Source of the DNA: Oscillospiraceae bacterium
Lineage (GTDB): Bacteria > Bacillota > Clostridia > Oscillospirales > Ruminococcaceae
NCBI GenBank assembly: GCA_017461565.1
Contig: JAFTXQ010000012.1
Span: forward strand, 1 to 60,839
Direction of reading: 5' to 3'
Length of the DNA stretch: 60,839 nucleotides
Shown piece after piece: positions 1 through 60,839 of this stretch; the stretch's first letter is position 1, and every line of letters starts with the position of its first letter. The notes beneath the pieces are model-generated. The model made no database searches. It was not told where the DNA came from and saw only the letters and a list, made by a program, of their open reading frames with translations. The position numbers and the translations under genes were made by a program.

Positions 1-3000
1 GCTCCAGTTGGATGTTGCCTTGTCATATACGCTGTACATCAGCACGGTCTGGTTATCTGCTCCTCTTTCGAGGTCAGATGCGAGGTATGTCATAAGCACG
101 ATGTCCTCTGTTTCGATGATCGCAGGCATCGAGGACAGGAACGCATCGCTTATGAGCGTCTGTGCTGCGCTCTCATCGTAGGGGAGTGCAAGGAATATCT
201 GTCCGTATTCCACGGTCGAGGCTACGTCGTCAAGACCGGCTTCAAAATCGGGACCCGAATAGTAGACCGCAGCGGGTGCCAGGTAGGCTGCCACTACTTC
301 TCCACGGTCATAAATATACCAGGGACCGCCTTCTGCAATAGGCCACTTACCTTCAAGTCCGAGCAATACGCCCTTTGCACCTAATGCACCTTCCAGTTTT
401 ACAGTTTTTAAACCGACAGGATTGTTTTTGGTGTCAGAGGAAAGTGCAACAACGTCTACTGAAAGTGTAAGCTCACCATAGACACCAAGACCTGCAACAT
501 CTGCGCCGATCAGTGCGCTGCCTTCTACACCTGCTTCCAGATTAAGATCCAGGTTTGCACTGTCAAAGCAGTTGTTTCTGATATCATACGATATGTATGC
601 ATCTGCCTGCACCCCACCGGTTATTTCTACGGTAAATGTTACAGGGATCACCCAGATTATTACGGTGGTTCCCAACTCAGCGCCTGCTTCGACCGCTAAG
701 GAAACGCCTACATTGATCTTAGCGATACCACGTCTGTCAAATTCACCCTCGCCGTAACCGCACAAAGCTATCTCAAAGTTTGTTTTGCTGCTGGCTTCTC
801 CAAAATTGAAGAAACTATTCTTGCCCGTAGGATCGCTATCTGCCATGAACTGCTTGATCTTGTCAACGTCGCCACCCTTGGCTGTAATAGCATCTTTGTC
901 AATTACATCATCGTATCTGTGTAGCATCTCGTCGTATGCAGATACAAAACTTCCTAATTTTTGTTTGTCTTCAAGAGTTTCTTCGGCAATATTGACGCCG
1001 ACACGAACCTTGCTGCCTTCAACATGCACATTCACGGGGCAGCTTATTTCGCTTAAAGTGAATTCCTTGCCGCCGATTACAGGAACATTTTCGGGGAATG
1101 TTATGCCGATATCATCACCGAGATCAAACTCAAAGGGGAAGAACTCAAACTCCTCTTCCTCAACTTCAAGAAGCAGCTTTGTTTTTGATGAGGATCCCGA
1201 AGCATGGGTAACAAGAACATAAAAATCAGTTCCACCGGGAAGCTCCTTACCCTGGAATGTAAATTCACCTGTAGTATTGGATGTCTGACCGTCTACTGCA
1301 ACGATGCTTGTGCCATACATCAGAGAATATCTTACATCATTTCTTCCTGTATCACATATCAGCTTAAACAGTGTTTCGTTATTGGAATTCAATATTCTGT
1401 AACCAGTAGTACGGATATCTACACCGCTGGAATATGCGCCGGAATAATAAGGCAATTGATATTTAAGTACTGCCTTTGTCAGCTTAAGCTCAAGGCTACC
1501 CGAAGATACCGTAGTGGGATTGCCATCCTTCTGTGTGATGGTAACCTTACCAGGGTTATCTGTGGTCAGATCAGCAAGCTGTGCACCTACGCTGTTTACG
1601 TTTGCGAGAAGCGGATCGTTATTGTTTTCTACGGTCACTTTCTTCCACTGTGCGTCAGTGCCCATGTATATAACCTGGGACAGCAACTTACAATCAGCGA
1701 ATGCGCCATAACCGATCTTTGTAAGCGTCTCAGGTATAACTACGCTTACCAGATTGGGCGAGTTTGTCAACAGCCAGGATTCTATCGTTGTAACCTTTGA
1801 AGGAAGCCACAGATTCTGCAGACCTGTCATGTCACGCAGTGCCTGATTAGGCATTACGGTCATCTGGGTATTCTGCAGGTTGATAACTTTCAGCAGCTTA
1901 CAACAGGAAAAGGCACTTGCACCTATTGTTTTAAGTGTTGTGGGGAAATTAAGCTCAGGGAGCGTATCGCAACAATAGAAAGCCCAGTCGCCGATAGCTT
2001 CAAGTCCCTCGGGCACAACTACACTTTTCAGCTTCCGGCAGTAGTTGAACGCCCTTGTGCCTATCGTCTTAAGAGTCTTAGGCAGGGTAACGCTTACAAG
2101 GCTTGAGTTGTCGAATATATATGCAGGCAGCACTGCAATTCCCTCGGGGACAGAGAATGTCACAAAGCTATTGCAGCTGCGGAAAATACTCTGTCCACAG
2201 GTAGTAAGCCCTGTGGGATATCCAAAGGACTTCAGTGCTGTACAGCCTGCGAAAGCACTGCTATTGATAGTGGTAACACTGTTGGGGAGCTTGATGGAAA
2301 CAAGCGCAGTGTTGTTTGCAAAAGCATTCTCGCCGATAGTCTTCAGAGTAGAAGGCAGATTGAATGTTTCTATCGCAGAGTAGCGGAATGTCTTTGCGGG
2401 AATGGTGGTAACACCTGCGGGCACCGTCATGGTGATGAGCTTGGGGCAGGCGCCGAATGTCTTGTCACCGCCGACCGAGGTAAGGCTCTTGGGGAAGTTA
2501 ACGCTGCTGAGAACATCACAGCCATAGAATGCCGATGTACCGAGCGTTGTAACGGAGTCGGGCAGTGTTATGCTCTGCAGCTTGTCGCAGTCGAAGAAAG
2601 CATAGTTGCCGACAGTTTTAAGAGTAGAGGGCAGGTTGAACTTCACTACCATGGACTCACGGAAAACGGAGGCAGGAACGGCAGTAATGCCCTCGGGAAT
2701 GGTGACAGTAGTGAGCTTTTCACAGCCCTTGAACACCTTGCTTCCCGACTTGAGGGAGGTGGGGTAATCAAAGCTTGCAAGACTTGTGCAGTATGCAAAT
2801 GTATAATCACCCAGTGTCTCAAGAGAATCGGGGATGTTGATGGTAGTGAGCGCAGTACAGTTGCTGAACGCCTCGCTGCCAATGGATTTGATAGTGGAGG
2901 GCAGCTTTACCGTCTTAAGTGTGGGAGCACCTCTGAACAGATTTGCGGGGATAGTCGTAACGCCCTCGGGGATGGTGATAGCCGCAAATGATGTACAGCC

Positions 3001-5394
3001 GCCGAATACAGGATAATATGTACCGGAGATAGCTACATTTGTCATACCGACAGGATATGTAACGCTTGCAAGGCTGGTACAGTTTTCAAACGCAGCTTCG
3101 CCGATAGTCGTAATACTGTCAGCAAGATCTGCTGTTACAAGTGCGGTACAGCCTGCAAAAGCATACGGTTCTATGGTAGTCATGCCCTCAGGGAAATTGA
3201 TATTCTGGAGTGCAGTACAACCACGGAACGAAGATTCGCCTATCGTTTTGATGGTGGTGGGGAGCTTTACCGTCTTAAGCGCGGGAGCATCCCTAAACAG
3301 ATTTGCGGGGATAGTCGTAACACCCTCGGGGATGGTGATAGCCGCAAATGATGTACAACCACCGAATACAGGCGAGTATGTACCCAAGATATATACCTCT
3401 GTTATTCCTGCAGGGTACGTAACATTTGCGAGGCTGGTACAATTCTCAAACGCACCTTCATCAATACTTGTGATGCTTGCAGCGAGATCTGCTGTTTCAA
3501 GCGCAGTACAGCCTGCGAAGGCAAAAGAATCGATAGCTGTCATCCCCTCGGGGAAGTTTATGGTGACAAGCGCATTGCTGTCTCTGAAAGCAGAGTCTCC
3601 TATCTCCTTAAGACCTGCAGGGAGCGTTATCTCAACAAGGGCGTCACAATTGCGCAGAGCAGAATTGCCGATCCTTGTAAGAGTAGAAGGAAGGTTTACT
3701 GTCTTGAGTGCGGGAGCACTCTCCAGAAAGCTTGCCTGAAGCTCCGTAACACCCTTGGGGACTGTTATCTCTTCAAAAGAAGTACATCCACCGAATACAG
3801 GCGAGTATGTACCCAAGATATATACCTCTGTTATTCCTGCAGGGTACGTAACATTTGCGAGGCTGGTACAATTCTCAAACGCACCTTCGTCAATACTTGT
3901 GATGCTTGCAGCGAGATCTGCTGTTTCAAGCGCAGTGCAGCCTGCGAAGGCGAAAGAATCGATAGCTGTCATGCCCTCGGGACATTCTATAGAGGCAAGT
4001 GCATTGCTGTCTCTGAAAGCAGAATCTCCTATCTCCTTAAGGCCTGCAGGGAGTGTGATCTCAACAAGAGAATCACAATTGCGCAGTGCAGAATTACCGA
4101 TCCTTGTAAGAGTAGAAGGAAGGTTTACTGTCTTGAGTGCGGGAGCACCCTCCAGAAAGCTTGCCTGAAGCTCCGTAACGCCGTTGGGGACTGTTATCTC
4201 TTCAAAAGAAGTACATCCACCGAATACAGGCGAGTATGCACCCACGATATATACCTCTGTTATTCCTACGGGGTACGTAACATTTGCGAGGCTGGTACAA
4301 TTATCAAACGCACCTTCATCAATGCTTGTGATGCTTGCAGCGAGATCTGCTGTTTCAAGCGCGGTACAGCCTGAAAAAGCCCAGGAATCGATAGCTGTCA
4401 TGCCCTCGGGGAAGTTTATGTTCTCGAGTGCTGTACAATTACGGAACGAACTATCGCCTATTGTTTTAAGTGTAGATGGAAGCGAAACAGTCTTAAGAGC
4501 AGGAGCACTGTTGAACAAATTCACTGCTATAGTATCTACACCCTCGGGAACTGTTATCTCCTCAAGAGATGTACAGCCGCCGAACACAGGAGATAAGCTA
4601 CCTAAGAAAGTTATTGTTGCTTTTTCAGGATATGTCACACCGGTAAGGCTCGTACAGTTTTCAAATGCACCTTCGCCCAGTATGGTAACATTTTCTGAAA
4701 ACGTAGCTGTTTCCAGTGCGGAACAGCCGCTAAACATAAAGGAGCTGATCTCTGTCACACCGTCAGGTATCGCTACAGACTCAAGCAGTGCGGAATCCGC
4801 AAATGCATAGGAATCGATCTCCGTAACAGATGTGGGGATGCTTACCGATGTGAAGTCGCAATAGGACAAAGCACGGTATCCGATAGATTTCAGCGTGGAC
4901 GGAAGACTGATGCTTGTGATATCAGACTTATAGAATAACCAATCAGGGATATCAGTAACTCCCTCGGGCACAGTTATGCTTTTAAGCGAGGTACAGCCCT
5001 CAAACGGACCTTCTACACTACCGAATGCAGATACCGAGGTCAGGTTCTTGGGGTAGTTGAAGCGTGAAAGCGCAGTACAATTCCTGAATGCGCTCTCGTT
5101 GATGGTGGTCAGGGTATCGGGCAGAGTGACCGAGGTGATGGTCTCGTTTCCTCTGAACGAATTGGAACCGATCTTTGTAACAGTGTAACCGTCGATGGAA
5201 GACGGCACTGATACGCTTGTGCTGTCACCGTTGTACTTGTCGATACATATCGTACCGTCGTCCATTACGGTGTACTCGTAGGTCGGCAGTACTTCTTCTT
5301 CACCCGAATCAGTCTCAGCCGATGCCTGTATCGGTATGCAGGCGAGCAGCGAAGCAGCAGCTACCGTAAACAGCAGCTTTTTCAGACTTTGCAT
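1..5394 (-). CDS. BspA-like leucine-rich-repeat surface protein (C-terminus outside window)
   Basis: The reading frame opens at ATG 5394 behind a GAGAAAGGAAAG ribosome site and runs off the left edge, so about 1,798 residues are seen and the stop is missing. Residues 1-26 are a signal peptide (KKLLFTVAAASLLACIP...ASA). From about residue 35 to 1250 the protein is a run of about 23-residue BspA/LRR_5 repeats of the type 'L.TIG.SAF.NCTAL.SI.LP'. These form right-handed solenoids that in other bacteria bind host or plant surfaces and matrix proteins. The remaining 550 or so residues have no LRRs and include an acidic stretch (EVEEEEFEFFPFEFDLGDD). I do not recognise that part. It contains no sortase motif or SLH domain within the window. 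Function beyond surface adhesion is inference. Confidence 0.9.
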   Translation of the reverse strand, partial: MQSLKKLLFTVAAASLLACIPIQASAETDSGEEEVLPTYEYTVMDDGTICIDKYNGDSTSVSVPSSIDGYTVTKIGSNSFRGNETITSVTLPDTLTTINESAFRNCTALSRFNYPKNLTSVSAFGSVEGPFEGCTSLKSITVPEGVTDIPDWLFYKSDITSISLPSTLKSIGYRALSYCDFTSVSIPTSVTEIDSYAFADSALLESVAIPDGVTEISSFMFSGCSALETATFSENVTILGEGAFENCTSLTGVTYPEKATITFLGSLSPVFGGCTSLEEITVPEGVDTIAVNLFNSAPALKTVSLPSTLKTIGDSSFRNCTALENINFPEGMTAIDSWAFSGCTALETADLAASITSIDEGAFDNCTSLANVTYPVGITEVYIVGAYSPVFGGCTSFEEITVPNGVTELQASFLEGAPALKTVNLPSTLTRIGNSALRNCDSLVEITLPAGLKEIGDSAFRDSNALASIECPEGMTAIDSFAFAGCTALETADLAASITSIDEGAFENCTSLANVTYPAGITEVYILGTYSPVFGGCTSFEEITVPKGVTELQASFLESAPALKTVNLPSTLTRIGNSALRNCDALVEITLPAGLKEIGDSAFRDSNALVTINFPEGMTAIDSFAFAGCTALETADLAASITSIDEGAFENCTSLANVTYPAGITEVYILGTYSPVFGGCTSFAAITIPEGVTTIPANLFRDAPALKTVKLPTTIKTIGESSFRGCTALQNINFPEGMTTIEPYAFAGCTALVTADLADSITTIGEAAFENCTSLASVTYPVGMTNVAISGTYYPVFGGCTSFAAITIPEGVTTIPANLFRGAPTLKTVKLPSTIKSIGSEAFSNCTALTTINIPDSLETLGDYTFAYCTSLASFDYPTSLKSGSKVFKGCEKLTTVTIPEGITAVPASVFRESMVVKFNLPSTLKTVGNYAFFDCDKLQSITLPDSVTTLGTSAFYGCDVLSSVNFPKSLTSVGGDKTFGACPKLITMTVPAGVTTIPAKTFRYSAIETFNLPSTLKTIGENAFANNTALVSIKLPNSVTTINSSAFAGCTALKSFGYPTGLTTCGQSIFRSCNSFVTFSVPEGIAVLPAYIFDNSSLVSVTLPKTLKTIGTRAFNYCRKLKSVVVPEGLEAIGDWAFYCCDTLPELNFPTTLKTIGASAFSCCKLLKVINLQNTQMTVMPNQALRDMTGLQNLWLPSKVTTIESWLLTNSPNLVSVVIPETLTKIGYGAFADCKLLSQVIYMGTDAQWKKVTVENNNDPLLANVNSVGAQLADLTTDNPGKVTITQKDGNPTTVSSGSLELKLTKAVLKYQLPYYSGAYSSGVDIRTTGYRILNSNNETLFKLICDTGRNDVRYSLMYGTSIVAVDGQTSNTTGEFTFQGKELPGGTDFYVLVTHASGSSSKTKLLLEVEEEEFEFFPFEFDLGDDIGITFPENVPVIGGKEFTLSEISCPVNVHVEGSKVRVGVNIAEETLEDKQKLGSFVSAYDEMLHRYDDVIDKDAITAKGGDVDKIKQFMADSDPTGKNSFFNFGEASSKTNFEIALCGYGEGEFDRRGIAKINVGVSLAVEAGAELGTTVIIWVIPVTFTVEITGGVQADAYISYDIRNNCFDSANLDLNLEAGVEGSALIGADVAGLGVYGELTLSVDVVALSSDTKNNPVGLKTVKLEGALGAKGVLLGLEGKWPIAEGGPWYIYDRGEVVAAYLAPAAVYYSGPDFEAGLDDVASTVEYGQIFLALPYDESAAQTLISDAFLSSMPAIIETEDIVLMTYLASDLERGADNQTVLMYSVYDKATSNWS
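3362..4219 (-). repeat. Two tandem 429-bp coding repeats inside the LRR gene
   Basis: The anchor CCGAATACAGG starts at 3002, 3362, 3791 and 4220, with CCGAACACAGG at 4580, so the spacings are 360, 429, 429 and 360 bp. The two 429-bp units (143 residues, about six LRRs) are nearly identical at nucleotide level, and a diverging third begins at 4220. The 69-bp difference equals one 23-residue LRR. Recent in-frame segmental duplication is the simplest reading. Confidence 0.85.
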
Positions 5395-5441
5395 ATAATT
5401 ACTTTCCTTTCTCCATTTATACATAATAATTGGTAATACTT

Positions 5442-5470
5442 ATTATACCATAACATTTTATCGCAGTCAA
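5442..5470 (-). promoter_or_regulatory. Promoter of the LRR protein gene
   Basis: On the minus strand TTGACT (5470-5465), 17 bp, then TATAAT (5447-5442), about 48 bp before the start codon. Confidence 0.75.
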
Positions 5471-5504
5471 GCGCTAATTAAAGATAAGGCGATCGGATAG
5501 CAGA

Positions 5505-5526
5505 TGCCGCAAAAGCAAATGCGGCA
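5505..5526 (-). terminator. Weak hairpin after asnB
   Basis: Perfect 7-bp arms TGCCGCA / TGCGGCA with an 8-nt loop lie 35 bp past the asnB stop. There is no U-tract, so termination is only a guess. Confidence 0.35.
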
Positions 5527-5560
5527 GGATGACTGTACATCCCACCGCAGCAATAGTCCG

Positions 5561-7390
5561 TCAATATTCAATTCTTACATCATATTCTCTCATCCAGCGA
5601 TCGATCTGGAGGAAGTATGCAAAGGTCTGAGGGACCGTCATAAGCTGACCGTACCAGTTCTTCCCGAAGCCTGCACCGCCGTCCGCAAGCATTGCCCTTA
5701 ACTTGTCAGCCGATATTATCTCTGTAACACGGCAATCCTTGTCATCAAGCAGATTTGTAAGCTTTTTGGTCAGCAGTGCCATATAATCAGGATTATGAGT
5801 CTTGGGGTATGGGCTTTTCTTTCTCCAAAGCACATCCTCGGGGAGGATACTGCTCATCGCATGGCGCACAAGCCCCTTTTCCCGTCCGTTATAGGCTTTC
5901 ATCGCCCACGGGATATTATAGGCGTATTCCACGATACGGTAATCGCAGAACGGCACACGCACCTCAAGTCCGTTCGCCATGCTCATGCGGTCCTTGCGGT
6001 CGAGAAGCGTCGCCATAAAGTATTCCAGATTAAGCAGGTACATCTCACGCATGCGGCGTTCCTCTGCACTGTCACCGTCGAGATACTGCGTATGGGAAAG
6101 CGTTTCGTTATATGCAGTGCGGACGAACTCCTCAGCTTGTGAGGCGGTTATCTTCATGCGCATAAGCGATGCACGCTCGGGTACTGCCGTGCTCCACGGG
6201 AAGCCATTGTAAAACAGCACCTCCTTACGATGATACCACGGATATCCGCCGAATATCTCGTCTGCGCACTCGCCTGAAAGCGCAACCGGAAACCGCTTTT
6301 TTATCTCCTTGCAGAACAGGTACAGTGAGCTGTCCACATCAGCCATTCCTGGCAGGTCACGGGCTAGCACCGCATCATCCAGTGCGTCCGTTATCTCGGG
6401 AGTATCCAGCACCACATCGGTATGGTACGAGCCTATATACTCCGCCATCTTAACGATCCACGGAGCGTCCTCATCAGGCTGGAAGGAGCTTGCCCTGAAG
6501 TTTCGGTGATTGTCTTTGTAGTCGATCGACCATGTGGCGAGCTGCTCACCACGTGCCGCAAACTCCTTTGCCGCTATCGCAGAGATAACGCTGCTGTCAA
6601 GCCCTCCCGAAAGGAAGCAGCACAGCGGAACATCGCTGACGAGCTGACGCTTCACAGCGTCTGTAATAAGCTCACGGACGTGCGCCGAGGTCTCTTCAAA
6701 GCTTTCGGTATGTGGCTCAGCTTCAAGCGACCAATAGCGGGACATGGCAAATCCATCCCCATCATACCACGCATAATGCGCAGGCGGTATCTCGCTGATA
6801 TCACGGAAAACCCCGCCGCCAACACGTTTTGCAGGTCCCATCAGCATTATGTCCATAACTCCCTGCGAGGTTATAACAGGCTTTACATCAGGGTGTTTCA
6901 GCAGTGCCTTTATCTCGCTTGCAAACAGCAGCCCTCCGCTTGCAAAGGAATAAAACAACGGCTTTACTCCTATCCTGTCACGGCACAGGAACAGCCGACG
7001 CTTTGCGCTGTCCCATACAGCAAAGGCAAAGATGCCGTTGAACATCTGTGCGCAATCCTCGCCGTACTGAATGAACGCTTTCAGTACAACCTCGGTATCA
7101 GAGTGCCCGTTGAACTCCACCCCCTTTGCGGCAAGGTCACGACGTATGTCCTCGGTGTTGTAAAGCTCGCCGTTATACACGATGGTATATCTCCCCGATG
7201 TCATCGGCTGCTTTCCGTTTTCGGGATCGACTACTATAAGCCGCCGATGTACAAGATACGCAGCCTCATCGCAGTATTCCCCGTGCGCATCGGGACCTCT
7301 TGGCGCAAGGACGGCACTCATACGTGCCATGACCTCGCTCTGCTTTCTCATATCACGGTCAAAACCTATCTGTCCTGCAATTCCGCACAT
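5561..7390 (-). CDS. asnB: Asparagine synthetase B (glutamine-hydrolysing)
   Basis: This 609-residue cytoplasmic enzyme makes asparagine from aspartate, ATP and glutamine-derived ammonia. The start is set at 7390 because class-II glutamine amidotransferases need the Cys of MCGIAGQIG as the N-terminal nucleophile, and AAAGGAGC sits just upstream. An in-frame ATG ten codons earlier lacks these features. Residues 1 to about 200 are the glutaminase (RGPDAHGEY; YNGELYN). The synthetase domain follows, with the pyrophosphate loop CFLSGGLDSSVISA and the ALSGECADEIFGGY segment. Length fits the AsnB family. It stands alone between the LRR gene and the divergent metY gene. Confidence 0.95.
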   Translation of the reverse strand: MCGIAGQIGFDRDMRKQSEVMARMSAVLAPRGPDAHGEYCDEAAYLVHRRLIVVDPENGKQPMTSGRYTIVYNGELYNTEDIRRDLAAKGVEFNGHSDTEVVLKAFIQYGEDCAQMFNGIFAFAVWDSAKRRLFLCRDRIGVKPLFYSFASGGLLFASEIKALLKHPDVKPVITSQGVMDIMLMGPAKRVGGGVFRDISEIPPAHYAWYDGDGFAMSRYWSLEAEPHTESFEETSAHVRELITDAVKRQLVSDVPLCCFLSGGLDSSVISAIAAKEFAARGEQLATWSIDYKDNHRNFRASSFQPDEDAPWIVKMAEYIGSYHTDVVLDTPEITDALDDAVLARDLPGMADVDSSLYLFCKEIKKRFPVALSGECADEIFGGYPWYHRKEVLFYNGFPWSTAVPERASLMRMKITASQAEEFVRTAYNETLSHTQYLDGDSAEERRMREMYLLNLEYFMATLLDRKDRMSMANGLEVRVPFCDYRIVEYAYNIPWAMKAYNGREKGLVRHAMSSILPEDVLWRKKSPYPKTHNPDYMALLTKKLTNLLDDKDCRVTEIISADKLRAMLADGGAGFGKNWYGQLMTVPQTFAYFLQIDRWMREYDVRIEY

Positions 7391-7421
7391 AAAAATGCTC
7401 CTTTCATAAAGCTTTTGCATT

Positions 7422-7450
7422 ATTATATGCCGCAGAACAGTTTTTGATAA
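7422..7450 (-). promoter_or_regulatory. Probable asnB promoter
   Basis: TTATCA (7450-7445), 17 bp, TATAAT (7427-7422) on the minus strand. The -35 is imperfect. The implied leader is only about 25 nt, too short for a T-box. Confidence 0.55.
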
Positions 7451-7465
7451 TTCTCACTTTCCCCC

Positions 7466-7494
7466 TTGTAAAATCTGTGATCATGTGCTATACT
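7466..7494 (+). promoter_or_regulatory. Promoter of metY
   Basis: TTGTAA, 17-bp spacer, TATACT, 59 bp before the start codon. Confidence 0.65.
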
Positions 7495-7515
7495 TATAGA
7501 GTATATGTAAAAACA

Positions 7516-7530
7516 TTCCGCTATGCGGAA
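7516..7530 (+). promoter_or_regulatory. Short leader hairpin TTCCGC-TAT-GCGGAA
   Basis: Perfect 6-bp inverted repeat in the metY leader, just before the ribosome site. The same TTCCGC...GCGGAA core recurs in the leader of the MATE gene at 23827-23844. Confidence 0.5.
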
Positions 7531-7553
7531 CAACAGAGAAAGGATGTATAAAT

Positions 7554-8819
7554 ATGAAGATCGAAACAAAATGCTTACACGAGGGCTACACCCCCAAGAA
7601 CGGCGAACCCAGAGTAATGCCTATCGTACAGAGCACCACCTATGTTTATGACTCCACCGATGATGTGGCAGCCGTATTTGACGACCCCACCAAGAGCCTT
7701 ATCTACTCCCGCTTTGAGAACCCCACCACCGACTGCGTAGAAAAGAAGATCGCAGCGCTTGAGGGCGGCGTTGCGGCTATGTGTACCTCCAGCGGTCAGG
7801 CTGCCTCCCTTATCTCTATCCTCAATATATGCGAGGCTGGCGACAGCTTTATCGCTTCCTCCTCCATCTACGGCGGAACCATCAACCTGTTCGCAGTGAC
7901 ACTCAAGAGAATGGGCATCGAGTGCATCTTCGTTGAGCACGACGCTACCGAGGAAGAGCTTGCAGCAGCATTCAAGGAGAACACCAAGGCAGTATTCGGC
8001 GAGACCCTCGCAAACCCCGCTATCACAGTTCTTGATATCGAGATGTGGGCAAAGGTGGCTCACGCTCACGGTGTACCGCTGATAATCGACAACACATTCG
8101 CTACACCTATCCTCTGCCGTCCTATCGAGTGGGGCGCAGATATCGTTGTACACTCCACCTCCAAGTACATGGACGGCCATGCTGTACAGGTAGGCGGCGT
8201 CATCGTTGACAGCGGCAAGTTCGACTGGACCAGCGGCAAGTTCCCCTGCATGACAGAGCCCGACGAGAGCTACCACGGCACAGTATACACAAGAGATTAC
8301 GCATTCGCACCCTACATCGTTAAGGCGAGAATGCAGCTTATGAGAGATTTCGGCTGCTATCCCGCAGCACACTCCTCTTTCCTGCTTAATCTCGGTCTTG
8401 AGACCCTCGCAGTAAGAATGGAGCGTTACTGTGCAAATGCTATCAAGGTTGCGGAGTATATCGAAAACAGCGGCAAGGCTGAGTTCGTTACCTACCCCGC
8501 ACTCAAGAGCAGCAAGCAGCACGAGCTTGCACAGAAGTACCTGCCCCTCGGCACAAGCGGCGTTATCTCCTTCTCCATCAAGGGCGGCAGAAGCACCGCT
8601 GTCAGATTTATGGACAGCCTGAAGCTTGCCTCCAACGAGGTACACGTTGCAGATATCCGCACCTGCGTGCTGCATCCCGCTTCCGCTACACACAGACAGC
8701 TTACAGATGAGCAGCTCGTTGCAGCTGGCATCGACGGCGGCCTCATCCGCTTCTCTGTTGGCCTTGAGAATGTTGACGATATCATCGCAGACATCGAGCA
8801 GGCGTTTGCAAAACTTTGA
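7554..8819 (+). CDS. metY: O-acetylhomoserine sulfhydrylase family PLP enzyme
   Basis: The 421-residue protein belongs to the Cys/Met-metabolism PLP family. It shows the substrate/PLP loop YSRFENPTTD near residue 57, the IDNTFATPILCRP aspartate segment, and the PLP lysine in HSTSKYMDGH. The ADIVVHSTSKYMDGHA context and the length (about 420-430) favour MetY, which makes homocysteine (or cysteine) from O-acetyl-homoserine/serine and sulfide. Cystathionine gamma-lyases are closer to 380-400 residues. Methionine gamma-lyase activity cannot be excluded. The start has AGAAAGGATG upstream. No SAM riboswitch-like leader is visible, because the promoter leaves under 60 nt of leader. Confidence 0.85.
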   Translation: MKIETKCLHEGYTPKNGEPRVMPIVQSTTYVYDSTDDVAAVFDDPTKSLIYSRFENPTTDCVEKKIAALEGGVAAMCTSSGQAASLISILNICEAGDSFIASSSIYGGTINLFAVTLKRMGIECIFVEHDATEEELAAAFKENTKAVFGETLANPAITVLDIEMWAKVAHAHGVPLIIDNTFATPILCRPIEWGADIVVHSTSKYMDGHAVQVGGVIVDSGKFDWTSGKFPCMTEPDESYHGTVYTRDYAFAPYIVKARMQLMRDFGCYPAAHSSFLLNLGLETLAVRMERYCANAIKVAEYIENSGKAEFVTYPALKSSKQHELAQKYLPLGTSGVISFSIKGGRSTAVRFMDSLKLASNEVHVADIRTCVLHPASATHRQLTDEQLVAAGIDGGLIRFSVGLENVDDIIADIEQAFAKL

Positions 8820-8852
8820 TTTTAAACATATAACTGGCATTTGTTATTTATC

Positions 8853-8872
8853 GGGCACGGCACGCCGTGCCC
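8853..8872. repeat. REP-like palindrome GGGCACGGC-AC-GCCGTGCCC
   Basis: Perfect 9-bp arms with a 2-nt loop lie between metY and the ABC-F gene, without a U-tract. The GC-rich, isolated, intergenic form resembles dispersed palindromic repeats of gut Clostridia. I saw only this one copy in the window. Confidence 0.5.
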
Positions 8873-8912
8873 CTACAACATAATAATTAGATATTTAAAG
8901 GAGAACAACAAA

Positions 8913-10526
8913 TTGATCACAGTTTCCAATCTTAGCATCAGCTTCGGCGGACAGCTTCTGTTCAAGGATGTTGAGCTTAAATTCACTCCCGGCAACTGCT
9001 ACGGCGTTATCGGCGCAAACGGTGCGGGCAAGTCCACGTTCCTCAGAGCGCTGTGCGGCGAGCTGGAGCCTACAAAAGGCAGTGTATCCATGCCCGAGGA
9101 GCTGCGTATGAGCGTCCTCAAGCAGGACCACTACGCTTATGACGAATACACCGTGCAGGACACCGTTATCATGGGCAACAAACGCCTGTATGACATCATC
9201 CAGGAAAAGGACGCACTCTACGCCAAGGAAGATTTCTCCGAGGAGGACGGCGACAAGGCTGCACAGCTTGAAGCAGAGTTCGCAGAGCTTAACGGCTGGG
9301 AGGCAGAGTCTGACGCTTCCAAGCTCATCCAGGGCTTAGGCCTGCCCGAGGAGATACTCTACCAGAAGATGGAGAGCCTTACAGGTAACGAAAAGGTAAA
9401 GGTGCTGCTTGCACAGTGCCTGTTCGGAAATCCCGACATCATCCTCATGGACGAGCCTACAAACCATCTGGATATCGATGCGGTGTCATGGCTTGAGGAC
9501 TTCCTCGCCGAATACTTCGGTACAGTTATCGTCGTATCCCATGACCGTCACTTCCTCAATAACGTTTGTACCCACATCGTTGATATCGACTACGGCAAGA
9601 TCAAGATGTATGTCGGCAACTACGAGTTCTGGTACGAGTCCTCTCAGCTTATCCAGCGCATGATAAAGCAGCAGAACAAGCGTGCCGAGGAAAAGATCAA
9701 GGAGCTGCAGAACTTCATTGCCCGCTTCTCCGCAAACAAATCCAAGTCCAAGCAGGCTACCTCCAGGCGTAAGCTTATCGACAAGCTGACCGTTGAGGAG
9801 CTGCCCGCATCCAGCAGAAAGTACCCCTACATCGGCTTTGATATCGAGCGTGAGGTGGGTAAGGATATACTTCAGGTCTCGGGACTTTCCAAGACCGTTG
9901 ACGGCGTAAAGGTGCTGAATGATATCAGCTTCACCGTAGGCAAGAACGACAAGATCGCATTCATCGGAAATAACGAGATCGCAGTTACCACACTGTTCAA
10001 GATACTCATGGGCGAGCTTGAGCCTGACGAGGGCAGCTTCAAGTGGGGCAGCACCACATCCGTAAGCTACTTCCCCAACGACAACAGCGCATTCTTCAAC
10101 GACTGCCAGCTCTCCATCCTCGATTGGATGCGCCAGTATTCCAAGGATGAAACAGAAAGCTATCTGCGTGGCTTCCTGGGACGTATGCTGTTCAGCGGCG
10201 ACGATGTTTTCAAGCCTGTAAACGTACTTTCCGGTGGCGAAAAGGTCCGCTGTATGTTCTCCAGAATGATGCTGTTCCAGAGCAACGTGCTCATCCTCGA
10301 CCGTCCCACCAACCACCTTGACCTCGAAAGTATCACCGCCGTAAACAACGGCCTTTCCGAGTACAAGGGCAACATCCTGTTCGCATCCCACGACCACGAG
10401 ATACTCCAGACTGCGGCAAACCGCATCATAGAGATCACCGAGAACGGCTGCTACGACAGAATGGGCACATACGACGAGTTTGTAGAATGGCGTAAGGAAG
10501 CTGTCGGCGGCAAATTAATGCTCTGA
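8913..10526 (+). CDS. ABC-F family ATPase with degenerate second nucleotide-binding domain
   Basis: A 537-residue cytoplasmic protein with two ABC domains and no membrane segment. ABC-F proteins act on the ribosome (translation factors or antibiotic protection). The start is taken as TTG 8913, since AAAGGAG lies 9 nt upstream and homology begins at ITVSNLSISFGG. Domain 1 has Walker A GANGAGKST, signature LTGNEKVK and Walker B IILMDEPTNHLD. A charged linker follows (QNKRAEEKIKELQNFI...KSKSKQATSRRKLIDKL). Domain 2 has FIGNNEIAVTTL, where the Walker A lysine is replaced by valine, and LILDRPTNHLD, where the catalytic glutamate is arginine. It heads an operon with the exonuclease and HAD genes. 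Which ABC-F subgroup it belongs to is uncertain. Confidence 0.88.
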   Translation: MITVSNLSISFGGQLLFKDVELKFTPGNCYGVIGANGAGKSTFLRALCGELEPTKGSVSMPEELRMSVLKQDHYAYDEYTVQDTVIMGNKRLYDIIQEKDALYAKEDFSEEDGDKAAQLEAEFAELNGWEAESDASKLIQGLGLPEEILYQKMESLTGNEKVKVLLAQCLFGNPDIILMDEPTNHLDIDAVSWLEDFLAEYFGTVIVVSHDRHFLNNVCTHIVDIDYGKIKMYVGNYEFWYESSQLIQRMIKQQNKRAEEKIKELQNFIARFSANKSKSKQATSRRKLIDKLTVEELPASSRKYPYIGFDIEREVGKDILQVSGLSKTVDGVKVLNDISFTVGKNDKIAFIGNNEIAVTTLFKILMGELEPDEGSFKWGSTTSVSYFPNDNSAFFNDCQLSILDWMRQYSKDETESYLRGFLGRMLFSGDDVFKPVNVLSGGEKVRCMFSRMMLFQSNVLILDRPTNHLDLESITAVNNGLSEYKGNILFASHDHEILQTAANRIIEITENGCYDRMGTYDEFVEWRKEAVGGKLML

Positions 10527-10545
10527 TTTAAGGATCGTGAACCGA

Positions 10546-11487
10546 ATGAATTATATAATCCTGGATCTTGAATGGAACCAGGCGTCCGACCGCTCAAAGG
10601 TGGTACAGTCGCCTGTTATGCTCCGTGGCGAGATCATACAGATAGGCGCAGTAAAGACGGATGAACGCTTTGATCTGATAGATACGCTGAAGATCAATGT
10701 TTCTCCGAAATACTACAAGAAGATGAATCGTCATGTAGAAAAGATCACCGGCATCACCAACGCACAGCTCGCAAAAGGCGAAAAATTTCCCGAGGCATTC
10801 GCCCGATTCAAGGAGTGGTGTGGCGATGATTTCCGCTTCATAACATGGGGCTTTGACGATGTGTCGATGCTATCCGACAATATGGCAGTACATGGATTTG
10901 ACCCCTCATGGGGAAGCGATTATATCAATTTACAGCTTATCTACAAGAACCAGATAGATAACGAACGTACACAATGGGCACTGTCCGATGCGGTAGAGCG
11001 CCTGCAGATACCCATGGACGCCCAGGCACACGACGCAATGAACGATGCGTGGTTCACCTACCAGGTATGCCGTCGCCTTGATATGCAGAAGGGACTTGCA
11101 GAGTATTCGTGCATGGCAGCAGGCATAAGGATAGCTTTGCGCCGTGATGTCATCAAGAACCTGAGGGACTATCGTGGAGTGCTGTCCGACGAAAGGGTGC
11201 GGGATATCCCCTGCCCAAGCTGCGGCGCAGTACTTGATTCAGCTGAATGGCTGTCCTTCGGCGGTGGAAGAAAATCCACGATCTCCGAGTGCGAGCAGCA
11301 CGGAAAATTCCTTGTAAAGCTCAGCTGCAAGAAGATGTCGGAGAGCGTATGGACCGCAACAAGGACAATATACAGAGCAGACGACAAGGCGCTGGAATCC
11401 TATCAGAAAAAGCTACAGAAGCAGCATGAAGCGATCGCAAGGCGCAAATCGGAAAGGAAATCACATGATAACAACGGTAATGTTTGA
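10546..11487 (+). CDS. DEDDh 3'-5' exonuclease-like protein with zinc-finger-like C-terminus
   Basis: 313 residues. The N-terminal exonuclease fold is shown by ILDLEWNQ (first acidic pair), the GFDDVSML segment, and HDAMNDAWFT (His-Asp motif of the DEDDh class, as in DnaQ/ExoX/RNase T relatives). Near residue 225 CPSCG, followed by SECEQHGKF about 20 residues later, suggests a zinc-binding ribbon. The C-terminus is basic. ATG 10546 is preferred over GTG 10537 because the AAGGA at 10529-10534 is properly spaced only for the ATG. It lies 19 bp after the ABC-F gene and overlaps the next gene, so the three are co-transcribed. Substrate (DNA or RNA) is not determinable here. Confidence 0.82.
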   Translation: MNYIILDLEWNQASDRSKVVQSPVMLRGEIIQIGAVKTDERFDLIDTLKINVSPKYYKKMNRHVEKITGITNAQLAKGEKFPEAFARFKEWCGDDFRFITWGFDDVSMLSDNMAVHGFDPSWGSDYINLQLIYKNQIDNERTQWALSDAVERLQIPMDAQAHDAMNDAWFTYQVCRRLDMQKGLAEYSCMAAGIRIALRRDVIKNLRDYRGVLSDERVRDIPCPSCGAVLDSAEWLSFGGGRKSTISECEQHGKFLVKLSCKKMSESVWTATRTIYRADDKALESYQKKLQKQHEAIARRKSERKSHDNNGNV

Positions 11488-12181
11488 TCTTGACGGAACA
11501 CTGCTTCCGTTTAAGCAGGAGGATTTCGTAAAAGCATATTTCGGAGAGCTTTGCAAAAAGCTCGCTCCTCTCGGCTATGAGCCAAAGCACACCGTGGACT
11601 CTATCTGGGCAGGCACACGTGCCATGATAAAGAACGATGGAAGCAGGCTTAACGCCGACGTGTTCTGGGATGTGTTCCGCTCAATGAACGAAGGAATTCC
11701 TGATGCAAAGCCACTTTGCGATGAGTTTTACACAAACGAGTTCAACAGAGCACGTTCAATATTGCAGTATGAGGTGGACAGACGTCCTGTTATAGAGGCG
11801 CTGAAAAGCAAAGGACTCCGCATAGTTCTGGCAACAAACCCCATGTTTCCACGTGACGGAATGGTTTCCCGTATGGGATGGGCAGGACTAGGTCCCGATG
11901 ATTTCGAGCATGTCACAGACTACGAAAACAGCCGCTTCTGCAAGCCCGATCCCCGCTATTTCCTTGCAATAACCGAAAAGCTTGGCGTGACTCCCGAGGA
12001 GTGTGTGATGATAGGAAACAACGTCCCCGAAGATATGCAGGCAGCAAGCAAGGCAGGCTTCCGTTCCGTGTTCCTGCTGCCCGAGTTTATCGAAAATCCT
12101 CAGAACGAGGACTACTCAATGTATCCACAGGGTACTCTGGATAACGCAGTGGAATACATAATAAAGCTTCTGGAAAAGTAA
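11465..12181 (+). CDS. HAD-superfamily hydrolase
   Basis: 238 residues. The start at 11465 follows GGAAAGG and places the catalytic motif near the N-terminus: FDLDGTLLP (motif I, DxDxT), LATNPMF (motif II region), KPDPRYFLA (motif III Lys) and MIGNNVPEDMQAA (motif IV acidic residues). This is the layout of phosphoglycolate-phosphatase-like HAD enzymes with an alpha-helical cap. Its first 23 bp overlap the exonuclease gene, implying translational coupling. The substrate is unknown. Confidence 0.85.
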   Translation: MITTVMFDLDGTLLPFKQEDFVKAYFGELCKKLAPLGYEPKHTVDSIWAGTRAMIKNDGSRLNADVFWDVFRSMNEGIPDAKPLCDEFYTNEFNRARSILQYEVDRRPVIEALKSKGLRIVLATNPMFPRDGMVSRMGWAGLGPDDFEHVTDYENSRFCKPDPRYFLAITEKLGVTPEECVMIGNNVPEDMQAASKAGFRSVFLLPEFIENPQNEDYSMYPQGTLDNAVEYIIKLLEK

Positions 12182-12189
12182 AAAAGATA

Positions 12190-12227
12190 AGACCCGATGG
12201 TTCAATGCAGCAAGAACCATTGGGTCT
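12190..12227. terminator. Bidirectional terminator between HAD and citrate synthase genes
   Basis: 14-bp arms AGACCCGATGGTTC / GAACCATTGGGTCT with one wobble or mismatch, 10-nt loop and A/T-rich flanks on both sides. It separates two convergent genes. Confidence 0.8.
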
Positions 12228-12245
12228 GTATTTATTTATAACACA

Positions 12246-13601
12246 TCATCTGTCTGCCATATCAGTATAGCCTCTTTCGGGGATGACGCTTACATACTGC
12301 GGACGGATTATCTTGCCCGCATTCTGTATCTCCTCAACTCTGTGAGCGCTCCAGCCTGAAATTCTCGCCACTGCGAAGATAGGCGTAAACAGCTCGCAAG
12401 GAAGTCCCAGCATCCTGTAAATAAGTCCCGAATAGAAATCCACATTGGCGCTTACGCCCTTGTACATCTTACGTCTGTCGGAGATTATCTCGGGTGCCAT
12501 TGTCGCTACCTTTTCGTACAGCGCAAATTCCTCCTCAAAGCCCTTTTCAATGGCGAGATCCTTTGCACAGCCCTTGAGGATATCACTTCTGGGGTCGGAC
12601 TTGGAATAGATCGCATGACCCATACCGTAGATAAGTCCTGCCCTGTCAAATGCGTCCTTGTCGAGCAGGCGCACAAGATAATCACGTATAGCACCCTCGT
12701 CCTTTGTATCGATGCTGCTCTTCATATCCTCGAACATACGCACTACCTTGATGTTAGCGCCGCCGTGACGGGGTCCCTTGAGAGAGCCGAGCGCCGCAGC
12801 AACAGAAGAATATGTATCAGTGCCCGAGGATGTGACCACGTGTGTTGTAAATGTGGAATTATTACCACCTCCATGCTCTGCATGAAGCACGAGCGCAAGG
12901 TCGAGTATCTTTGCCTCAAGAGGAGTGTACTCACCGTTTTCTCTCAACAGGCTGAGGATGGTCTCGGCAGTGGAAAGCTCAGGCTTCGGCTGGTGGATAA
13001 ACAGGCTCTTTCCAAGATGATAGTGCTGATAGGAATGATAGCTGTACACAGCCAGCAGCGGGAACATGGAGATGAGCTGCAGACTCTGACGCAGCACGTT
13101 TGCGACGGAAATATCATCAGGGGTCTCGTCGTAAGAATAAAGCGCAAGAACGCTACGGGAAAGTATGTTCATCATGTCCTTTCCGGGCGCTTTGAGTATC
13201 ATGTCTCTTACAAAGGATGGAGGCAGTGTGCGGTAGCCTGCAAGGCATTTTTTGAAATCCTCAAGCTGCTGCGCTGTGGGAAGCTCGGAAAACAGCAGCA
13301 GATAGGTGATCTCCTCAAAGCCGAATCTGTCATCCTTTCTGAAGCCCGCAACTATGTCACGGACGTTTATTCCACGATAATACAGCTGACCGTCGCAGGT
13401 GATCTCGTTGCCATCTGCATCGTGATCCTTCGCCTTTATACGTGATATCTCGGTAAGACCTGTAACAACGCCGTTTCCGTTGATGTCACGCAGTCCACGG
13501 AAAACATTGTGCTTTGGATAAAGATCGGGGGTGATATGGTTATTGGCGCTTGATATTTTTGCAAGCTCCTCGATATATGGTGTGATCTCTGAATAATTCA
13601 T
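12246..13601 (-). CDS. gltA: Citrate synthase
   Basis: 451 residues. The enzyme condenses oxaloacetate with acetyl-CoA to citrate, feeding glutamate synthesis in anaerobes with a partial TCA path. The start at 13601 has AAAGGAG 8 nt upstream. An in-frame ATG 17 codons earlier has no ribosome site. Family signatures in order: YYRGINVRDIV, HAEHGGGNNSTFTTHV (substrate His), GPRHGGANIKV, GMGHAIYSKSDPR (second catalytic His region), NVDFYSGLIYRMLG and ARISGWSAHRVEE. It is a single-gene unit with its own promoter and a terminator shared with the convergent HAD gene. Confidence 0.95.
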   Translation of the reverse strand: MNYSEITPYIEELAKISSANNHITPDLYPKHNVFRGLRDINGNGVVTGLTEISRIKAKDHDADGNEITCDGQLYYRGINVRDIVAGFRKDDRFGFEEITYLLLFSELPTAQQLEDFKKCLAGYRTLPPSFVRDMILKAPGKDMMNILSRSVLALYSYDETPDDISVANVLRQSLQLISMFPLLAVYSYHSYQHYHLGKSLFIHQPKPELSTAETILSLLRENGEYTPLEAKILDLALVLHAEHGGGNNSTFTTHVVTSSGTDTYSSVAAALGSLKGPRHGGANIKVVRMFEDMKSSIDTKDEGAIRDYLVRLLDKDAFDRAGLIYGMGHAIYSKSDPRSDILKGCAKDLAIEKGFEEEFALYEKVATMAPEIISDRRKMYKGVSANVDFYSGLIYRMLGLPCELFTPIFAVARISGWSAHRVEEIQNAGKIIRPQYVSVIPERGYTDMADR

Positions 13602-13689
13602 GTGTGTAATTCTCCTTTCACGGCGATTTCGCACAGAAATACGATAAAGCATTTTAAATATATAGTGTCATTTTAGGGTATATAAATTC

Positions 13690-13718
13690 ATTATACACTA
13701 ATTTTAAAGAAAAATCAA
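13690..13718 (-). promoter_or_regulatory. Promoter of citrate synthase
   Basis: TTGATT (13718-13713), 17 bp, TATAAT (13695-13690) on the minus strand, about 90 bp before the start codon. Confidence 0.7.
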
Positions 13719-13818
13719 CACCTGACAGATTATTTTGTGAAATAACACACGCCAAGGCCTCTTCCTGTATTTGCCATTGGCTTGTTGATCGATCAGTATT
13801 ACACCTTTGCGTGATCTG

Positions 13819-13880
13819 TTACAAATCAGTTACGAAAAAGCTTCAAGATATTACAGTTTGGAAACATTCGGTTACAGTTT
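13819..13880 (+). promoter_or_regulatory. Phased TTAC repeats upstream of lipoprotein gene (candidate activator sites)
   Basis: TTAC begins at 13819, 13830, 13851 and 13872, so the spacings are 11, 21 and 21 bp, all near whole helical turns. The last two are part of the longer repeat TTACAGTTT. The array ends 11 bp before the -35 box. Tandem direct repeats at 11-bp phase are typical of OmpR/PhoB-type regulators. The identity of the factor is unknown. Confidence 0.5.
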
Positions 13881-13891
13881 CGTAATAATTA

Positions 13892-13920
13892 TTGAAATCC
13901 TGATTCCTATGTGATATCAT
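13892..13920 (+). promoter_or_regulatory. Promoter of large lipoprotein gene
   Basis: TTGAAA, 17 bp, TATCAT, 35 bp before the start codon. The rest of the 354-bp gap (13602-13955) holds the divergent gltA promoter and the TTAC array. Confidence 0.65.
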
Positions 13921-13955
13921 AAGCACAACAAAGTTGATCGCAAGGGGGAATATAT

Positions 13956-16241
13956 ATGAAAAGAAAGCTTGCGCTGTTTTTTTGCCTTGCAATGCTTACA
14001 GGCTGTGCCGACGGAGCCTCTGCGCCTGCCGAGCCTACCACCGAAGCACAGACCCACGAAAGCTCCGATACACAGGGATCGCCCGATACCACCGAAGAAG
14101 CCGTGACCGATACCCAGCATGGCGGTACGCCTGTCGTACAGCCCGAAACGGAAAAGAAGCCGACCTCGCTTTACGAGTGTTGCTACACGGATCTTACAAG
14201 ATTTGATCCGGATATCGAAGAAAACGGGCAGCTACTGGTGGACATCGACGGAACAGTGCTGGACGAGATGCACTATATAGCCTCCTACGACAGCATGGTA
14301 TTCGACTGCGACACGGTGGGTACCTATGTGCGTAGCAGCTGTCGTGCGCTTAAAAGCAGCGCAGCAGAGCTTGAGGCTATGATCTCGACCGAGCACTACG
14401 ACAACTCCAAGTATTACGCAGACACCGCTTATGATATCAAATGGCGTGATCCCGTGCTGTATTTTGATTTTACCGACGGAGTAACGGCACACTCGTGGAG
14501 GTTCAGCTACAATATATACGACGGCTTTTCTTTAAATGCGTTTATCAAAAAGACCGATGCGGGATATCATGTTATCATCGACCCTGCATATATGTACGGT
14601 CTGCCCGTGTTTTCAAACCTCACTGAAAGAATGACATATAACATCAACGGTAATGTGATCTATGCCGATACCATGGACTTTATATACCAGCCCGCAAGAC
14701 AAGATGCATGGCTTCAGGACGAGATAGGCGAGGATGGATATGTCTACGCAAGAATAGACATCGGAGGCGTCAATGTGGTATACGATACCGCCGAGGGATA
14801 TCTCAGCAGTGCTGACATCGACTCCGCCGAGATACTTTCCACCGACACCGATACAGTCATCGGCGGCACATACCTGTTTGAGGGCGAGGGCAAGGACCCC
14901 GAAATGACAGAGGTGTACAACGCCATCATCAGCGGACTCGACGAATTTCACACCGAAGATACTGTCGGCATATCCTTGCTGGATCTTGATTTTGACGGCA
15001 CTCCCGAGCTGCTTGTCAGCACCCCTGAAGACATCCCCGACGACAACAACTACTGGCTTGACAGATACGGATGCGAGGTGGATATCTACCGCATAGAGGA
15101 CAGCAAACTGAAATTCATCGACACCATCAACACCGTACAGACTTTCGGCGGCGGAAACAGTGGACATAACCTCGGCATAAAGACGCTGGAGGACGGCAGT
15201 AAGGCATGGTTCGGAATATCCTCCATCGACCGAAGCACGGAAAAGCGCTTCACCACAGCCTACCTCTACACACTCAATGGCGATACGCTGAAAAGCACAG
15301 AGGTATTCAGCCACCGTGACGACGGCTATTATTACATGGGCGAGAAGATGGTGTTCTCCGAGATCAAGAACGAAAACTTTGATCCCGAGGCAGACTATTA
15401 TGATTCGGAATATCTGACCGTCTGGGGCGATTACAGTAGCACATTGGGCGGAATGCACATCTATGACTCAGTGAGGTCTGATTTCTGCTATGATATAGAG
15501 CAGATATACACCCTGTACACCGACTGGCTGTCAACAGCGGCGAATAATCAATATCATTCACCTGCGACATGGGAGCAGTACGACCTTACAGACCGTGAGC
15601 TTTCCTACAATATCGCATATCTTGTGGACAGCTTCTATCTGGGTCATTACGATTCCGAACTTCTCGATTACAGATATCATTTCGACGGCGGCTACGCAAA
15701 GCCTGTCATCTACCTATATCCCGAGAAGACCACCGAGGTAAGCGTTGAAGTCGGCTTCACAAGCGGCGGCAGGCTCACCTGCACCTATCCCGAATACGAT
15801 AGCGGCTGGAGCGTCACCGCACATCCCGACGGTACGCTTTTCACCAATGACGGAAACGAGTACTACTGCCTGTACTGGGAGGGCGAAGGCAGTGCAAGCT
15901 ATGACATGAGCAGAGGCTGGTGTGTGGCAGGCGAGGACACCGCAGACTTCCTGAGAGAAAAGCTGATTTATATAGGGCTTACCCCGAGAGAAGCCAACGA
16001 GTTTATCATCTACTGGCTGCCCATCATGCAGGAGAACAAGTACAATGTGATAAGCTTCCATACTGACGAGTATGTTAACGAAGTTCCCCTCACCGTCTCT
16101 CCTGCTCCCGATACGCAGATACGTGTGTTCATGACATACGCAGCCTCTGATACAGCGATAGAAATACAGCCCCAGGAGCTGCCGCAGTATCAGCGCAACG
16201 GCTTCACGCTTGTGGAATGGGGCGGAGGAGCGGCTGGATAA
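13956..16241 (+). CDS. Large exported lipoprotein with 'KPVIYLYP' C-terminal domain
   Basis: 761 residues. A lipobox LTGC puts the lipidated cysteine at residue 17, followed by a Thr/Glu/Pro-rich spacer to about residue 68. The middle contains LLDLDFDGTPELLVSTPED, an Asp-rich loop like those of FG-GAP/VCBS-type or calcium-binding repeats. The C-terminal 190 or so residues open with KPVIYLYPEKTTEVSVEV, a motif I recognise from many uncharacterised secreted bacterial proteins, and contain several Trp/Tyr pairs (LYWEGEG; YWLPIMQENKYNV). No catalytic motif is evident. The ribosome site is AAGGGGGAA. It is monocistronic and ends at the strong hairpin at 16263. The function is unknown; being displayed on the outer face of the membrane is inferred from the lipobox. 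Confidence 0.8.
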   Translation: MKRKLALFFCLAMLTGCADGASAPAEPTTEAQTHESSDTQGSPDTTEEAVTDTQHGGTPVVQPETEKKPTSLYECCYTDLTRFDPDIEENGQLLVDIDGTVLDEMHYIASYDSMVFDCDTVGTYVRSSCRALKSSAAELEAMISTEHYDNSKYYADTAYDIKWRDPVLYFDFTDGVTAHSWRFSYNIYDGFSLNAFIKKTDAGYHVIIDPAYMYGLPVFSNLTERMTYNINGNVIYADTMDFIYQPARQDAWLQDEIGEDGYVYARIDIGGVNVVYDTAEGYLSSADIDSAEILSTDTDTVIGGTYLFEGEGKDPEMTEVYNAIISGLDEFHTEDTVGISLLDLDFDGTPELLVSTPEDIPDDNNYWLDRYGCEVDIYRIEDSKLKFIDTINTVQTFGGGNSGHNLGIKTLEDGSKAWFGISSIDRSTEKRFTTAYLYTLNGDTLKSTEVFSHRDDGYYYMGEKMVFSEIKNENFDPEADYYDSEYLTVWGDYSSTLGGMHIYDSVRSDFCYDIEQIYTLYTDWLSTAANNQYHSPATWEQYDLTDRELSYNIAYLVDSFYLGHYDSELLDYRYHFDGGYAKPVIYLYPEKTTEVSVEVGFTSGGRLTCTYPEYDSGWSVTAHPDGTLFTNDGNEYYCLYWEGEGSASYDMSRGWCVAGEDTADFLREKLIYIGLTPREANEFIIYWLPIMQENKYNVISFHTDEYVNEVPLTVSPAPDTQIRVFMTYAASDTAIEIQPQELPQYQRNGFTLVEWGGGAAG

Positions 16242-16254
16242 ACTCACCCGACCA

Positions 16255-16321
16255 ATATAAAAACGACCTGAAAGCATTGATCTTTCAGGTCGTCTTGTTA
16301 TTGTGGGAATAAAGCTCGGAA
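16255..16321. repeat. 67-bp direct repeat, copy 1 (contains terminator hairpin 16263-16293)
   Basis: Identical over 67 bp to 17360-17426. The core is a perfect 12-bp stem, ACGACCTGAAAG / CTTTCAGGTCGT, with the loop CATTGAT, followed by a T-rich stretch. It lies 14 bp past the stop of the lipoprotein gene and would terminate it. Confidence 0.9.
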
Positions 16322-16361
16322 GAGCTTTAAAAAAAAACATCTGACTTACTTTTTTGTAAAC

Positions 16362-16396
16362 AAAGCGCAGAGAGCATTAAATACTCCCTGCGCTTT
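16362..16396 (-). terminator. Terminator of AraC-GGDEF gene
   Basis: Arms AAAGCGCAG / CTGCGCTTT (9 bp) around a 17-nt loop, with T-rich flanks on both strands, just past the stop at 16419. Confidence 0.65.
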
Positions 16397-16418
16397 TTCA
16401 AAAATTATCAGACGCCTG

Positions 16419-17252
16419 TCATTCATCCTTGAACTTAAGCTCTCCCGGCTCCATCGCAGGAGCAACCACAAGCCTTGCAAAAAGCTCGTTATAACGAGGC
16501 GTACTGTTAGTCAGCAGCACAGCCCCTGCTCTCAGATATACAGGTATCTCGATGCCATCATGCTCTATAGCCTCACCGTTATGGGAAAGTATCTTCTGCG
16601 CCAGAGCCTCCACCTCTGTTTTTTCGGAAAGTCCTGTCACCAGCACAAATTCATCGCCGCCTACACGGAACATCACCATACCGTCACCACACTGCGCATC
16701 TATGCGGTGCAGGCTTTCCAATATAACCTTGTCACCTGCGGAAGTGCCGTATACGGCATTCACCTCGTTAAGGCGTGAGACATCAAAGCTGATGATATAT
16801 GTTCCCTGCATTTCACGGATGTAATCGTAAAGCTCGGAAATATCAAATTTATTCGTCATAACTATTTCTCCTTCATGCATCTGTTGTGTTGGGATACCAA
16901 GCCTCGGACATATTCCCGAAAAATGCCACTCTCTGCGGTAAGCCGTGGGAGTCATTCCCCAAAGCCTGGAAAATGCACGGGTGAACGCTTCAGCAGAACC
17001 ATAACCGTACTTTACAGCTATCTCCAGCACCGAAAGCTCACGGCGCTGAAGCTCCTGCGCAGCCTTGGAAAGCCTGCGTCGGGTGATGTAATCTCCCACG
17101 CTCATGTGGAATATGTATCGGAACATCTTCTGAAGTCCCGAAAGCGAGCAGCAGGCAGCTTTTGCACATTCCTCCTGCGTTATATCATCGCTCAGTCTGC
17201 TCTCGATATATTCCAGCGCATCGGTAAGCGTTCTTATCTTATTGGCATCCAT
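16419..17252 (-). CDS. AraC-type DNA-binding domain fused to GGDEF domain
   Basis: 277 residues. Residues 1-110 form the two helix-turn-helix motifs of the AraC/XylS family (ITQEECAKAACCSLSGLQKMFRYIF; VLEIAVKYGYGSAEAFTRAFSRLWGMTP). Residues about 135-277 are a short GGDEF domain with FDVSRLNEVNAVYG, GDKVILESL and an intact RVGGDEFVLV (GGDEF at 198-202). I see no RxxD inhibitory site before it. GGDEF enzymes make c-di-GMP from GTP, so the protein could either make the messenger or bind GTP as a regulatory input to transcription. It lacks the usual AraC effector domain. The start at 17252 follows AGGGGGAT. The gene lies between two identical 67-bp repeats and may have been acquired as a block. 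Confidence 0.85.
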   Translation of the reverse strand: MDANKIRTLTDALEYIESRLSDDITQEECAKAACCSLSGLQKMFRYIFHMSVGDYITRRRLSKAAQELQRRELSVLEIAVKYGYGSAEAFTRAFSRLWGMTPTAYRREWHFSGICPRLGIPTQQMHEGEIVMTNKFDISELYDYIREMQGTYIISFDVSRLNEVNAVYGTSAGDKVILESLHRIDAQCGDGMVMFRVGGDEFVLVTGLSEKTEVEALAQKILSHNGEAIEHDGIEIPVYLRAGAVLLTNSTPRYNELFARLVVAPAMEPGELKFKDE

Positions 17253-17273
17253 AGTATCCCCCTGTTCGGATAG

Positions 17274-17285
17274 TGTAACGTTACA
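17274..17285. promoter_or_regulatory. Candidate autoregulatory palindrome TGTAACGTTACA
   Basis: Perfect 12-bp palindrome 22 bp before the AraC-GGDEF start and just downstream of a TATAAT (17296-17291, minus strand). It sits where a repressor would cover the transcription start. The matching -35 is poor. Confidence 0.5.
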
Positions 17286-17359
17286 ATCATATTATAGCCT
17301 GTTTTTTGGGTTTTGTCTTGATTATTTGAGCAAATCGATCAACATAAGATCATCCCTGT

Positions 17360-17426
17360 ATATAAAAACGACCTGAAAGCATTGATCTTTCAGGTCGTCT
17401 TGTTATTGTGGGAATAAAGCTCGGAA
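17360..17426. repeat. 67-bp direct repeat, copy 2 (terminator hairpin 17368-17398)
   Basis: Exact copy of 16255-16321, located 14 bp past the stop of the isomerase gene on the minus strand and before the AraC-GGDEF promoter region. It probably terminates the isomerase transcript. Confidence 0.9.
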
Positions 17427-17439
17427 AAGCCTTACGCCA

Positions 17440-18921
17440 TTATGCGAAAGGATTCTCGGAGGGGTACAGCATACCTGCGGGCTGGTTGAAGCCGATGTCC
17501 TCTACGCCGAGGTATCTGAACAGGTTGAACAGAGCCTTGCCGTGGTGACCGAATGCAACAGCACCGTGGTGAGGATAGTTCTTCTCGATGAGAACGTGAC
17601 GATAGAAGCGTCCCATCTCGGGGATAGCGAATACGCCGATACCGCCGAAGCTCTTTGTAGCAACAGGAAGAACCTCGCCCTGTGCAACGTAAGCACGGAT
17701 CTGTGCGTCAGCAGTGGACTGCAGTCTGAAGAATGTGATGTCGCCGGGAACGATGTCGCCCTCGAGAGTACCCATTGTAACCTCCTCAGGCAGGCTTCTT
17801 GCCATGATCATCTGGTTCTTCATTGTGCCCTTAACAAGCTTGCTGCTGCAGGTGTTGCCGCAGTGGAAGCCCATGAATGTGTCGGTGTGCTTGTAGTTGA
17901 ACTTGCCCTTGATGGACTCCTCGTACATATCTGCGGGTACGGAGTTGTTGATGTCCAGCAGAGTAACTGTGTCCTGTGTGATGCAGGTACCGATGTACTC
18001 AGACAGTGTGCCGTAGATATCAACCTCGCAGGAAACAGGGATGCCACGTCCTGTGAGTCTGGAGTTTACATAGCAGGGTACAAAGCCGAACATTGTCTGG
18101 AATGCAGGCCAGCACTTTGTTGTAACAGTAACGTACTTTCTGTAACCCTTGTGAGCCTCGATCCAGTCAAGCAGTGTGATCTCGTACTGAGCGAGTTTGG
18201 GCAGGATGTCGGGCATCTTATTGCCGTCGCCCAGCTCCTTGGCCATATCGGCAGCAACCTCTGCGAGTCTGGGGTCGTCTGCGTGCTTGAGATAGGACTC
18301 GTACAGATCAAGCTCGGAGTTCTCCTCGATCTCAACACCGAGGTTGTAAAGCTGCTTGATAGGAGCGTTACAAGCAAGGAAGTTGAGGGGACGGGGACCA
18401 AAGCTGATGATCTTGAGGTCAGAAAGACCAACAAGTGTTCTTGCAACAGGCAGGAACTCGTGGATCATGTCAGCAACCTCTGCTGCTGTGCCTACGGGGT
18501 ACTCGGGTATGTAAGCTCTGATGTTGCGGAGCTTCAGGTTGTAGGAAGCGTTCAGCATACCGCAGTAAGCATCGCCTCTGCCCTGGATAAGGGAGGTGTT
18601 GCTGTCTTCCTCGGCAGCTGCTGCAAACATAACAGGACCGTCAAAGTGCTTTGCAAGCAGTGTCTCAGAGATCTCGGGACCGAAGTTACCGAGGTATACG
18701 CACAGAGCGTTACAGCCTGCCTTCTTGATATCCTCAAGAGCCTGTACCATGTGGATCTCGCTCTCAACGATGCAGATAGGGCATTCGTAGATCTCAGCAG
18801 CGCCGTACTTTTCTGTGTAAGCATTGATGAGCGCCTTTCTTCTGTTTACGGAAAGGGACTCAGGGAAGCAGTCACGGGAAACAGCAACTACGCCCAGTTT
18901 AATTTCAGGAATGTTGTTCAT
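17440..18921 (-). CDS. L-fucose/L-arabinose isomerase family protein
   Basis: 493 residues, cytoplasmic. The N-terminal Rossmann-like part (GVVAVSRDCFPESLSVNRR...LCVYLGNFGPEI) and later segments (SCEVDIYG, TLLDINNS, FMGFHCGNTCSSK, HHGAVAFGHHGKAL) match the FucI/AraA fold. Conserved Glu, Asp and His residues there are the expected Mn(II) ligands for aldose-ketose isomerisation. It is shorter than E. coli FucI (591), as are many clostridial members whose substrate has not been tested. It is not next to kinase or aldolase genes, so the pathway cannot be read from context. Its promoter is followed by a cre-like palindrome, suggesting catabolite repression. Confidence 0.85.
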   Translation of the reverse strand: MNNIPEIKLGVVAVSRDCFPESLSVNRRKALINAYTEKYGAAEIYECPICIVESEIHMVQALEDIKKAGCNALCVYLGNFGPEISETLLAKHFDGPVMFAAAAEEDSNTSLIQGRGDAYCGMLNASYNLKLRNIRAYIPEYPVGTAAEVADMIHEFLPVARTLVGLSDLKIISFGPRPLNFLACNAPIKQLYNLGVEIEENSELDLYESYLKHADDPRLAEVAADMAKELGDGNKMPDILPKLAQYEITLLDWIEAHKGYRKYVTVTTKCWPAFQTMFGFVPCYVNSRLTGRGIPVSCEVDIYGTLSEYIGTCITQDTVTLLDINNSVPADMYEESIKGKFNYKHTDTFMGFHCGNTCSSKLVKGTMKNQMIMARSLPEEVTMGTLEGDIVPGDITFFRLQSTADAQIRAYVAQGEVLPVATKSFGGIGVFAIPEMGRFYRHVLIEKNYPHHGAVAFGHHGKALFNLFRYLGVEDIGFNQPAGMLYPSENPFA

Positions 18922-18985
18922 TGGTTTGGATTCCTTTCAGATTTTTTAAAAATTCAGCGGCGGGCATCACTGTTTCCGCAGTCCG

Positions 18986-18999
18986 TTAAAACGTTTTCA
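18986..18999. promoter_or_regulatory. cre-like site (CcpA/LacI-type operator)
   Basis: TTAAAACGTTTTCA (reverse TGAAAACGTTTTAA) is close to the CcpA cre consensus with the central CG. It lies 38 bp downstream of the -10 box, a roadblock position. Confidence 0.6.
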
Positions 19000-19036
19000 C
19001 GGAAAGTTAAGTTAATGCCTAACGCTACTTATATAT

Positions 19037-19065
19037 AGAATAACATAAAACACAGAATTTGTCTA
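19037..19065 (-). promoter_or_regulatory. Promoter of isomerase-family gene
   Basis: TAGACA (19065-19060), 17 bp, TATTCT (19042-19037) on the minus strand. A further TTGACA (19080-19075) lies too far upstream to pair with this -10. Confidence 0.6.
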
Positions 19066-19183
19066 GTAGTTTTTTGTCAAAAATGCAGACCGTCAGATAC
19101 AGGCAGACTTTAACGTACTGATACCGCTTCAAGCAGGGCTGCAACACCACAGCTGAAAAAACAAAGAAATTATTACAAACCTA

Positions 19184-19215
19184 TTGACAAATACAGTAAT
19201 ATGGAGTAAACTGTA
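19184..19215 (+). promoter_or_regulatory. ABC-exporter promoter with overlapping inverted repeat
   Basis: TTGACA (19184), 17 bp, TAAACT (19207). The inverted repeat TACAGT-N12-ACTGTA spans 19192-19215, covering the spacer and -10, a typical repressor position; GntR/YtrA-type regulators often control such exporters (inference). Confidence 0.6.
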
Positions 19216-19271
19216 TATATCGGATATGAACACCCGTTTTATCCAAATATTACAGAAAGGACATAATACAA

Positions 19272-20168
19272 TTGGTAAGCATAAGAAATCTGCAAAAGAA
19301 ATACGGTGCTTTCCCCGTTCTGCGGGGACTTAATATGGAAGTCCATAAGGGTGATATCTATGGCTTCCTCGGACGCAACGGCTGTGGTAAAAGCACCACT
19401 ATGAACATAATAACAAATATCATCCCAAAAGACAGCGGCGATGTCATCCTCGGCGAGGGCAAGCCGATCACTGTCGGCTACCTCCCCGAAAGCCCCATGA
19501 TCTACGGCTACATGACAGCAAGAGAGTACCTTGAATACATTGCCTACTGCTGCAAGTACAGCGGCGACATCAAGACACGTGTAAACGAGGTTCTGGATAT
19601 CGTAGGACTGACACAGGCAGCAGACAGACGTTCAAAGGGTTATTCCAGAGGCATGACCCAGCGTCTCGGAATGGGTGCCGCTATCCTCGGAAATCCCGAG
19701 CTGCTGCTGTTTGACGAGCCCACATCCGCCCTCGACCCTCAGGGACGTTCCGAGGTCATCGAAATAATCACCCGCCTGAAAGAGATGGGAGCCACGATCA
19801 TACTGTCCACACACATCCTCCCCGATGTTGAGCGTGTAGCAAACCGTATTGGAATAATGAACAACGGAACGCTTGCTGAAGAGGGCTACATCGGCGATCT
19901 TCTGAAAAAACACGGCTCCGACAGAGTTACCCTTTCCCTGCGTGGTCTCGACGACGAAAAGAAGCTTAAGCTTCTTGCAGTGGATTTTGCCCGTGCGGAG
20001 TTCAATAACGATAACAATAAATTCATGTTCTACTCCGAGGATACAGAGGATTGCGCTGCAAAGCTCGTGCGTGTCATGGCGGACAACAGCATGATCCCCG
20101 AAAGCTTCTCCATCGGCTCTGCTTCGCTGGAGGATCTTTTCAGAAAGGTGGTGGGCGAAAATGCTTAA
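19272..20168 (+). CDS. ABC transporter ATP-binding protein
   Basis: 298 residues. Single ABC domain: Walker A GRNGCGKST (residues about 37-45), Q-loop replaced by GYLPESPMIYG as in NatA/drug-exporter ATPases, signature YSRGMTQRLGMG, Walker B LLLFDEPTSALDP and H-loop STHILPD. The C-terminal 80 or so residues are the usual extension of export-type ATPases. The initiation codon is TTG 19272 after GAAAGGA. It overlaps the permease gene by 8 bp. The cargo is unknown. Confidence 0.9.
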   Translation: MVSIRNLQKKYGAFPVLRGLNMEVHKGDIYGFLGRNGCGKSTTMNIITNIIPKDSGDVILGEGKPITVGYLPESPMIYGYMTAREYLEYIAYCCKYSGDIKTRVNEVLDIVGLTQAADRRSKGYSRGMTQRLGMGAAILGNPELLLFDEPTSALDPQGRSEVIEIITRLKEMGATIILSTHILPDVERVANRIGIMNNGTLAEEGYIGDLLKKHGSDRVTLSLRGLDDEKKLKLLAVDFARAEFNNDNNKFMFYSEDTEDCAAKLVRVMADNSMIPESFSIGSASLEDLFRKVVGENA

Positions 20169-21012
20169 ATACGGCTTCAAAAAGGAATGGATGCACTTCT
20201 CCCGTACCTTCCGTTTCGGCGGTGTGCTTATCGCAATGATCTCAATGGCTCTCGCAAATCCGCTCATGTATAAGTTTCTTGCATGGATGATGGAATTCAC
20301 AGGCGAGCTTATGCAGGATCCTGCTATGCAGGGCACAGGACTTGAGGACACCAACATCGGCGCCCTTGCTATGGTCTACAACGACGCCGCTCTTGTTTTC
20401 GGCGGAACCCTGCTGGAGCTTTGCGGAACCTCGCTGCTTGTTATAATGCTTGTTCTCATGTCGCCGTTCGGAGGCGAGCAGAAGAAGCGTGCAACGATAA
20501 TCCCTGCGTGCAGCGGTCTCGACAACAAGCAGTATCTGCTTCCAAAATTCATCCTTTATCCTGCGGTTATTTTTGTCGCAAACTATATCTGCGCAGTCAT
20601 TGCAGGCTTCCTGTGCAACGCACTGTTCGATGTGAACACTGTCGAGATCGCCGACATATTCCTCGGCGCACTGCTGTGCTCGATCTATCTTGTGTTCGCT
20701 GTATGCATCTACATGGCACTCGGTCTTTGCACCAACCGCCCCGGAATCATGGTGGTGGTGATATACTTCGGTCAGAATATAATCCAGCTGATACTTGCAA
20801 GCCTCGATCTCAACCGCTTCAATCCCTTCACACTGCTGGGTCTTATTTCGGGCGGTATGTTCTCGCCTAACTTCTCGCTTGAAGAGGAAGCAGGCAGCAT
20901 CATCGTTGGCTCGGTACTCAGCATCGTCATAGCAGCACTGATGTATGTGCTGACTCTTGCGGTACTCAACGCAAAAAAGATAAACAATCAGGAAAACAAA
21001 CCCGAATTCTGA
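20161..21012 (+). CDS. ABC-2-type transporter permease
   Basis: 283 residues with about six hydrophobic segments (for example GGVLIAMISMALANPLMY, LCGTSLLVIMLVLM, FILYPAVIFVANYICAVIAGF, IYLVFAVCIYMALGL and IIVGSVLSIVIAALMYVLTLAVL). EQKKRATIIPACSGLDNKQYLLPKF between segments is a pattern seen in ABC-2 permeases. It is translationally coupled to the ATPase gene, with ATG inside the upstream stop region, and ends at a hairpin shared with the convergent cadA gene. Confidence 0.85.
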   Translation: MLKYGFKKEWMHFSRTFRFGGVLIAMISMALANPLMYKFLAWMMEFTGELMQDPAMQGTGLEDTNIGALAMVYNDAALVFGGTLLELCGTSLLVIMLVLMSPFGGEQKKRATIIPACSGLDNKQYLLPKFILYPAVIFVANYICAVIAGFLCNALFDVNTVEIADIFLGALLCSIYLVFAVCIYMALGLCTNRPGIMVVVIYFGQNIIQLILASLDLNRFNPFTLLGLISGGMFSPNFSLEEEAGSIIVGSVLSIVIAALMYVLTLAVLNAKKINNQENKPEF

Positions 21013-21031
21013 TATTACACATAATAAACTC

Positions 21032-21068
21032 AGCCGCTCACGGTACGCTACGTGGGCGGCTGCTTTTA
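21032..21068. terminator. Bidirectional terminator between permease and cadA
   Basis: 11-bp arms AGCCGCTCACG / CGTGGGCGGCT with one wobble, followed by GCTTTTA on the plus strand. Confidence 0.7.
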
Positions 21069-21078
21069 TATAAGCGTG

Positions 21079-23169
21079 TTATCTTTTAAGTATCCTCATG
21101 GAATTGAATACGGCAATAAGCGCCACTCCGACATCCCCGAAAACGGCCTCCCACATTCCTGCAAGGCCAAGTGCGCCAAGTGCAAGGAACACTCCCTTGA
21201 TCGACAACGCTATAACTATATTCTGCACGACTATACGCTTTGTTGCCTTAGCTACCTCTACCGCCTCAGCGAGCTTCTTCGGTTCGTCTGTCATCAGCAC
21301 TACGTCAGCCGCTTCTATCGCCGCATCCGAGCCGATACCGCCCATAGCAATGCCGATATCCGCACGTGCAAGCACAGGGGCGTCATTGATCCCGTCGCCC
21401 ACAAATACGAGCTTGCTGCCGCTGCGCTTTTCGCTGTCAAGCCTTTCCAGTATCTCCACCTTATCCTGCGGCAGCAGCTGTGCATAGTATCCGTCAAGCG
21501 AAAGCTCCTCTGCCACCTCACGGGCGATATGCTCATCATCGCCTGTAAGCATGACTGTCTTTTCCACGCCAAGCCCTCTCAGTGCAGATAAAGCCTCCCT
21601 GCTGTCAGGCTTTATCTCGTCGCTTATCAGGATACATCCGACATAAACGCCGTCCGCCGCAGCATAAACCTTTGTCCCTGCTTTTTCACAAGGAATATAT
21701 GCAATATCTTCAGATTCCATCAGCTTTGCGCTGCCTGCAAGCACTTTTTTTCCGCCTACTGTCGCCGCAACGCCCAGACCCGTAAGCTCTTTGTATTCTT
21801 CCGCCTTCTCGATCTCGCCGCTGTAAGCAGAAAGAACCGACCTTGCGGCAGGATGGTTTGAAAGCTGCTCGGCAGACGCTGCAACGCTCAGCACCTCGCC
21901 CTCGGTAAAGCCATCGGCGGGCACTATATCAGCCACCTTGAACACGCCCTTCGTAAGGGTTCCTGTCTTGTCAAACACCACTGTGCCGACCTTGCTGAGT
22001 GCTTCAAGATAATTTCCGCCTTTAACAAGCACGCCATGTTTTGAGGCTGCACCTATACCACCGAAAAACGCCAGCGGAACAGATATTACCAGCGCACACG
22101 GACAGGAGACCACGAGGAAAACGCAGCCTCTGCGAAGCCACTCAGACCACTCGCCGCCAAAGAGCAGCGGAGGAAGCACTGCCAGGATCATAGCAAGCAC
22201 TACCACTATCGGTGTGTAGAATTCCGCAAAAGAAGTGATGAAATTCTCGGCAGGCGCTTTTCTGGCGGAAGCATTCTCCACAAGATCTATCATCCTGACG
22301 GCAGTGGACTCGCTGAAAGGCTTAGTCACACGTATCTCAAGCACACCGTCAGTGCTGATACATCCCGAAAGAACATCGTCGCCCGCCTTCACGCTTCTCG
22401 GCACGGATTCGCCGGTAAGCGACCTCGTATCAAGCAGGGCGTTTCCGTCTGTGACAACACCGTCAAGCGGTATCCTTTCGCCCGGCCTCACAACTATTAT
22501 CTCGTCCACTTCCACATCCACAGGAGACACTGCTAAAACCTCGCCGTTACGCTTTACGCAGGCGCTGTCGGGACGGATATCCATAAGCGAAGCTATCGAC
22601 CTCCTTGAACGCCTTACCGCAAGACTCTGGCAGAATTCACCTATCTGATAGAAAAGCATCACCGCAACAGCCTCGGGATATTCGCCTATGGCAAAGGCGC
22701 ATATAGACGAAAGGCTCATGAGGAAATTTTCGTCGAAAACACGTCCTTTTACTATATTTTTTATCGCCTTGTACACCACATCCCAGCCAAGGATAAAGTA
22801 CGCTGCGATCAACACGACCAGTGTGACAGGCAATGGTGCTCCCATGCCAATAGTTACTACTCCTGCAACGAAGACAAACGCCCCTATGGAAAGCCGTGCT
22901 ATCATCTTCTTAACATCAGAATTATCAGCGGGCTTATCTTTTTCGGAAGCTGTATATTCACTGACCTCAACTTCAGGCTCGTGCTCATTAACGATACGCT
23001 GAACCTTTTGTAAAAGCTCAGCAGCGCTACCCTCATATTTCACAGTCAGCGTCTGCTTCATAAGCTCGACCGAGGCGCTCTCGACGCCATCCAGCTTTGC
23101 TGTTTCTCTTTCTATTACCCCTGCGCAGTGAGGGCAATCCAACCCTTTCAATATAAATACCTTTTCCAT
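21079..23169 (-). CDS. cadA: Heavy-metal P1B-type ATPase (cadmium/zinc exporter)
   Basis: 696 residues. An N-terminal heavy-metal-associated domain has GLDCPHCAG (Cys pair, residues about 10-13). Membrane segments follow, then the TGES actuator loop (LTGESVPRS), the metal-selective SCPCALVIS in the membrane, the phosphorylation site DKTGTLTKG, the HP motif (SNHPAARS) and GDGINDAPVLARAD. The CPC motif plus this layout suits Zn/Cd/Pb exporters rather than copper pumps. The start at 23169 has GGAGG 5 nt upstream; an earlier ATG at 23205 has none and lies inside an operator. The gene follows the ArsR/CadC regulator on the same strand. A hairpin and a second operator lie between them. Confidence 0.93.
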   Translation of the reverse strand: MEKVFILKGLDCPHCAGVIERETAKLDGVESASVELMKQTLTVKYEGSAAELLQKVQRIVNEHEPEVEVSEYTASEKDKPADNSDVKKMIARLSIGAFVFVAGVVTIGMGAPLPVTLVVLIAAYFILGWDVVYKAIKNIVKGRVFDENFLMSLSSICAFAIGEYPEAVAVMLFYQIGEFCQSLAVRRSRRSIASLMDIRPDSACVKRNGEVLAVSPVDVEVDEIIVVRPGERIPLDGVVTDGNALLDTRSLTGESVPRSVKAGDDVLSGCISTDGVLEIRVTKPFSESTAVRMIDLVENASARKAPAENFITSFAEFYTPIVVVLAMILAVLPPLLFGGEWSEWLRRGCVFLVVSCPCALVISVPLAFFGGIGAASKHGVLVKGGNYLEALSKVGTVVFDKTGTLTKGVFKVADIVPADGFTEGEVLSVAASAEQLSNHPAARSVLSAYSGEIEKAEEYKELTGLGVAATVGGKKVLAGSAKLMESEDIAYIPCEKAGTKVYAAADGVYVGCILISDEIKPDSREALSALRGLGVEKTVMLTGDDEHIAREVAEELSLDGYYAQLLPQDKVEILERLDSEKRSGSKLVFVGDGINDAPVLARADIGIAMGGIGSDAAIEAADVVLMTDEPKKLAEAVEVAKATKRIVVQNIVIALSIKGVFLALGALGLAGMWEAVFGDVGVALIAVFNSMRILKR

Positions 23170-23192
23170 AAGTGCCTCCATCATATTGTCCA

Positions 23193-23210
23193 GTTGTTCA
23201 ATCATTCAAC
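23193..23210 (-). promoter_or_regulatory. Second ArsR-type operator, in front of cadA
   Basis: On the minus strand GTTGAATGATTGAACAAC, an imperfect copy of the operator at 23618-23635. A weak promoter (TTGAAT, 17 bp, ATATGA) overlaps it, so cadA may also be transcribed and repressed on its own. Confidence 0.6.
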
Positions 23211-23227
23211 TTTACTTTCAAAAAAAC

Positions 23228-23250
23228 AGCAGGAACACCTGCTATTTTTT
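23228..23250. terminator. Hairpin between regulator and cadA
   Basis: AGCAGG / CCTGCT arms with a 4-nt loop. It is followed by GTTTTTTT on the minus strand and ATTTTTT on the plus strand, and sits just past the regulator stop, so it may attenuate read-through into cadA. Confidence 0.65.
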
Positions 23251-23602
23251 ATTCGTTGATATGCTCAAGTCCCATTTCAATGATCAACTTTACATGATCG
23301 TCAGCAAGGGAATAATACACTATCTGCCCATCCCTGCGGAACTTCACGAGGTTTGATAGCCTCAGTGCTTTCAGCTGGTGGGATACTGCGGATTTTGTCA
23401 CACCAAGCAGCACAGCAAGGTCGCACACGCACATCTCTCTTTGAGACAGCGCATGAAGCAGCTGCATCCTGGTTGCGTCTCCGAAAAGCTTATAAAGCGA
23501 AGCAAGACCGATATATTCATCCTTGCTGAGAAGCTGAGAACGCACCTCATTCACTGCCTCCTCATGGATGACCTCGCAATCACAGGAATAATTCTTTTCC
23601 AT
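23249..23602 (-). CDS. cadC: ArsR/SmtB-family metal-sensing repressor (CadC-like)
   Basis: 117 residues. ATG 23602 follows GAGGTG; longer upstream reading is excluded because it would run through the promoter. Winged-helix core: LFGDATRMQLLHAL, REMCVCDLAVLLGVTKSAVSHQLKALR (recognition helix), LVKFRRDGQIVYYSL wing. Candidate metal ligands: N-terminal CDCEVIHEE plus CVC in helix 3 (the alpha3N soft-metal site of CadC), and DDHVKLIIEMGLEHINE (the alpha5 zinc site). Having both predicts release of DNA on Cd, Pb or Zn. It precedes cadA in one transcription unit. Confidence 0.92.
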   Translation of the reverse strand: MEKNYSCDCEVIHEEAVNEVRSQLLSKDEYIGLASLYKLFGDATRMQLLHALSQREMCVCDLAVLLGVTKSAVSHQLKALRLSNLVKFRRDGQIVYYSLADDHVKLIIEMGLEHINE

Positions 23603-23617
23603 CTGTTTCACCTCTTT

Positions 23618-23635
23618 GTTGAACGATTGTTCAAC
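23618..23635. promoter_or_regulatory. ArsR/CadC operator
   Basis: Perfect inverted repeat GTTGAAC-GATT-GTTCAAC directly downstream of the -10 box, covering the transcription start. Confidence 0.8.
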
Positions 23636-23638
23636 TGT

Positions 23639-23667
23639 ATTATAGCAGAAACAAAAGCTTTTGTCAA
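23639..23667 (-). promoter_or_regulatory. Consensus promoter of cadC-cadA
   Basis: TTGACA (23667-23662), 17 bp, TATAAT (23644-23639) on the minus strand. Strong repression by CadC at the adjoining operator is expected. Confidence 0.85.
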
Positions 23668-23772
23668 TAGCTTTTCTGAAAAAACTCAATAATACAGAAT
23701 ACTCGACGCACCATAATAAAATGCCATCAAGAAAACTGACGTTTTCACGGTCTTGTTTGTGAAACATTGATA

Positions 23773-23806
23773 TTGACATTCAAACTAAACAGGCGTATAC
23801 TGTTTA
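23773..23806 (+). promoter_or_regulatory. MATE promoter with overlapping operator
   Basis: TTGACA (23773), 17 bp, TATACT (23796). The perfect inverted repeat TAAACAG-N7-CTGTTTA (23786-23806) covers the -10 and start region, as expected for a repressor of a drug pump. The repressor itself is not in the window. Confidence 0.7.
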
Positions 23807-23826
23807 ATGCGGATGACAAAAGCAAA

Positions 23827-23844
23827 TTCCGCACGTGTGCGGAA
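23827..23844 (+). promoter_or_regulatory. 18-bp perfect palindrome abutting the MATE ribosome site
   Basis: TTCCGCAC / GTGCGGAA arms with a GT centre. The right arm ends in the GGAA that begins GGAAAGGAG, so the RNA hairpin would take in part of the ribosome site. Confidence 0.65.
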
Positions 23845-23860
23845 AGGAGATATATACAAA

Positions 23861-25234
23861 ATGTCTGATAAAAAATACGAAATAGATATGTGCAGCGGCG
23901 CTATTCTGCCAAAGCTGCTGCGGCTTACCCTGCCGCTGATGCTGTCGAGCGTGCTTCAGCTGCTGTTCAACGCTGCCGATATAATCGTCGTGGGTAACTT
24001 TGCAAGCGACAACTCACTGGCAGCAGTGGGCTCCACCTCATCTCTTGTAAATCTTATCACCAATCTGTTTCTCGGACTTTCCACAGGCGCAAATGTAATG
24101 GCCTCACGTTACATGGGAGCAAAGGATAACGAGCGTGTAAGCCGTACCGTGCATACCTCGATATTTCTCAGTATAGTCAGCGGACTTATTCTCACCGTCA
24201 TCGGCGTGCTGTTTGCGGACAAGATGCTGGCAATGATGCAGACCCCTGCCGAGGTGCTGGAGCTTTCAGCAGTGTATCTGCGCATCTATTTCTGCGGAAT
24301 GATCGCTATGATGGTGTACAACTTCGGCAGCTCCATCCTGCGCTCCAAGGGCGACACAAAGCGTCCTCTCTATTACCTCACCTTTGCAGGAGTTATAAAC
24401 GTCGTTCTTAATCTGATATTCGTAATATTCCTCAGGATGGACGTTGCAGGCGTTGCGCTTGCCACTGTCATATCCCAGTGCATCTCGGCACTCCTTGTTA
24501 TACGCTGCCTTATGAAGGAAACAGACGCCTTCCGTTTCAGCTTCGGAAAGCTCCGTCCCGATAGAATTATAACAGGCAAGATACTGGGCATCGGTATCCC
24601 CGCAGGCTTTCAGGGCGTGGTATTTTCGCTGTCAAATGTAGTCATACAGTCCTCTATCAACGGCTTTGGTCCGATAGTTATGGCAGGAAGCGCTGCAGCG
24701 GCAAGCATCGAGGGCTTTGTCTGGGTATCGATGAACGCATTCTCGCAGGGTGCGTTAACCTTTATGGGACAGAATATCGGTGCGGCAAAATACAGCCGTA
24801 TAAACCGCATTGCAGTGATATCCTGCGCCTGCGCCGCAGTCACGGGACTTATCCTTGGAAACCTGGCATACATATTCGGAGCGCCGCTACTGGGGATTTA
24901 TGATCCACGTCCCGAGATAATCCAGCCGGGACTTACACGAATGAGTCTTGTCTGTGTATTCTACTTCACCTGCGGTCTTATGGACTGCATCGTGGGAGTC
25001 ATAAGAGGCATGGGCTACGCTGTTGCACCTACGATAGTATCGTTGCTGGGCGCCTGCGGTCTCAGGATACTGTGGATATTCACCGTATTCACTATCCCCG
25101 AGTATCATACAGAGTTCATGCTGTTTTTGTCCTACCCGTTATCATGGACGATAACCTTTGCAGCACACTTCATCTGCTACATATTCATGCGCAGGAAGTA
25201 TCCCAAGCATGATCTGATACCTGAAAGCACATAA
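23861..25234 (+). CDS. MATE family efflux transporter
   Basis: 457 residues, about 12 membrane segments. The start at 23861 follows AAAGGAG; an in-frame ATG 18 codons earlier lies in the leader palindrome region. MATE signatures: LPLMLSSVLQLLFNAADIIVVG in the first helices, STGANVMASRYMGAKD, LRSKGDTKRPLYYL at the end of the first half, and the mirrored GQNIGAAKYSRINR in the second. These pumps export cationic drugs or metabolites using Na+ or H+. It is monocistronic, with its own operator-bearing promoter and a strong terminator. The substrate is unknown. Confidence 0.93.
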   Translation: MSDKKYEIDMCSGAILPKLLRLTLPLMLSSVLQLLFNAADIIVVGNFASDNSLAAVGSTSSLVNLITNLFLGLSTGANVMASRYMGAKDNERVSRTVHTSIFLSIVSGLILTVIGVLFADKMLAMMQTPAEVLELSAVYLRIYFCGMIAMMVYNFGSSILRSKGDTKRPLYYLTFAGVINVVLNLIFVIFLRMDVAGVALATVISQCISALLVIRCLMKETDAFRFSFGKLRPDRIITGKILGIGIPAGFQGVVFSLSNVVIQSSINGFGPIVMAGSAAAASIEGFVWVSMNAFSQGALTFMGQNIGAAKYSRINRIAVISCACAAVTGLILGNLAYIFGAPLLGIYDPRPEIIQPGLTRMSLVCVFYFTCGLMDCIVGVIRGMGYAVAPTIVSLLGACGLRILWIFTVFTIPEYHTEFMLFLSYPLSWTITFAAHFICYIFMRRKYPKHDLIPEST

Positions 25235-25241
25235 TATATCC

Positions 25242-25275
25242 AGCGTCCGTGGATTTTATACACGGACGCTTTTTT
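25242..25275 (+). terminator. Terminator of MATE gene
   Basis: Perfect 10-bp stem AGCGTCCGTG / CACGGACGCT, 9-nt loop, then TTTTT. Confidence 0.9.
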
Positions 25276-25289
25276 AACAACGGCATATA

Positions 25290-25318
25290 TTGACATAATT
25301 TTACACCTGTGATATAAT
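25290..25318 (+). promoter_or_regulatory. Consensus promoter of GH74-like/MATE operon
   Basis: TTGACA, 17 bp, TATAAT. The -10 lies within the left 10-bp direct repeat that brackets the structured element 25320-25437, so that element is transcribed as leader. Confidence 0.8.
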
Positions 25319-25319
25319 A

Positions 25320-25437
25320 ACCACACGCCGTAGCCAAAATCAGAGATTTTGACGGCTGAGTGTTTATTGAATGGCTGACCTTGCTGTTTTCAACGGCGCT
25401 GCTGACGCAGCCTGCAAACACTTCGTGTTTGCGGTCA
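25320..25437 (+). mobile_element. Putative small structured element bracketed by 10-bp direct repeats (copy 1)
   Basis: TGATATAATA occurs exactly at 25310-25319 and 25438-25447. The 118 bp between begin ACCACACGCCGT and fold readily: a GCCGT/ACGGC stem capped by CAAAATC/GATTTTG (25327-25356), then TGACC/GGTCA enclosing GCTGC/GCAGC and GCAAACAC/GTGTTTGC hairpins. The first 42 bp (25319-25360) match 36/42 with 56908-56949. It has no open reading frame or terminal inverted repeats. The mobile interpretation is inference. Confidence 0.45.
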
Positions 25438-25504
25438 TGATATAATATCTGCAAGTTTGTGTTCGGACCAGACTTTTTTAAAATTATGATATTCGGAGAA
25501 AACC

Positions 25505-27835
25505 ATGAACAGACTGGATGATGTAAAATACAACTTTAAAAGCCTTTCGGTCCCCGGCGGCGGATTTGTAACAGGCTTTTTGTTCCACCATGCTCGCAGG
25601 GATATATTGTACTGTCGCACCGACATCGGCGGAATATACAGATTTGAGTTCGGCAATCGCAGATGGAAGTATCTCGGCGGCCGTTTTACTGAATACGACC
25701 ATCATCTGACCCAGCCGCTTTCGCTTGCTATAGATGAACAGCACCCCGACAAGCTTTACGCAATATGTGGAGACAGCAGAAAGGGAATTGCAGGCGGTAA
25801 GGCTTCACTGCTTATTTCAGACGACTGCGGCGACAGCTTTATCGAAAAGGCTGTTCCGTTCTGCTGCAACGGAAATTCCCCTGCACGCTCCTGTGCGGAA
25901 AGGCTCGCCTATAAAAACGGTCGTCTTTTCTTCGGCTCTAAGGGCGAGGGGCTCTGGTGCTCAGCCAACGAGGGCGACAGCTGGGAAAAGCTTTCGCTTT
26001 GCGAGGAAAACATCGTTTTTGTATATTTTCCTCACAACACCGGGATAATGATAGTTTCCTGCACCGGAGAGACCTCGGCCGAAGGCAGCAACAGAGGGCA
26101 CACACTGTACGTGAGCTACGATCTCGGAGCAAGCTTTGAAAAGCTTGCGACGCCTGACCCTCTTGGCGACAGCAGATGCTCTCATAACGGATTTGTTGCA
26201 GGTGGTGTCGCAGAAAGCGGCAGTAATGTCTACATAACATTCACACATTCGTTCATGGAAAACCGCTGGGGCGGATGGAACGACTTCGCCTGCGACAACG
26301 GTGGCGGCTTTGACGGCAGACTGTACCGCTATGTCATCACGAACGGCAGGTTAGCTTTTGACAAGGATATCACGCCTTTCATAGACAGCTTTTCCGACGG
26401 AAATGCAATGCGCAGGCTTCCGTTCGGTCTTGGAGGCGTCGACGCTGACGGAGATATCATAGCTGTATGCTCGATAGGCGGACACGGCGACGCTGTTTTT
26501 ATATCAAAGGACGGCGGAAGCTCATACACCACTATAACAAGCACCGATCTTGAACGCTTTTCTATCGATGTGCCTTACCTGAAGCCGCAGTATAACGGTG
26601 GCAGGATACCACTGCACTGGATGAGCTGTCTGCGCATTGATCCGTTCAACACCGACCTCGCTGTCATCAACACGGGAACAGGTGTTTTCGCACTTGAAGC
26701 GCTCACCTCCGATAAGCCTTATATATCCACGCTTTGCAACGGTATCGAAGAGACCGTTCACATGAATATCTACGGCATACCGAAAGGAAAGAACCATGTC
26801 ATCGATCTTGTAGGAGATCTTGGCGGCTTCGCTTTCAGCAAGCTTGACGAGCCTTGTGAAAACTCCTTTGCGGACGCTGACGGACATCGTTATATCACCT
26901 GCCTTAACGCAGACTATGTACAGTCAGCCCCCGACACCTTCATAGCCACAGCAAGAGGAAACTGGACAGGTCACACCCACGGGGGAGTCATCCTCACCCA
27001 TGACGGTGGCGACAATTTTTCACACATCGGGTATCCTAACAATATATCAGACAGGCTGGACGAAACGATACAGACGCTTAAGCGCCCCAACACCAACAGC
27101 GGATGGGCGGCGATCACTGCCGATGCAAGCGCTGTATTATGGACGCTGGCGCATCAGTGGGGTATGCTCCCCTGCTTTGCGGCAGTAAGATACGACATAG
27201 CATCGCAAAGCTTTTCAAAAATAAGGATATACGACTTATACGGAAAAGACATCTCCGACAGCGATGTGCATATAAAAATATTCACCGACCGTATAAGCAG
27301 CAGCCATGCCTACGGCTTTGGCGAGAACGGACAGCTGTATATCAGCACAGACGGCGGCAGTAGCTTCCGTCAGGCTTCGGTCAGCGGCGGGCTTCCTCTT
27401 TGCAGGATGTCGGGCATAGACGGCGCAAAGGGCTGCGAGATACGCTTTTTGCCGACGCAGGTGGGCGTATGCTATGCCGCACTTATCTCAAACGGTCTGT
27501 GGCGGCTGAAGTTCGGGGAAAACGCTGTAAGCGCAGAGCGCATCACAGGCAATGGCGATCTTGTAAAGACCGTCGGCTTTGGCAAGGGACTTTCCGAGGA
27601 TACGCCTGCGCTTTACATAAGCGGCAATATAATGGGCGAATATGGCTTCTGGAGAAGCTTTGACAGCGGCGAAAGCTGGGCGAAGATAAATACAGATACG
27701 CAGATGTACGGAAATATCGTCTCAATGGACGGAGATATGCGAAAAATGGGCAGAGTATATATCGCAACAGCCACGCACGGCGGACTTTACGGGGAACCCT
27801 ATGACAAGGAGAAACAGAATGGCACACACTTATGA
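25505..27835 (+). CDS. GH74-like seven-bladed propeller protein, no signal peptide
   Basis: 776 residues. The opening YNFKSLSVPGGGFVTGFLFH...LYCRTDIGGIYRFEF is the hallmark of GH74 xyloglucanases, including the first catalytic Asp in TDIGG. The mid-protein IDLVGDLGGFAFSK corresponds to the second catalytic Asp region (GD.GGF). Several Asp-box-like turns recur (SDDCGDSF, SANEGDSWEKL, SKDGGSSY, THDGGDNFS, STDGGSSF, SFDSGESW), as expected for twin beta-propellers. It begins MNRLDDVKYN with no signal peptide or lipobox, so it is probably cytoplasmic, acting on imported xyloglucan oligosaccharides if catalytic. The ribosome site is CGGAGAA. Its 3' end overlaps the MATE gene. Being a non-enzymatic sialidase-fold protein is the alternative. 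Confidence 0.75.
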   Translation: MNRLDDVKYNFKSLSVPGGGFVTGFLFHHARRDILYCRTDIGGIYRFEFGNRRWKYLGGRFTEYDHHLTQPLSLAIDEQHPDKLYAICGDSRKGIAGGKASLLISDDCGDSFIEKAVPFCCNGNSPARSCAERLAYKNGRLFFGSKGEGLWCSANEGDSWEKLSLCEENIVFVYFPHNTGIMIVSCTGETSAEGSNRGHTLYVSYDLGASFEKLATPDPLGDSRCSHNGFVAGGVAESGSNVYITFTHSFMENRWGGWNDFACDNGGGFDGRLYRYVITNGRLAFDKDITPFIDSFSDGNAMRRLPFGLGGVDADGDIIAVCSIGGHGDAVFISKDGGSSYTTITSTDLERFSIDVPYLKPQYNGGRIPLHWMSCLRIDPFNTDLAVINTGTGVFALEALTSDKPYISTLCNGIEETVHMNIYGIPKGKNHVIDLVGDLGGFAFSKLDEPCENSFADADGHRYITCLNADYVQSAPDTFIATARGNWTGHTHGGVILTHDGGDNFSHIGYPNNISDRLDETIQTLKRPNTNSGWAAITADASAVLWTLAHQWGMLPCFAAVRYDIASQSFSKIRIYDLYGKDISDSDVHIKIFTDRISSSHAYGFGENGQLYISTDGGSSFRQASVSGGLPLCRMSGIDGAKGCEIRFLPTQVGVCYAALISNGLWRLKFGENAVSAERITGNGDLVKTVGFGKGLSEDTPALYISGNIMGEYGFWRSFDSGESWAKINTDTQMYGNIVSMDGDMRKMGRVYIATATHGGLYGEPYDKEKQNGTHL

Positions 27836-29156
27836 TCTGACAAACGGGAAAATATCACGGATCGTATTGTCATTTTATTTTCCCATGCTCTTCACAAATC
27901 TGCTCCAGCAGATATATACCATTGCAGATACTGCGATAGTCGGCAAGGGTCTTGGTGACAATGCCGTTGCCGCAGTAGGTAATATGGGTTCTCTCACATT
28001 CCTCATCGTTGGATTTTCCGTGGGACTCACCAATGGCTTTTCGGTATCGGTAGCGCAGAGCTATGGAAGAAAAGATATGGATGAGCTAAAAAAATGTATA
28101 GCTTCATCAATAGTTCTTGCAGGTTTCATCACCGCCGCGCTGACAGCATTGAGCATAATATTCCTCGATGAGCTTCTGCTGATCCTGGATACGTCGGAAG
28201 ACATTATGAGCGACAGCCTGCTGTACGGATACATCATATTCGGCGGACTTATATGTACTATATTCTACAATATGTGTGCCGCCATCCTCAGGGCGCTGGG
28301 AGACAGCAAAACGCCCCTTATCGCAATCATAGTGTCATCAGTGGCAAATGTCGTACTTAACTGCGTCACCATCTTCCTTATGGATATGGGCGTTGACGGC
28401 CCCGCCTATGCAACGATAATATCACAGCTGATATCTGCGCTGATATGCTTCGCACGTCTAAGGAAAATAGAAATCATAAAGCTTTGCAGAAACGATTTTT
28501 CAGCGGACATCGGTATGTACTGGGAGCTGATAAAAAACGGAATCGCAATGGCGCTGATGAACTCTGTTACAGCTGTCGGAAGTATGGTGGTACAGTTCTT
28601 TGTAAACGGACTGGGGCTTGCCTATACCTCGGCATTTTCGGTGTGCATGAGATATCTCAACCTGTTCATCGACCCCGCCTGCACAGCGGGATTCACAATG
28701 TCGGCATTTACCAGCCAGAACTACGGTGCGGAAAAATACGGCCGCATCAGAGAAGGACTGCGTGTTTGTCTGATGATAGCGTTCGTCTTCTATGTCGTTT
28801 GCGGAACGGTCCTGGTATTCTTCCCCGAAACGATAGCAGGCTTTATGCTCAACGAGGCAGATACTATCGCACTCGCAGCAGAATACCTGCCGCCATGCGG
28901 AATAATGCTGTTTGCTGTGGATTTCCTGTTCGTTTTCAGGAGCGGAGTACAGGGAATGGGATATCCGCTGGTGCCGATGCTGTCAGGAGTCGCCGAAATG
29001 GTCATGCGCATTTCGATAGTATCGCTTTTTGTAGGCAGCATGGGGTTCGTTGCTACTGCTTATGCAGGTATAGCGGCATGGATCGCCGCCCTGCTGATGA
29101 ATATGGCAGCGTTTTATTTCATCCTCGGCAAAAAGCAGAAGCAAGCCGGGCTGTAA
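27819..29156 (+). CDS. MATE family transporter coupled to the GH74-like gene
   Basis: 445 residues, about 12 membrane segments. ATG 27819 is preferred: AAGGAG ends 7 nt upstream. The first 17 bp overlap the GH74-like gene, implying coupled translation. Signatures: FYFPMLFTNLLQQIYTIADTAIVGKGLG, GLTNGFSVSVAQSYGRKD, ILRALGDSKTPL, and FTSQNYGAEKYGRIREGL in the second half. Its sequence is clearly distinct from the MATE at 23861, so this is not a recent duplication. A substrate linked to glycan metabolism is suggested only by context. Confidence 0.92.
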   Translation: MAHTYDLTNGKISRIVLSFYFPMLFTNLLQQIYTIADTAIVGKGLGDNAVAAVGNMGSLTFLIVGFSVGLTNGFSVSVAQSYGRKDMDELKKCIASSIVLAGFITAALTALSIIFLDELLLILDTSEDIMSDSLLYGYIIFGGLICTIFYNMCAAILRALGDSKTPLIAIIVSSVANVVLNCVTIFLMDMGVDGPAYATIISQLISALICFARLRKIEIIKLCRNDFSADIGMYWELIKNGIAMALMNSVTAVGSMVVQFFVNGLGLAYTSAFSVCMRYLNLFIDPACTAGFTMSAFTSQNYGAEKYGRIREGLRVCLMIAFVFYVVCGTVLVFFPETIAGFMLNEADTIALAAEYLPPCGIMLFAVDFLFVFRSGVQGMGYPLVPMLSGVAEMVMRISIVSLFVGSMGFVATAYAGIAAWIAALLMNMAAFYFILGKKQKQAGL

Positions 29157-29193
29157 AATCACTTCGCAATATGATCTAGCCACAGATGCAAAA

Positions 29194-29221
29194 ACGCCCG
29201 CAGACTTGCACCTGCGGGCGT
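29194..29221. terminator. Bidirectional terminator between MATE and glf
   Basis: 10-bp perfect arms ACGCCCGCAG / CTGCGGGCGT; on the minus strand it is followed by TTTTTGC, so it serves glf especially well. Confidence 0.85.
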
Positions 29222-29249
29222 AATTTATGATAACATGACAAATGGAGCA

Positions 29250-30353
29250 TTATTCTCCGAATTCAGCTGCAACACAATCAAGTGCTGCGGCGATCACCTT
29301 ATCCATATCGTAATACTTGTACTGACCGAGACGGCCGCCGAAGATGACATCGGTACGCTGCTTTGCCAGCTTCTCGTATTCCTGATAAAGCGAGTTGTTA
29401 CGCTCGTTATTGATCGGATAATAGGGTTCGTCGCCCTGCTTCCACTCGGAGGAGTATTCTCTTGAGATAACGGTCTTAGGCTGCTTGCCGAACTCAAAGT
29501 GCTTGTGCTCGATGATTCGGGTATAAGGAACCTCACGTTCTGTATAATTAACAACGGCATTTCCCTGATAGTTTTCAGTGTCCATGACCTCAGTCTCAAA
29601 ACGCACGCTGCGGTACTCGAGAACGCCAAGCTTATACTCAAAGAACTCGTCTATCTGTCCGGTAAATACAGTCTTTTCGGCGATATCAGGCTCCTGCTTT
29701 ATAAGCTCGAAATAATCCACGCCTGTGCGCACCTCAATACCGTCCAGCATCTTCTCGATGATAGGGGTGTAACCGCCTATCGGAATACCCTGATAGCGAT
29801 CGTTGAAGTAGTTGTTGTCGTATGTAAATCTTAAAGGCAGACGCTTGATGATGAAAGAAGGCAGCTCTGTGCAGCTTCTTGCCCACTGCTTCTCGGTATA
29901 TCCCTTTACAAGCTTTTCGTAAACATCTCTGCCCACAAGAGAAAGCGCCTGCTCCTCAAGGTTCTTAGGCTCGGAAATATCAAGCTCTGCGATCTGCTCA
30001 GCAATTTTCGCCTTAGCTTCTGACGGGGTTTTTATTCCCCACATCTTGCTGAAGGTGTTCATGTTGAAGGGCAGGTTGTAAAGCTCGTCCTTATATATAG
30101 CGACAGGAGAATTGATATAGTTGTTGAACTCCGCAAAGTTGTTGACATAATCCCATATTTTCTTATCAGATGTGTGGAAGATATGAGCACCATACTTATG
30201 CACGTTTATTCCTTCGATATTCTCACAATAGATATTGCCGCCGATGTGATCTCTTTTATCGATCACCAGACAAGTTTTTCCCCTCTTCCTGGCTTCATAC
30301 GCAAATACGCAGCCGAAAAGACCTGCGCCAACAATAAGATAGTCAAATTTCAT
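29250..30353 (-). CDS. glf: UDP-galactopyranose mutase
   Basis: 367 residues. The FAD enzyme interconverts UDP-galactopyranose and UDP-galactofuranose. The N-terminal dinucleotide fold is YLIVGAGLFGCVFAYEA, then DKRDHIGGNIY, HKYGAHIFHTSDKKIWDYV, NSPVAIYKDELYNLPFNMNTF, GYTEKQWARSCTELP and RYQGIPIGGYTPIIEKML, all diagnostic of Glf. Near the C-terminus VIFGGRLGQYKYYDMDKVI is the conserved FAD/active-site segment. The start is supported by AAGGAG. It is divergent from two GlfT2-like transferase genes, which would use its product. Confidence 0.97.
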   Translation of the reverse strand: MKFDYLIVGAGLFGCVFAYEARKRGKTCLVIDKRDHIGGNIYCENIEGINVHKYGAHIFHTSDKKIWDYVNNFAEFNNYINSPVAIYKDELYNLPFNMNTFSKMWGIKTPSEAKAKIAEQIAELDISEPKNLEEQALSLVGRDVYEKLVKGYTEKQWARSCTELPSFIIKRLPLRFTYDNNYFNDRYQGIPIGGYTPIIEKMLDGIEVRTGVDYFELIKQEPDIAEKTVFTGQIDEFFEYKLGVLEYRSVRFETEVMDTENYQGNAVVNYTEREVPYTRIIEHKHFEFGKQPKTVISREYSSEWKQGDEPYYPINNERNNSLYQEYEKLAKQRTDVIFGGRLGQYKYYDMDKVIAAALDCVAAEFGE

Positions 30354-30413
30354 ATCTATACTCCTTGATCAATAATTTGATTTTTGCTGTTCCGTACAGC
30401 ACTGATCATATTC

Positions 30414-30442
30414 ATTATATCTCAATACAGCAATTTTGTCAA
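30414..30442 (-). promoter_or_regulatory. Consensus promoter of glf
   Basis: TTGACA (30442-30437), 17 bp, TATAAT (30419-30414) on the minus strand, about 60 bp before the start. Confidence 0.85.
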
Positions 30443-30507
30443 TCCTTGCAGCTGTATGCAAACGCACACTCCGAAGTCACCGGATGTCAGCGCAAGCCTT
30501 TTGGCTA

Positions 30508-30536
30508 TTGACAACGACCTGCGTTGGATGTATAAT
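30508..30536 (+). promoter_or_regulatory. Consensus promoter of first GlfT2-like gene
   Basis: TTGACA, 17 bp, TATAATTATT, giving a leader of about 150 nt. The block CTATTGACA...TATAATTATT is shared with the promoter at 32528. The 340-bp gap 30354-30693 otherwise holds only the divergent glf promoter. Confidence 0.85.
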
Positions 30537-30693
30537 TATTAATTAGTATCATAACGATATGTAACTATACTTTACAGATCGCATAAAAAACGATTTGCCT
30601 CTTTTGATTTCGGATCAGACAATGATCTTCGCTCCAAAGTCAACTGAGCATAATTGGCACAAAAACGACACAGCTCTCAGAGGAGGTGTAACC

Positions 30694-32412
30694 ATGGTAT
30701 TGCAGCAGCTGTTATTTCCCGAAAAAGATATAGGATGCCCGTCGATGTATATCAGAGGTGGAAAAATAAACGGCAGCATTTTATCGATCGGCAAACAGGA
30801 AGCCCTTTCCTTTGATACCTACTTCAACAGCTTTTCTTACACAAAATACCGTGATCACACTATCGTGGATACCGTGGAATTCACATTGAACTTCAGCGGC
30901 AGCATAACGCTCAGTCTATGCGTCTATAACGGCGAAGAACATACGATATGCAAAACATCCTCATCTGACGGAACGGTAGCCTTACAGGTGCAGCTTTCCG
31001 CACTGCCGGCAGACGGCTTTCTTTACCCCGTGATAACAGCAGATGCACCAACAGAAATATACAGCGGCACATATTCGGCAAATTGTACTCCGCACGATAT
31101 AAATGTCTGTGCAGCTATCTGCACGTTCCGCAGAGAAGAGTATGTGCTGGATAACATCAAAAAACTGAAAGCCTATAACTTCAGCTATATCAACAGAGTA
31201 TTCGTAATAGACAACGGACGGACGCTTGACAAAGAAAAGCTGTCGGACGGGATCGTGCAGATCATACCCAACAAGAATTACGGAGGAAGCGGAGGGTTCA
31301 CAAGGGGCCTTATTGAAGGCTTTGACGGCGGTTATTCACATATAATCCTGATGGACGACGATATACGCTTCCATCCTCAGACGTTGGAACGGATGACCGT
31401 ATTTATGTCGCTGCTGACCGAACGTGATAAGGACAGCTGGTTCAGCGCCGCTATGCTGCCCATTTCACAGGAAGCCCCATATATCCAGTATGAAATGGGA
31501 GCAAGCTGGACTGGCAGATTGATAAAAAACAGCAAAAACGGTGCGGATGTCAGAAAACGTTCCGTACTGCTGGACAACCTGAACAATCCTGATATACAGT
31601 ACGGCGCCTGGTGGTGTCTGTGTATGCCATTGACAATAGTGGAACATAATGGTCTGCCTTATCCGTTCTTTATAAAATTCGACGATGTGGAATACGGACT
31701 GCGCAAGCCCGATGGCACCAAAGTCATCACTGCCAACGGTATAGCAGTATATCACGAAGCATTTGATAAAAAGCTGAGCATGATGCTTGAGTATTATATG
31801 CTACGCAATGAGCTTACAGTAAATGCGATATACGGTTACGGTGTTTTTACCGCACTGCGTATATTCATCTATGAGGCAGGCAAGAACCTGATACTTTACA
31901 GGTATGATAATATGCCGATAGTCCTCCGTGCGGTAAAGGATTTCCTGAAGGGCGTCGATTTCTTTAAGGAATGTGACGAGGAGCAGCTCAATGCCATGCT
32001 GATAAGGAGCGCTCCTACACTCAGCGCATTGCATGATATTCCCGGCTGGAGCGAAGCGCTTCGCTGCGACGACCATCTGCCCAGCAAAAAGCTTACCGCA
32101 GCTACACTGCTCACCCTGGGCGGACATCTGATACCTGCCTTTATGCTGAAAAAAGAAATATGTGCTTTCCCCCTTTCACGCTGCGGAGTAAACGAATGCT
32201 TCGGGAAAAGGGCTGTAATACAGTATCAGCTTGACGGAAGCACAGGTATTCTGACACAACGGAGCTTTCTCAAATTCCTGAAATACGGATTTGCAACGCT
32301 GTCATGTGCAATAATGCTGCTTTTCGGCTTCGGACGCATGAAAAAACAATATGCAGCAAGAAAACATGAATTAACAGAAATGTCATTCTGGCGAAAGCAC
32401 CTGGGGATATAG
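30694..32412 (+). CDS. GlfT2-like galactofuranosyltransferase, paralog 1
   Basis: 572 residues. The start is ATG 30694 behind GAGGAGGTG; it matches the start of the downstream paralog (VLQQLLFP / IIQNLLFP). Residues 1 to about 155 form the N-terminal beta domain of GlfT2 proteins. The GT-A domain then shows ICTFRREEYVLDNIKKL, IPNKNYGGSGGFTRGLIE, the metal-binding LMDDDIRF, WWCLCMP, and FIKFDDVEYGLR followed by VYHEAFD (catalytic Asp and metal His). A hydrophobic segment (ATLSCAIMLLFGF) near the C-terminus may anchor it to the membrane. It would add galactofuranose from UDP-Galf to a surface glycan; the acceptor is unknown. Confidence 0.88.
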   Translation: MVLQQLLFPEKDIGCPSMYIRGGKINGSILSIGKQEALSFDTYFNSFSYTKYRDHTIVDTVEFTLNFSGSITLSLCVYNGEEHTICKTSSSDGTVALQVQLSALPADGFLYPVITADAPTEIYSGTYSANCTPHDINVCAAICTFRREEYVLDNIKKLKAYNFSYINRVFVIDNGRTLDKEKLSDGIVQIIPNKNYGGSGGFTRGLIEGFDGGYSHIILMDDDIRFHPQTLERMTVFMSLLTERDKDSWFSAAMLPISQEAPYIQYEMGASWTGRLIKNSKNGADVRKRSVLLDNLNNPDIQYGAWWCLCMPLTIVEHNGLPYPFFIKFDDVEYGLRKPDGTKVITANGIAVYHEAFDKKLSMMLEYYMLRNELTVNAIYGYGVFTALRIFIYEAGKNLILYRYDNMPIVLRAVKDFLKGVDFFKECDEEQLNAMLIRSAPTLSALHDIPGWSEALRCDDHLPSKKLTAATLLTLGGHLIPAFMLKKEICAFPLSRCGVNECFGKRAVIQYQLDGSTGILTQRSFLKFLKYGFATLSCAIMLLFGFGRMKKQYAARKHELTEMSFWRKHLGI

Positions 32413-32527
32413 TCCTTTTTTGAGACAAATTCCCACCGCCGAATAAACCACGTCTTTTTTACATTGTTTTTGATAATTTGTTTTATACAACACGTTTTTG
32501 CCAAGGCAATTCTTATTATGTCAACTA

Positions 32528-32556
32528 TTGACAAACTCCGACAAAAGGAGTATAAT
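32528..32556 (+). promoter_or_regulatory. Consensus promoter of second GlfT2-like gene
   Basis: TTGACA, 17 bp, TATAATTATT, 44 bp before the start. The two paralogs therefore have separate promoters. Confidence 0.85.
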
Positions 32557-32599
32557 TATTTCCGGTATATAAAGTAATATTTGCGGAGGACAATCATCT

Positions 32600-34411
32600 A
32601 TGATAATACAAAATCTGCTGTTCCCATCCTTTGAGACCTGCATGGAACAGGAAATGTATTTCAGGCTTGCTGAAGAAACTGAATTTTTCCCTGACGAAAA
32701 GATAATTACTTTCACAGAGGACGGATACGCTTATTTTGATACATACTTCAACAGCCTTTCGATTGAAAAATGGACAAAATACACCAACGTCAAGAACGTT
32801 TCTCTTTCAATAGCTTTCTCAGGCCGCTTCACCATAAAGGTAGTAAGAAAAGAGAAGCTTATGGATAGGATCGCAGTAGAGATACTGCACGAAGAGATCA
32901 TCTCCACCGAAGAAGGAGAAAAAGGAACCTTTTCTTTTGAGACAGATATCACAAATATGCGTGGCATGCTCTGCTTTGAGCTGTTTGCCCTTGAAGACGG
33001 CTCCGAATATTATGGCGGAAGCTATAATACCGATATCCCCGACAGCGATCTCAACAAGGTAAAGCTCGCTATCGACATCTGCACATATCGCCGTGAACAG
33101 TTCGTTGAAAACAACCTGAAGCTTATCAGCAGCAGTTTCCTTAACAACAATGATTCGTTCCTTAAGGACAAGCTTGAGGTGTTCATTTCCGATAACGCCA
33201 AAACGCTGGATATAGACAGACTGTCTGACACTAACATACATATCGTTCAGAACAAGAATGCAGGCGGCGCAGGCGGATTTACAAGAGGAATGATCGAGAT
33301 CTTCAATGCTAAAGAAAAGCTCGGTATCACTCATATACTTGTAATGGACGACGATATCGTTATCGAGCCCGAGTCGATATATCGCACCTGCGTTATGTTT
33401 GCCCTTGCAAAGGAAGCATATAAAGACGCCTTTATCGGCGGTGCTATGCTGCGCCTTGATGACCGCTACCGTCAGACCGAATCCGGAGCGACATGGAACA
33501 GCGGTTATCTTGTATCTCTCAAGGGTGGACTGGATCTGCGCACTATGGATGCCTGCCTGTTCAACGAGATAGAGGAAACCCCTCAGTTCAATGCCTGGTG
33601 GTATTGTGCATTCCCCGTAGATGTGGTCACCGAAAGCAATCTGCCTATGCCCATCTTCATCCGTGGCGATGATGTTGAATACGGACTGCGCAATATGAAG
33701 CACCTGATCCTTATGAACGGCATCTGCGTATGGCATGAGCCTTTCGAGAACAAGTATTCATCCTTCCTCAGCTACTACATTCTCAGAAACCGCCTTATTG
33801 ACAACTCTCTTCACAATATGACTATTCCTGTCAAGGAATTCCTTCGCCTGATGTATTGCTCCGTTCACGATGAAGTCCGCCTTTATCGTTACAAGAACGC
33901 ACATCTGCTCATGCAGGGCGTTGAGGACTTCCTGAAGGGCGTTGACTGGCTCAAGCAGCAGGACGGCGAAAAGCTTCACCAGCAGATCATGCAACAGGGC
34001 TACAAGATGCAGTATATCGAGGATATCGAGCCAAGAGTGACATTCGTTTATCCGCTTTATGAGCAGTCGCTCAGAGACGGTCCCGACACCTCTCTCAAAG
34101 CAAGAATAGTTAACAAGCTGACAACAAATGCACACTGCTTATCGGCAAAAAGAGGATATAATATCGTACCTACTGTGGGCGCACAGCAGACCTCAGTACG
34201 CCGTACCGATCTTATCCTTAACTATGATTTCAGCAGCCGCAAGGGATTTTTAACACCAAGAGATCCCAAAGAAGCAAAGGTGTGCCTCAAGAGACTGGCA
34301 AAGCTCAACAAGCTGGTTAAAAAGAATTACTATAAAGCTATCAAAGACTATGCCGAAAACTCATCGGAGCTCAGATCTCTTGATTATTGGAAGAGATATC
34401 TCGACATCTGA
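32600..34411 (+). CDS. GlfT2-like galactofuranosyltransferase, paralog 2
   Basis: 603 residues, same architecture as the upstream paralog: beta domain to about residue 155, then ICTYRREQFVENNLKLI, VQNKNAGGAGGFTRGMIE, VMDDDIVIEP, WWYCAFPVDVV, FIRGDDVEYGLRN and VWHEPFENKYSSF. A helical C-terminal region ends YWKRYLDI, like WRKHLGI in paralog 1, but there is no hydrophobic anchor here. The two differ widely in sequence. As with mycobacterial GlfT1/GlfT2, one may start and the other extend a galactofuran chain (inference). The ribosome site is GGAGGA. Confidence 0.9.
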   Translation: MIIQNLLFPSFETCMEQEMYFRLAEETEFFPDEKIITFTEDGYAYFDTYFNSLSIEKWTKYTNVKNVSLSIAFSGRFTIKVVRKEKLMDRIAVEILHEEIISTEEGEKGTFSFETDITNMRGMLCFELFALEDGSEYYGGSYNTDIPDSDLNKVKLAIDICTYRREQFVENNLKLISSSFLNNNDSFLKDKLEVFISDNAKTLDIDRLSDTNIHIVQNKNAGGAGGFTRGMIEIFNAKEKLGITHILVMDDDIVIEPESIYRTCVMFALAKEAYKDAFIGGAMLRLDDRYRQTESGATWNSGYLVSLKGGLDLRTMDACLFNEIEETPQFNAWWYCAFPVDVVTESNLPMPIFIRGDDVEYGLRNMKHLILMNGICVWHEPFENKYSSFLSYYILRNRLIDNSLHNMTIPVKEFLRLMYCSVHDEVRLYRYKNAHLLMQGVEDFLKGVDWLKQQDGEKLHQQIMQQGYKMQYIEDIEPRVTFVYPLYEQSLRDGPDTSLKARIVNKLTTNAHCLSAKRGYNIVPTVGAQQTSVRRTDLILNYDFSSRKGFLTPRDPKEAKVCLKRLAKLNKLVKKNYYKAIKDYAENSSELRSLDYWKRYLDI

Positions 34412-34424
34412 TAAATCTCATACA

Positions 34425-34454
34425 AAATCCCCCCGAAAGCTTTCGGGGGGATTT
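34425..34454. terminator. Strong bidirectional terminator
   Basis: Perfect 15-bp inverted repeat, AAATCCCCCCGAAAG followed by its complement, with A/T flanks, between convergent genes. Confidence 0.9.
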
Positions 34455-34462
34455 ATTATGTA

Positions 34463-37153
34463 TCAGTAGTAAAGCGGATTTGCCTGAACTATCTCCTGCT
34501 TTATCTCAGCGTTTATCGCCGAAACAGGCTCGGGAGTGGGTCTTCCTGTGTAATAGCCCTGAATGAGATCTACACCAAGGTCGATGACAGTGTGCAGCTC
34601 ATTCGAGGTCTCAACACCCTCGGCAAGCACCATGATGTTGTTTATCCTTGCAAATTCAATAGTGCTGCGCACAAAAAGCTGCTTGTTCTGATTTTTATGG
34701 ATATCAGTCACAAGGAAGCGGTCGATCTTAATTATCTTTGGCGCATAACGCATAAGATTAACTATATTAGAGTGACCTGCGCCGTAATCGTCGATGGCAA
34801 CATGGCTCGTGCTGTTGTCAGCACTGAGACGACGTATCGCTTCAAGCTCCTCGTCTTCAACGACATCCTGCTCGGTAAGCTCGAACACACAGTTACCCAT
34901 GTGTGCGCCGTATTTGTCGATCAGCAATTCGGTATCCTCGTCGTTCAGGAAATGACCGGGTATGGTGTTGATGAACACCTTTGCATCGCCGAATTTCTCC
35001 TTTTCCGTAGAAAAACGCTCCATAACATTGAACAGCGTAGCTTTTTCTATATCGTAAAGACGGTTGTATTCCTTTGCGGCGTCAAGCACCTCAAGAGGAT
35101 TCATACCAATACTGCTGTCTGTACGCATCAGCGCCTCATAACCATATATCTCGCCGTTCTTAGCGCTTACGATAGGCTGGAAGTGATAGCTGAACAGGTT
35201 CTTTTCTATCAGCAGATCAAAAGCCTTGTAGTGAGCCTTGGGTGCAGCCTCTTCCTTTACGGCAGAGCCCATACCACTCTTCAGGCGGTTCATGTACATC
35301 TCACTGTTTGCAAACTTGATAAAGCCCTCAAGCTCGCCTGACCAGCCTGTTGAAGCAACGGTACAGCCGCAGTTTACCTCGATGAAATACGGCTTGCCGC
35401 TCTCCTTGTTATAACTTTCGATGACACTGTAAAATACAGCAGTCGCATTCTCGATCGTGGGTCCTATGTCCATCGGGTCGTCATAATAATTGATGACAAC
35501 GAACTCGTCCTCAGCAATATGTCCTACAAGACAGTTCTTGGTGTTTGCAAGCTTCAGCGTTTCCGCTACAAGGCGCAGAGCCTCTTCCATGTTTGCGATG
35601 CCGTAATTCTCAAATATGTAGGTATATTTCGGCAGACCGTATACGGAAATGGATATAGCCTTGCTGTGATTTTCTTCAACAGCAGAAAACTCCTTGAACC
35701 ACTTGACAGCGCCCTTGAGGTTAGGCAGACCTGTTATCGGATTTACACGGGACGCTTTTTCAATGCTAAGACGCATATTTGCCTGCTTGAAATAGTTTAT
35801 GACAATGTTGAAGCCGACATTTATCGTCTTAAGCACACGCTTTATCTTGTTTCGGCATCCCATGATATGGTCAGTGCTTACGGCGTAATAGCCGCAGACC
35901 TCTGAGCCGACATGGATGGTGTTCAATATATAAGAGTGATCGTTATTCGCCCATTCCTCCAGTGTAGGAAGGAGCTGTGAGCCGGGCATACTCGTTATCT
36001 TTTCTGCCCCTCCTGAATATTTTGAAGGGATAACGATATATTCATCGTCACGTCCTGCGCTGTTCATATCCTGTACCGTACCCATTGCGAATGCAACGAA
36101 GTCATTCTTCAGACACACATAGGAGTCCTCCATCATGCTTCCTGCAACAGCGACATACAGGCTGTTCATATCATGTATCTCAAGCGCATGATCTATCTGC
36201 GAGAACATAAAGTCCTCATGCAGGCACATTTCGTCATAATCGTGATATATTACAGACGCAACAGCACGATAATCTATATTCGTGAACTTATGGCATCCGC
36301 AGGACTCAGCGATAAGCGGAGAGAACTCGGTCCTGAATACCGTTTCCTTGCTGCCCGAAAGCGCAGCGTCAACTGCGGCGATCGTAACCCTCGCAACGGA
36401 TTCAACATTCTCCTTGCAGGTAGTTATCGCAGGCGTAAAGTATGTTGCGGCAGGTACGCCGTCGAAGCCTGTAACGATAACGTCCTCAGGCACTCTGTAT
36501 CCATACTCGCCAAGCTCCTCGCAAGCAGCGATAGCCATATAGTCATTGGCACAGATTATAGCCTCGGGGGGCTTTTTGCCGTCTGCTACAAGGCTGCGTA
36601 TGATCTCCTGCGTAGGCACTTCCCAGTAATTGCCATAGGCAACCTTATTTTCGTCAAAAACAAGGCCATTCTCTTCAAGAGCCTTTTTATAGCAGCGCAG
36701 ACGTCTGTCTGAAATAGCCTCATTTTCATTTCCTGCGATGAAGAATGTATCGGTGACACCATGCTCTTTTAAAACATGATCTATAACGCTCTTATAAGCC
36801 TCGTCATAATCGCCGATAACAGAAATACAACCGTCGTTTTCTCCATTAAGAAGGATGACTGGTACGTTTCTTTCCGCTGCACCGCTGATTATATGGTCTA
36901 TCAGGGTCTTGTCATGGAAGCTTTCATCGTGGATAACAACAGCGTCAACTATATTGTAGTCGATCAGATCATATACAGCTCTTGAGCCTTTATCGAAAGC
37001 GTCATTTCTGTAAAAATCCACAAAGCTGTTGTATATTATAAGCTTATACCCCTGCTTCAGCGCACGATAATGCAGACGATTGAGATAATCCGCACGTCCT
37101 GTGGATTGCATCTTTGTGATACATACCGCAATAACACGCCTGTTGTTTATCAT
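34463..37153 (-). CDS. Sugar-binding-type sensor / degenerate GGDEF / EAL protein
   Basis: 896 residues, no signal peptide or clear membrane segment, so cytoplasmic. Residues 1 to about 285 resemble the ligand-binding half of LacI-type regulators (CANDYMAIAACEELGEYGYRVP, VIVTGFDG) but without the DNA-binding domain. A middle region of unknown fold follows. GGDEF domain at about 465-635 is degenerate (AEDEF at 547-551), so probably not a cyclase. EAL domain at about 640-880 keeps the catalytic set: YEALMR (673-675), FINTIPG, FELTE, IDDYGAG (788-793), KIDRF, AEGVET and QGYY. It likely cleaves c-di-GMP in response to a sugar-like ligand. The ribosome site is GAAGGA. Confidence 0.9.
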   Translation of the reverse strand: MINNRRVIAVCITKMQSTGRADYLNRLHYRALKQGYKLIIYNSFVDFYRNDAFDKGSRAVYDLIDYNIVDAVVIHDESFHDKTLIDHIISGAAERNVPVILLNGENDGCISVIGDYDEAYKSVIDHVLKEHGVTDTFFIAGNENEAISDRRLRCYKKALEENGLVFDENKVAYGNYWEVPTQEIIRSLVADGKKPPEAIICANDYMAIAACEELGEYGYRVPEDVIVTGFDGVPAATYFTPAITTCKENVESVARVTIAAVDAALSGSKETVFRTEFSPLIAESCGCHKFTNIDYRAVASVIYHDYDEMCLHEDFMFSQIDHALEIHDMNSLYVAVAGSMMEDSYVCLKNDFVAFAMGTVQDMNSAGRDDEYIVIPSKYSGGAEKITSMPGSQLLPTLEEWANNDHSYILNTIHVGSEVCGYYAVSTDHIMGCRNKIKRVLKTINVGFNIVINYFKQANMRLSIEKASRVNPITGLPNLKGAVKWFKEFSAVEENHSKAISISVYGLPKYTYIFENYGIANMEEALRLVAETLKLANTKNCLVGHIAEDEFVVINYYDDPMDIGPTIENATAVFYSVIESYNKESGKPYFIEVNCGCTVASTGWSGELEGFIKFANSEMYMNRLKSGMGSAVKEEAAPKAHYKAFDLLIEKNLFSYHFQPIVSAKNGEIYGYEALMRTDSSIGMNPLEVLDAAKEYNRLYDIEKATLFNVMERFSTEKEKFGDAKVFINTIPGHFLNDEDTELLIDKYGAHMGNCVFELTEQDVVEDEELEAIRRLSADNSTSHVAIDDYGAGHSNIVNLMRYAPKIIKIDRFLVTDIHKNQNKQLFVRSTIEFARINNIMVLAEGVETSNELHTVIDLGVDLIQGYYTGRPTPEPVSAINAEIKQEIVQANPLYY

Positions 37154-37221
37154 GAATCCTTCACCACCTTGCCGACGCCGATAACTGCGCCCTTTTTTAA
37201 AAAGAGTAATTATACATATTT

Positions 37222-37250
37222 ATAATATCATATAAAGAAGTATTTGTCAA
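37222..37250 (-). promoter_or_regulatory. Promoter of PBP-GGDEF-EAL gene
   Basis: TTGACA (37250-37245), 17 bp, TATTAT (37227-37222). It is back-to-back with the divergent promoter at 37264. Confidence 0.75.
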
Positions 37251-37263
37251 GACATGGCATTGC

Positions 37264-37292
37264 TTGACAAGCTCCTGCGGCGATGTTATAAT
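37264..37292 (+). promoter_or_regulatory. Consensus promoter of the 37445-40031 operon
   Basis: TTGACA, 17 bp, TATAAT. Its -35 lies 13 bp from the divergent -35, forming TGTCAAG-N11-CTTGACA. The leader to 37444 is about 145 nt with nothing recognised. Confidence 0.82.
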
Positions 37293-37444
37293 AAAAAAGG
37301 AAAGTGCTATTTATGCTACTACCGAACCAACTGCTTTGAAGCCCTGAAAAACACCGTTTTGACAGCAGTAACAGACGTTGGCGATCACAATTGCTTTTAT
37401 AGTATATCAAAAAGCACTAAACAGCAGAAAAGGAGGTATCCCTG

Positions 37445-37999
37445 ATGATCGGAATGATAACAGGAAGCATACAAAGCTATGTTTCACAGAATATGTCTCA
37501 GCACGATATCTCGGAGAAGCTTTACAGCCGTCCCGAAAAAAAGCTGTTCGACCCAAAACAGCGCAGCGATATCCCCCAATGGCTGGAGCAGATGAAAGAG
37601 CAAAGCGAAAGATCCGCTGACACCTCACGCATCGCCTCAATATCGGCAAAGCTTGACCAGGGCGATGATCTTACCGAGGAGGAGCTTTCTTATCTGCGTA
37701 AAAACTCGCCCGAGCTTCACAGCAAGGCGATCGCTGCCAGATATCACAAGCTCTGCATTAAAAAGAAGCTGCTCAGCTGCCGCAACAAAGAGGATGTGCG
37801 TAGGGTCGGTCTTGCCGCCGCAACCCTTACAGTGTCACAGATACGTAGCGCAAACGACTCGTCAGGTCAAGGGAGCACCAACACCTGGATAGCCGCAGCG
37901 GTCAACAAGGAATACAACAGCTTCTTTTCAACAAGGGAATACGCAAAGCTGCCCACAGAGGACGAAAAGGACAAACATCATTTTGACAAAAAGGCATAA
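37445..37999 (+). CDS. Uncharacterised cytoplasmic helical protein
   Basis: 184 residues after a strong AGGAGGT site. I do not recognise the family. It is charged and mostly helical by eye, with no signal peptide, membrane span or Cys pair motif. Features: DIPQWLEQMKEQSERSADTSRIASISAKLDQGDDLTEEELSYLRKNSPEL (an acid/base-rich helix pair), then KAIAARYHKLCIKKKLLSCRNKEDVRR and a His/Lys-rich tail. 'LT.EEL.YL..NSPEL' resembles segments in proteins often found beside phage-like or flagellar-type genes, but nothing here supports either. It is first in an operon with the GH5-like lipoprotein, 19 bp away. Confidence 0.7.
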   Translation: MIGMITGSIQSYVSQNMSQHDISEKLYSRPEKKLFDPKQRSDIPQWLEQMKEQSERSADTSRIASISAKLDQGDDLTEEELSYLRKNSPELHSKAIAARYHKLCIKKKLLSCRNKEDVRRVGLAAATLTVSQIRSANDSSGQGSTNTWIAAAVNKEYNSFFSTREYAKLPTEDEKDKHHFDKKA

Positions 38000-38018
38000 C
38001 ATACACCACGGAGGAAAA

Positions 38019-39239
38019 ATGAAAAAGCTTAAAAAAATACTTTGCACAGTTCTCGCTTCAGGTTTGCTGCTGACAGGCTGCGCACAGAACACATCATCCA
38101 CGGACAGCGGCTCCGATACCGTTTCGGACAGCTCTTCTCAGAGCAGCACCGATCAGGGCACTGACAGCAATCCGCAGGACACAGACACAAAAGAGGATAT
38201 AAACATCTACATAGAGGGCGACAAGTTCATGCTTCAGGGCGAGGAGGTCTGGCTTACCGGTATGAACGCTCCCTGGCAGGCATGGGACGATTTCGGCGGA
38301 AGCTATGACCCAGAATACTGGAGCGATGTTTTCTCAATGATGCATGAGGACGGCTTCAACTCCTGCCGTATCTGGATAAACTGCAGCGGAAATAACGGTG
38401 TAGAGATAGACGAGGACGGATATGTTTCTGGCGCCACCGCAGAGCACTGGGAGGATCTTGACTCCCTGTTTGCCCTTGCCGCCGAAAACGAGATATATGT
38501 CATGGCAACACTCATGTCGTTCGATCACTTCAAGGACAGCAACTGGAAGCACACTCGCTGGCGTGAAATGCTCAAGGATACCGAAAAGATAGACAGCTAT
38601 GTCGAAAACTACATAATCCCTTTCTGTAAGCGATATGACGACAACGACTATGTGTGGAGCATCGACCTTATCAACGAGCCTGACTGGGTATTTGAGAATG
38701 CAGAGTGCGGTCAGATATCCTGGGACAATATCGGCGACTACTTCGCACGCGCCTGTGCCGCCATCCATGAGAACACCGATGATATGCTGGTAACGATAGG
38801 CTTTGCGATAATCAAATACAACAGCCCGAAATATGAGGGCGATTTCGGATCGGACGAGTTCTTAAAGAGCCGCTACGATAACGAAAACGCATATATCGAC
38901 TTTACATCTGTGCATTACTACGACTGGCAGGCGGCATGGTTCAGCTGTCCGTTTGTAGTGAGCGCAGAGGAGTTCGGCATAGATATGACAAAACCACGTG
39001 TCATCGGCGAGTGCTCGCACACAGGCATAAAAGCGCTCAAGCAGATAAAGCCTATCGAGGACTGCTATGAGTGGGCATACAACAACGGCTGGAACGGTGT
39101 TCTTGCCTGGACGGACCGTGACCTGCTTAACGGCGACGGCGTGCCGCAGTACGCTTGTGTAAAGCTTGCGGGACAGAGAATGCAGGCCATCCTTGACGGC
39201 ACCTACATCCCCGAGGCCGAAAGCGCCGATATAGCATAA
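38019..39239 (+). CDS. GH5-like glycoside hydrolase lipoprotein
   Basis: 406 residues. The start at 38019 follows GGAGGAAAA and gives a clean lipoprotein signal, with LLTGC placing the lipidated Cys at residue 21. A Ser/Asp/Thr-rich linker runs to about residue 58. The (beta/alpha)8 catalytic domain shows WLTGMNAPWQAW, FNSCRIWINCSG, SIDLINEPDW (NEP acid/base Glu), FTSVHYYDWQ and RVIGECSH (GE nucleophile), the clan GH-A pattern of GH5/mannanase-like enzymes acting on beta-1,4 plant glycans. Exact subfamily and substrate are not determinable. It would act at the outer face of the membrane. Confidence 0.82.
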   Translation: MKKLKKILCTVLASGLLLTGCAQNTSSTDSGSDTVSDSSSQSSTDQGTDSNPQDTDTKEDINIYIEGDKFMLQGEEVWLTGMNAPWQAWDDFGGSYDPEYWSDVFSMMHEDGFNSCRIWINCSGNNGVEIDEDGYVSGATAEHWEDLDSLFALAAENEIYVMATLMSFDHFKDSNWKHTRWREMLKDTEKIDSYVENYIIPFCKRYDDNDYVWSIDLINEPDWVFENAECGQISWDNIGDYFARACAAIHENTDDMLVTIGFAIIKYNSPKYEGDFGSDEFLKSRYDNENAYIDFTSVHYYDWQAAWFSCPFVVSAEEFGIDMTKPRVIGECSHTGIKALKQIKPIEDCYEWAYNNGWNGVLAWTDRDLLNGDGVPQYACVKLAGQRMQAILDGTYIPEAESADIA

Positions 39240-39256
39240 AACAGGAGGAGAAAAAC

Positions 39257-39544
39257 ATGATAAAGCACATCGTAATGTGGAGATTCAAAGAGGGCGAGCA
39301 TGAAAATATGCTGCTGTTCCGTGACAGACTGCTTGCACTTAAGGGACAGATACCCGAGATACGTGCTATGGAAGTGGGAATAAACATCAACCCTTCCGAC
39401 CGCAGTTATGACGCAGTGCTGGTGTCGGAGTTCGACAGCATGGAGGCTCTTAAGTCATACAGCGTAAATCCGCTGCACGTTGCGGTTTCTGACTTCTGCA
39501 AGTCTATCCGCACCGAGTCCGCCAGCTGCGACTATGAGTTCTGA
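39257..39544 (+). CDS. Dabb-domain (stress-responsive alpha/beta barrel) protein
   Basis: 95 residues, AGGAGGAG ribosome site. Signature IKHIVMWRFKEGEH at the N-terminus with the conserved His, and YDAVLVSEFDSMEALKSYSVNPLHVAVSDF, the ferredoxin-like dimeric fold of Dabb proteins. The biochemical role of bacterial members is mostly unknown. It overlaps the glycosylase gene by 11 bp. Confidence 0.88.
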   Translation: MIKHIVMWRFKEGEHENMLLFRDRLLALKGQIPEIRAMEVGININPSDRSYDAVLVSEFDSMEALKSYSVNPLHVAVSDFCKSIRTESASCDYEF

Positions 39545-40031
39545 AAGAGTATCCCATGAGTTTCCGCCTGTTTTTGACGAAAACTCAAAGGTGCTGATAC
39601 TGGGCAGTATACCCTCTCCTAAATCAAGAGAACAAGGCTTCTATTATATGCATCCGCAGAACAGGTTCTGGAAGATGCTGTGCAATGTTCTTGGCGAGGA
39701 CATACCCGCCGATACAGACGGGCGTAGAAAGCTTTGTCTGTCCCACGGCATAGCGTTGTGGGATGTACTGGAAAGCTGCGATATCAGCGGCGCATCCGAT
39801 TCCTCAATAAAGAACGCCGTGCCTAACGACCTTGATAGGATCTTCCGCACTGCGGATATCCGTGCGGTATTCACAACAGGAAAAACGGCACATAAGCTTT
39901 ATCAGCGTTTTTTCGAGGGAAACGGACACGAGGCAGTATGCCTGCCGTCCACAAGCCCTGCAAACCGCACCATAACCGAGGAAGCTATGCTGACGGAATA
40001 TCGCAGGATAGGCGAATATCTTAACAAGTGA
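39534..40031 (+). CDS. Uracil-DNA glycosylase superfamily protein (Mug/deoxyinosine type)
   Basis: 165 residues. The start is taken as ATG 39534, inside the Dabb gene's end, because HEFPPVFDENSKVLILGSIPSPKSREQGFYYMHPQNRFWKML is the full N-terminal signature of this group. Later LWDVLESCD, AVFTTGKTAHKLY and LPSTSPANR complete the family motifs. Such enzymes remove deaminated bases (uracil or hypoxanthine) from DNA. No good ribosome site is visible, consistent with coupled translation from the Dabb gene. Confidence 0.88.
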   Translation: MSSERVSHEFPPVFDENSKVLILGSIPSPKSREQGFYYMHPQNRFWKMLCNVLGEDIPADTDGRRKLCLSHGIALWDVLESCDISGASDSSIKNAVPNDLDRIFRTADIRAVFTTGKTAHKLYQRFFEGNGHEAVCLPSTSPANRTITEEAMLTEYRRIGEYLNK

Positions 40032-40039
40032 ATAAACCA

Positions 40040-40080
40040 AGCGGCTGCTGATATCATATCAACAGCCGCTTTTGATTTTA
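40040..40080. terminator. Terminator at the end of the glycosylase operon
   Basis: AGCGGCTG / CAGCCGCT (8 bp), one mismatch, then TGATA / TATCA, loop TCA, followed by TTTGATTTT. It is shared with the convergent kinase gene. Confidence 0.82.
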
Positions 40081-40097
40081 TGTAGCTCCGAAATCCA

Positions 40098-41168
40098 TCA
40101 CTCCTGCAAGGGGAGCGTCACGGTGAATTCAGTTCCATTATTCCGTGTGCTGTGTACGCTTATCCTGCCACCGCACAGATCCAGTATCCGTTTTGTCAGC
40201 GAAAGCCCAAGTCCGTTGCCCTTTGTGCCACGTGACGAGTCAGCCTGATAGAATTTGTCAAAGATATACGGCAGCGATTCCTCAGGGATACCGCAGCCCG
40301 TATCGGTCACACGTACTGTTATTACACCGCCGCCTTTTTTGCAGCTTACGCTTATCCGGCCCTCACAGGGCGTGAATTTAACAGCATTGTCAAAAAGATT
40401 ATGCCATACATGGGCAAGCATCTGCTCATTCCAGTAGAAATCCACCTCATCAAGCTCCATGTCTATCTCTATATTTTTTTCCGACCAGAGTGGCTCAAGA
40501 CGGAGCATACAGTTTCTTAACTGCTCATCCAGAGGAAAGCTTGTCTTCTCGGATATTATATCACGGTTTTCAAGGCTTGTCAGCAGAAGTGTATTTGCAG
40601 ACATTGCCGAAAGATACTCCGCCTCGTCAAGGATTATCTTTGCAAATTCCTTTTGCTGCTCGGGTGCAAGTCCGCCGTCATGAAGCTGACGTGCAAATCC
40701 GCATATCGATACCAGAGGCGTCTTGAATTCATGGGAAAACCCTGCAATAAAATCCTTTCGGAACATCTCGGTATTGGAAAGCTCATTTGTCATTTCATTG
40801 AACATGGAGATAAGCTGATTAAGCTCCGCTACAGTGTGCTTCTCGTTCCAGCCCAACTCAAGATGAGCGGTGTAGTCGCCATCGATGACTTTTTTGGTAG
40901 CCTTTATAAGCTCATTCAGAGGGTGCAGGATTATGTTGCCTGCGATTATCGACAACAGACCGCCGATGATTATGCTTGCCACTACCGAAGCAATAACATC
41001 CACAGTGTCATTCGTGCCGCCCGTCACCATTCCGATAACGATGGTGGTGGTAAAGGTCAGCACTTCGGCAATAGCGATAAGTATAAGCACCATAAGAGTC
41101 AGCTTAAATGTAAGCCGAGTGGTATAGCGCTTGTTTTTGCTTTTTTTGTCCGTCTTCTTTGACTCCAT
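40098..41168 (-). CDS. Two-component sensor histidine kinase
   Basis: 356 residues. Two membrane spans (about 23-50 and 62-83) flank a very short outer loop (TGGTNDTVD), so this is an intramembrane-sensing type. A HAMP linker (PLNELIKATKKVIDGDYTAHL) leads to the phospho-acceptor FIAGFSHEFKTPLVSI, then the ATPase motifs HNLFDNAVKFT (N box), VTDTGCGIPEE (G1) and GTKGNGLGLSL (G2). Its ATG lies 1 bp after the stop of the response regulator, so they are coupled. The signal is unknown; short-loop kinases of this kind often sense envelope stress or antimicrobial peptides. Confidence 0.93.
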   Translation of the reverse strand: MESKKTDKKSKNKRYTTRLTFKLTLMVLILIAIAEVLTFTTTIVIGMVTGGTNDTVDVIASVVASIIIGGLLSIIAGNIILHPLNELIKATKKVIDGDYTAHLELGWNEKHTVAELNQLISMFNEMTNELSNTEMFRKDFIAGFSHEFKTPLVSICGFARQLHDGGLAPEQQKEFAKIILDEAEYLSAMSANTLLLTSLENRDIISEKTSFPLDEQLRNCMLRLEPLWSEKNIEIDMELDEVDFYWNEQMLAHVWHNLFDNAVKFTPCEGRISVSCKKGGGVITVRVTDTGCGIPEESLPYIFDKFYQADSSRGTKGNGLGLSLTKRILDLCGGRISVHSTRNNGTEFTVTLPLQE

Positions 41169-41169
41169 A

Positions 41170-41853
41170 TCAGACCGCCTTTGTCTTGTGGACTGCCTTG
41201 TAGCCCAGTCCCCTCACCGTGACTATCTCAAAATCCTCGTTGTCACGGAAGCGCTCACGCAGACGATTGATATGCACATCCACCGTGCGGACCTCACTGT
41301 CGCTGTCCATCGACCAGAACTCGTCCATTATGTTTGCACGGGTAAAGGTCTTACCGGGGAAAGAAAGGAGTTTGAAAAGTATCTGGAACTCTTTTTTCGG
41401 AAGAATTGCAGACTCTCCGCCGCATCGCACCTCAAGCGAATCATATACAAGCTCGGTATCACCTACCACTATCTTTTTTTCCTCCGATATCTTGGCACGG
41501 CGCATAAGCGCCTTGATTCGCAGAAGCATCTCTATCTCGTCTACGGGCTTGACCATAAAATCATCCGTGCCGAGTGTAAAAGCCCTGCGCACATCCTCCG
41601 CACCGTCACGTGCAGTTATCACAAGTACCGGTATCTCACTGCCGCCTTCCCTCAGGGTACGCAAAAAAGTATATCCGTCCATTTCCGGCATCATGATATC
41701 CAGCACTATGAGATCTATATGATGTTTTTCAAGAATCTCAAGCGCTTCTCTGCCATTGGATGCAGTACACGGCTTGTATCCGTTCTTTTCAAGGGTGTAC
41801 TCATAAAGACGGCGGATATGTACATGATCATCCACCACCAGGATATTAAACAT
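41170..41853 (-). CDS. OmpR/PhoB-family response regulator
   Basis: 227 residues. Receiver domain: VVDDHVHIRRLYEYTLE (acidic pair), LIVLDIMMPEMDGYTF (phosphorylated Asp), VITARD (Thr/Ala) and VKPVD (Lys). C-terminal winged helix: LPKKEFQILFKLLSFPGKTFTRANIMDEFW and RTVDVHINRLRERF...EIVTVRGLGYKAV. The ribosome site is GGAGG. It is the middle gene of the PHP-regulator-kinase operon. Confidence 0.95.
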   Translation of the reverse strand: MFNILVVDDHVHIRRLYEYTLEKNGYKPCTASNGREALEILEKHHIDLIVLDIMMPEMDGYTFLRTLREGGSEIPVLVITARDGAEDVRRAFTLGTDDFMVKPVDEIEMLLRIKALMRRAKISEEKKIVVGDTELVYDSLEVRCGGESAILPKKEFQILFKLLSFPGKTFTRANIMDEFWSMDSDSEVRTVDVHINRLRERFRDNEDFEIVTVRGLGYKAVHKTKAV

Positions 41854-41865
41854 CGTCGACCTCCG

Positions 41866-42555
41866 TTAATAGGACAGTGTGCGTTTAAGCGGGATCACTC
41901 TGCCCTCTTTCAGCATGCGTCTGTAATCCTCATGAGAGTTTATAGGCTCGGGCACGGAGATGCCGCTTCCGAAAAGCTTGTCAAGGTGGTGGCTGTCCGA
42001 GCCGCCGGTCTTGAGCAATCCGTACATATCGGCATATAGATTTGCACGCTCGTTGTACATATTGCGTGGATCGTGGCTGCCGTTGATAACCTCTACTGCG
42101 TCCACGTCAAAGGGATACAGGCTGATATGATGGATATACGGATCGCTGCGGAACGGATGAGCGTGTATAACAAGTCCGCCCATCTCCCTTACGGTCTTGA
42201 ACAGCAGACGTTCATCCTCGTGCATGAGGAGCTGTTCGTTTGCCTTCATCCATTCCTTGTCGATCCCGTAAATAAGGAAGTCCGAGCTATACTTGCAGTA
42301 TTCGATTCCGAAGAACACCTTCAGACCTATCTCGTCACCGACCTTTTTAGCTATCTCGTAGCCGCTGCAGTAGCGGTCAATACGCTCCTCCCACGGGAGA
42401 TCACGGGGCACGGAGGTGTTTCCGTTGAAAAAGTGGTTGGTAACGAAAATACCATCGTAACCAAGCTCCTTGTGCGCCCTTGCCATATCCTCCGCAGCAG
42501 CACTCGAGCAGGCGCTGCCCTCACGGGTGTGGAGGTGAGTTTCATACTTATACAT
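41866..42555 (-). CDS. PHP-domain phosphoesterase
   Basis: 229 residues. Metal-binding motifs of the PHP fold: YETHLHTREGSA (HxH), GIFVTNHFF, FFGIEYC (Glu), VIHAHPFRSD and TGGSDSHH (DxH). Members hydrolyse phosphoester bonds (histidinol-phosphate-phosphatase-like or nucleotide-directed); which one is not clear. AAAGGA lies about 12 nt before the ATG. It is first in an operon with the two-component system, 12 bp upstream of the regulator. Confidence 0.9.
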   Translation of the reverse strand: MYKYETHLHTREGSACSSAAAEDMARAHKELGYDGIFVTNHFFNGNTSVPRDLPWEERIDRYCSGYEIAKKVGDEIGLKVFFGIEYCKYSSDFLIYGIDKEWMKANEQLLMHEDERLLFKTVREMGGLVIHAHPFRSDPYIHHISLYPFDVDAVEVINGSHDPRNMYNERANLYADMYGLLKTGGSDSHHLDKLFGSGISVPEPINSHEDYRRMLKEGRVIPLKRTLSY

Positions 42556-42588
42556 AAGAACTAATGTTCCTTTCCTGAAATATTATAC

Positions 42589-42623
42589 ATGATAATTCTA
42601 TCATATCCCCGTGTTTTTTTCAA
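42589..42623 (-). promoter_or_regulatory. Promoter of PHP-two-component operon with palindrome
   Basis: TTGAAA (42623-42618), 17 bp, TAGAAT (42600-42595). The palindrome ATGATA-N4-TATCAT (42589-42604) covers the -10 and could be an operator. Confidence 0.6.
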
Positions 42624-42664
42624 GTAGATATATCACGCCGTTTAAACTTATTTTCAGGGTGATG

Positions 42665-42693
42665 TTGACTTTTAAGGGATATTGTTTTATAAT
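42665..42693 (+). promoter_or_regulatory. Promoter of PqqD cassette
   Basis: TTGACT, 17 bp, TATAAT, 36 bp before the PqqD-like start, leaving no room for a precursor-peptide gene ahead of it. Confidence 0.78.
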
Positions 42694-42729
42694 TAATAGC
42701 AGTGATATTAATACTTCAGGAGGTACTAC

Positions 42730-42993
42730 ATGAAGATAAAGAACGGCTTTATGCTGCGCAAGGTCGGCGCACAGAACGTTGTTGTAGCAGTGGGCGAGGC
42801 CAGCCGCAGCTTCAACGGCATCATCCGTCTGAATGACAGCGGAAGATATCTGTGGGAGAAGCTTCAGCAGGAAACAACAGAACAGCAGCTTCTTTCCGAT
42901 ATGCTGGGCGATTACAATATAGACGAGGCTACCGCAAGAGCTGATATCGAAAGATTCGTCCAGTCGTTGAAAGGTGCGGGACTCCTTGAATGA
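42730..42993 (+). CDS. PqqD-family (RiPP recognition element-like) protein
   Basis: 87 residues, AGGAGG site. The pattern VVVAVGEASRSFNGIIRLNDSGRYLWEKLQQETTEQQLLSDMLGDYNIDEATARADIERFVQSLKGAGLL is the winged-helix PqqD fold. Members bind leader peptides for modifying enzymes (PQQ, lasso, sactipeptide pathways), yet many stand in cassettes without a known precursor. The stop overlaps the start of the peptidase gene. No precursor peptide or radical-SAM enzyme is visible nearby. Confidence 0.85.
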   Translation: MKIKNGFMLRKVGAQNVVVAVGEASRSFNGIIRLNDSGRYLWEKLQQETTEQQLLSDMLGDYNIDEATARADIERFVQSLKGAGLLE

Positions 42994-43438
42994 GCAGACG
43001 CAGTTCGCACTGAGCGAATACGACGAGACTATACGTGCCGTACTTGACAGCGGCGGAGAATTCCGCATCTATCCGAAAGGCACCAGTATGCTGCCTCTGC
43101 TGCGGCAGGGAGTGGATTCCGTGGTGCTGGAAAAGCCTAAAGGCGCACTTAAATGTGGAGACATTGCATTTTATCTGCGTGACGGCGGAGGCTATGTACT
43201 TCACCGTGTGATGAGATCCGAAAGCGGAAAATACACGATGTGCGGCGACAACCAGCTCAGATTGGAAGAAGGCATACTCGACCGTCATATCATCGGTGTG
43301 GTAACGAGATTTTACCGCAGCGACAGATGCGTGGAGCTTAGCAGCCTGAGATACAGGATATTTGTGTTCCTGTGGAGATCGTTCTTTCTGCGCAGGGTAT
43401 ATTTCAAGCTGAGAAATATTAAAAACCGTGGAAAATAG
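42986..43438 (+). CDS. S24/S26-like (signal peptidase-type) protein
   Basis: 150 residues if TTG 42986 is the start (AAAGGTG 10 nt upstream); GTG 42974 is the alternative. FRIYPKGTSMLPLLRQG carries the candidate nucleophile Ser in the S26 signature, and VLHRVM supplies a His where bacterial signal peptidase I has Lys, as in the Ser-His ER/archaeal-type enzymes. CGDNQLRLEEG matches the 'GDN' box. A C-terminal hydrophobic/basic segment (YRIFVFLWRSFFLRRVYFKL) may anchor it. Overlapping the PqqD gene by 8 bp suggests a joint role, perhaps cleaving a peptide that PqqD presents. Confidence 0.75.
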   Translation: MNEQTQFALSEYDETIRAVLDSGGEFRIYPKGTSMLPLLRQGVDSVVLEKPKGALKCGDIAFYLRDGGGYVLHRVMRSESGKYTMCGDNQLRLEEGILDRHIIGVVTRFYRSDRCVELSSLRYRIFVFLWRSFFLRRVYFKLRNIKNRGK

Positions 43439-43454
43439 GAGTCAGGGTGGAACT

Positions 43455-44552
43455 ATGACAGAACTCAACACAGAAAAATATCTCATCTCGCTGCTGAAAA
43501 GCACGATCAACAACGAAGCAGCGCCCCCTCTCCCCGAGGATATGGACTGCACCGCACTGCTTAAGCTTGCGAAGCATCACAGCGTGGCAAATACAGCGTA
43601 CTATGCGCTGGAGCAGCTTGATGTACTGTCAACTGAGCAGAAAAAAGAATGGTCGCAGCTGAGGGATATGGAAATAATGCGTGACATCCACCAGCAGACC
43701 GAATATGATATACTATGCGAAGCGTTTTCGCAGGAGAAGATACGCTTTCTTCCCCTCAAGGGAATACTCATAAAATCACTTTATCCGCAGAGCGACTTCC
43801 GCACGATGTCTGATATCGACCTGCTTATAGATGAAGCGAACGCCGAAAAGGTAAAGGAAGTTATGCTCTCTCTTGGATATGAGGTCGACAGCATGGAGTT
43901 CGGCGTACATGACGTATATCACAAGAAGCCTGCGGTCAGCATTGAGGTGCATCGAGAGCTTTTCGGCGACGAGGGACAGGAGTTTGCTCCGCTATTCAGC
44001 GATCCGTGGAGCAAATGCGAAAAACGCTCCGATACGCTGTACGAGTTCACACAGCAGTATTTCTTCGCATATCTGCTGGCGCACGGAATAAAACACTATC
44101 AGCAGGGCGGCACAGGTATACGCACCTTTATGGATATAGAAATATACCGCAGGCATTTCGGGCAGCAGCTGGATATGGATAAGCTGTACGATATGTTTGA
44201 AAAAGCAGGTCAGCGAAAGCTGTGCGAGGACTTTATAAGGCTCTCTGAGCTTTGGTTCGGTGCTGCGGAGGACGACGGCACACTTGATAACATAGCACGC
44301 TACATAATAAGCGGCGGCACCTACGGCACCTTTGAAAATCAGGTGCAGTATGAGCTTCAGAGCAAGAGCAAGGGACAGTATATAATGTCAAAGCTGTTTC
44401 CGAATCTTCAGCACATGAAGCAGCAGTATCCCGTGCTAAAAAAAGCACCCGTGCTGCTCCCTGTGATGTGGCTGGTAAGGCTCGTCACAAAGCCGTTCAT
44501 CAACCGAAAGGAAAATGCCGAGAAGCTTAAAGCACTGAGCAAAAACAAATAA
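43455..44552 (+). CDS. Nucleotidyltransferase-family protein (NTP_transf_5-like)
   Basis: 365 residues. The start at 43455 follows AGGGTGG. The nucleotidyltransferase core is FLPLKGILIKSLYPQSDFRTMSDIDLLIDEANAEKV, with the DxD pair in MSDIDLLI, then SIEVHRELFG with the third acidic residue region. A helical C-terminal half contains YFFAYLLAHGIKHYQQGGTGIRTFMDIEIY and a basic membrane-proximal end (LLPVMWLVRLVTKPF). This family is recurrent next to PqqD-like and S26-like genes in Clostridia; the biochemical reaction is not known. Confidence 0.82.
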   Translation: MTELNTEKYLISLLKSTINNEAAPPLPEDMDCTALLKLAKHHSVANTAYYALEQLDVLSTEQKKEWSQLRDMEIMRDIHQQTEYDILCEAFSQEKIRFLPLKGILIKSLYPQSDFRTMSDIDLLIDEANAEKVKEVMLSLGYEVDSMEFGVHDVYHKKPAVSIEVHRELFGDEGQEFAPLFSDPWSKCEKRSDTLYEFTQQYFFAYLLAHGIKHYQQGGTGIRTFMDIEIYRRHFGQQLDMDKLYDMFEKAGQRKLCEDFIRLSELWFGAAEDDGTLDNIARYIISGGTYGTFENQVQYELQSKSKGQYIMSKLFPNLQHMKQQYPVLKKAPVLLPVMWLVRLVTKPFINRKENAEKLKALSKNK

Positions 44553-44558
44553 ACAACG

Positions 44559-44599
44559 ATATCCCCGAGGGCACTCATAATGAGCCTCGGGGATATTTT
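44559..44599. terminator. Bidirectional terminator
   Basis: Perfect 12-bp arms ATATCCCCGAGG / CCTCGGGGATAT, inner CTCAT/ATGAG, then TTTTC, between convergent genes. Confidence 0.9.
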
Positions 44600-44601
44600 C
44601 A

Positions 44602-47600
44602 TTATACAGGAGTTATCTCAACGCTGTCAACAACACGTTCAAAAATATATCTGTCTACACCAAGATCTGCAATAAAATGCATTGAGATGTTGTATCCATT
44701 CCTGCTTACAATGTACCTGTAAGCGTCATATCTGCCGTCAGGGGAGTATTTCTCGGGTAAGGAGTCGTATATCATGAATGAAAAGCCATCCGTCTCCGTG
44801 TAGGGTATGACGGTCTGATGTACGGTCTGTCTTGCACCACTGTCAGAATAGCTGTCAAACTCAGGCTGCTCATCCTTAGGATACGGCGAAGCTATCTCAA
44901 ACAGCTTATTTCCATCAAGCTGTGCTATGTTGCTTTCATAATCCCACTCGGCAGGAAGCGAAAACGAAACCTTTATCTTCTGTGCGTTTACACCATAGGT
45001 AAAGCTGTCATTTTCCTCATCGTAGTGACACAGAGGAGCAACAAAAGAATAGCTCTGCATCTCAACATCCTGAACAGGCGACATCTTTATGTTCTTGAGC
45101 AGACCCTCAAAGCTCTCCCTGCTTATACCCATATCCGAAGCAAAGAACACGTTGAGGTTATATCCGCCGCTGCTTATTACGTAATTATAATCATCTATGC
45201 TTTTATCGGCGGCGTATTCAGACGGAACGGATGTGTGGATATAATACAGATAAGGGTCATCGGAGCTACCATACCGTTCCTCATGTACTGTTATATCATA
45301 ACCGTGTGCAGCGTCTGTTTTAAACTGCCCGGGATCAAAGCCCTCAGCCTCGGGATAAGGAACTCCAATGCCGAATATACGCTCATTTGCCAGAAACGCA
45401 TTCTGGTGTTCAAGCACCCATCCCTCGGGCAGCTCAAAGCTTATATTCACCTGCGGATGTCCCGCTGTATCAGGCGTAAACCCGACATTTGCATCGACAT
45501 AGTGGTATTCATCCAGCGCAAGCGAATGATGTATCAGTCTTGTGCTCTCGTTTATGCTGTCGATAACTTTACCGCTGAGGACATCACTCACATACTCTAG
45601 TATCTTGTCACGGTCAAGTCCGTGCTCCGTGAAGCTTTCAAAGGTGTGCACTGCGACGGAGCTGTACCCCTGAGTAAGACGTATCTTTTCCTTGAGATAC
45701 TGCTCCTGCGTTATCTCCGAATGTTCCCCTGCGTTTATGTCGGTATTTACCGCCCAGAACATCTCCTTTCCGTCCTGCTCTGAGTGTATCAGCGAAGCAA
45801 GCCACTGCATTTCGCCACCGCTTATATCATAATATGTCTCCTCGATACGTGCAGTATCAGCGCATGTGCAGACAAGCAGCAGCCCGCTACCGTTCTGCAT
45901 AAGCTCCACACTGTCCGCTGTCACATGATCAAGCGCATTAAAACGTCCGTTTCTGATAAGATATGTCACAACCCCGTTGGAATCATGCCTGGGCTGCGCA
46001 AGGAACAGCACACGTCCGCCATCGATCTCGGTGCAATAGCCGCTTATCTCTTCCTGTGAACCGATCGTATCCCATTTTTCAAGGTAATCATCGGTCACAC
46101 GCTCTGCTATGCCCTCCTCCGAGGGAGTTATATTCACCGATCTCGCTATTGCAGCGTGGAGCTCGTGGTCAAGCTCCTCCTTATTTATAGACATCTGGAT
46201 ATATACGCAAAGCTCGTCATTATGGGCGAGAATTCCGTACCCGCCCATTCCCTCGAAGCGCTCATCCGTCAATATCTGACAGGTTGCGGAACAGGTTCCG
46301 TCTTTTTGCTTCACGACATTGAAATTATAGTCCCATGTTACCATTGAACCCATCATGAGCTGATTGTAAACCATACGATAATAGTTATCTATCTCATGTG
46401 TCATACCCTCGTATATCTCGTAGGTATTGAAATCAACGCTTCCTATGGTCTCTCCATTTTCATCCTTCAGAGTGAGAGGCGAGAATACAGCCGTTTTTTC
46501 CTCGGGCTCTTCAAAATGCCAGCCCTCGGGCAGGGATATATCCAGCTTGAACGGTGCCGCAGAGAATACGATGCTGTGATTATACTCATTCACCATATCG
46601 TAATAGGCAGGGAATGTCACGGAGGTCGGAACAAGCCCGAAGTGCTCGTCGTATGGCACTAGCTGAAGCTCGGGACATATAGTAAGCGCCTGATTACGAT
46701 AAGCCATCATCGCATCCTCGTAGCTGACATTACCGAGAATGTATTCCTCAAACGCACTGTTGAACGCAGCGAAAAGACGGTTGCGCTCACGGTATCTTTC
46801 CGTATCGGGAATGTCTGTCTTTATGCTCTTCGCACATTCCGAGTACACGCCAAACGGATTCTGACCACCAAAGTGCTCCGCACTGTGATCGGATACGGCT
46901 AGCTCATCCATCGCCGCAATATTATTTGCAAGCACACGATACTCCGGATCGGTGGATATTGCCTGCGCTGTTTCCTCGTTGCAGCATAACGCACGCAGGA
47001 ATTCCGTCACCGCCTCAGGGCTGTTTGTGTCCCTTGCCGCTGCCAGCCACTGTCCAATCTCACTGTAACCACTCTGAGGTCCCATGCACACGGCAAGATC
47101 GCCTGTGTCACCCATCTCGCGCGGCACGCTCCACTCAGCAACAGTGGAAACCGCAAAGCCGCCGAACACCTTATTATCTTTAAGATCATCAGCCCATTCG
47201 CTCGTCCACATACCGTTCCCTGTGAAACAGTCGTTATCCTGCAGCAGTTTGCATATCTCAGCCCATTTCACCGCACCATCGTCAGCACAAATCATATCAT
47301 CAGAGTTTATCCAGCCGTCGGTGCAGAACAGCTCATAAAGCTGATCGCAATCAGATATCATACAGTAGCCCTGATCCTTTAGCTTAAGCGCTGCATCGGT
47401 GAAGCTGTCCCAATCGGAAAGAAGCTTCTGTATCTCCTCGGGTTCGGAAGTACCGAATACCTGCTCTGCAATAGAACGCCTATAATAGAACACATACGGT
47501 GCCGCTTCCCATGCGAGAGCATAAAGCTCGCCATTTTCACCGCCTGCCTGCTTCAGAGTGTAATCATACATCTGCAAGGTATCCTCGGAAGTAAGCCCGA

Positions 47601-48258
47601 TACTATACAGATCTTCTGTATATCCGCTGCCCATAAGGTCGTAGAGCACAGATTCGTCATTTACGTAGATAAGATCGGCACGCTCCTCGGGCGGAAGCAA
47701 AGTATCGTCGATATAGTCCCTTACCCCAATCCCGTAATCACCCTCTACATTCGGGCCATACAGCGGAACCCATCTTATAGTGATGTCACCCAATGTGCCT
47801 GTGTTGTCGCCGTTATCGGTATAATCGGGACAGAACCGCTCCACTACATCCACTATCGGCTGAGCCATTTCATAAACAAGGATGTTCACCGTTTTATCCT
47901 CGGGAGCGACAGGCTCGGCGATATCAACAGTCTCAGATGTTTCTGCTGTGTGCAATGTCTCTTCCGTAGCACCGGAAGCAGGGTCTAATGGACTTTGACC
48001 CAAAAGCGAAACGCCTCCCCACACGCCAAGTCCCACCACAGCCGCAGCAGCACTGATACCGACGGCAGTCTTCCACGGACTACGCTTTTTCGGCTCTATT
48101 ATCATCACATTGGATGCGTGCTGATCCTCATAATCATCAGAATTCAACGCATCCTGCTTATCCTCATAGCAGGAAACGAGCTTTTTCTTTGCCTCCGCCT
48201 TGAATCCGTCGGAAAGCTTTATCTTGCCGTATGCGGCTTTGAATTCATGCTTATTCAT
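44602..48258 (-). CDS. Membrane anti-sigma-like protein with extracellular ABC-type solute-binding domain
   Basis: 1,218 residues. Residues 1-61 are cytoplasmic and charged (FKAAYGKIKLSDGFKAEAKKKLV...), as in ECF anti-sigma factors of Ruminococcus-type genomes. A single membrane span (about 62-86; WKTAVGISAAAAVVGLGVWGGVSLLG) has the N-in topology of RsgI-like proteins. Residues about 123-560 match family-1 extracellular solute-binding proteins (NILVYEMAQPIVDVVERF, DLIYVNDES, GELYALAWEAAPYVFYYRRSIAEQVFG, DWDSFTDAALKLKDQGY, VTEFLRALC). The rest has a propeller-like segment and three copies of a domain of about 140 residues starting SFxLPExW and ending DLGV..FE..V.SV.I.PV. The start codon overlaps the sigma-factor stop (ATGA). 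Ligand binding is probably transmitted inward to free the sigma factor (inference). Confidence 0.88.
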   Translation of the reverse strand: MNKHEFKAAYGKIKLSDGFKAEAKKKLVSCYEDKQDALNSDDYEDQHASNVMIIEPKKRSPWKTAVGISAAAAVVGLGVWGGVSLLGQSPLDPASGATEETLHTAETSETVDIAEPVAPEDKTVNILVYEMAQPIVDVVERFCPDYTDNGDNTGTLGDITIRWVPLYGPNVEGDYGIGVRDYIDDTLLPPEERADLIYVNDESVLYDLMGSGYTEDLYSIGLTSEDTLQMYDYTLKQAGGENGELYALAWEAAPYVFYYRRSIAEQVFGTSEPEEIQKLLSDWDSFTDAALKLKDQGYCMISDCDQLYELFCTDGWINSDDMICADDGAVKWAEICKLLQDNDCFTGNGMWTSEWADDLKDNKVFGGFAVSTVAEWSVPREMGDTGDLAVCMGPQSGYSEIGQWLAAARDTNSPEAVTEFLRALCCNEETAQAISTDPEYRVLANNIAAMDELAVSDHSAEHFGGQNPFGVYSECAKSIKTDIPDTERYRERNRLFAAFNSAFEEYILGNVSYEDAMMAYRNQALTICPELQLVPYDEHFGLVPTSVTFPAYYDMVNEYNHSIVFSAAPFKLDISLPEGWHFEEPEEKTAVFSPLTLKDENGETIGSVDFNTYEIYEGMTHEIDNYYRMVYNQLMMGSMVTWDYNFNVVKQKDGTCSATCQILTDERFEGMGGYGILAHNDELCVYIQMSINKEELDHELHAAIARSVNITPSEEGIAERVTDDYLEKWDTIGSQEEISGYCTEIDGGRVLFLAQPRHDSNGVVTYLIRNGRFNALDHVTADSVELMQNGSGLLLVCTCADTARIEETYYDISGGEMQWLASLIHSEQDGKEMFWAVNTDINAGEHSEITQEQYLKEKIRLTQGYSSVAVHTFESFTEHGLDRDKILEYVSDVLSGKVIDSINESTRLIHHSLALDEYHYVDANVGFTPDTAGHPQVNISFELPEGWVLEHQNAFLANERIFGIGVPYPEAEGFDPGQFKTDAAHGYDITVHEERYGSSDDPYLYYIHTSVPSEYAADKSIDDYNYVISSGGYNLNVFFASDMGISRESFEGLLKNIKMSPVQDVEMQSYSFVAPLCHYDEENDSFTYGVNAQKIKVSFSLPAEWDYESNIAQLDGNKLFEIASPYPKDEQPEFDSYSDSGARQTVHQTVIPYTETDGFSFMIYDSLPEKYSPDGRYDAYRYIVSRNGYNISMHFIADLGVDRYIFERVVDSVEITPV

Positions 48259-48743
48259 ATCGCTTCCCCCTCCAGATCTATCTTCAGTGCGTTCCTGCCA
48301 CGCTGCAGACGCTTGTAAACAGTGTTCTCGCTGATACCTAGAACAGACGCTATCTGCGCCGCCGACATATCCTCATAATAATACATATACACCGTGGTCC
48401 TGAGTTTTTTAGGCAGGCGCATCACCATATCCAGAAGCTCGTGCTCCGCCTCGTTCAGTCCACCGCTCAGAGTACCCGAGAGCATCTCATCAAGTGGCTG
48501 AGTCCGCCTCACCCGTGCCGACCTCACCACATTGATAGACTTGTTTTCGGCGGTGCGTATCAGCCACGCTTTGATATGTCCGTCATCGTTGAAGCTGTCC
48601 TGCTTCATAAGTGCCATGAACGTATCCATTACGATATCCTGCGCCTCTTCGCAGTTGCGCACGATGTTGAGCGATATCCTGTACACCATATCGGAGTATC
48701 TGTCAAAAAGCTCCTCTATGCTGTCCTTTGAGATAACGATCAT
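48255..48743 (-). CDS. ECF-type RNA polymerase sigma factor
   Basis: 162 residues. The start at 48743 follows AAAGGGG. Region 2: LFDRYSDMVYRISLNIVRNCEEAQDIVMDTFMALM...HIKAWLIRTAENKSINVVRSARVRR, the core-binding and -10-recognition part. Region 4: LPKKLRTTVYMYYYEDMSAAQIASVLGISENTVYKRLQRGRNALK, the -35 helix-turn-helix. There is no region 3, so it is ECF/SigW-like. It is translationally coupled (ATGA) to the giant anti-sigma-like gene, the standard arrangement for a cognate pair. Target promoters are not obvious in the window. Confidence 0.95.
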   Translation of the reverse strand: MIVISKDSIEELFDRYSDMVYRISLNIVRNCEEAQDIVMDTFMALMKQDSFNDDGHIKAWLIRTAENKSINVVRSARVRRTQPLDEMLSGTLSGGLNEAEHELLDMVMRLPKKLRTTVYMYYYEDMSAAQIASVLGISENTVYKRLQRGRNALKIDLEGEAI

Positions 48744-48922
48744 ATAACCAACCCCTTTCCCCAAGGATAATTGCCTTGTGTATAATATAACATATCAGCA
48801 GTGAATAATCTGACTTTTTTCTGCCATAAAATTTTCTTGTACAGTATACACAAAAATGCAGCCGCTTTTTAGTATATACTCCGCAAATCAATAAATTATT
48901 ATCGAAAAACAATAAAAATCTA
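48744..48922. other. AT-rich region upstream of ECF sigma gene
   Basis: No clear housekeeping promoter for the sigma gene. It contains CAAGG-N7-CCTTG next to the ribosome site, the palindrome AGTATATACT (48871-48880) and a related AGTATACAC (48843-48851), possible autoregulatory sites. Confidence 0.35.
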
Positions 48923-48951
48923 TTGACAAAAAATAAACTTCGTGTTATCAT
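48923..48951 (+). promoter_or_regulatory. Promoter of DUF2975-XRE-DUF4173 operon
   Basis: TTGACA, 17 bp, TATCAT, about 80 bp before the first start codon. Confidence 0.75.
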
Positions 48952-49032
48952 AAGCTCACAACAGATATTCGGAAAGCTGATCAGGTTTCCATTTATCCGG
49001 CTGACTAAATAACATTGACGGAGGTATTATTT

Positions 49033-49485
49033 ATGTGGAACAAGAACAGATCGCTGATGCTGTCCTCGGCATTGGTAAAGGTGGTATATGTACTGGCAGC
49101 GGTTTGCTGCGTTATGGCACCCTTTATGGTGGAGTATTACGACAAGGCAGTGATCGCAAGCGGTCAGCCCTCGGTATATGTGCCGCTGCTGATAACGCTG
49201 TACAGTGCAGTTCCTGCTGCGATAATTGCGCTTGTGTGCCTTGATATTCTGCTGCGCAACATCAGAAAGGAAAAACCGTTTATCACACAGAACGTAAAGC
49301 TGCTGCGCATCATCTCCTACTGCTGCTTTGCAGAGGCGCTGGTGTTCGTGTACTTTGCAACGCTTAAGGTGTTTGTGTTGGTTGTAGTGATCGCCTGTGC
49401 GTTTATGGGTCTTATCCTGAGAGTTGTGAAGAATGTCTTTGAGCAGGCAGTAGCCCTGCGTGAAGAGAACGACTTCACGATATAA
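49033..49485 (+). CDS. DUF2975-family membrane protein
   Basis: 150 residues; ATG 49033 lies 8 nt after GGAGG. Four hydrophobic segments: ALVKVVYVLAAVCCVMAPFMV, YVPLLITLYSAVPAAIIALVCLDILL, LLRIISYCCFAEALVFVYFA and FVLVVVIACAFMGLIL, with the 'NIRKEKPFITQNVKLLRIISYCC' loop typical of DUF2975. Such proteins are regularly paired with a small XRE regulator, as here (13 bp downstream). Function unknown. Confidence 0.88.
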   Translation: MWNKNRSLMLSSALVKVVYVLAAVCCVMAPFMVEYYDKAVIASGQPSVYVPLLITLYSAVPAAIIALVCLDILLRNIRKEKPFITQNVKLLRIISYCCFAEALVFVYFATLKVFVLVVVIACAFMGLILRVVKNVFEQAVALREENDFTI

Positions 49486-49498
49486 GGAGGTGGATATT

Positions 49499-49711
49499 AT
49501 GCCGATAATAATTAACCTAGATGTAATGATGGCAAAGCGCAAGATCTCCTCTAACGAGCTTGCCGACAGGGTAGGCATAACCCCTGCAAATCTCTCGGTG
49601 CTTAAAACAGGAAAAGCAAAAGCAGTGCGCTTTTCCACTCTTGAAAAAATATGCGAGGTGCTTGACTGCCAGCCCGGAGATATCCTCGAATACGACAAAA
49701 CGGAGAACTGA
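49499..49711 (+). CDS. Small XRE-family (Cro/cI-type) regulator
   Basis: 70 residues, AAGGAGG site. It is a lone helix-turn-helix: MAKRKISSNELADRVGITPANLSVLKTGKAKAVRFSTLEKICEVLDCQPGDILEY, a YozG-like pattern. It likely regulates its own membrane operon; the partner DUF2975 upstream may tether or inhibit it (inference). Confidence 0.93.
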   Translation: MPIIINLDVMMAKRKISSNELADRVGITPANLSVLKTGKAKAVRFSTLEKICEVLDCQPGDILEYDKTEN

Positions 49712-49713
49712 TC

Positions 49714-51210
49714 ATGGACAACAACATCATACCGCAGGAAAATGCGGCGTATATGGAGCCGAACTATGCACCTGTTCAGTCTGAGTCACGACGAACCCTG
49801 ACCTTATCGGATGCCGTGACGAGCCTTGTGTGCCTTGGTCTGGGATTTGTGTTCACTCACTTTGTCTGCGGATATGCAGGCGGTCTGTGGGGCGGAATAA
49901 TGTGGCTGCTGTTCGGTACGACAGCAGCAGTGTATGTAAAAATAAAGCATCTGCCCGTTACAAGGGCACATATCGCAGTATTCGGTATCGCAATGGCTTT
50001 CTGCTTCGTGCCGCTGTTCAGTGCAAACAGCTTCATCAACACCCTGGCTGCGTGGTTCACGTTTCTGCTGATGTTCTATCTGGGCACATCGCTCAGCGGA
50101 GCGGAGCTTTTCGGAGAGCATTTCGCACGTGATATCACTGAAGCCGTTTTCGCCCGTCCCCTGTCACGATACGGAGACGGTGCACGCTCTCTCGGTGTGC
50201 TGTTCAGAAACCGCACCGCAGGTAAAAACATAGGTCTTGTGCTTCTGGGACTTGTTGCGGCTGTGCCGCTTACGCTCGTTGTGCTTGCTCTGCTTATGAG
50301 CAGCGACGATATATTCAGCAATACAATGGAAGGCTTCATCGGCTCTTTGCCGAAGATGAACGGAACGGTTATCCTCCATGCAATAATGGCGGTACCCGTA
50401 TCACTGTATCTGTTCGGTATGCTGTCCGCCTCCTGCGATAAGCAAAATCCATACAGTGATGCGCTCCCTTCTTACAGGATAGTTCCGACAGTGCTTGGAT
50501 GCACGATGGTCACACCTATTTGCCTGTTCTATCTTGTATATATAATAACACAATTCAGTTATATAACCGCCGCCTTCGGCGGAACGCTCCCCGAAAATTA
50601 CAGTTACAGTGAATATGCAAGGCGTGGCTTCTTTGAACTGTGCGTGATAGCTGTGATAAACCTTGTCACGATAGTGCTTATGCAGTGCTTTATGAAGCGT
50701 GACGACTATGACAGAAAGACCGCCCCACTAAAAGTATACACCACTGTAATTGCCTCTTTCACGCTTATGCTGATAGCCTCTGCAATAAGCAAGATGTTGC
50801 TGTATATCAGCGAGCTTGGCATGACGCCGCTGAGGATCTATACATCCTGGTTCATGGCAGTGCTTGCGATAATATTCGTGCTGGTGATCATCATGCAGTT
50901 CGTACAGCTCCCTGCATGGAAAGTGCTGTTCTGCTCATTCACTGTCATGATGGCGCTGCTTTGCTTCTCGAATGTGGACGGTATGATAGCAGACTACAAC
51001 GTTTCCGCATATCAGAGCGGTACGCTGGAGCGTGTTGATATCGACCTTCTTGAGGAACTCGGCGACGCTGCGGTAGTCCATGTAGAGCGGCTTACCTCAG
51101 ACAGCGACAGGTATGTTTCGGAGAGGGCACAGAACGCTTATGAGAGAATGATTACCGCCCGTGACAGCAGAGACGGATTTGCATATTTCAGCTTCCCTCG
51201 GGTGATGTAA
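49714..51210 (+). CDS. DUF4173-family polytopic membrane protein
   Basis: 498 residues, starting 2 bp after the XRE stop, with GGAGAA before the ATG. There are about 11 membrane segments. The C-terminal part with ENYSYSEYARRGFFELCVIAVINLVTIVLMQCF is the conserved DUF4173/DUF4153 core. Function is unknown; homologs commonly occur with small XRE regulators. A soluble tail after the last span (VDIDLLEELGDAAVVHVERL...) follows. No catalytic motif seen. Confidence 0.85.
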   Translation: MDNNIIPQENAAYMEPNYAPVQSESRRTLTLSDAVTSLVCLGLGFVFTHFVCGYAGGLWGGIMWLLFGTTAAVYVKIKHLPVTRAHIAVFGIAMAFCFVPLFSANSFINTLAAWFTFLLMFYLGTSLSGAELFGEHFARDITEAVFARPLSRYGDGARSLGVLFRNRTAGKNIGLVLLGLVAAVPLTLVVLALLMSSDDIFSNTMEGFIGSLPKMNGTVILHAIMAVPVSLYLFGMLSASCDKQNPYSDALPSYRIVPTVLGCTMVTPICLFYLVYIITQFSYITAAFGGTLPENYSYSEYARRGFFELCVIAVINLVTIVLMQCFMKRDDYDRKTAPLKVYTTVIASFTLMLIASAISKMLLYISELGMTPLRIYTSWFMAVLAIIFVLVIIMQFVQLPAWKVLFCSFTVMMALLCFSNVDGMIADYNVSAYQSGTLERVDIDLLEELGDAAVVHVERLTSDSDRYVSERAQNAYERMITARDSRDGFAYFSFPRVM

Positions 51211-51222
51211 AGGAGATGCAAC

Positions 51223-51591
51223 ATGAAAAAAGCATTGATAATAATTTTTGTAGTTTTTCTTCTGTTGGGCGGAATCGCCGCCGTGACGATATGGGGCCTG
51301 GTTGACTATATGGAAAAAGTCCCTGTTATTACCCCGAAAACCAACATATACGCCGAGGCAGGCACCACGCTGTCCATAAGTGATCTGGCCGACATCGAAA
51401 AAGCGACCACAACGAAGATATTCCTGCAAACGATATCTGACGATGTTGAAAAAACAGCAACTGTAAGCGCCGATAGGCAAACTCTTTTCGTAGGATATAA
51501 TACAGGTCCGATAGAGGTGCTGATACTCGCCACGGGCGAAAACGCCGAATCCCGTGAGGATACAGTCACAGTGAATGTATATGTAAACTAA
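51223..51591 (+). CDS. Uncharacterised membrane-anchored small protein
   Basis: 122 residues, AAAGGAG site, 12 bp after the DUF4173 gene. An N-terminal anchor or uncleaved signal (ALIIIFVVFLLLGGIAAVTIWGLV) is followed by about 90 outer residues rich in Thr and beta-pattern (TVSADRQTLFVGYNTGPIEVLILATGE...TVTVNVYVN), suggesting a small Ig-like or beta-sandwich domain. Last gene of the operon. Family not recognised. Confidence 0.8.
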   Translation: MKKALIIIFVVFLLLGGIAAVTIWGLVDYMEKVPVITPKTNIYAEAGTTLSISDLADIEKATTTKIFLQTISDDVEKTATVSADRQTLFVGYNTGPIEVLILATGENAESREDTVTVNVYVN

Positions 51592-51595
51592 AGAT

Positions 51596-51640
51596 CAAAC
51601 GACCCGAAACAGCGATTTCGGGTCGTTTGGTTTCTTATTT
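51596..51640. terminator. Bidirectional terminator
   Basis: Perfect 14-bp arms CAAACGACCCGAAA / TTTCGGGTCGTTTG with 6-nt loop, then GTTTCTTATTT. Confidence 0.9.
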
Positions 51641-53246
51641 ACTTGACCAGTTCAAGCTTAAAGGAAGTACCTATGTAGCTGCGTCTTGCACTGGCAGGTA
51701 CCACGCCATACGTCTCAAGATCTGCAAAGATATCTCTTTCCTTGTTTCCGATAAGATTAAACAGCTTTTTCACGCAGACTTCATCACATATTATCTCAGT
51801 GGTAAGAATACCTTTCTTGAAATTTGCCGCCGCCTGCTTGACAAGCGCCTCATAAGCTTCATTCACGTTCGTGTAAAGGGTAGTTCCCGTAGCTTCAAAA
51901 TAACTGTATTCGGTAGCAGTACAGTCGGGCACGGAGAAGGGGTTATCCAGCTTGTGATCCTTAAGTATCTGCTCGGTAGTTATGCAGAAATAAGTATGCT
52001 CGCAGGCGGTGATGTTTGTGGGATCATCAAAGGTCACATCCATCTGATACCATTCGCCGTCAAGCTTTACTATATTCCACATGTGATCTCCGCCGGATTT
52101 GCCGCTTATGCATACCGCCTCGATTCCGATGCTCTGACAAAGATAAGCAAATGTCTTTGCGTAACCCTCGCACAGGGCTTCGCCGTTAAGCAGCGGTCCG
52201 TTGACGCCTCTGATATGGTTTTCACCGTCGGAGATGTATTTTGTCATGTTGACGATGGTATCATGGATATACAGCACACGCTCAAAAAGGTCATCTTTTT
52301 TAAGCGCCTCGTTGATGATCTTCTGAGCCGCCTTCTCTACATCCTTAGTTATTGAAGCAGCCTTGCTTTTTGTGTAAAGATAGGCAGGAGAAACGGATCT
52401 CAAAGTTTTTCCAAGAAGCGAATAATCACACTCAGTCTTGAGCCAGAAGAACTGCGGATTGTCAAATGCAACTGCATAGAACACCACCCGGATGTCGTCT
52501 TCGGAGCATCCCAGATCGTAAACATCGATCTTTTCATCAAGCTCTGACACGCCGTCATATACCGCCTTATACAGCTTTTTCTGCTTTGCTGTAAGAGTGT
52601 TGTAGGCGTACTTTTCAGTATAGTCCTCAAGGATACTTTCAGCTTCGATAACAGACTGCTCTATGGTATAGCTCTTTGTGACATACCTTGTGGTCCATCC
52701 GCTCTTTGAGGTGCGAATGCGCAGCTTGCAGCTCTCATCTATCACGATGCCCTTGGCAGGGTCGTACACCGACGACTTTGTAGTGGGCTTGCTGCCATCA
52801 AGAGTGTAATAGAACTTTACGCCCGAAACACCGGATTTGAGCTTTACGATCTGTGTTCCCTCATATTTGCCTGCATTTGGCGTAATAGTGAATTTGGGTG
52901 TAAGCTTATATGTGCGGCTCACCACCTTGCTCTTTATACCGTTCTTAACAGCATAGAACTTGATCGTAGTATTCTTGGATATGCTTATCGTCTTGGAATA
53001 CAGCTTGTAGCTCTTGCCGCCATTGGTGCTGTAATAGATCTTGGCACCGCTTGTCTTGCAGGACAGCTTTATTCCGAGCTTTCCCGATACAGTATAGGTT
53101 CCCGATGCTTTATTGGCAGTGGGAGTCTTTACCGAGGTTGCCGCTTGTGCAGTGACGTATGCGCCGATGGATTGCTGCACAGGTGTGCTGAAAGCTGAAA
53201 CAGAAACAAACACCGCAGCAAGCAGCGCAAGTATTTTGTTCTTCAT
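51639..53246 (-). CDS. Secreted transglutaminase-like protein with chitobiase-type repeats
   Basis: 535 residues. The start at 53246 has GGGAGGT 6 nt upstream and gives a clear signal peptide (KILALLAAVFVSVSAFS). Residues about 40-210 hold two Ig-like domains of the chitobiase C-terminal type (GAKIYYSTNGGKSYKLYSKTISISKNTTIKFYAVKNG; GVKFYYTLDGSKPTTKSSVYD). The C-terminal half is a transglutaminase-like fold with the full triad: Cys in GEALCEGYAKTF, His in GGDHMWNIV and Asp in QMDVTFDDP. Bacterial members act as cysteine peptidases or peptide crosslinkers at the wall; which applies is unknown. It has a single-gene promoter with a striking inverted repeat. Confidence 0.9.
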   Translation of the reverse strand: MKNKILALLAAVFVSVSAFSTPVQQSIGAYVTAQAATSVKTPTANKASGTYTVSGKLGIKLSCKTSGAKIYYSTNGGKSYKLYSKTISISKNTTIKFYAVKNGIKSKVVSRTYKLTPKFTITPNAGKYEGTQIVKLKSGVSGVKFYYTLDGSKPTTKSSVYDPAKGIVIDESCKLRIRTSKSGWTTRYVTKSYTIEQSVIEAESILEDYTEKYAYNTLTAKQKKLYKAVYDGVSELDEKIDVYDLGCSEDDIRVVFYAVAFDNPQFFWLKTECDYSLLGKTLRSVSPAYLYTKSKAASITKDVEKAAQKIINEALKKDDLFERVLYIHDTIVNMTKYISDGENHIRGVNGPLLNGEALCEGYAKTFAYLCQSIGIEAVCISGKSGGDHMWNIVKLDGEWYQMDVTFDDPTNITACEHTYFCITTEQILKDHKLDNPFSVPDCTATEYSYFEATGTTLYTNVNEAYEALVKQAAANFKKGILTTEIICDEVCVKKLFNLIGNKERDIFADLETYGVVPASARRSYIGTSFKLELVK

Positions 53247-53285
53247 AACAATACCTCCCATATTATCAACTGGCTTTACTTGATT

Positions 53286-53327
53286 ATTATAAACTATTTG
53301 CCGTATTGTTGTCAACAATACGGCAAA
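53286..53327 (-). promoter_or_regulatory. Promoter with 14-bp-arm inverted repeat centred on the -35 box
   Basis: TTGACA (53315-53310), 18 bp, TATAAT (53291-53286) on the minus strand. The perfect inverted repeat TTTGCCGTATTGTT-N3-AACAATACGGCAAA spans 53297-53327, with the -35 in its centre. A dimeric repressor bound there would block polymerase. Confidence 0.75.
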
Positions 53328-53362
53328 ACTTTGTGCAATTGCAACAAAACGGATGAGGGGGA

Positions 53363-54394
53363 TTATCCGAACTGTCCCTTCTGAAGAACATTGGTGTACA
53401 CCTTTGTATCATCGGCAGATATTTCTATACCCTTTTCGTTGAACAGCTCAGTTACCGTAACAAAGCGGTAGCCCTGCGCCTTAAGCTCGGGAATGATGGT
53501 ATCCAGCGCCTCAACGGTAAGGTCGTTGCCCTCAGCATCATGAAGCAGTATCACATCGCCGTCCTTAGCCTGTTTGAGTATCATCTTTGCACGACGGTCG
53601 GCAGGAACTTTGGGATCCCAGTCGTTACAGCCGATACCTGCAATGAACGGAACATCGATATTGTCCAGCATATCCTGGCTTACTGCAATATAAGGCGGAC
53701 GGAAAAATCCTGTATGCTCGCCTGTTATCTCAAACACCTTGTTGTCGGTATACTGGAACTCTGCGATTATCTCATCCACCGACATCTCATTCATATAAGG
53801 ATGGGACTTTGAGTGGTTGTGTATCTCGCAGCCCATGTCATAAGCACGCTTTACCACCTCTGCAGAGGCGTCGGTGATGTTGTTTCCGATAAGGAAGAAC
53901 GAAGCGGTGATATCGTATTTCTCCAGCACGTCAAGCACCTGCGGCGTTGTTGTGGTATTGGGGCCGTCGTCAAAGGTCAGGGCAATGAGCTTTTCTTCCA
54001 TGGGTACCTCCTCGGGGGTCTGCTGTTCGGTTGTAGTAGTGGTCGTTGCTGCTGTGGTAGTGGTAGCACTCGTCTGCACAGGGGCTTCCTCGCTCTCTGC
54101 GGGTGCTTGTACGCTCTCGACAGTCACACTGTCAGCAGGGGTCTCCTCACTCTCATCGGCTGGTGCGGACTCCTCTTCGGTAGGAAGTGCAGGAGCAGGT
54201 GTAGTGGTGGTCTGCGATGAAGTTGTAGTGCTTTGTGCAGAACCCTCGGCGGACTCCTGATTTTCAGTAGTGGATGAAGCCTCAGCAGTCACTGCGCTGT
54301 CTGACGAGGATGCAGACGGGGTATCCGAAGCGCAGCCCGTCAGCATTGCACCTGCCAGCAGCAGTGCAAGCAGCTTTGTAATATTTCTTTTCAT
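53363..54394 (-). CDS. Polysaccharide deacetylase (NodB-like) lipoprotein
   Basis: 343 residues. Signal with lipobox (AMLTGC; lipidated Cys at residue 21), then a linker of about 105 residues of Ser/Thr/Glu/Pro (TTTTAATTTTTTEQ). The NodB catalytic domain: ALTFDDGPN (catalytic Asp and metal Asp), EIHNHSKSHP (metal His pair), FRPPY and LLHDAEGND (catalytic His). It removes acetyl groups from wall peptidoglycan or plant xylan/chitin-type sugars. The target is uncertain. AAGGAG lies before the start. It is downstream of leuS, separated by a hairpin. Confidence 0.92.
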   Translation of the reverse strand: MKRNITKLLALLLAGAMLTGCASDTPSASSSDSAVTAEASSTTENQESAEGSAQSTTTSSQTTTTPAPALPTEEESAPADESEETPADSVTVESVQAPAESEEAPVQTSATTTTAATTTTTTEQQTPEEVPMEEKLIALTFDDGPNTTTTPQVLDVLEKYDITASFFLIGNNITDASAEVVKRAYDMGCEIHNHSKSHPYMNEMSVDEIIAEFQYTDNKVFEITGEHTGFFRPPYIAVSQDMLDNIDVPFIAGIGCNDWDPKVPADRRAKMILKQAKDGDVILLHDAEGNDLTVEALDTIIPELKAQGYRFVTVTELFNEKGIEISADDTKVYTNVLQKGQFG

Positions 54395-54411
54395 GTCATT
54401 CTCCTTGAAGC

Positions 54412-54440
54412 AAAGCGCAGCCCGATGTGAACTGCGCTTT
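54412..54440 (-). terminator. Hairpin after leuS
   Basis: Perfect 9-bp arms AAAGCGCAG / CTGCGCTTT, 11-nt loop. The U-tract is poor on the minus strand and the hairpin abuts the deacetylase ribosome site, so it may be a partial terminator. Confidence 0.5.
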
Positions 54441-54448
54441 TGATGTTA

Positions 54449-56854
54449 TTATTTCACTACGATGTTCACAAGCTTGTTGGGAACTGCGATCTTCTTAACG
54501 ATGGTCTTGCCGTCGGTGATCTTTGTTACCTCGGGAAGCTCGAATGCCATCTTCTCCAGTGTTTCTCTGTCGGAGTTCAGGGGAGCGTCGAAGTGCGCCT
54601 TTACCTTGCCGTTGATCTGTACTACTATCTCAACTGTGTTGTCAACGCAGAGAGCCTCGTCGTACTCTACCCACTTCTGCTCGTTCAGCACGCCGCCGAA
54701 GCCCATTGTTTCGTACAGCTCCTCGGTGATATGGGGAGCAAAGGGGTTGAGCATGATGAGCAGATCCCTGTACTCTGCCTTTGTGAGAGAGCCGATCTCG
54801 TCTATCTGGTTCAGCAGACCCATCATAGCTGCGATAGCGGTGTTGAAGCGCAGGTTCTCGATATCCTCTGACACCTTCTTGATGGTCTTGTGCATGGAGG
54901 AGCGCAGCTTGTCGCTGTACTCGTTGCCGTCAACCACCTTCTCCTGCAGCTTCCATACTCTGTCGAGGAAGCGCTTGCAGCCCTTCATGCTGCTCTCGCT
55001 CCAGGGAGCTGCCTGCTCGTAGTCGCCCATGAACAGTACATACAGGCGGAGCGTATCTGCACCGTACTCTGCAACAACGTCGTTGGGGTCAACTACGTTG
55101 CCTCTGGACTTACTCATCTTCTGTCCGTCGGGGCCGAGGATAAGGCCCTGGGCGGTACGCTTTGCGTAAGGCTCGGAGGTGGTCACCTCGCCGATATCGT
55201 ACAGGAATTTATGCCAGAAACGGCTGTATATCAGGTGGCGTGTAACGTGCTCCATACCGCCGTTGTACCAGTCAACGGGCATCCAGTAGTCCAGTGCTTC
55301 CCTGGATGCGAGGCAGTCGTTGTTCTTGTTGTCGCAGTAGCGCAGGAAGTACCAGGAGGAGCCTGCCCACTGGGGCATTGTATCGGTCTCACGCTTTGCA
55401 TCCTTTCCGCACTTGGGGCACTTGCAGTTTACAAAGCTGTCGATCTTTGCGAGGGGGGATTCGCCATCGCTGCCGGGCTGGAAGTTATCCACGGGGGGCA
55501 GTCTGAGGGGCAGCTCCTCATAGGGAACGGCTACCATGCCGCAGTCTGCGCAGTGAACGATCGGGATGGGCTCGCCCCAGTATCTCTGGCGGTTGAATGC
55601 CCAGTCCTTCATCTTGAACTGTACGCCCTTCTCGCCGATACCCTTTTCGCCGAGGAATGCGAGCATCTTTTCGATAGCGTCCTTCTTGTTTGTGATACCG
55701 TTCAGAACACCGCTGTTCACCATCTCGCCGTCGCCTGTGTAGGCCTCGACGGAGATGTCGCCGCCCTTGATGACCTCGATGATATCGATGCCGAACTTCT
55801 TTGCAAAGTCGTAGTCACGGGTATCGTGAGCGGGAACCGCCATGATAGCGCCTGTGCCGTAGCCCATCATTACATAGTCCGCAACGTATACGGGTATCTC
55901 CTTTTCGGTGATGGGGTTGATTGCAGTAAGACCTTCGATCTTAACTCCTGTCTTGTCCTTTACGAGCTGAGTTCTCTCGAACTCAGACTTCTTCGCACAC
56001 TCTGCCTTGTAAGCGTCGAGGGCGTCTATATTTGCGATCTGATCACGGTACTTTTCGATGATGGGGTGCTCGGGAGCGATTACCATGAATGTAACGCCGT
56101 ACAGTGTATCGGGACGTGTGGTGTAGATGCGGAGCTGCTCGTCCTGCTCCTTGATGGAGAAGTTCACGAAAGCGCCTGTGGACTTACCGATCCAGTTTTC
56201 CTGCTGGAGTCTGATATTGGGAAGGTAATCCACCTCGTCCAGACCCTGGAGCAGCTTGTCTGCGTACTCTGTGATGCGGAGATACCATACCTCTTTATCC
56301 TTCTGCACGATATCGCTGTGGCAGATATCGCACTTGCCGCCCTGGGAGTCCTCGTTGGAGAGGACAACCTTACAGCTGGGGCAGTAGTTTACGAGCGTCT
56401 TGTCACGGAACACCAGTCCGTTCTCGAACATCTTGAGGAATATCCACTGCGTCCACTTATAGTAGTCCTCCTCAGTGGTGTCTACAACTCGGTCCCAGTC
56501 AAAGGAGAAGCCTACACGCTTGAGCTGGCTTGTGAACTTTGTGATATTGTTGTCTGTTACCTGTCTGGGGTGTACGCCTGTCTTGATGGCGGTGTTCTCT
56601 GTGGGCAGACCGTATGCGTCAAAGCCGATGGGGAACAGAACGTTATAGCCCTGGAGTCTGCGCTTTCTGCTGACCACCTCAAGACCCGAATACGCCTTGA
56701 TATGTCCAACGTGCATACCTGCACCGGAGGGGTAGGGGAACTCTACCAGTGCATAGAACTTTTTCTTGTTGTGATCCTCGGAGGCATGGAAAGTGCCATG
56801 CTCATCCCAGTACTTCTGCCATTTGCTTTCAACGGCACTGAAATCGTACTTCAT
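54449..56854 (-). CDS. leuS: Leucyl-tRNA synthetase
   Basis: 801 residues, the normal bacterial length. Class-I signatures: FPYPSGAGMHVGHIKAY (HIGH-type motif) and KMSKSRGNVV. Zinc-ribbon-like Cys sets occur at YCPSCKVV...KCDICHSD and CKCPKCG. An editing domain occurs in the middle (TTRPDTLYGVTFMVIAPEHP; GTGAIMAVPAHDTRDYDFA), followed by the anticodon-binding helices and a C-terminal domain ending KIAVPNKLVNIVVK. The ribosome site is AAAGGAC. Its leader of about 250 nt contains a structured element, not a T-box. Confidence 0.98.
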   Translation of the reverse strand: MKYDFSAVESKWQKYWDEHGTFHASEDHNKKKFYALVEFPYPSGAGMHVGHIKAYSGLEVVSRKRRLQGYNVLFPIGFDAYGLPTENTAIKTGVHPRQVTDNNITKFTSQLKRVGFSFDWDRVVDTTEEDYYKWTQWIFLKMFENGLVFRDKTLVNYCPSCKVVLSNEDSQGGKCDICHSDIVQKDKEVWYLRITEYADKLLQGLDEVDYLPNIRLQQENWIGKSTGAFVNFSIKEQDEQLRIYTTRPDTLYGVTFMVIAPEHPIIEKYRDQIANIDALDAYKAECAKKSEFERTQLVKDKTGVKIEGLTAINPITEKEIPVYVADYVMMGYGTGAIMAVPAHDTRDYDFAKKFGIDIIEVIKGGDISVEAYTGDGEMVNSGVLNGITNKKDAIEKMLAFLGEKGIGEKGVQFKMKDWAFNRQRYWGEPIPIVHCADCGMVAVPYEELPLRLPPVDNFQPGSDGESPLAKIDSFVNCKCPKCGKDAKRETDTMPQWAGSSWYFLRYCDNKNNDCLASREALDYWMPVDWYNGGMEHVTRHLIYSRFWHKFLYDIGEVTTSEPYAKRTAQGLILGPDGQKMSKSRGNVVDPNDVVAEYGADTLRLYVLFMGDYEQAAPWSESSMKGCKRFLDRVWKLQEKVVDGNEYSDKLRSSMHKTIKKVSEDIENLRFNTAIAAMMGLLNQIDEIGSLTKAEYRDLLIMLNPFAPHITEELYETMGFGGVLNEQKWVEYDEALCVDNTVEIVVQINGKVKAHFDAPLNSDRETLEKMAFELPEVTKITDGKTIVKKIAVPNKLVNIVVK

Positions 56855-56905
56855 TGTTTTGTCGTCCTTTCAAGATGATTTGATATCATACCTCTATATA
56901 TTATA

Positions 56906-57104
56906 AGAACCACACGCCGTTTTCCAAATCAAAGATTTGGACGGCTGAGGTATAATGATGTCGCTTCGCTCCGATGTTCGTTCTCGCCGACGGTGGGTCG
57001 GCGTTTTCCTTTGGAAAACCGAACGAACTCAAAACCTTTGAATATATGTTTCGTCGCTTCGCAACTGTCGGCTATGCCGACTTATGGCAACAAGTTGCCA
57101 TAAC
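56906..57104. mobile_element. Putative small structured element bracketed by 10-bp direct repeats (copy 2)
   Basis: ATATATTATA occurs exactly at 56896-56905 and 57105-57114. Inside are a GCCGT/ACGGC stem capped by CCAAATC/GATTTGG (56916-56945), then GTTCGTTC/GAACGAAC (56976-56983 with 57021-57028) enclosing CGCCGAC/GTCGGCG and TTTTCC/GGAAAA hairpins. Next AATATATGTT/AACATATATT (57041-57050 with 57102-57111) encloses GTCGGC/GCCGAC and a 10-bp hairpin at 57082-57103. Relative to the downstream gene it is in the opposite orientation to copy 1. Confidence 0.45.
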
Positions 57105-57108
57105 ATAT

Positions 57109-57137
57109 ATTATACTACACCCCGCCGATGTTGTCAA
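57109..57137 (-). promoter_or_regulatory. Consensus promoter of leuS
   Basis: TTGACA (57137-57132), 17 bp, TATAAT (57114-57109) on the minus strand. A second TATAAT (56905-56900), in the other direct repeat, has TTGGAA 16 bp upstream and could be a secondary promoter. Confidence 0.8.
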
Positions 57138-57159
57138 TATTTTTTGACTTTCGGCGGGG
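57120..57159 (-). terminator. Hairpin after lacI-type gene, overlapping the leuS -35
   Basis: CCCCGCCGA / TCGGCGGGG (9 bp) encloses GTCAA / TTGAC. There is no U-tract on the minus strand. The inner arm is part of the leuS -35, so it may act as terminator or as an operator. Confidence 0.5.
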
Positions 57160-57178
57160 CTTGCATATCTGATCAGAT

Positions 57179-58192
57179 TCAATTAAGCTTCTTTACGCTC
57201 TCACGGCGGACAAGCTTTCCTGTCACAAGAGTCCTTCCACGCTTGAAGCTTCCGTCACGTATCTTATGCAGGATGATGTCCACAGCCTCCGCCGACATCG
57301 CACGACTGTTTACGTCAATGGTGGTGATGCGGGGATTGCTGATGGTAGAATATATGTGATTGTCGTAGCCTACTACCGAGATATCCTCAGGGATGGAGTA
57401 GCCTGCTGCCTTCAGCTGGTTCACAAGCTTGTATGCCGCCTCATCGCAGTTGCAGACAAATGCCGTGGGCATATCGGCAGGCAGCGTGAACTCGGGGAAT
57501 ATATCGCTCTCGTTGCTGCGGTCGCTTATTATCCAGTCCTGTCGCAGCGGTATCCTGTTTTCCAGCAGAGTCTTGTAGTAGCCGAGATATCTGTCCTGAA
57601 TGCTTGATGTAGAACTTATACTGCCGAGGAAGCCTATCTTTCTGTGTCCGTTTGCGATAAGATGACTTGTCAGCATATATGCGCCGTAGAAGTTATCTGA
57701 GAGCACTGCCTCGGTGTCCTCTCTGCTTCCGTAAAAATCAAGGAACACTGTCGGAATATCACACTGCATCAGCCTGTCAACATAGCTGTCGCTGAACTGA
57801 CCCAGCACGATAAGCCCGTCGACTTTCTTGTCAAGAACGGAGTTAGGTATCTCGCTTAGCTCACCCTCAATGTCGTTTACTACTTCCAGCATACCATAGA
57901 AGTTCTGCGCCTGCAGCATCTCAACGATATGACGGTACACCACCCAGTAATAGGAGCTTGCATCGCTGATAAAGTGCCTTGCTACAACTATTCCTATATT
58001 GTAGCTGAGACCATCGTGCGTACCTCTGCCGCCAGTGTGCATACGGTAGCCCATCTCGGTAGCTTTCTGCTTTATGCGCTCACGCAGCTCCTCGCTCACA
58101 CCCTCACGGTCGCCCAGTGCCTTGGATACCGTAACGGTGCTGACATTCATCACCTTTGCGATATCGCTCATTGTTACTGCCTTTTTAACCAT
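57179..58192 (-). CDS. LacI-family transcriptional regulator
   Basis: 337 residues. DNA-binding domain at residues 7-55: TMSDIAKVMNVSTVTVSKALGDREGVSEELRERIKQKATEMGY, with the usual hinge. Ligand domain: YNIGIVVARHFISDASSYYWVV, VDGLIVLGQFSD, DNFYGAYMLTSHLIANGHRKIGFLG, AFVCNCDEAAYKLVNQLKAAGYSIPEDISVVGYDN and a C-terminal RRESVKKL. This suits a sugar-responsive repressor. It has no adjacent sugar operon, so its targets are unknown; a half-symmetric site in its own leader suggests autoregulation. Confidence 0.95.
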   Translation of the reverse strand: MVKKAVTMSDIAKVMNVSTVTVSKALGDREGVSEELRERIKQKATEMGYRMHTGGRGTHDGLSYNIGIVVARHFISDASSYYWVVYRHIVEMLQAQNFYGMLEVVNDIEGELSEIPNSVLDKKVDGLIVLGQFSDSYVDRLMQCDIPTVFLDFYGSREDTEAVLSDNFYGAYMLTSHLIANGHRKIGFLGSISSTSSIQDRYLGYYKTLLENRIPLRQDWIISDRSNESDIFPEFTLPADMPTAFVCNCDEAAYKLVNQLKAAGYSIPEDISVVGYDNHIYSTISNPRITTIDVNSRAMSAEAVDIILHKIRDGSFKRGRTLVTGKLVRRESVKKLN

Positions 58193-58211
58193 GATACACT
58201 TTTTCCTTTCA

Positions 58212-58274
58212 TTGAACGGTTTTCGTCAACTTTTCTCTAATTAATATTTTAAGTAAAATCATCGGATTTGTAAA
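58212..58274 (-). promoter_or_regulatory. Promoter and candidate operator of lacI-type gene
   Basis: TTTACA (58274-58269), 17 bp, TAAAAT (58251-58246). Downstream, the minus strand reads TTGACGAAAACCGTTCAA (58229-58212), an imperfect TTGA...TCAA palindrome with two CG steps in LacI style. From 58275 to 58443 I see nothing. Confidence 0.5.
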
Positions 58275-58451
58275 GTAATATTTTTAACGAAATTGTACTG
58301 ATTTTTTTGTGCAAAAAAGCAAAACAAGAGCTGATGAACGTAATAAAAAGTCAGCATATCCCAGAAGTATCCGATCAATATACATCTGTTGGGATTAAAT
58401 ATCCCTTTATCATGTAACTTCATTTATATGTTAAGATAACCTCAAAAAGAT

Positions 58452-58479
58452 TACCCACGAAGATATTTCTTCGTGGGTA
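58452..58479 (-). terminator. Terminator of beta-helix lipoprotein gene
   Basis: Perfect 11-bp arms TACCCACGAAG / CTTCGTGGGTA, 6-nt loop, followed on the minus strand by ATCTTTTTG. Confidence 0.88.
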
Positions 58480-58494
58480 TCCGAATATTAACAC

Positions 58495-60282
58495 TTATGC
58501 GACCAATTCACCTGTATTTCCCTGACTGCCTGAAATCACATTATCAAAGACGCCCGTCTCTATTCCGCTCGGTCCGTCTCCGCAGACTCCTTCCGAAGCC
58601 GTAACGCTATTTACACAGACGCCGTCCGCATAAATACTATATATCTGACCTATGGTTATATCGTCGTAAGAAAAAATAACGGAAGAGCAGTCAGAAACCA
58701 TGACTGTTTCAAACACAATGCTGTTGGTGCTATCCTTTATCGTGAGAAGCTCGCCTTTTGTCAGATCCGCCATAACTGATATACAGGAGCTTGAAACGAT
58801 GCTTGGCGCTTTAGTCAGAACATCAGAGCCAAAAGCGGCCAGCGTTCCGCCGCTTAGCACGAAGCTTCCGCTGTAATCAAGCGAAGCAAATCCAGACTCA
58901 TTGCCCGAAAACACCAGTACATCTCCGCCGCTTATCGCTGCTGTTCCTGCGGAATCTATACCATCACCACCTGCCTTAATGCAGACCTTACCGCCAGAGA
59001 TGCTGATATATTTTTCGGCGCTGTCAGCAGCACCCGAGGAGATCATATTATTGCCACCCGCCACATTTATTCCATCGTAATAAGAAATCAACGCAACGTC
59101 TCCGCCTTTTATAGCGACAGAAAGCCCTTCAAGTGCAATATAACTGTCATCTATCCTTATACATCCATCATAAACAGTGATCCTGTTGTCGCAATGCATA
59201 CCGTCATCTCCGGAACACACCTTCAACGTACCGCCTGAGACATCAATATCACTATGAGCCGAAATACTGTCATCGGCAGAATCTATCACTACATCGCCTC
59301 CGCTTATCTCAACAATGCCATCAGTGCTTATGCCTTTCTTGGATTCCACCTTGCTTCCGTCGCCTGAAGTCAGATCATCAAAATCAAAATCAGCGCTTCC
59401 ATCTGTTGTGAATCCTCCATGCTTACCTTTCGGATATATCTTATTACGCCCAAAGTGCAGCACTGCGCCACTTCCACCGCCGCTTCGTATATCAACGCTT
59501 CCGTTCGAAACGAAGACCGCATCGGATGCACAGATACCATCCTCATAGGAATTGATCTCCAGCTTGCCGCCGATGATATTCATATATCCCTGCGATCTTT
59601 CATTCCGGATATTCACTCCTTTGCCGCCGCTGCGGATGTTCAGGCTTCCCTCAGCCATTACAACATATTCCGTACTCTTTATTCCATCTTTTTCCGAAAC
59701 CACGCTGACATCAGCGCCGCACAGCTTCAAAGCCGCACAGCTTATAGCTGTACTGCCTCCTATATCAAGCCTTCCGCTGCCGTTAACGATTATACTACTG
59801 CCACTGCTTATACCACTGCCCATAGCATCGCCTGAAAGCCTGTTATCTGTATCCGACGGCACTGTTATTTTAAGCTGCGCAGCACCTATACAAGCAATAC
59901 TTTGTATATTCAAACCATCAAGGATCAACGACACAGGGTCGTCACAATCCACCACTACTCGTCCGCCGTCCATAGTCCCCGTGACCCTGTATACGCCGCC
60001 CTGCCTGATAACAGCAGCATAACCCTGCCGCTCAACATACGGAGACACAAAGCTGATCTCATCATCTGCGAACACTATAACATCATCCTCCGATGAAGCA
60101 GGCTTAAAATCCTCCGTTTCGGCCTTTTCGGGTACAAGAGCCGCTTCGGTATCGCTATGAGGATACATCGGTGAGACCCCATTTATATCGGGAGCAGAGT
60201 CAATGTCGATCCTATGACATCCGCTTGCCAAAGATACCGCCACAGAGCACAATGCGGCCAGTGTCTTTATATTCATGCCCAT
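58495..60282 (-). CDS. Cthe_2159-like carbohydrate-binding beta-helix lipoprotein
   Basis: 595 residues. Signal with lipobox (LASGC; lipidated Cys at residue 22). After about residue 95 the protein is a ladder of short parallel-beta repeats with Gly/Asp turns: DGIKS, GKGVNIRNE, DGICASDAVFVSNGSVDIRSGG, SADDSISAHSDIDVSGGTLKVCSGDDGMHCDNRI, DGINVAGGNN, GGDGIDSAGTAAISGGDVLVFSG. This matches the 'carbohydrate-binding domain' of Cthe_2159 (calcium-dependent, pectin-binding right-handed beta-helix). No catalytic residues of pectate lyases are obvious. AGAGGT precedes the ATG. A role in adhesion to plant cell wall is inferred. Confidence 0.85.
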   Translation of the reverse strand: MGMNIKTLAALCSVAVSLASGCHRIDIDSAPDINGVSPMYPHSDTEAALVPEKAETEDFKPASSEDDVIVFADDEISFVSPYVERQGYAAVIRQGGVYRVTGTMDGGRVVVDCDDPVSLILDGLNIQSIACIGAAQLKITVPSDTDNRLSGDAMGSGISSGSSIIVNGSGRLDIGGSTAISCAALKLCGADVSVVSEKDGIKSTEYVVMAEGSLNIRSGGKGVNIRNERSQGYMNIIGGKLEINSYEDGICASDAVFVSNGSVDIRSGGGSGAVLHFGRNKIYPKGKHGGFTTDGSADFDFDDLTSGDGSKVESKKGISTDGIVEISGGDVVIDSADDSISAHSDIDVSGGTLKVCSGDDGMHCDNRITVYDGCIRIDDSYIALEGLSVAIKGGDVALISYYDGINVAGGNNMISSGAADSAEKYISISGGKVCIKAGGDGIDSAGTAAISGGDVLVFSGNESGFASLDYSGSFVLSGGTLAAFGSDVLTKAPSIVSSSCISVMADLTKGELLTIKDSTNSIVFETVMVSDCSSVIFSYDDITIGQIYSIYADGVCVNSVTASEGVCGDGPSGIETGVFDNVISGSQGNTGELVA

Positions 60283-60327
60283 ATCTAACCTCTCATATTA
60301 ATAACGCATACTGCATAAACATTTTAT

Positions 60328-60356
60328 ATTATAATACCCTAACATTGTGACAGCAA
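60328..60356 (-). promoter_or_regulatory. Promoter of beta-helix lipoprotein
   Basis: TTGCTG (60356-60351), 17 bp, TATAAT (60333-60328) on the minus strand. The gap 60357-60560 holds nothing else recognised. Confidence 0.65.
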
Positions 60357-60559
60357 TATGAAAAAAAGATACTTTTTTCAGAAATATCTCAGAGAGATCG
60401 AATTTCCTGATCTTATTTATTTTCCGATCAGTATTCCCTTTTTCATCAGTCAGCCTGATGATCTATCACATTCTATTTCATGATACGGTTATAGATAGAA
60501 TTAGCATGGCGCAAATTATTATTTCTTCCAACTCATTAATTCGATTTTATATATCATAG

Positions 60560-60606
60560 AAAAAAACAAATCCGAACACAATACGATTAACGAAAGTGTT
60601 CGGATT
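60560..60606 (-). terminator. Terminator of the rRNA/tRNA transcript
   Basis: Minus strand: AATCCGAACAC / GTGTTCGGATT (11 bp) around a 16-nt loop, followed by TGTTTTTTTC. Confidence 0.85.
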
Positions 60607-60615
60607 ATGCGTTAT

Positions 60616-60692
60616 TGGCTCCCCCGACTGGACTTGAACCAGTGACACCCTGATTAACAGTCAGGTGCTACTACCGACTGAGCTACGGAGGA
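60616..60692 (-). tRNA. tRNA-Asn (GTT)
   Basis: 77 nt including the encoded CCA. Acceptor TCCTCCG / CGGGGGA, D arm TAGCTCAGTCGG, anticodon stem CTGAC / TCAG with GTT in loop CTGTTAATC, T arm GTTCAAGTC and discriminator G. It follows the 5S gene in the same direction. Confidence 0.97.
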
Positions 60693-60696
60693 ATAG

Positions 60697-60730
60697 ATAG
60701 GCTCAGTAAACACCAGTCTACTGAGCCTAT
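60697..60730 (-). other. Hairpin between 5S rRNA and tRNA-Asn
   Basis: Perfect 12-bp arms ATAGGCTCAGTA / TACTGAGCCTAT with a 10-nt loop and no U-tract; probably a processing signal for the 5S/tRNA precursor. Confidence 0.6.
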
Positions 60731-60733
60731 TAA

Positions 60734-60839
<106 letters not shown>

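Follow-up and report, generated by a model that had tools for sequence, protein, structure and literature searches.

How does a solute-binding protein (SBP) of the kind used in ABC transport come to stand outside the cell on the partner of a sigma factor, and what would it do there? The question is raised by one locus of the window, by which we mean the whole stretch of DNA analysed, 60,839 nucleotides from an Oscillospiraceae bacterium. Here the gene of an ECF sigma factor overlaps, by ATGA, the gene of a giant membrane protein. The features of the locus are the following:

48783..48815 (-), promoter-like element AGTCAG-N17-TGTTAT, 5' of the sigma gene
48255..48743 (-), ECF sigma factor gene, 162 aa, with regions 2 and 4
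44602..48258 (-), partner gene, predicted membrane anti-sigma factor, 1218 aa, its head adjoining the sigma at 11/11 loci
48073..48258 (-), cytoplasmic head, predicted sigma-binding part, residues 1-62, kept together with the sigma
47995..48069 (-), single membrane span, residues 64-88, the sole hydrophobic segment, positive side inside
46663..47907 (-), solute-binding domain, residues 118-532, from the SBP profile, the structure model and fold matches
46120..46638 (-), ectodomain module A, residues 541-713, related to sister modules
45559..46053 (-), middle module, residues 736-900, matching residues 318-487 of the G009 partner
45073..45558 (-), module B, residues 901-1062, tandem relative of C, matching the G005 partner
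44605..45072 (-), module C, residues 1063-1218, tandem relative of B

The sigma factor is an ECF factor by definition, being short and carrying regions 2 and 4 only: Pfam finds Sigma70_r2 (E=1.8e-11) and Sigma70_r4_2 (E=1.6e-16), and TIGR02937 (sigma70-ECF) matches at E=2.6e-25, all above cut-off. For the partner, hydropathy and charge predict an N-terminus inside, one span and an ectodomain outside. Together with the sigma domains and the overlap of the genes, this topology bears out the pairing with a giant anti-sigma-like membrane protein that an earlier note had read from the DNA. The note had proposed a search of the head against anti-sigma families: none of the nine heads scanned has a credible Pfam family, anti-sigma families included. 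For the window's head AlphaFold2 predicts, with modest confidence, two or three helices (residues 3-10 and 17-39, also 41-47). The full-length partner returned nothing useful from Pfam or NCBIfam. We infer that the partner is a transmembrane ECF anti-sigma factor, the binding of the sigma by its head being a prediction.

This pair has relatives. Eleven loci with a related sigma (score above 187 bits) occur in 8 of 43 congeneric genomes, and in this survey the sister pairs turned up in one genus. At all 11 the head lies directly downstream of the sigma, the genes overlapping or nearly so; sigma and head are conserved and the ectodomains vary. The profiles were built from 8 of those sigmas and 9 of those heads, and the G020 C82 and G021 C5 loci count as independent cases because they are in neither profile. 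In the window's own genome, four further ECF genes each precede a single-span partner, 691-1544 aa in length and in several cases with a short head. A tree of the sigma alone leaves the closest sister of the window unsettled; one of sigma and head together puts G005 beside it with moderate support (84/92). The earlier description as a candidate for an undescribed signalling system has to be corrected: the locus is no isolated case but one of 11 sisters with variable ectodomains, and a parallel, Rsi24C-GH5, is already known. Judged by sequence, the window pair is a variant of the known kind formed by an ECF sigma factor and a transmembrane anti-sigma factor.

Sigma24C of Clostridium thermocellum is ECF-like, going by the name sigma24. 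Its pair with Rsi24C-GH5 resembles the window in having a membrane anti-sigma factor with a carbohydrate-active ectodomain as sensor; the GH5 module is reported to be without catalysis, to interact with crystalline cellulose and to be a putative biosensor (PMC3526467, PMC3990059). The likeness is one of description, and that ectodomain, by this account, is a dead enzyme whereas the window's is a transport SBP. According to the published work, SigV of Bacillus subtilis is an ECF sigma freed when ligand-bound RsiV is degraded by intramembrane proteolysis (PMC4183432, PMC5014341, PMC6066255). There too an ECF sigma meets a transmembrane anti-sigma factor, a likeness of description, and the RsiV ligand is a protein, lysozyme, unlike the solute proposed for the window. 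Membership in the RsgI/SigI family was considered and rejected. SigI is described as having region 2 and another part in place of region 4, whereas the window sigma has both regions; searches that allowed E up to 1 for the full partner and E up to 5 for nine heads gave no RsgI_N match, and Pfam finds no CBM in the window partner.

Of the 11 sister partners, only the window's shows the SBP (the G014 partner is truncated where its contig stops), and with SBP profiles none was detected in any of the 18 other ECF partners examined, one of which is truncated in this way. As to SBP_bac_1, which the earlier note had proposed to check, the match over residues 1-545 (E=0.0075) is below its cut-off; the SBP profile, the model and the fold matches are positive. 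Of 50 members of the SBP family scanned, two match SBP_bac_1 (E up to 0.1) and one matches SBP_bac_8. The predicted model and the fold matches preserve the two-lobe family-1 fold along its full length, with high confidence. The absence of an ABC permease nearby was borne out, PF00528 having no match on the window's contig C8; among related SBP loci (best 80 of 134), 69 of 80 have at least one homologue of own-genome permeases. The window SBP is internal, behind the membrane span, and is not a free lipoprotein or signal-peptide form, so that it lacks the features of a functional ABC transporter unit. The reading of this ectodomain as derived from transport is supported.

In the window protein the SBP separates module A from the linker next to the membrane. 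The partner of G009 matches the head as far as residue 121, and from 117 it matches window residues 534 onwards, the SBP lying between these two stretches in the window protein. Because only the window's partner has the SBP, placed between linker and next module, it reads as a lineage-specific insertion, and its entry as a whole between linker and module A is the best reading of the sequences. Module A is related to partner modules in G007, G009 and G006 and to a 244-aa frame in G020. PDB profile searches with modules A and B/C gave no match, and a single-sequence fold prediction of residues 541-1218 has a mean pLDDT of 31.

Inside the intact fold, the pocket differs. At 80 of the 153 positions that 49 relatives conserve, the window SBP carries another residue; the median for the other rows is 4, in a collection made by conserved peptide patterns and therefore biased to conserved members. 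We discarded the notion that it is uniquely diverged, as 6 of the 49 other rows depart at 43-70 of the conserved columns. In the sequence alignment, which does not use coordinates, T372, S399 and E400 fall at the CebE W303 and W331-G333 sites, columns where the other rows have W (48/49), W (47/49) and G (49/49); the equivalents of the stacking tryptophan W303 and of the ligand-contacting W331 are thus missing. Kept or conservatively changed are the equivalents W351 (CebE F282), D201 (CebE E125) and E251 (CebE D173). By this alignment the domain does not have a CebE-type sugar-binding pocket, and its own pocket is remodelled. Since the pocket has lost two conserved tryptophans, the domain is unlikely to sense sugar as its relatives would, despite the intact two-lobe fold, and given these losses and the 80 changes the domain may no longer bind a solute. 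It differs from CebE and other family-1 (cluster B) ABC SBPs in having neither free lipoprotein form, permease on the contig nor these tryptophans.

The same SBP family is found on other proteins. In G422 (L265:8922-11750) it is joined to a Ser/Thr kinase, outside the span and behind a single hydrophobic stretch judged by eye; its place behind the single span of a signalling protein is the likeness to the window. The two are unlike in that this fusion has a kinase as output, keeps its pocket motifs (by reading) and has an SBP that shares 81% identity with the one of a nearby transporter. The family also occurs on a zinc-ribbon/TPR membrane protein, these wider fusions being judged by frame length among the matches listed. 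From its position outside the kinase span we conclude that the family is able to become a signalling ectodomain. We claim the kinase and zinc-ribbon fusions as captures separate from that of the window, whose branch in the SBP tree is long (3.57) and, with a warning of long-branch joining with L053, unsure in its placement. More tentatively, with somewhat less than an even chance in our estimate, a sugar-uptake SBP family of Clostridia would have been cut repeatedly from its transporter and turned into a receptor on an ECF anti-sigma factor, a Ser/Thr kinase and a zinc-ribbon/TPR protein, the anti-sigma pocket having been re-tuned to a new ligand, which would give a one-protein route from solute to transcription with neither transporter nor two-component system. 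Among the matches listed, from a mainly non-subscription literature, we recognised no fusion of an anti-sigma factor with an SBP.

Taken as a whole, the locus is rather probably an ECF sigma/anti-sigma pair into which an SBP was inserted as membrane-proximal sensor with a remodelled pocket. It is unlikely, if worth serious thought, that the switch works with the SBP as a passenger, serving as spacer or for contact with the wall and sensing no solute, while modules A-C sense: modules A, middle and B are indeed common to sisters without an SBP, and the lost tryptophans and the excess of changed columns would suit a passenger, but a fold kept whole at high confidence would not, nor would the retention of W351, D201 and E251, and the kinase fusion, a signalling protein by its domains, has preserved its pocket motifs.

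The partner might also be a co-transcribed surface protein, or an activator of the sigma rather than an anti-sigma factor. We think this improbable, for the (near-)overlap, the conserved head and the one-to-one pairing hold at 11/11 loci despite differing ectodomains, and single-span, short-headed proteins also follow several further ECF genes in this genome; in its favour is the lack of a recognisable anti-sigma family in the head. In favour of an assembly chimera, the fusion is seen in a single genome, and that genome is in 19 contigs, but we give this hardly any weight: a single unbroken frame runs through 3.6 kb, GC matches across the junctions (head 0.500, SBP 0.506, module A 0.473) and the sole other match to the SBP in the genome is 34-36% identical. 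Two genes now found in this genome, if joined, would not yield so strongly diverged an SBP in an unbroken frame with matching GC.

Under the sensor reading, the short N-terminal head would hold the sigma on the cytoplasmic side of the membrane, and the ectodomain would pick up a signal from outside the cell, probably a carbohydrate-like or related solute, small or oligomeric. Insertion of the family-1 SBP would have supplied a sensor that lies close to the membrane and whose pocket is remodelled, and by analogy the opening or closing of its lobes by ligand, or its contact with modules A-C, might make the linker accessible to a site-1 protease, whereupon an intramembrane M50 protease would free head and sigma. 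A gene for an M50 protease is present in the window's genome and in 14/14 control genomes, and therefore merely permits this mechanism. The freed sigma would transcribe its own operon, and further targets, from TGTCAG-N17-YGT, a conserved element whose use by this sigma is presumed.

If this is true, ECF switches gain inputs by exchanging ectodomains while sigma, head and (mostly) promoter stay, and the exchange here was the insertion of an entire transport receptor. The 11 sister loci, differing mainly in their ectodomains, would then amount to a domain-swap series made by nature. For ligand screening the SBP would offer a defined pocket, a feature that Pfam does not reveal in the other giant partners here. 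From the parallel fusion to a kinase it seems that these bacteria may draw sensor domains more widely from transport binding proteins.

An element of equal spacing precedes 9 of the 11 sigma genes, the window's included, and the hexamer TGTCAG is exact in 7 (shuffles: mean 0.013, maximum 1), the motif having been derived from the same sequences on which it was tested. Scanning 8 genomes with a loose pattern gave 38 matches against 23 in the reversed control. Seven of these matches fall on the promoter of the sigma itself, and a number of the rest come back near-identically in at least three genomes and resemble shared coding sequence. The pattern scan of these 8 genomes established no regulon beyond the sigma's own operon. 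A stricter pattern (2 mismatches) gave 16 matches against 10, six of them the sigma's own promoter. Elsewhere in the window's genome this strict pattern matches at C4:8936 and C10:229743 (control 0).

The gene pair consists of

48743..48255, minus strand, sigma factor gene, 162 aa, with Sigma70 regions 2 and 4
48258..44602, minus strand, partner gene, 1218 aa, membrane anti-sigma-like protein, overlapping the sigma gene by ATGA

on the complete contig C8 of a genome of 19 contigs and 2.19 Mb. Frame coordinates confirm the ATGA overlap described in the earlier note, and prediction agrees with its short inside head and one span, residues 64-88 being the sole hydrophobic segment of the partner. 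Because this segment is single and its flanks are positive before and negative after (hydropathy and charge), a head of about 62 residues is predicted inside and about 1130 residues outside.

A sigma profile search of 43 congeneric genomes yielded 11 sigma loci above 187 bits in eight genomes, the next best match reaching 131 bits. Matches of the head profile fell at these 11 loci too, each immediately behind its sigma gene. Profile building took in 8 of the 11 sigmas and 9 of the 11 heads, so it is G020 C82 and G021 C5 that provide an independent test of the pairing; other ECF partners were also matched weakly by the head profile (G007 C34 at 49 bits, the level of the weakest of the eleven). 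Among 396 genomes drawn from the family, no sigma match beyond the genus exceeded 145 bits, so in this survey the set does not extend past the genus. The longest partner has 1387 residues and the shortest 557 (that of G014, which a contig end truncates), and their ectodomains differ.

Only the window partner among these 11 (G014's being truncated) carries the solute-binding domain (SBP). The earlier note had suggested surveying ECF genes followed by TM-SBP proteins; SBP profiles were negative on all 18 other ECF partners compared (10 sisters and eight further). In G009 the head runs straight into module A of the ectodomain, whereas in the window protein residues 116-532 separate the two. In a tree of sigma and head, G005 pairs with the window (84/92), both within a group including G006, G007 and G009 (94/93), and none of these sisters has the SBP. 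A single insertion in the window's lineage is the simplest account.

The pocket of the domain appears remodelled. At 153 columns, each at least 85% conserved in 49 other rows (fusions L118 and L125 included), the window SBP deviates at 80; when every other row was scored in the same way with itself left out, the median was 4 deviations and the worst 70, with six rows at 43 or more. Cellotriose contacts of CebE, as given in its report (PMC10714786), include W303 (stacking), W331, G333, S334, D173, E125 and F282. By profile alignment, with residue numbers reduced by 28 on our own reckoning, W303 corresponds to T372 (W in 48/49 other rows), W331 to S399 (W in 47/49) and the G following it to E400 (G in 49/49), with one inserted residue; D173 corresponds to E251 (Q in 48/49), E125 to D201, and F282 is kept as W351. 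The alignment around 372 may move by one, which leaves the W unmatched. The pocket is changed, not erased, and may bind a different ligand or none.

A transport origin, as the earlier note had it, agrees with the relatives: at 69 of 80 loci (the best 80 of 134 in the named genome collection, some cut by contig ends) there is at least one homologue of the permeases of the window's own genome, where the SBP has one further match, a lipoprotein-like SBP of 538 aa with two permease genes behind it. The absence of an ABC permease near the pair also held, none being found on the window's contig. Among the same best 80 of 134 loci no sigma gene adjoins an SBP relative; the lone sigma (L192) lies more than 4 kb off on the opposite strand. 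Other proteins have the same family:

L118:861-3299 (same frame as L055:861-3299), zinc ribbon-span-TPR-SBP protein, 812 aa
L054/L125, SBP with Big_2 domains
L053, SBP with FN3-like repeats, by reading
L265:8922-11750, plus strand, genome G422, Ser/Thr kinase-SBP, 942 aa (Pkinase E=2e-31)

The L118/L055 SBP nests among transporter SBPs of the genus. The L265 protein runs from a zinc ribbon (by eye) through the kinase domain and one hydrophobic stretch to an SBP that shares 81% identity with the SBP encoded in an ABC operon some 6 kb upstream; at 11804, after this gene, begins another zinc ribbon/kinase-like frame (by eye). As a quick tree needs four changes of the fused label, at least three on well-supported branches, capture of the family was probably repeated. 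The tryptophans missing from the window SBP are kept in three fusions (zinc ribbon, Big_2 and, by reading, kinase).

The analysis establishes the gene pair, the predicted topology, the SBP fold, the additional domain compared with the sisters and a conserved element upstream. As for mechanism, the head would bind the sigma factor, the SBP would sense a ligand, the partner would undergo two-step proteolysis and the sigma would autoregulate its operon. An M50 protease gene is present in the genome, a gene general in bacteria, and the insert's membrane-proximal site suits control of linker cleavage. Alternatively, modules A-C rather than the SBP may be the sensor. TGTCAG-N17-YGT stands upstream of 7 of the 11 sigma genes, against a mean of 0.013 genes and a maximum of 1 in 2000 dinucleotide shuffles, a figure that is not an independent test because the motif was found on the same sequences. 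With the exact hexamer and spacings of 12 to 23, 17 gives seven genes, 13 one and 19 one; N16-17 is the usual spacing of ECF promoters. The window (AGTCAG) and G021b (AGGCAG) have variants with N17, and G020b and G021c have no such element upstream. The window sigma presumably uses the element, and scanning genomes for it did not establish any further target.

Among known systems Rsi24C-GH5 comes nearest, an anti-sigma factor whose inactive GH5 is a putative cellulose sensor (PMC3526467, PMC3990059). The logic of SigI/RsgI is similar, but sigma type and head do not fit. Of the earlier claim of an undescribed signalling system, the domain pairing may stand: in the open-licence literature (in part among the matches listed) no ECF anti-sigma factor with an SBP was found described. 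The kind is known from Rsi24C-GH5.

Giant partners are common in this genome, since four more ECF genes have single-span partners:

C10 (L209), 1544 aa
C6 (L210), 1351 aa
C11 (L211), 789 aa
C17 (L207), 691 aa

None of these four has a convincing Pfam family. Codon 24 of the G007 sister sigma gene (L042:1369-1857) is an in-frame TAG, through decay or sequencing error, and its partner frame is open. Elsewhere in the window lie

37983-39239, plus strand, 418-aa lipoprotein, GH5-type mannanase-like by eye (Pfam search at E up to 1e-5 without a match)
42730-44552, plus strand, PqqD-like protein, unassigned 154-aa protein and NTP_transf_5 nucleotidyltransferase in a row

The latter row, convergent with the sigma operon, looks by eye like a peptide-modification cassette.
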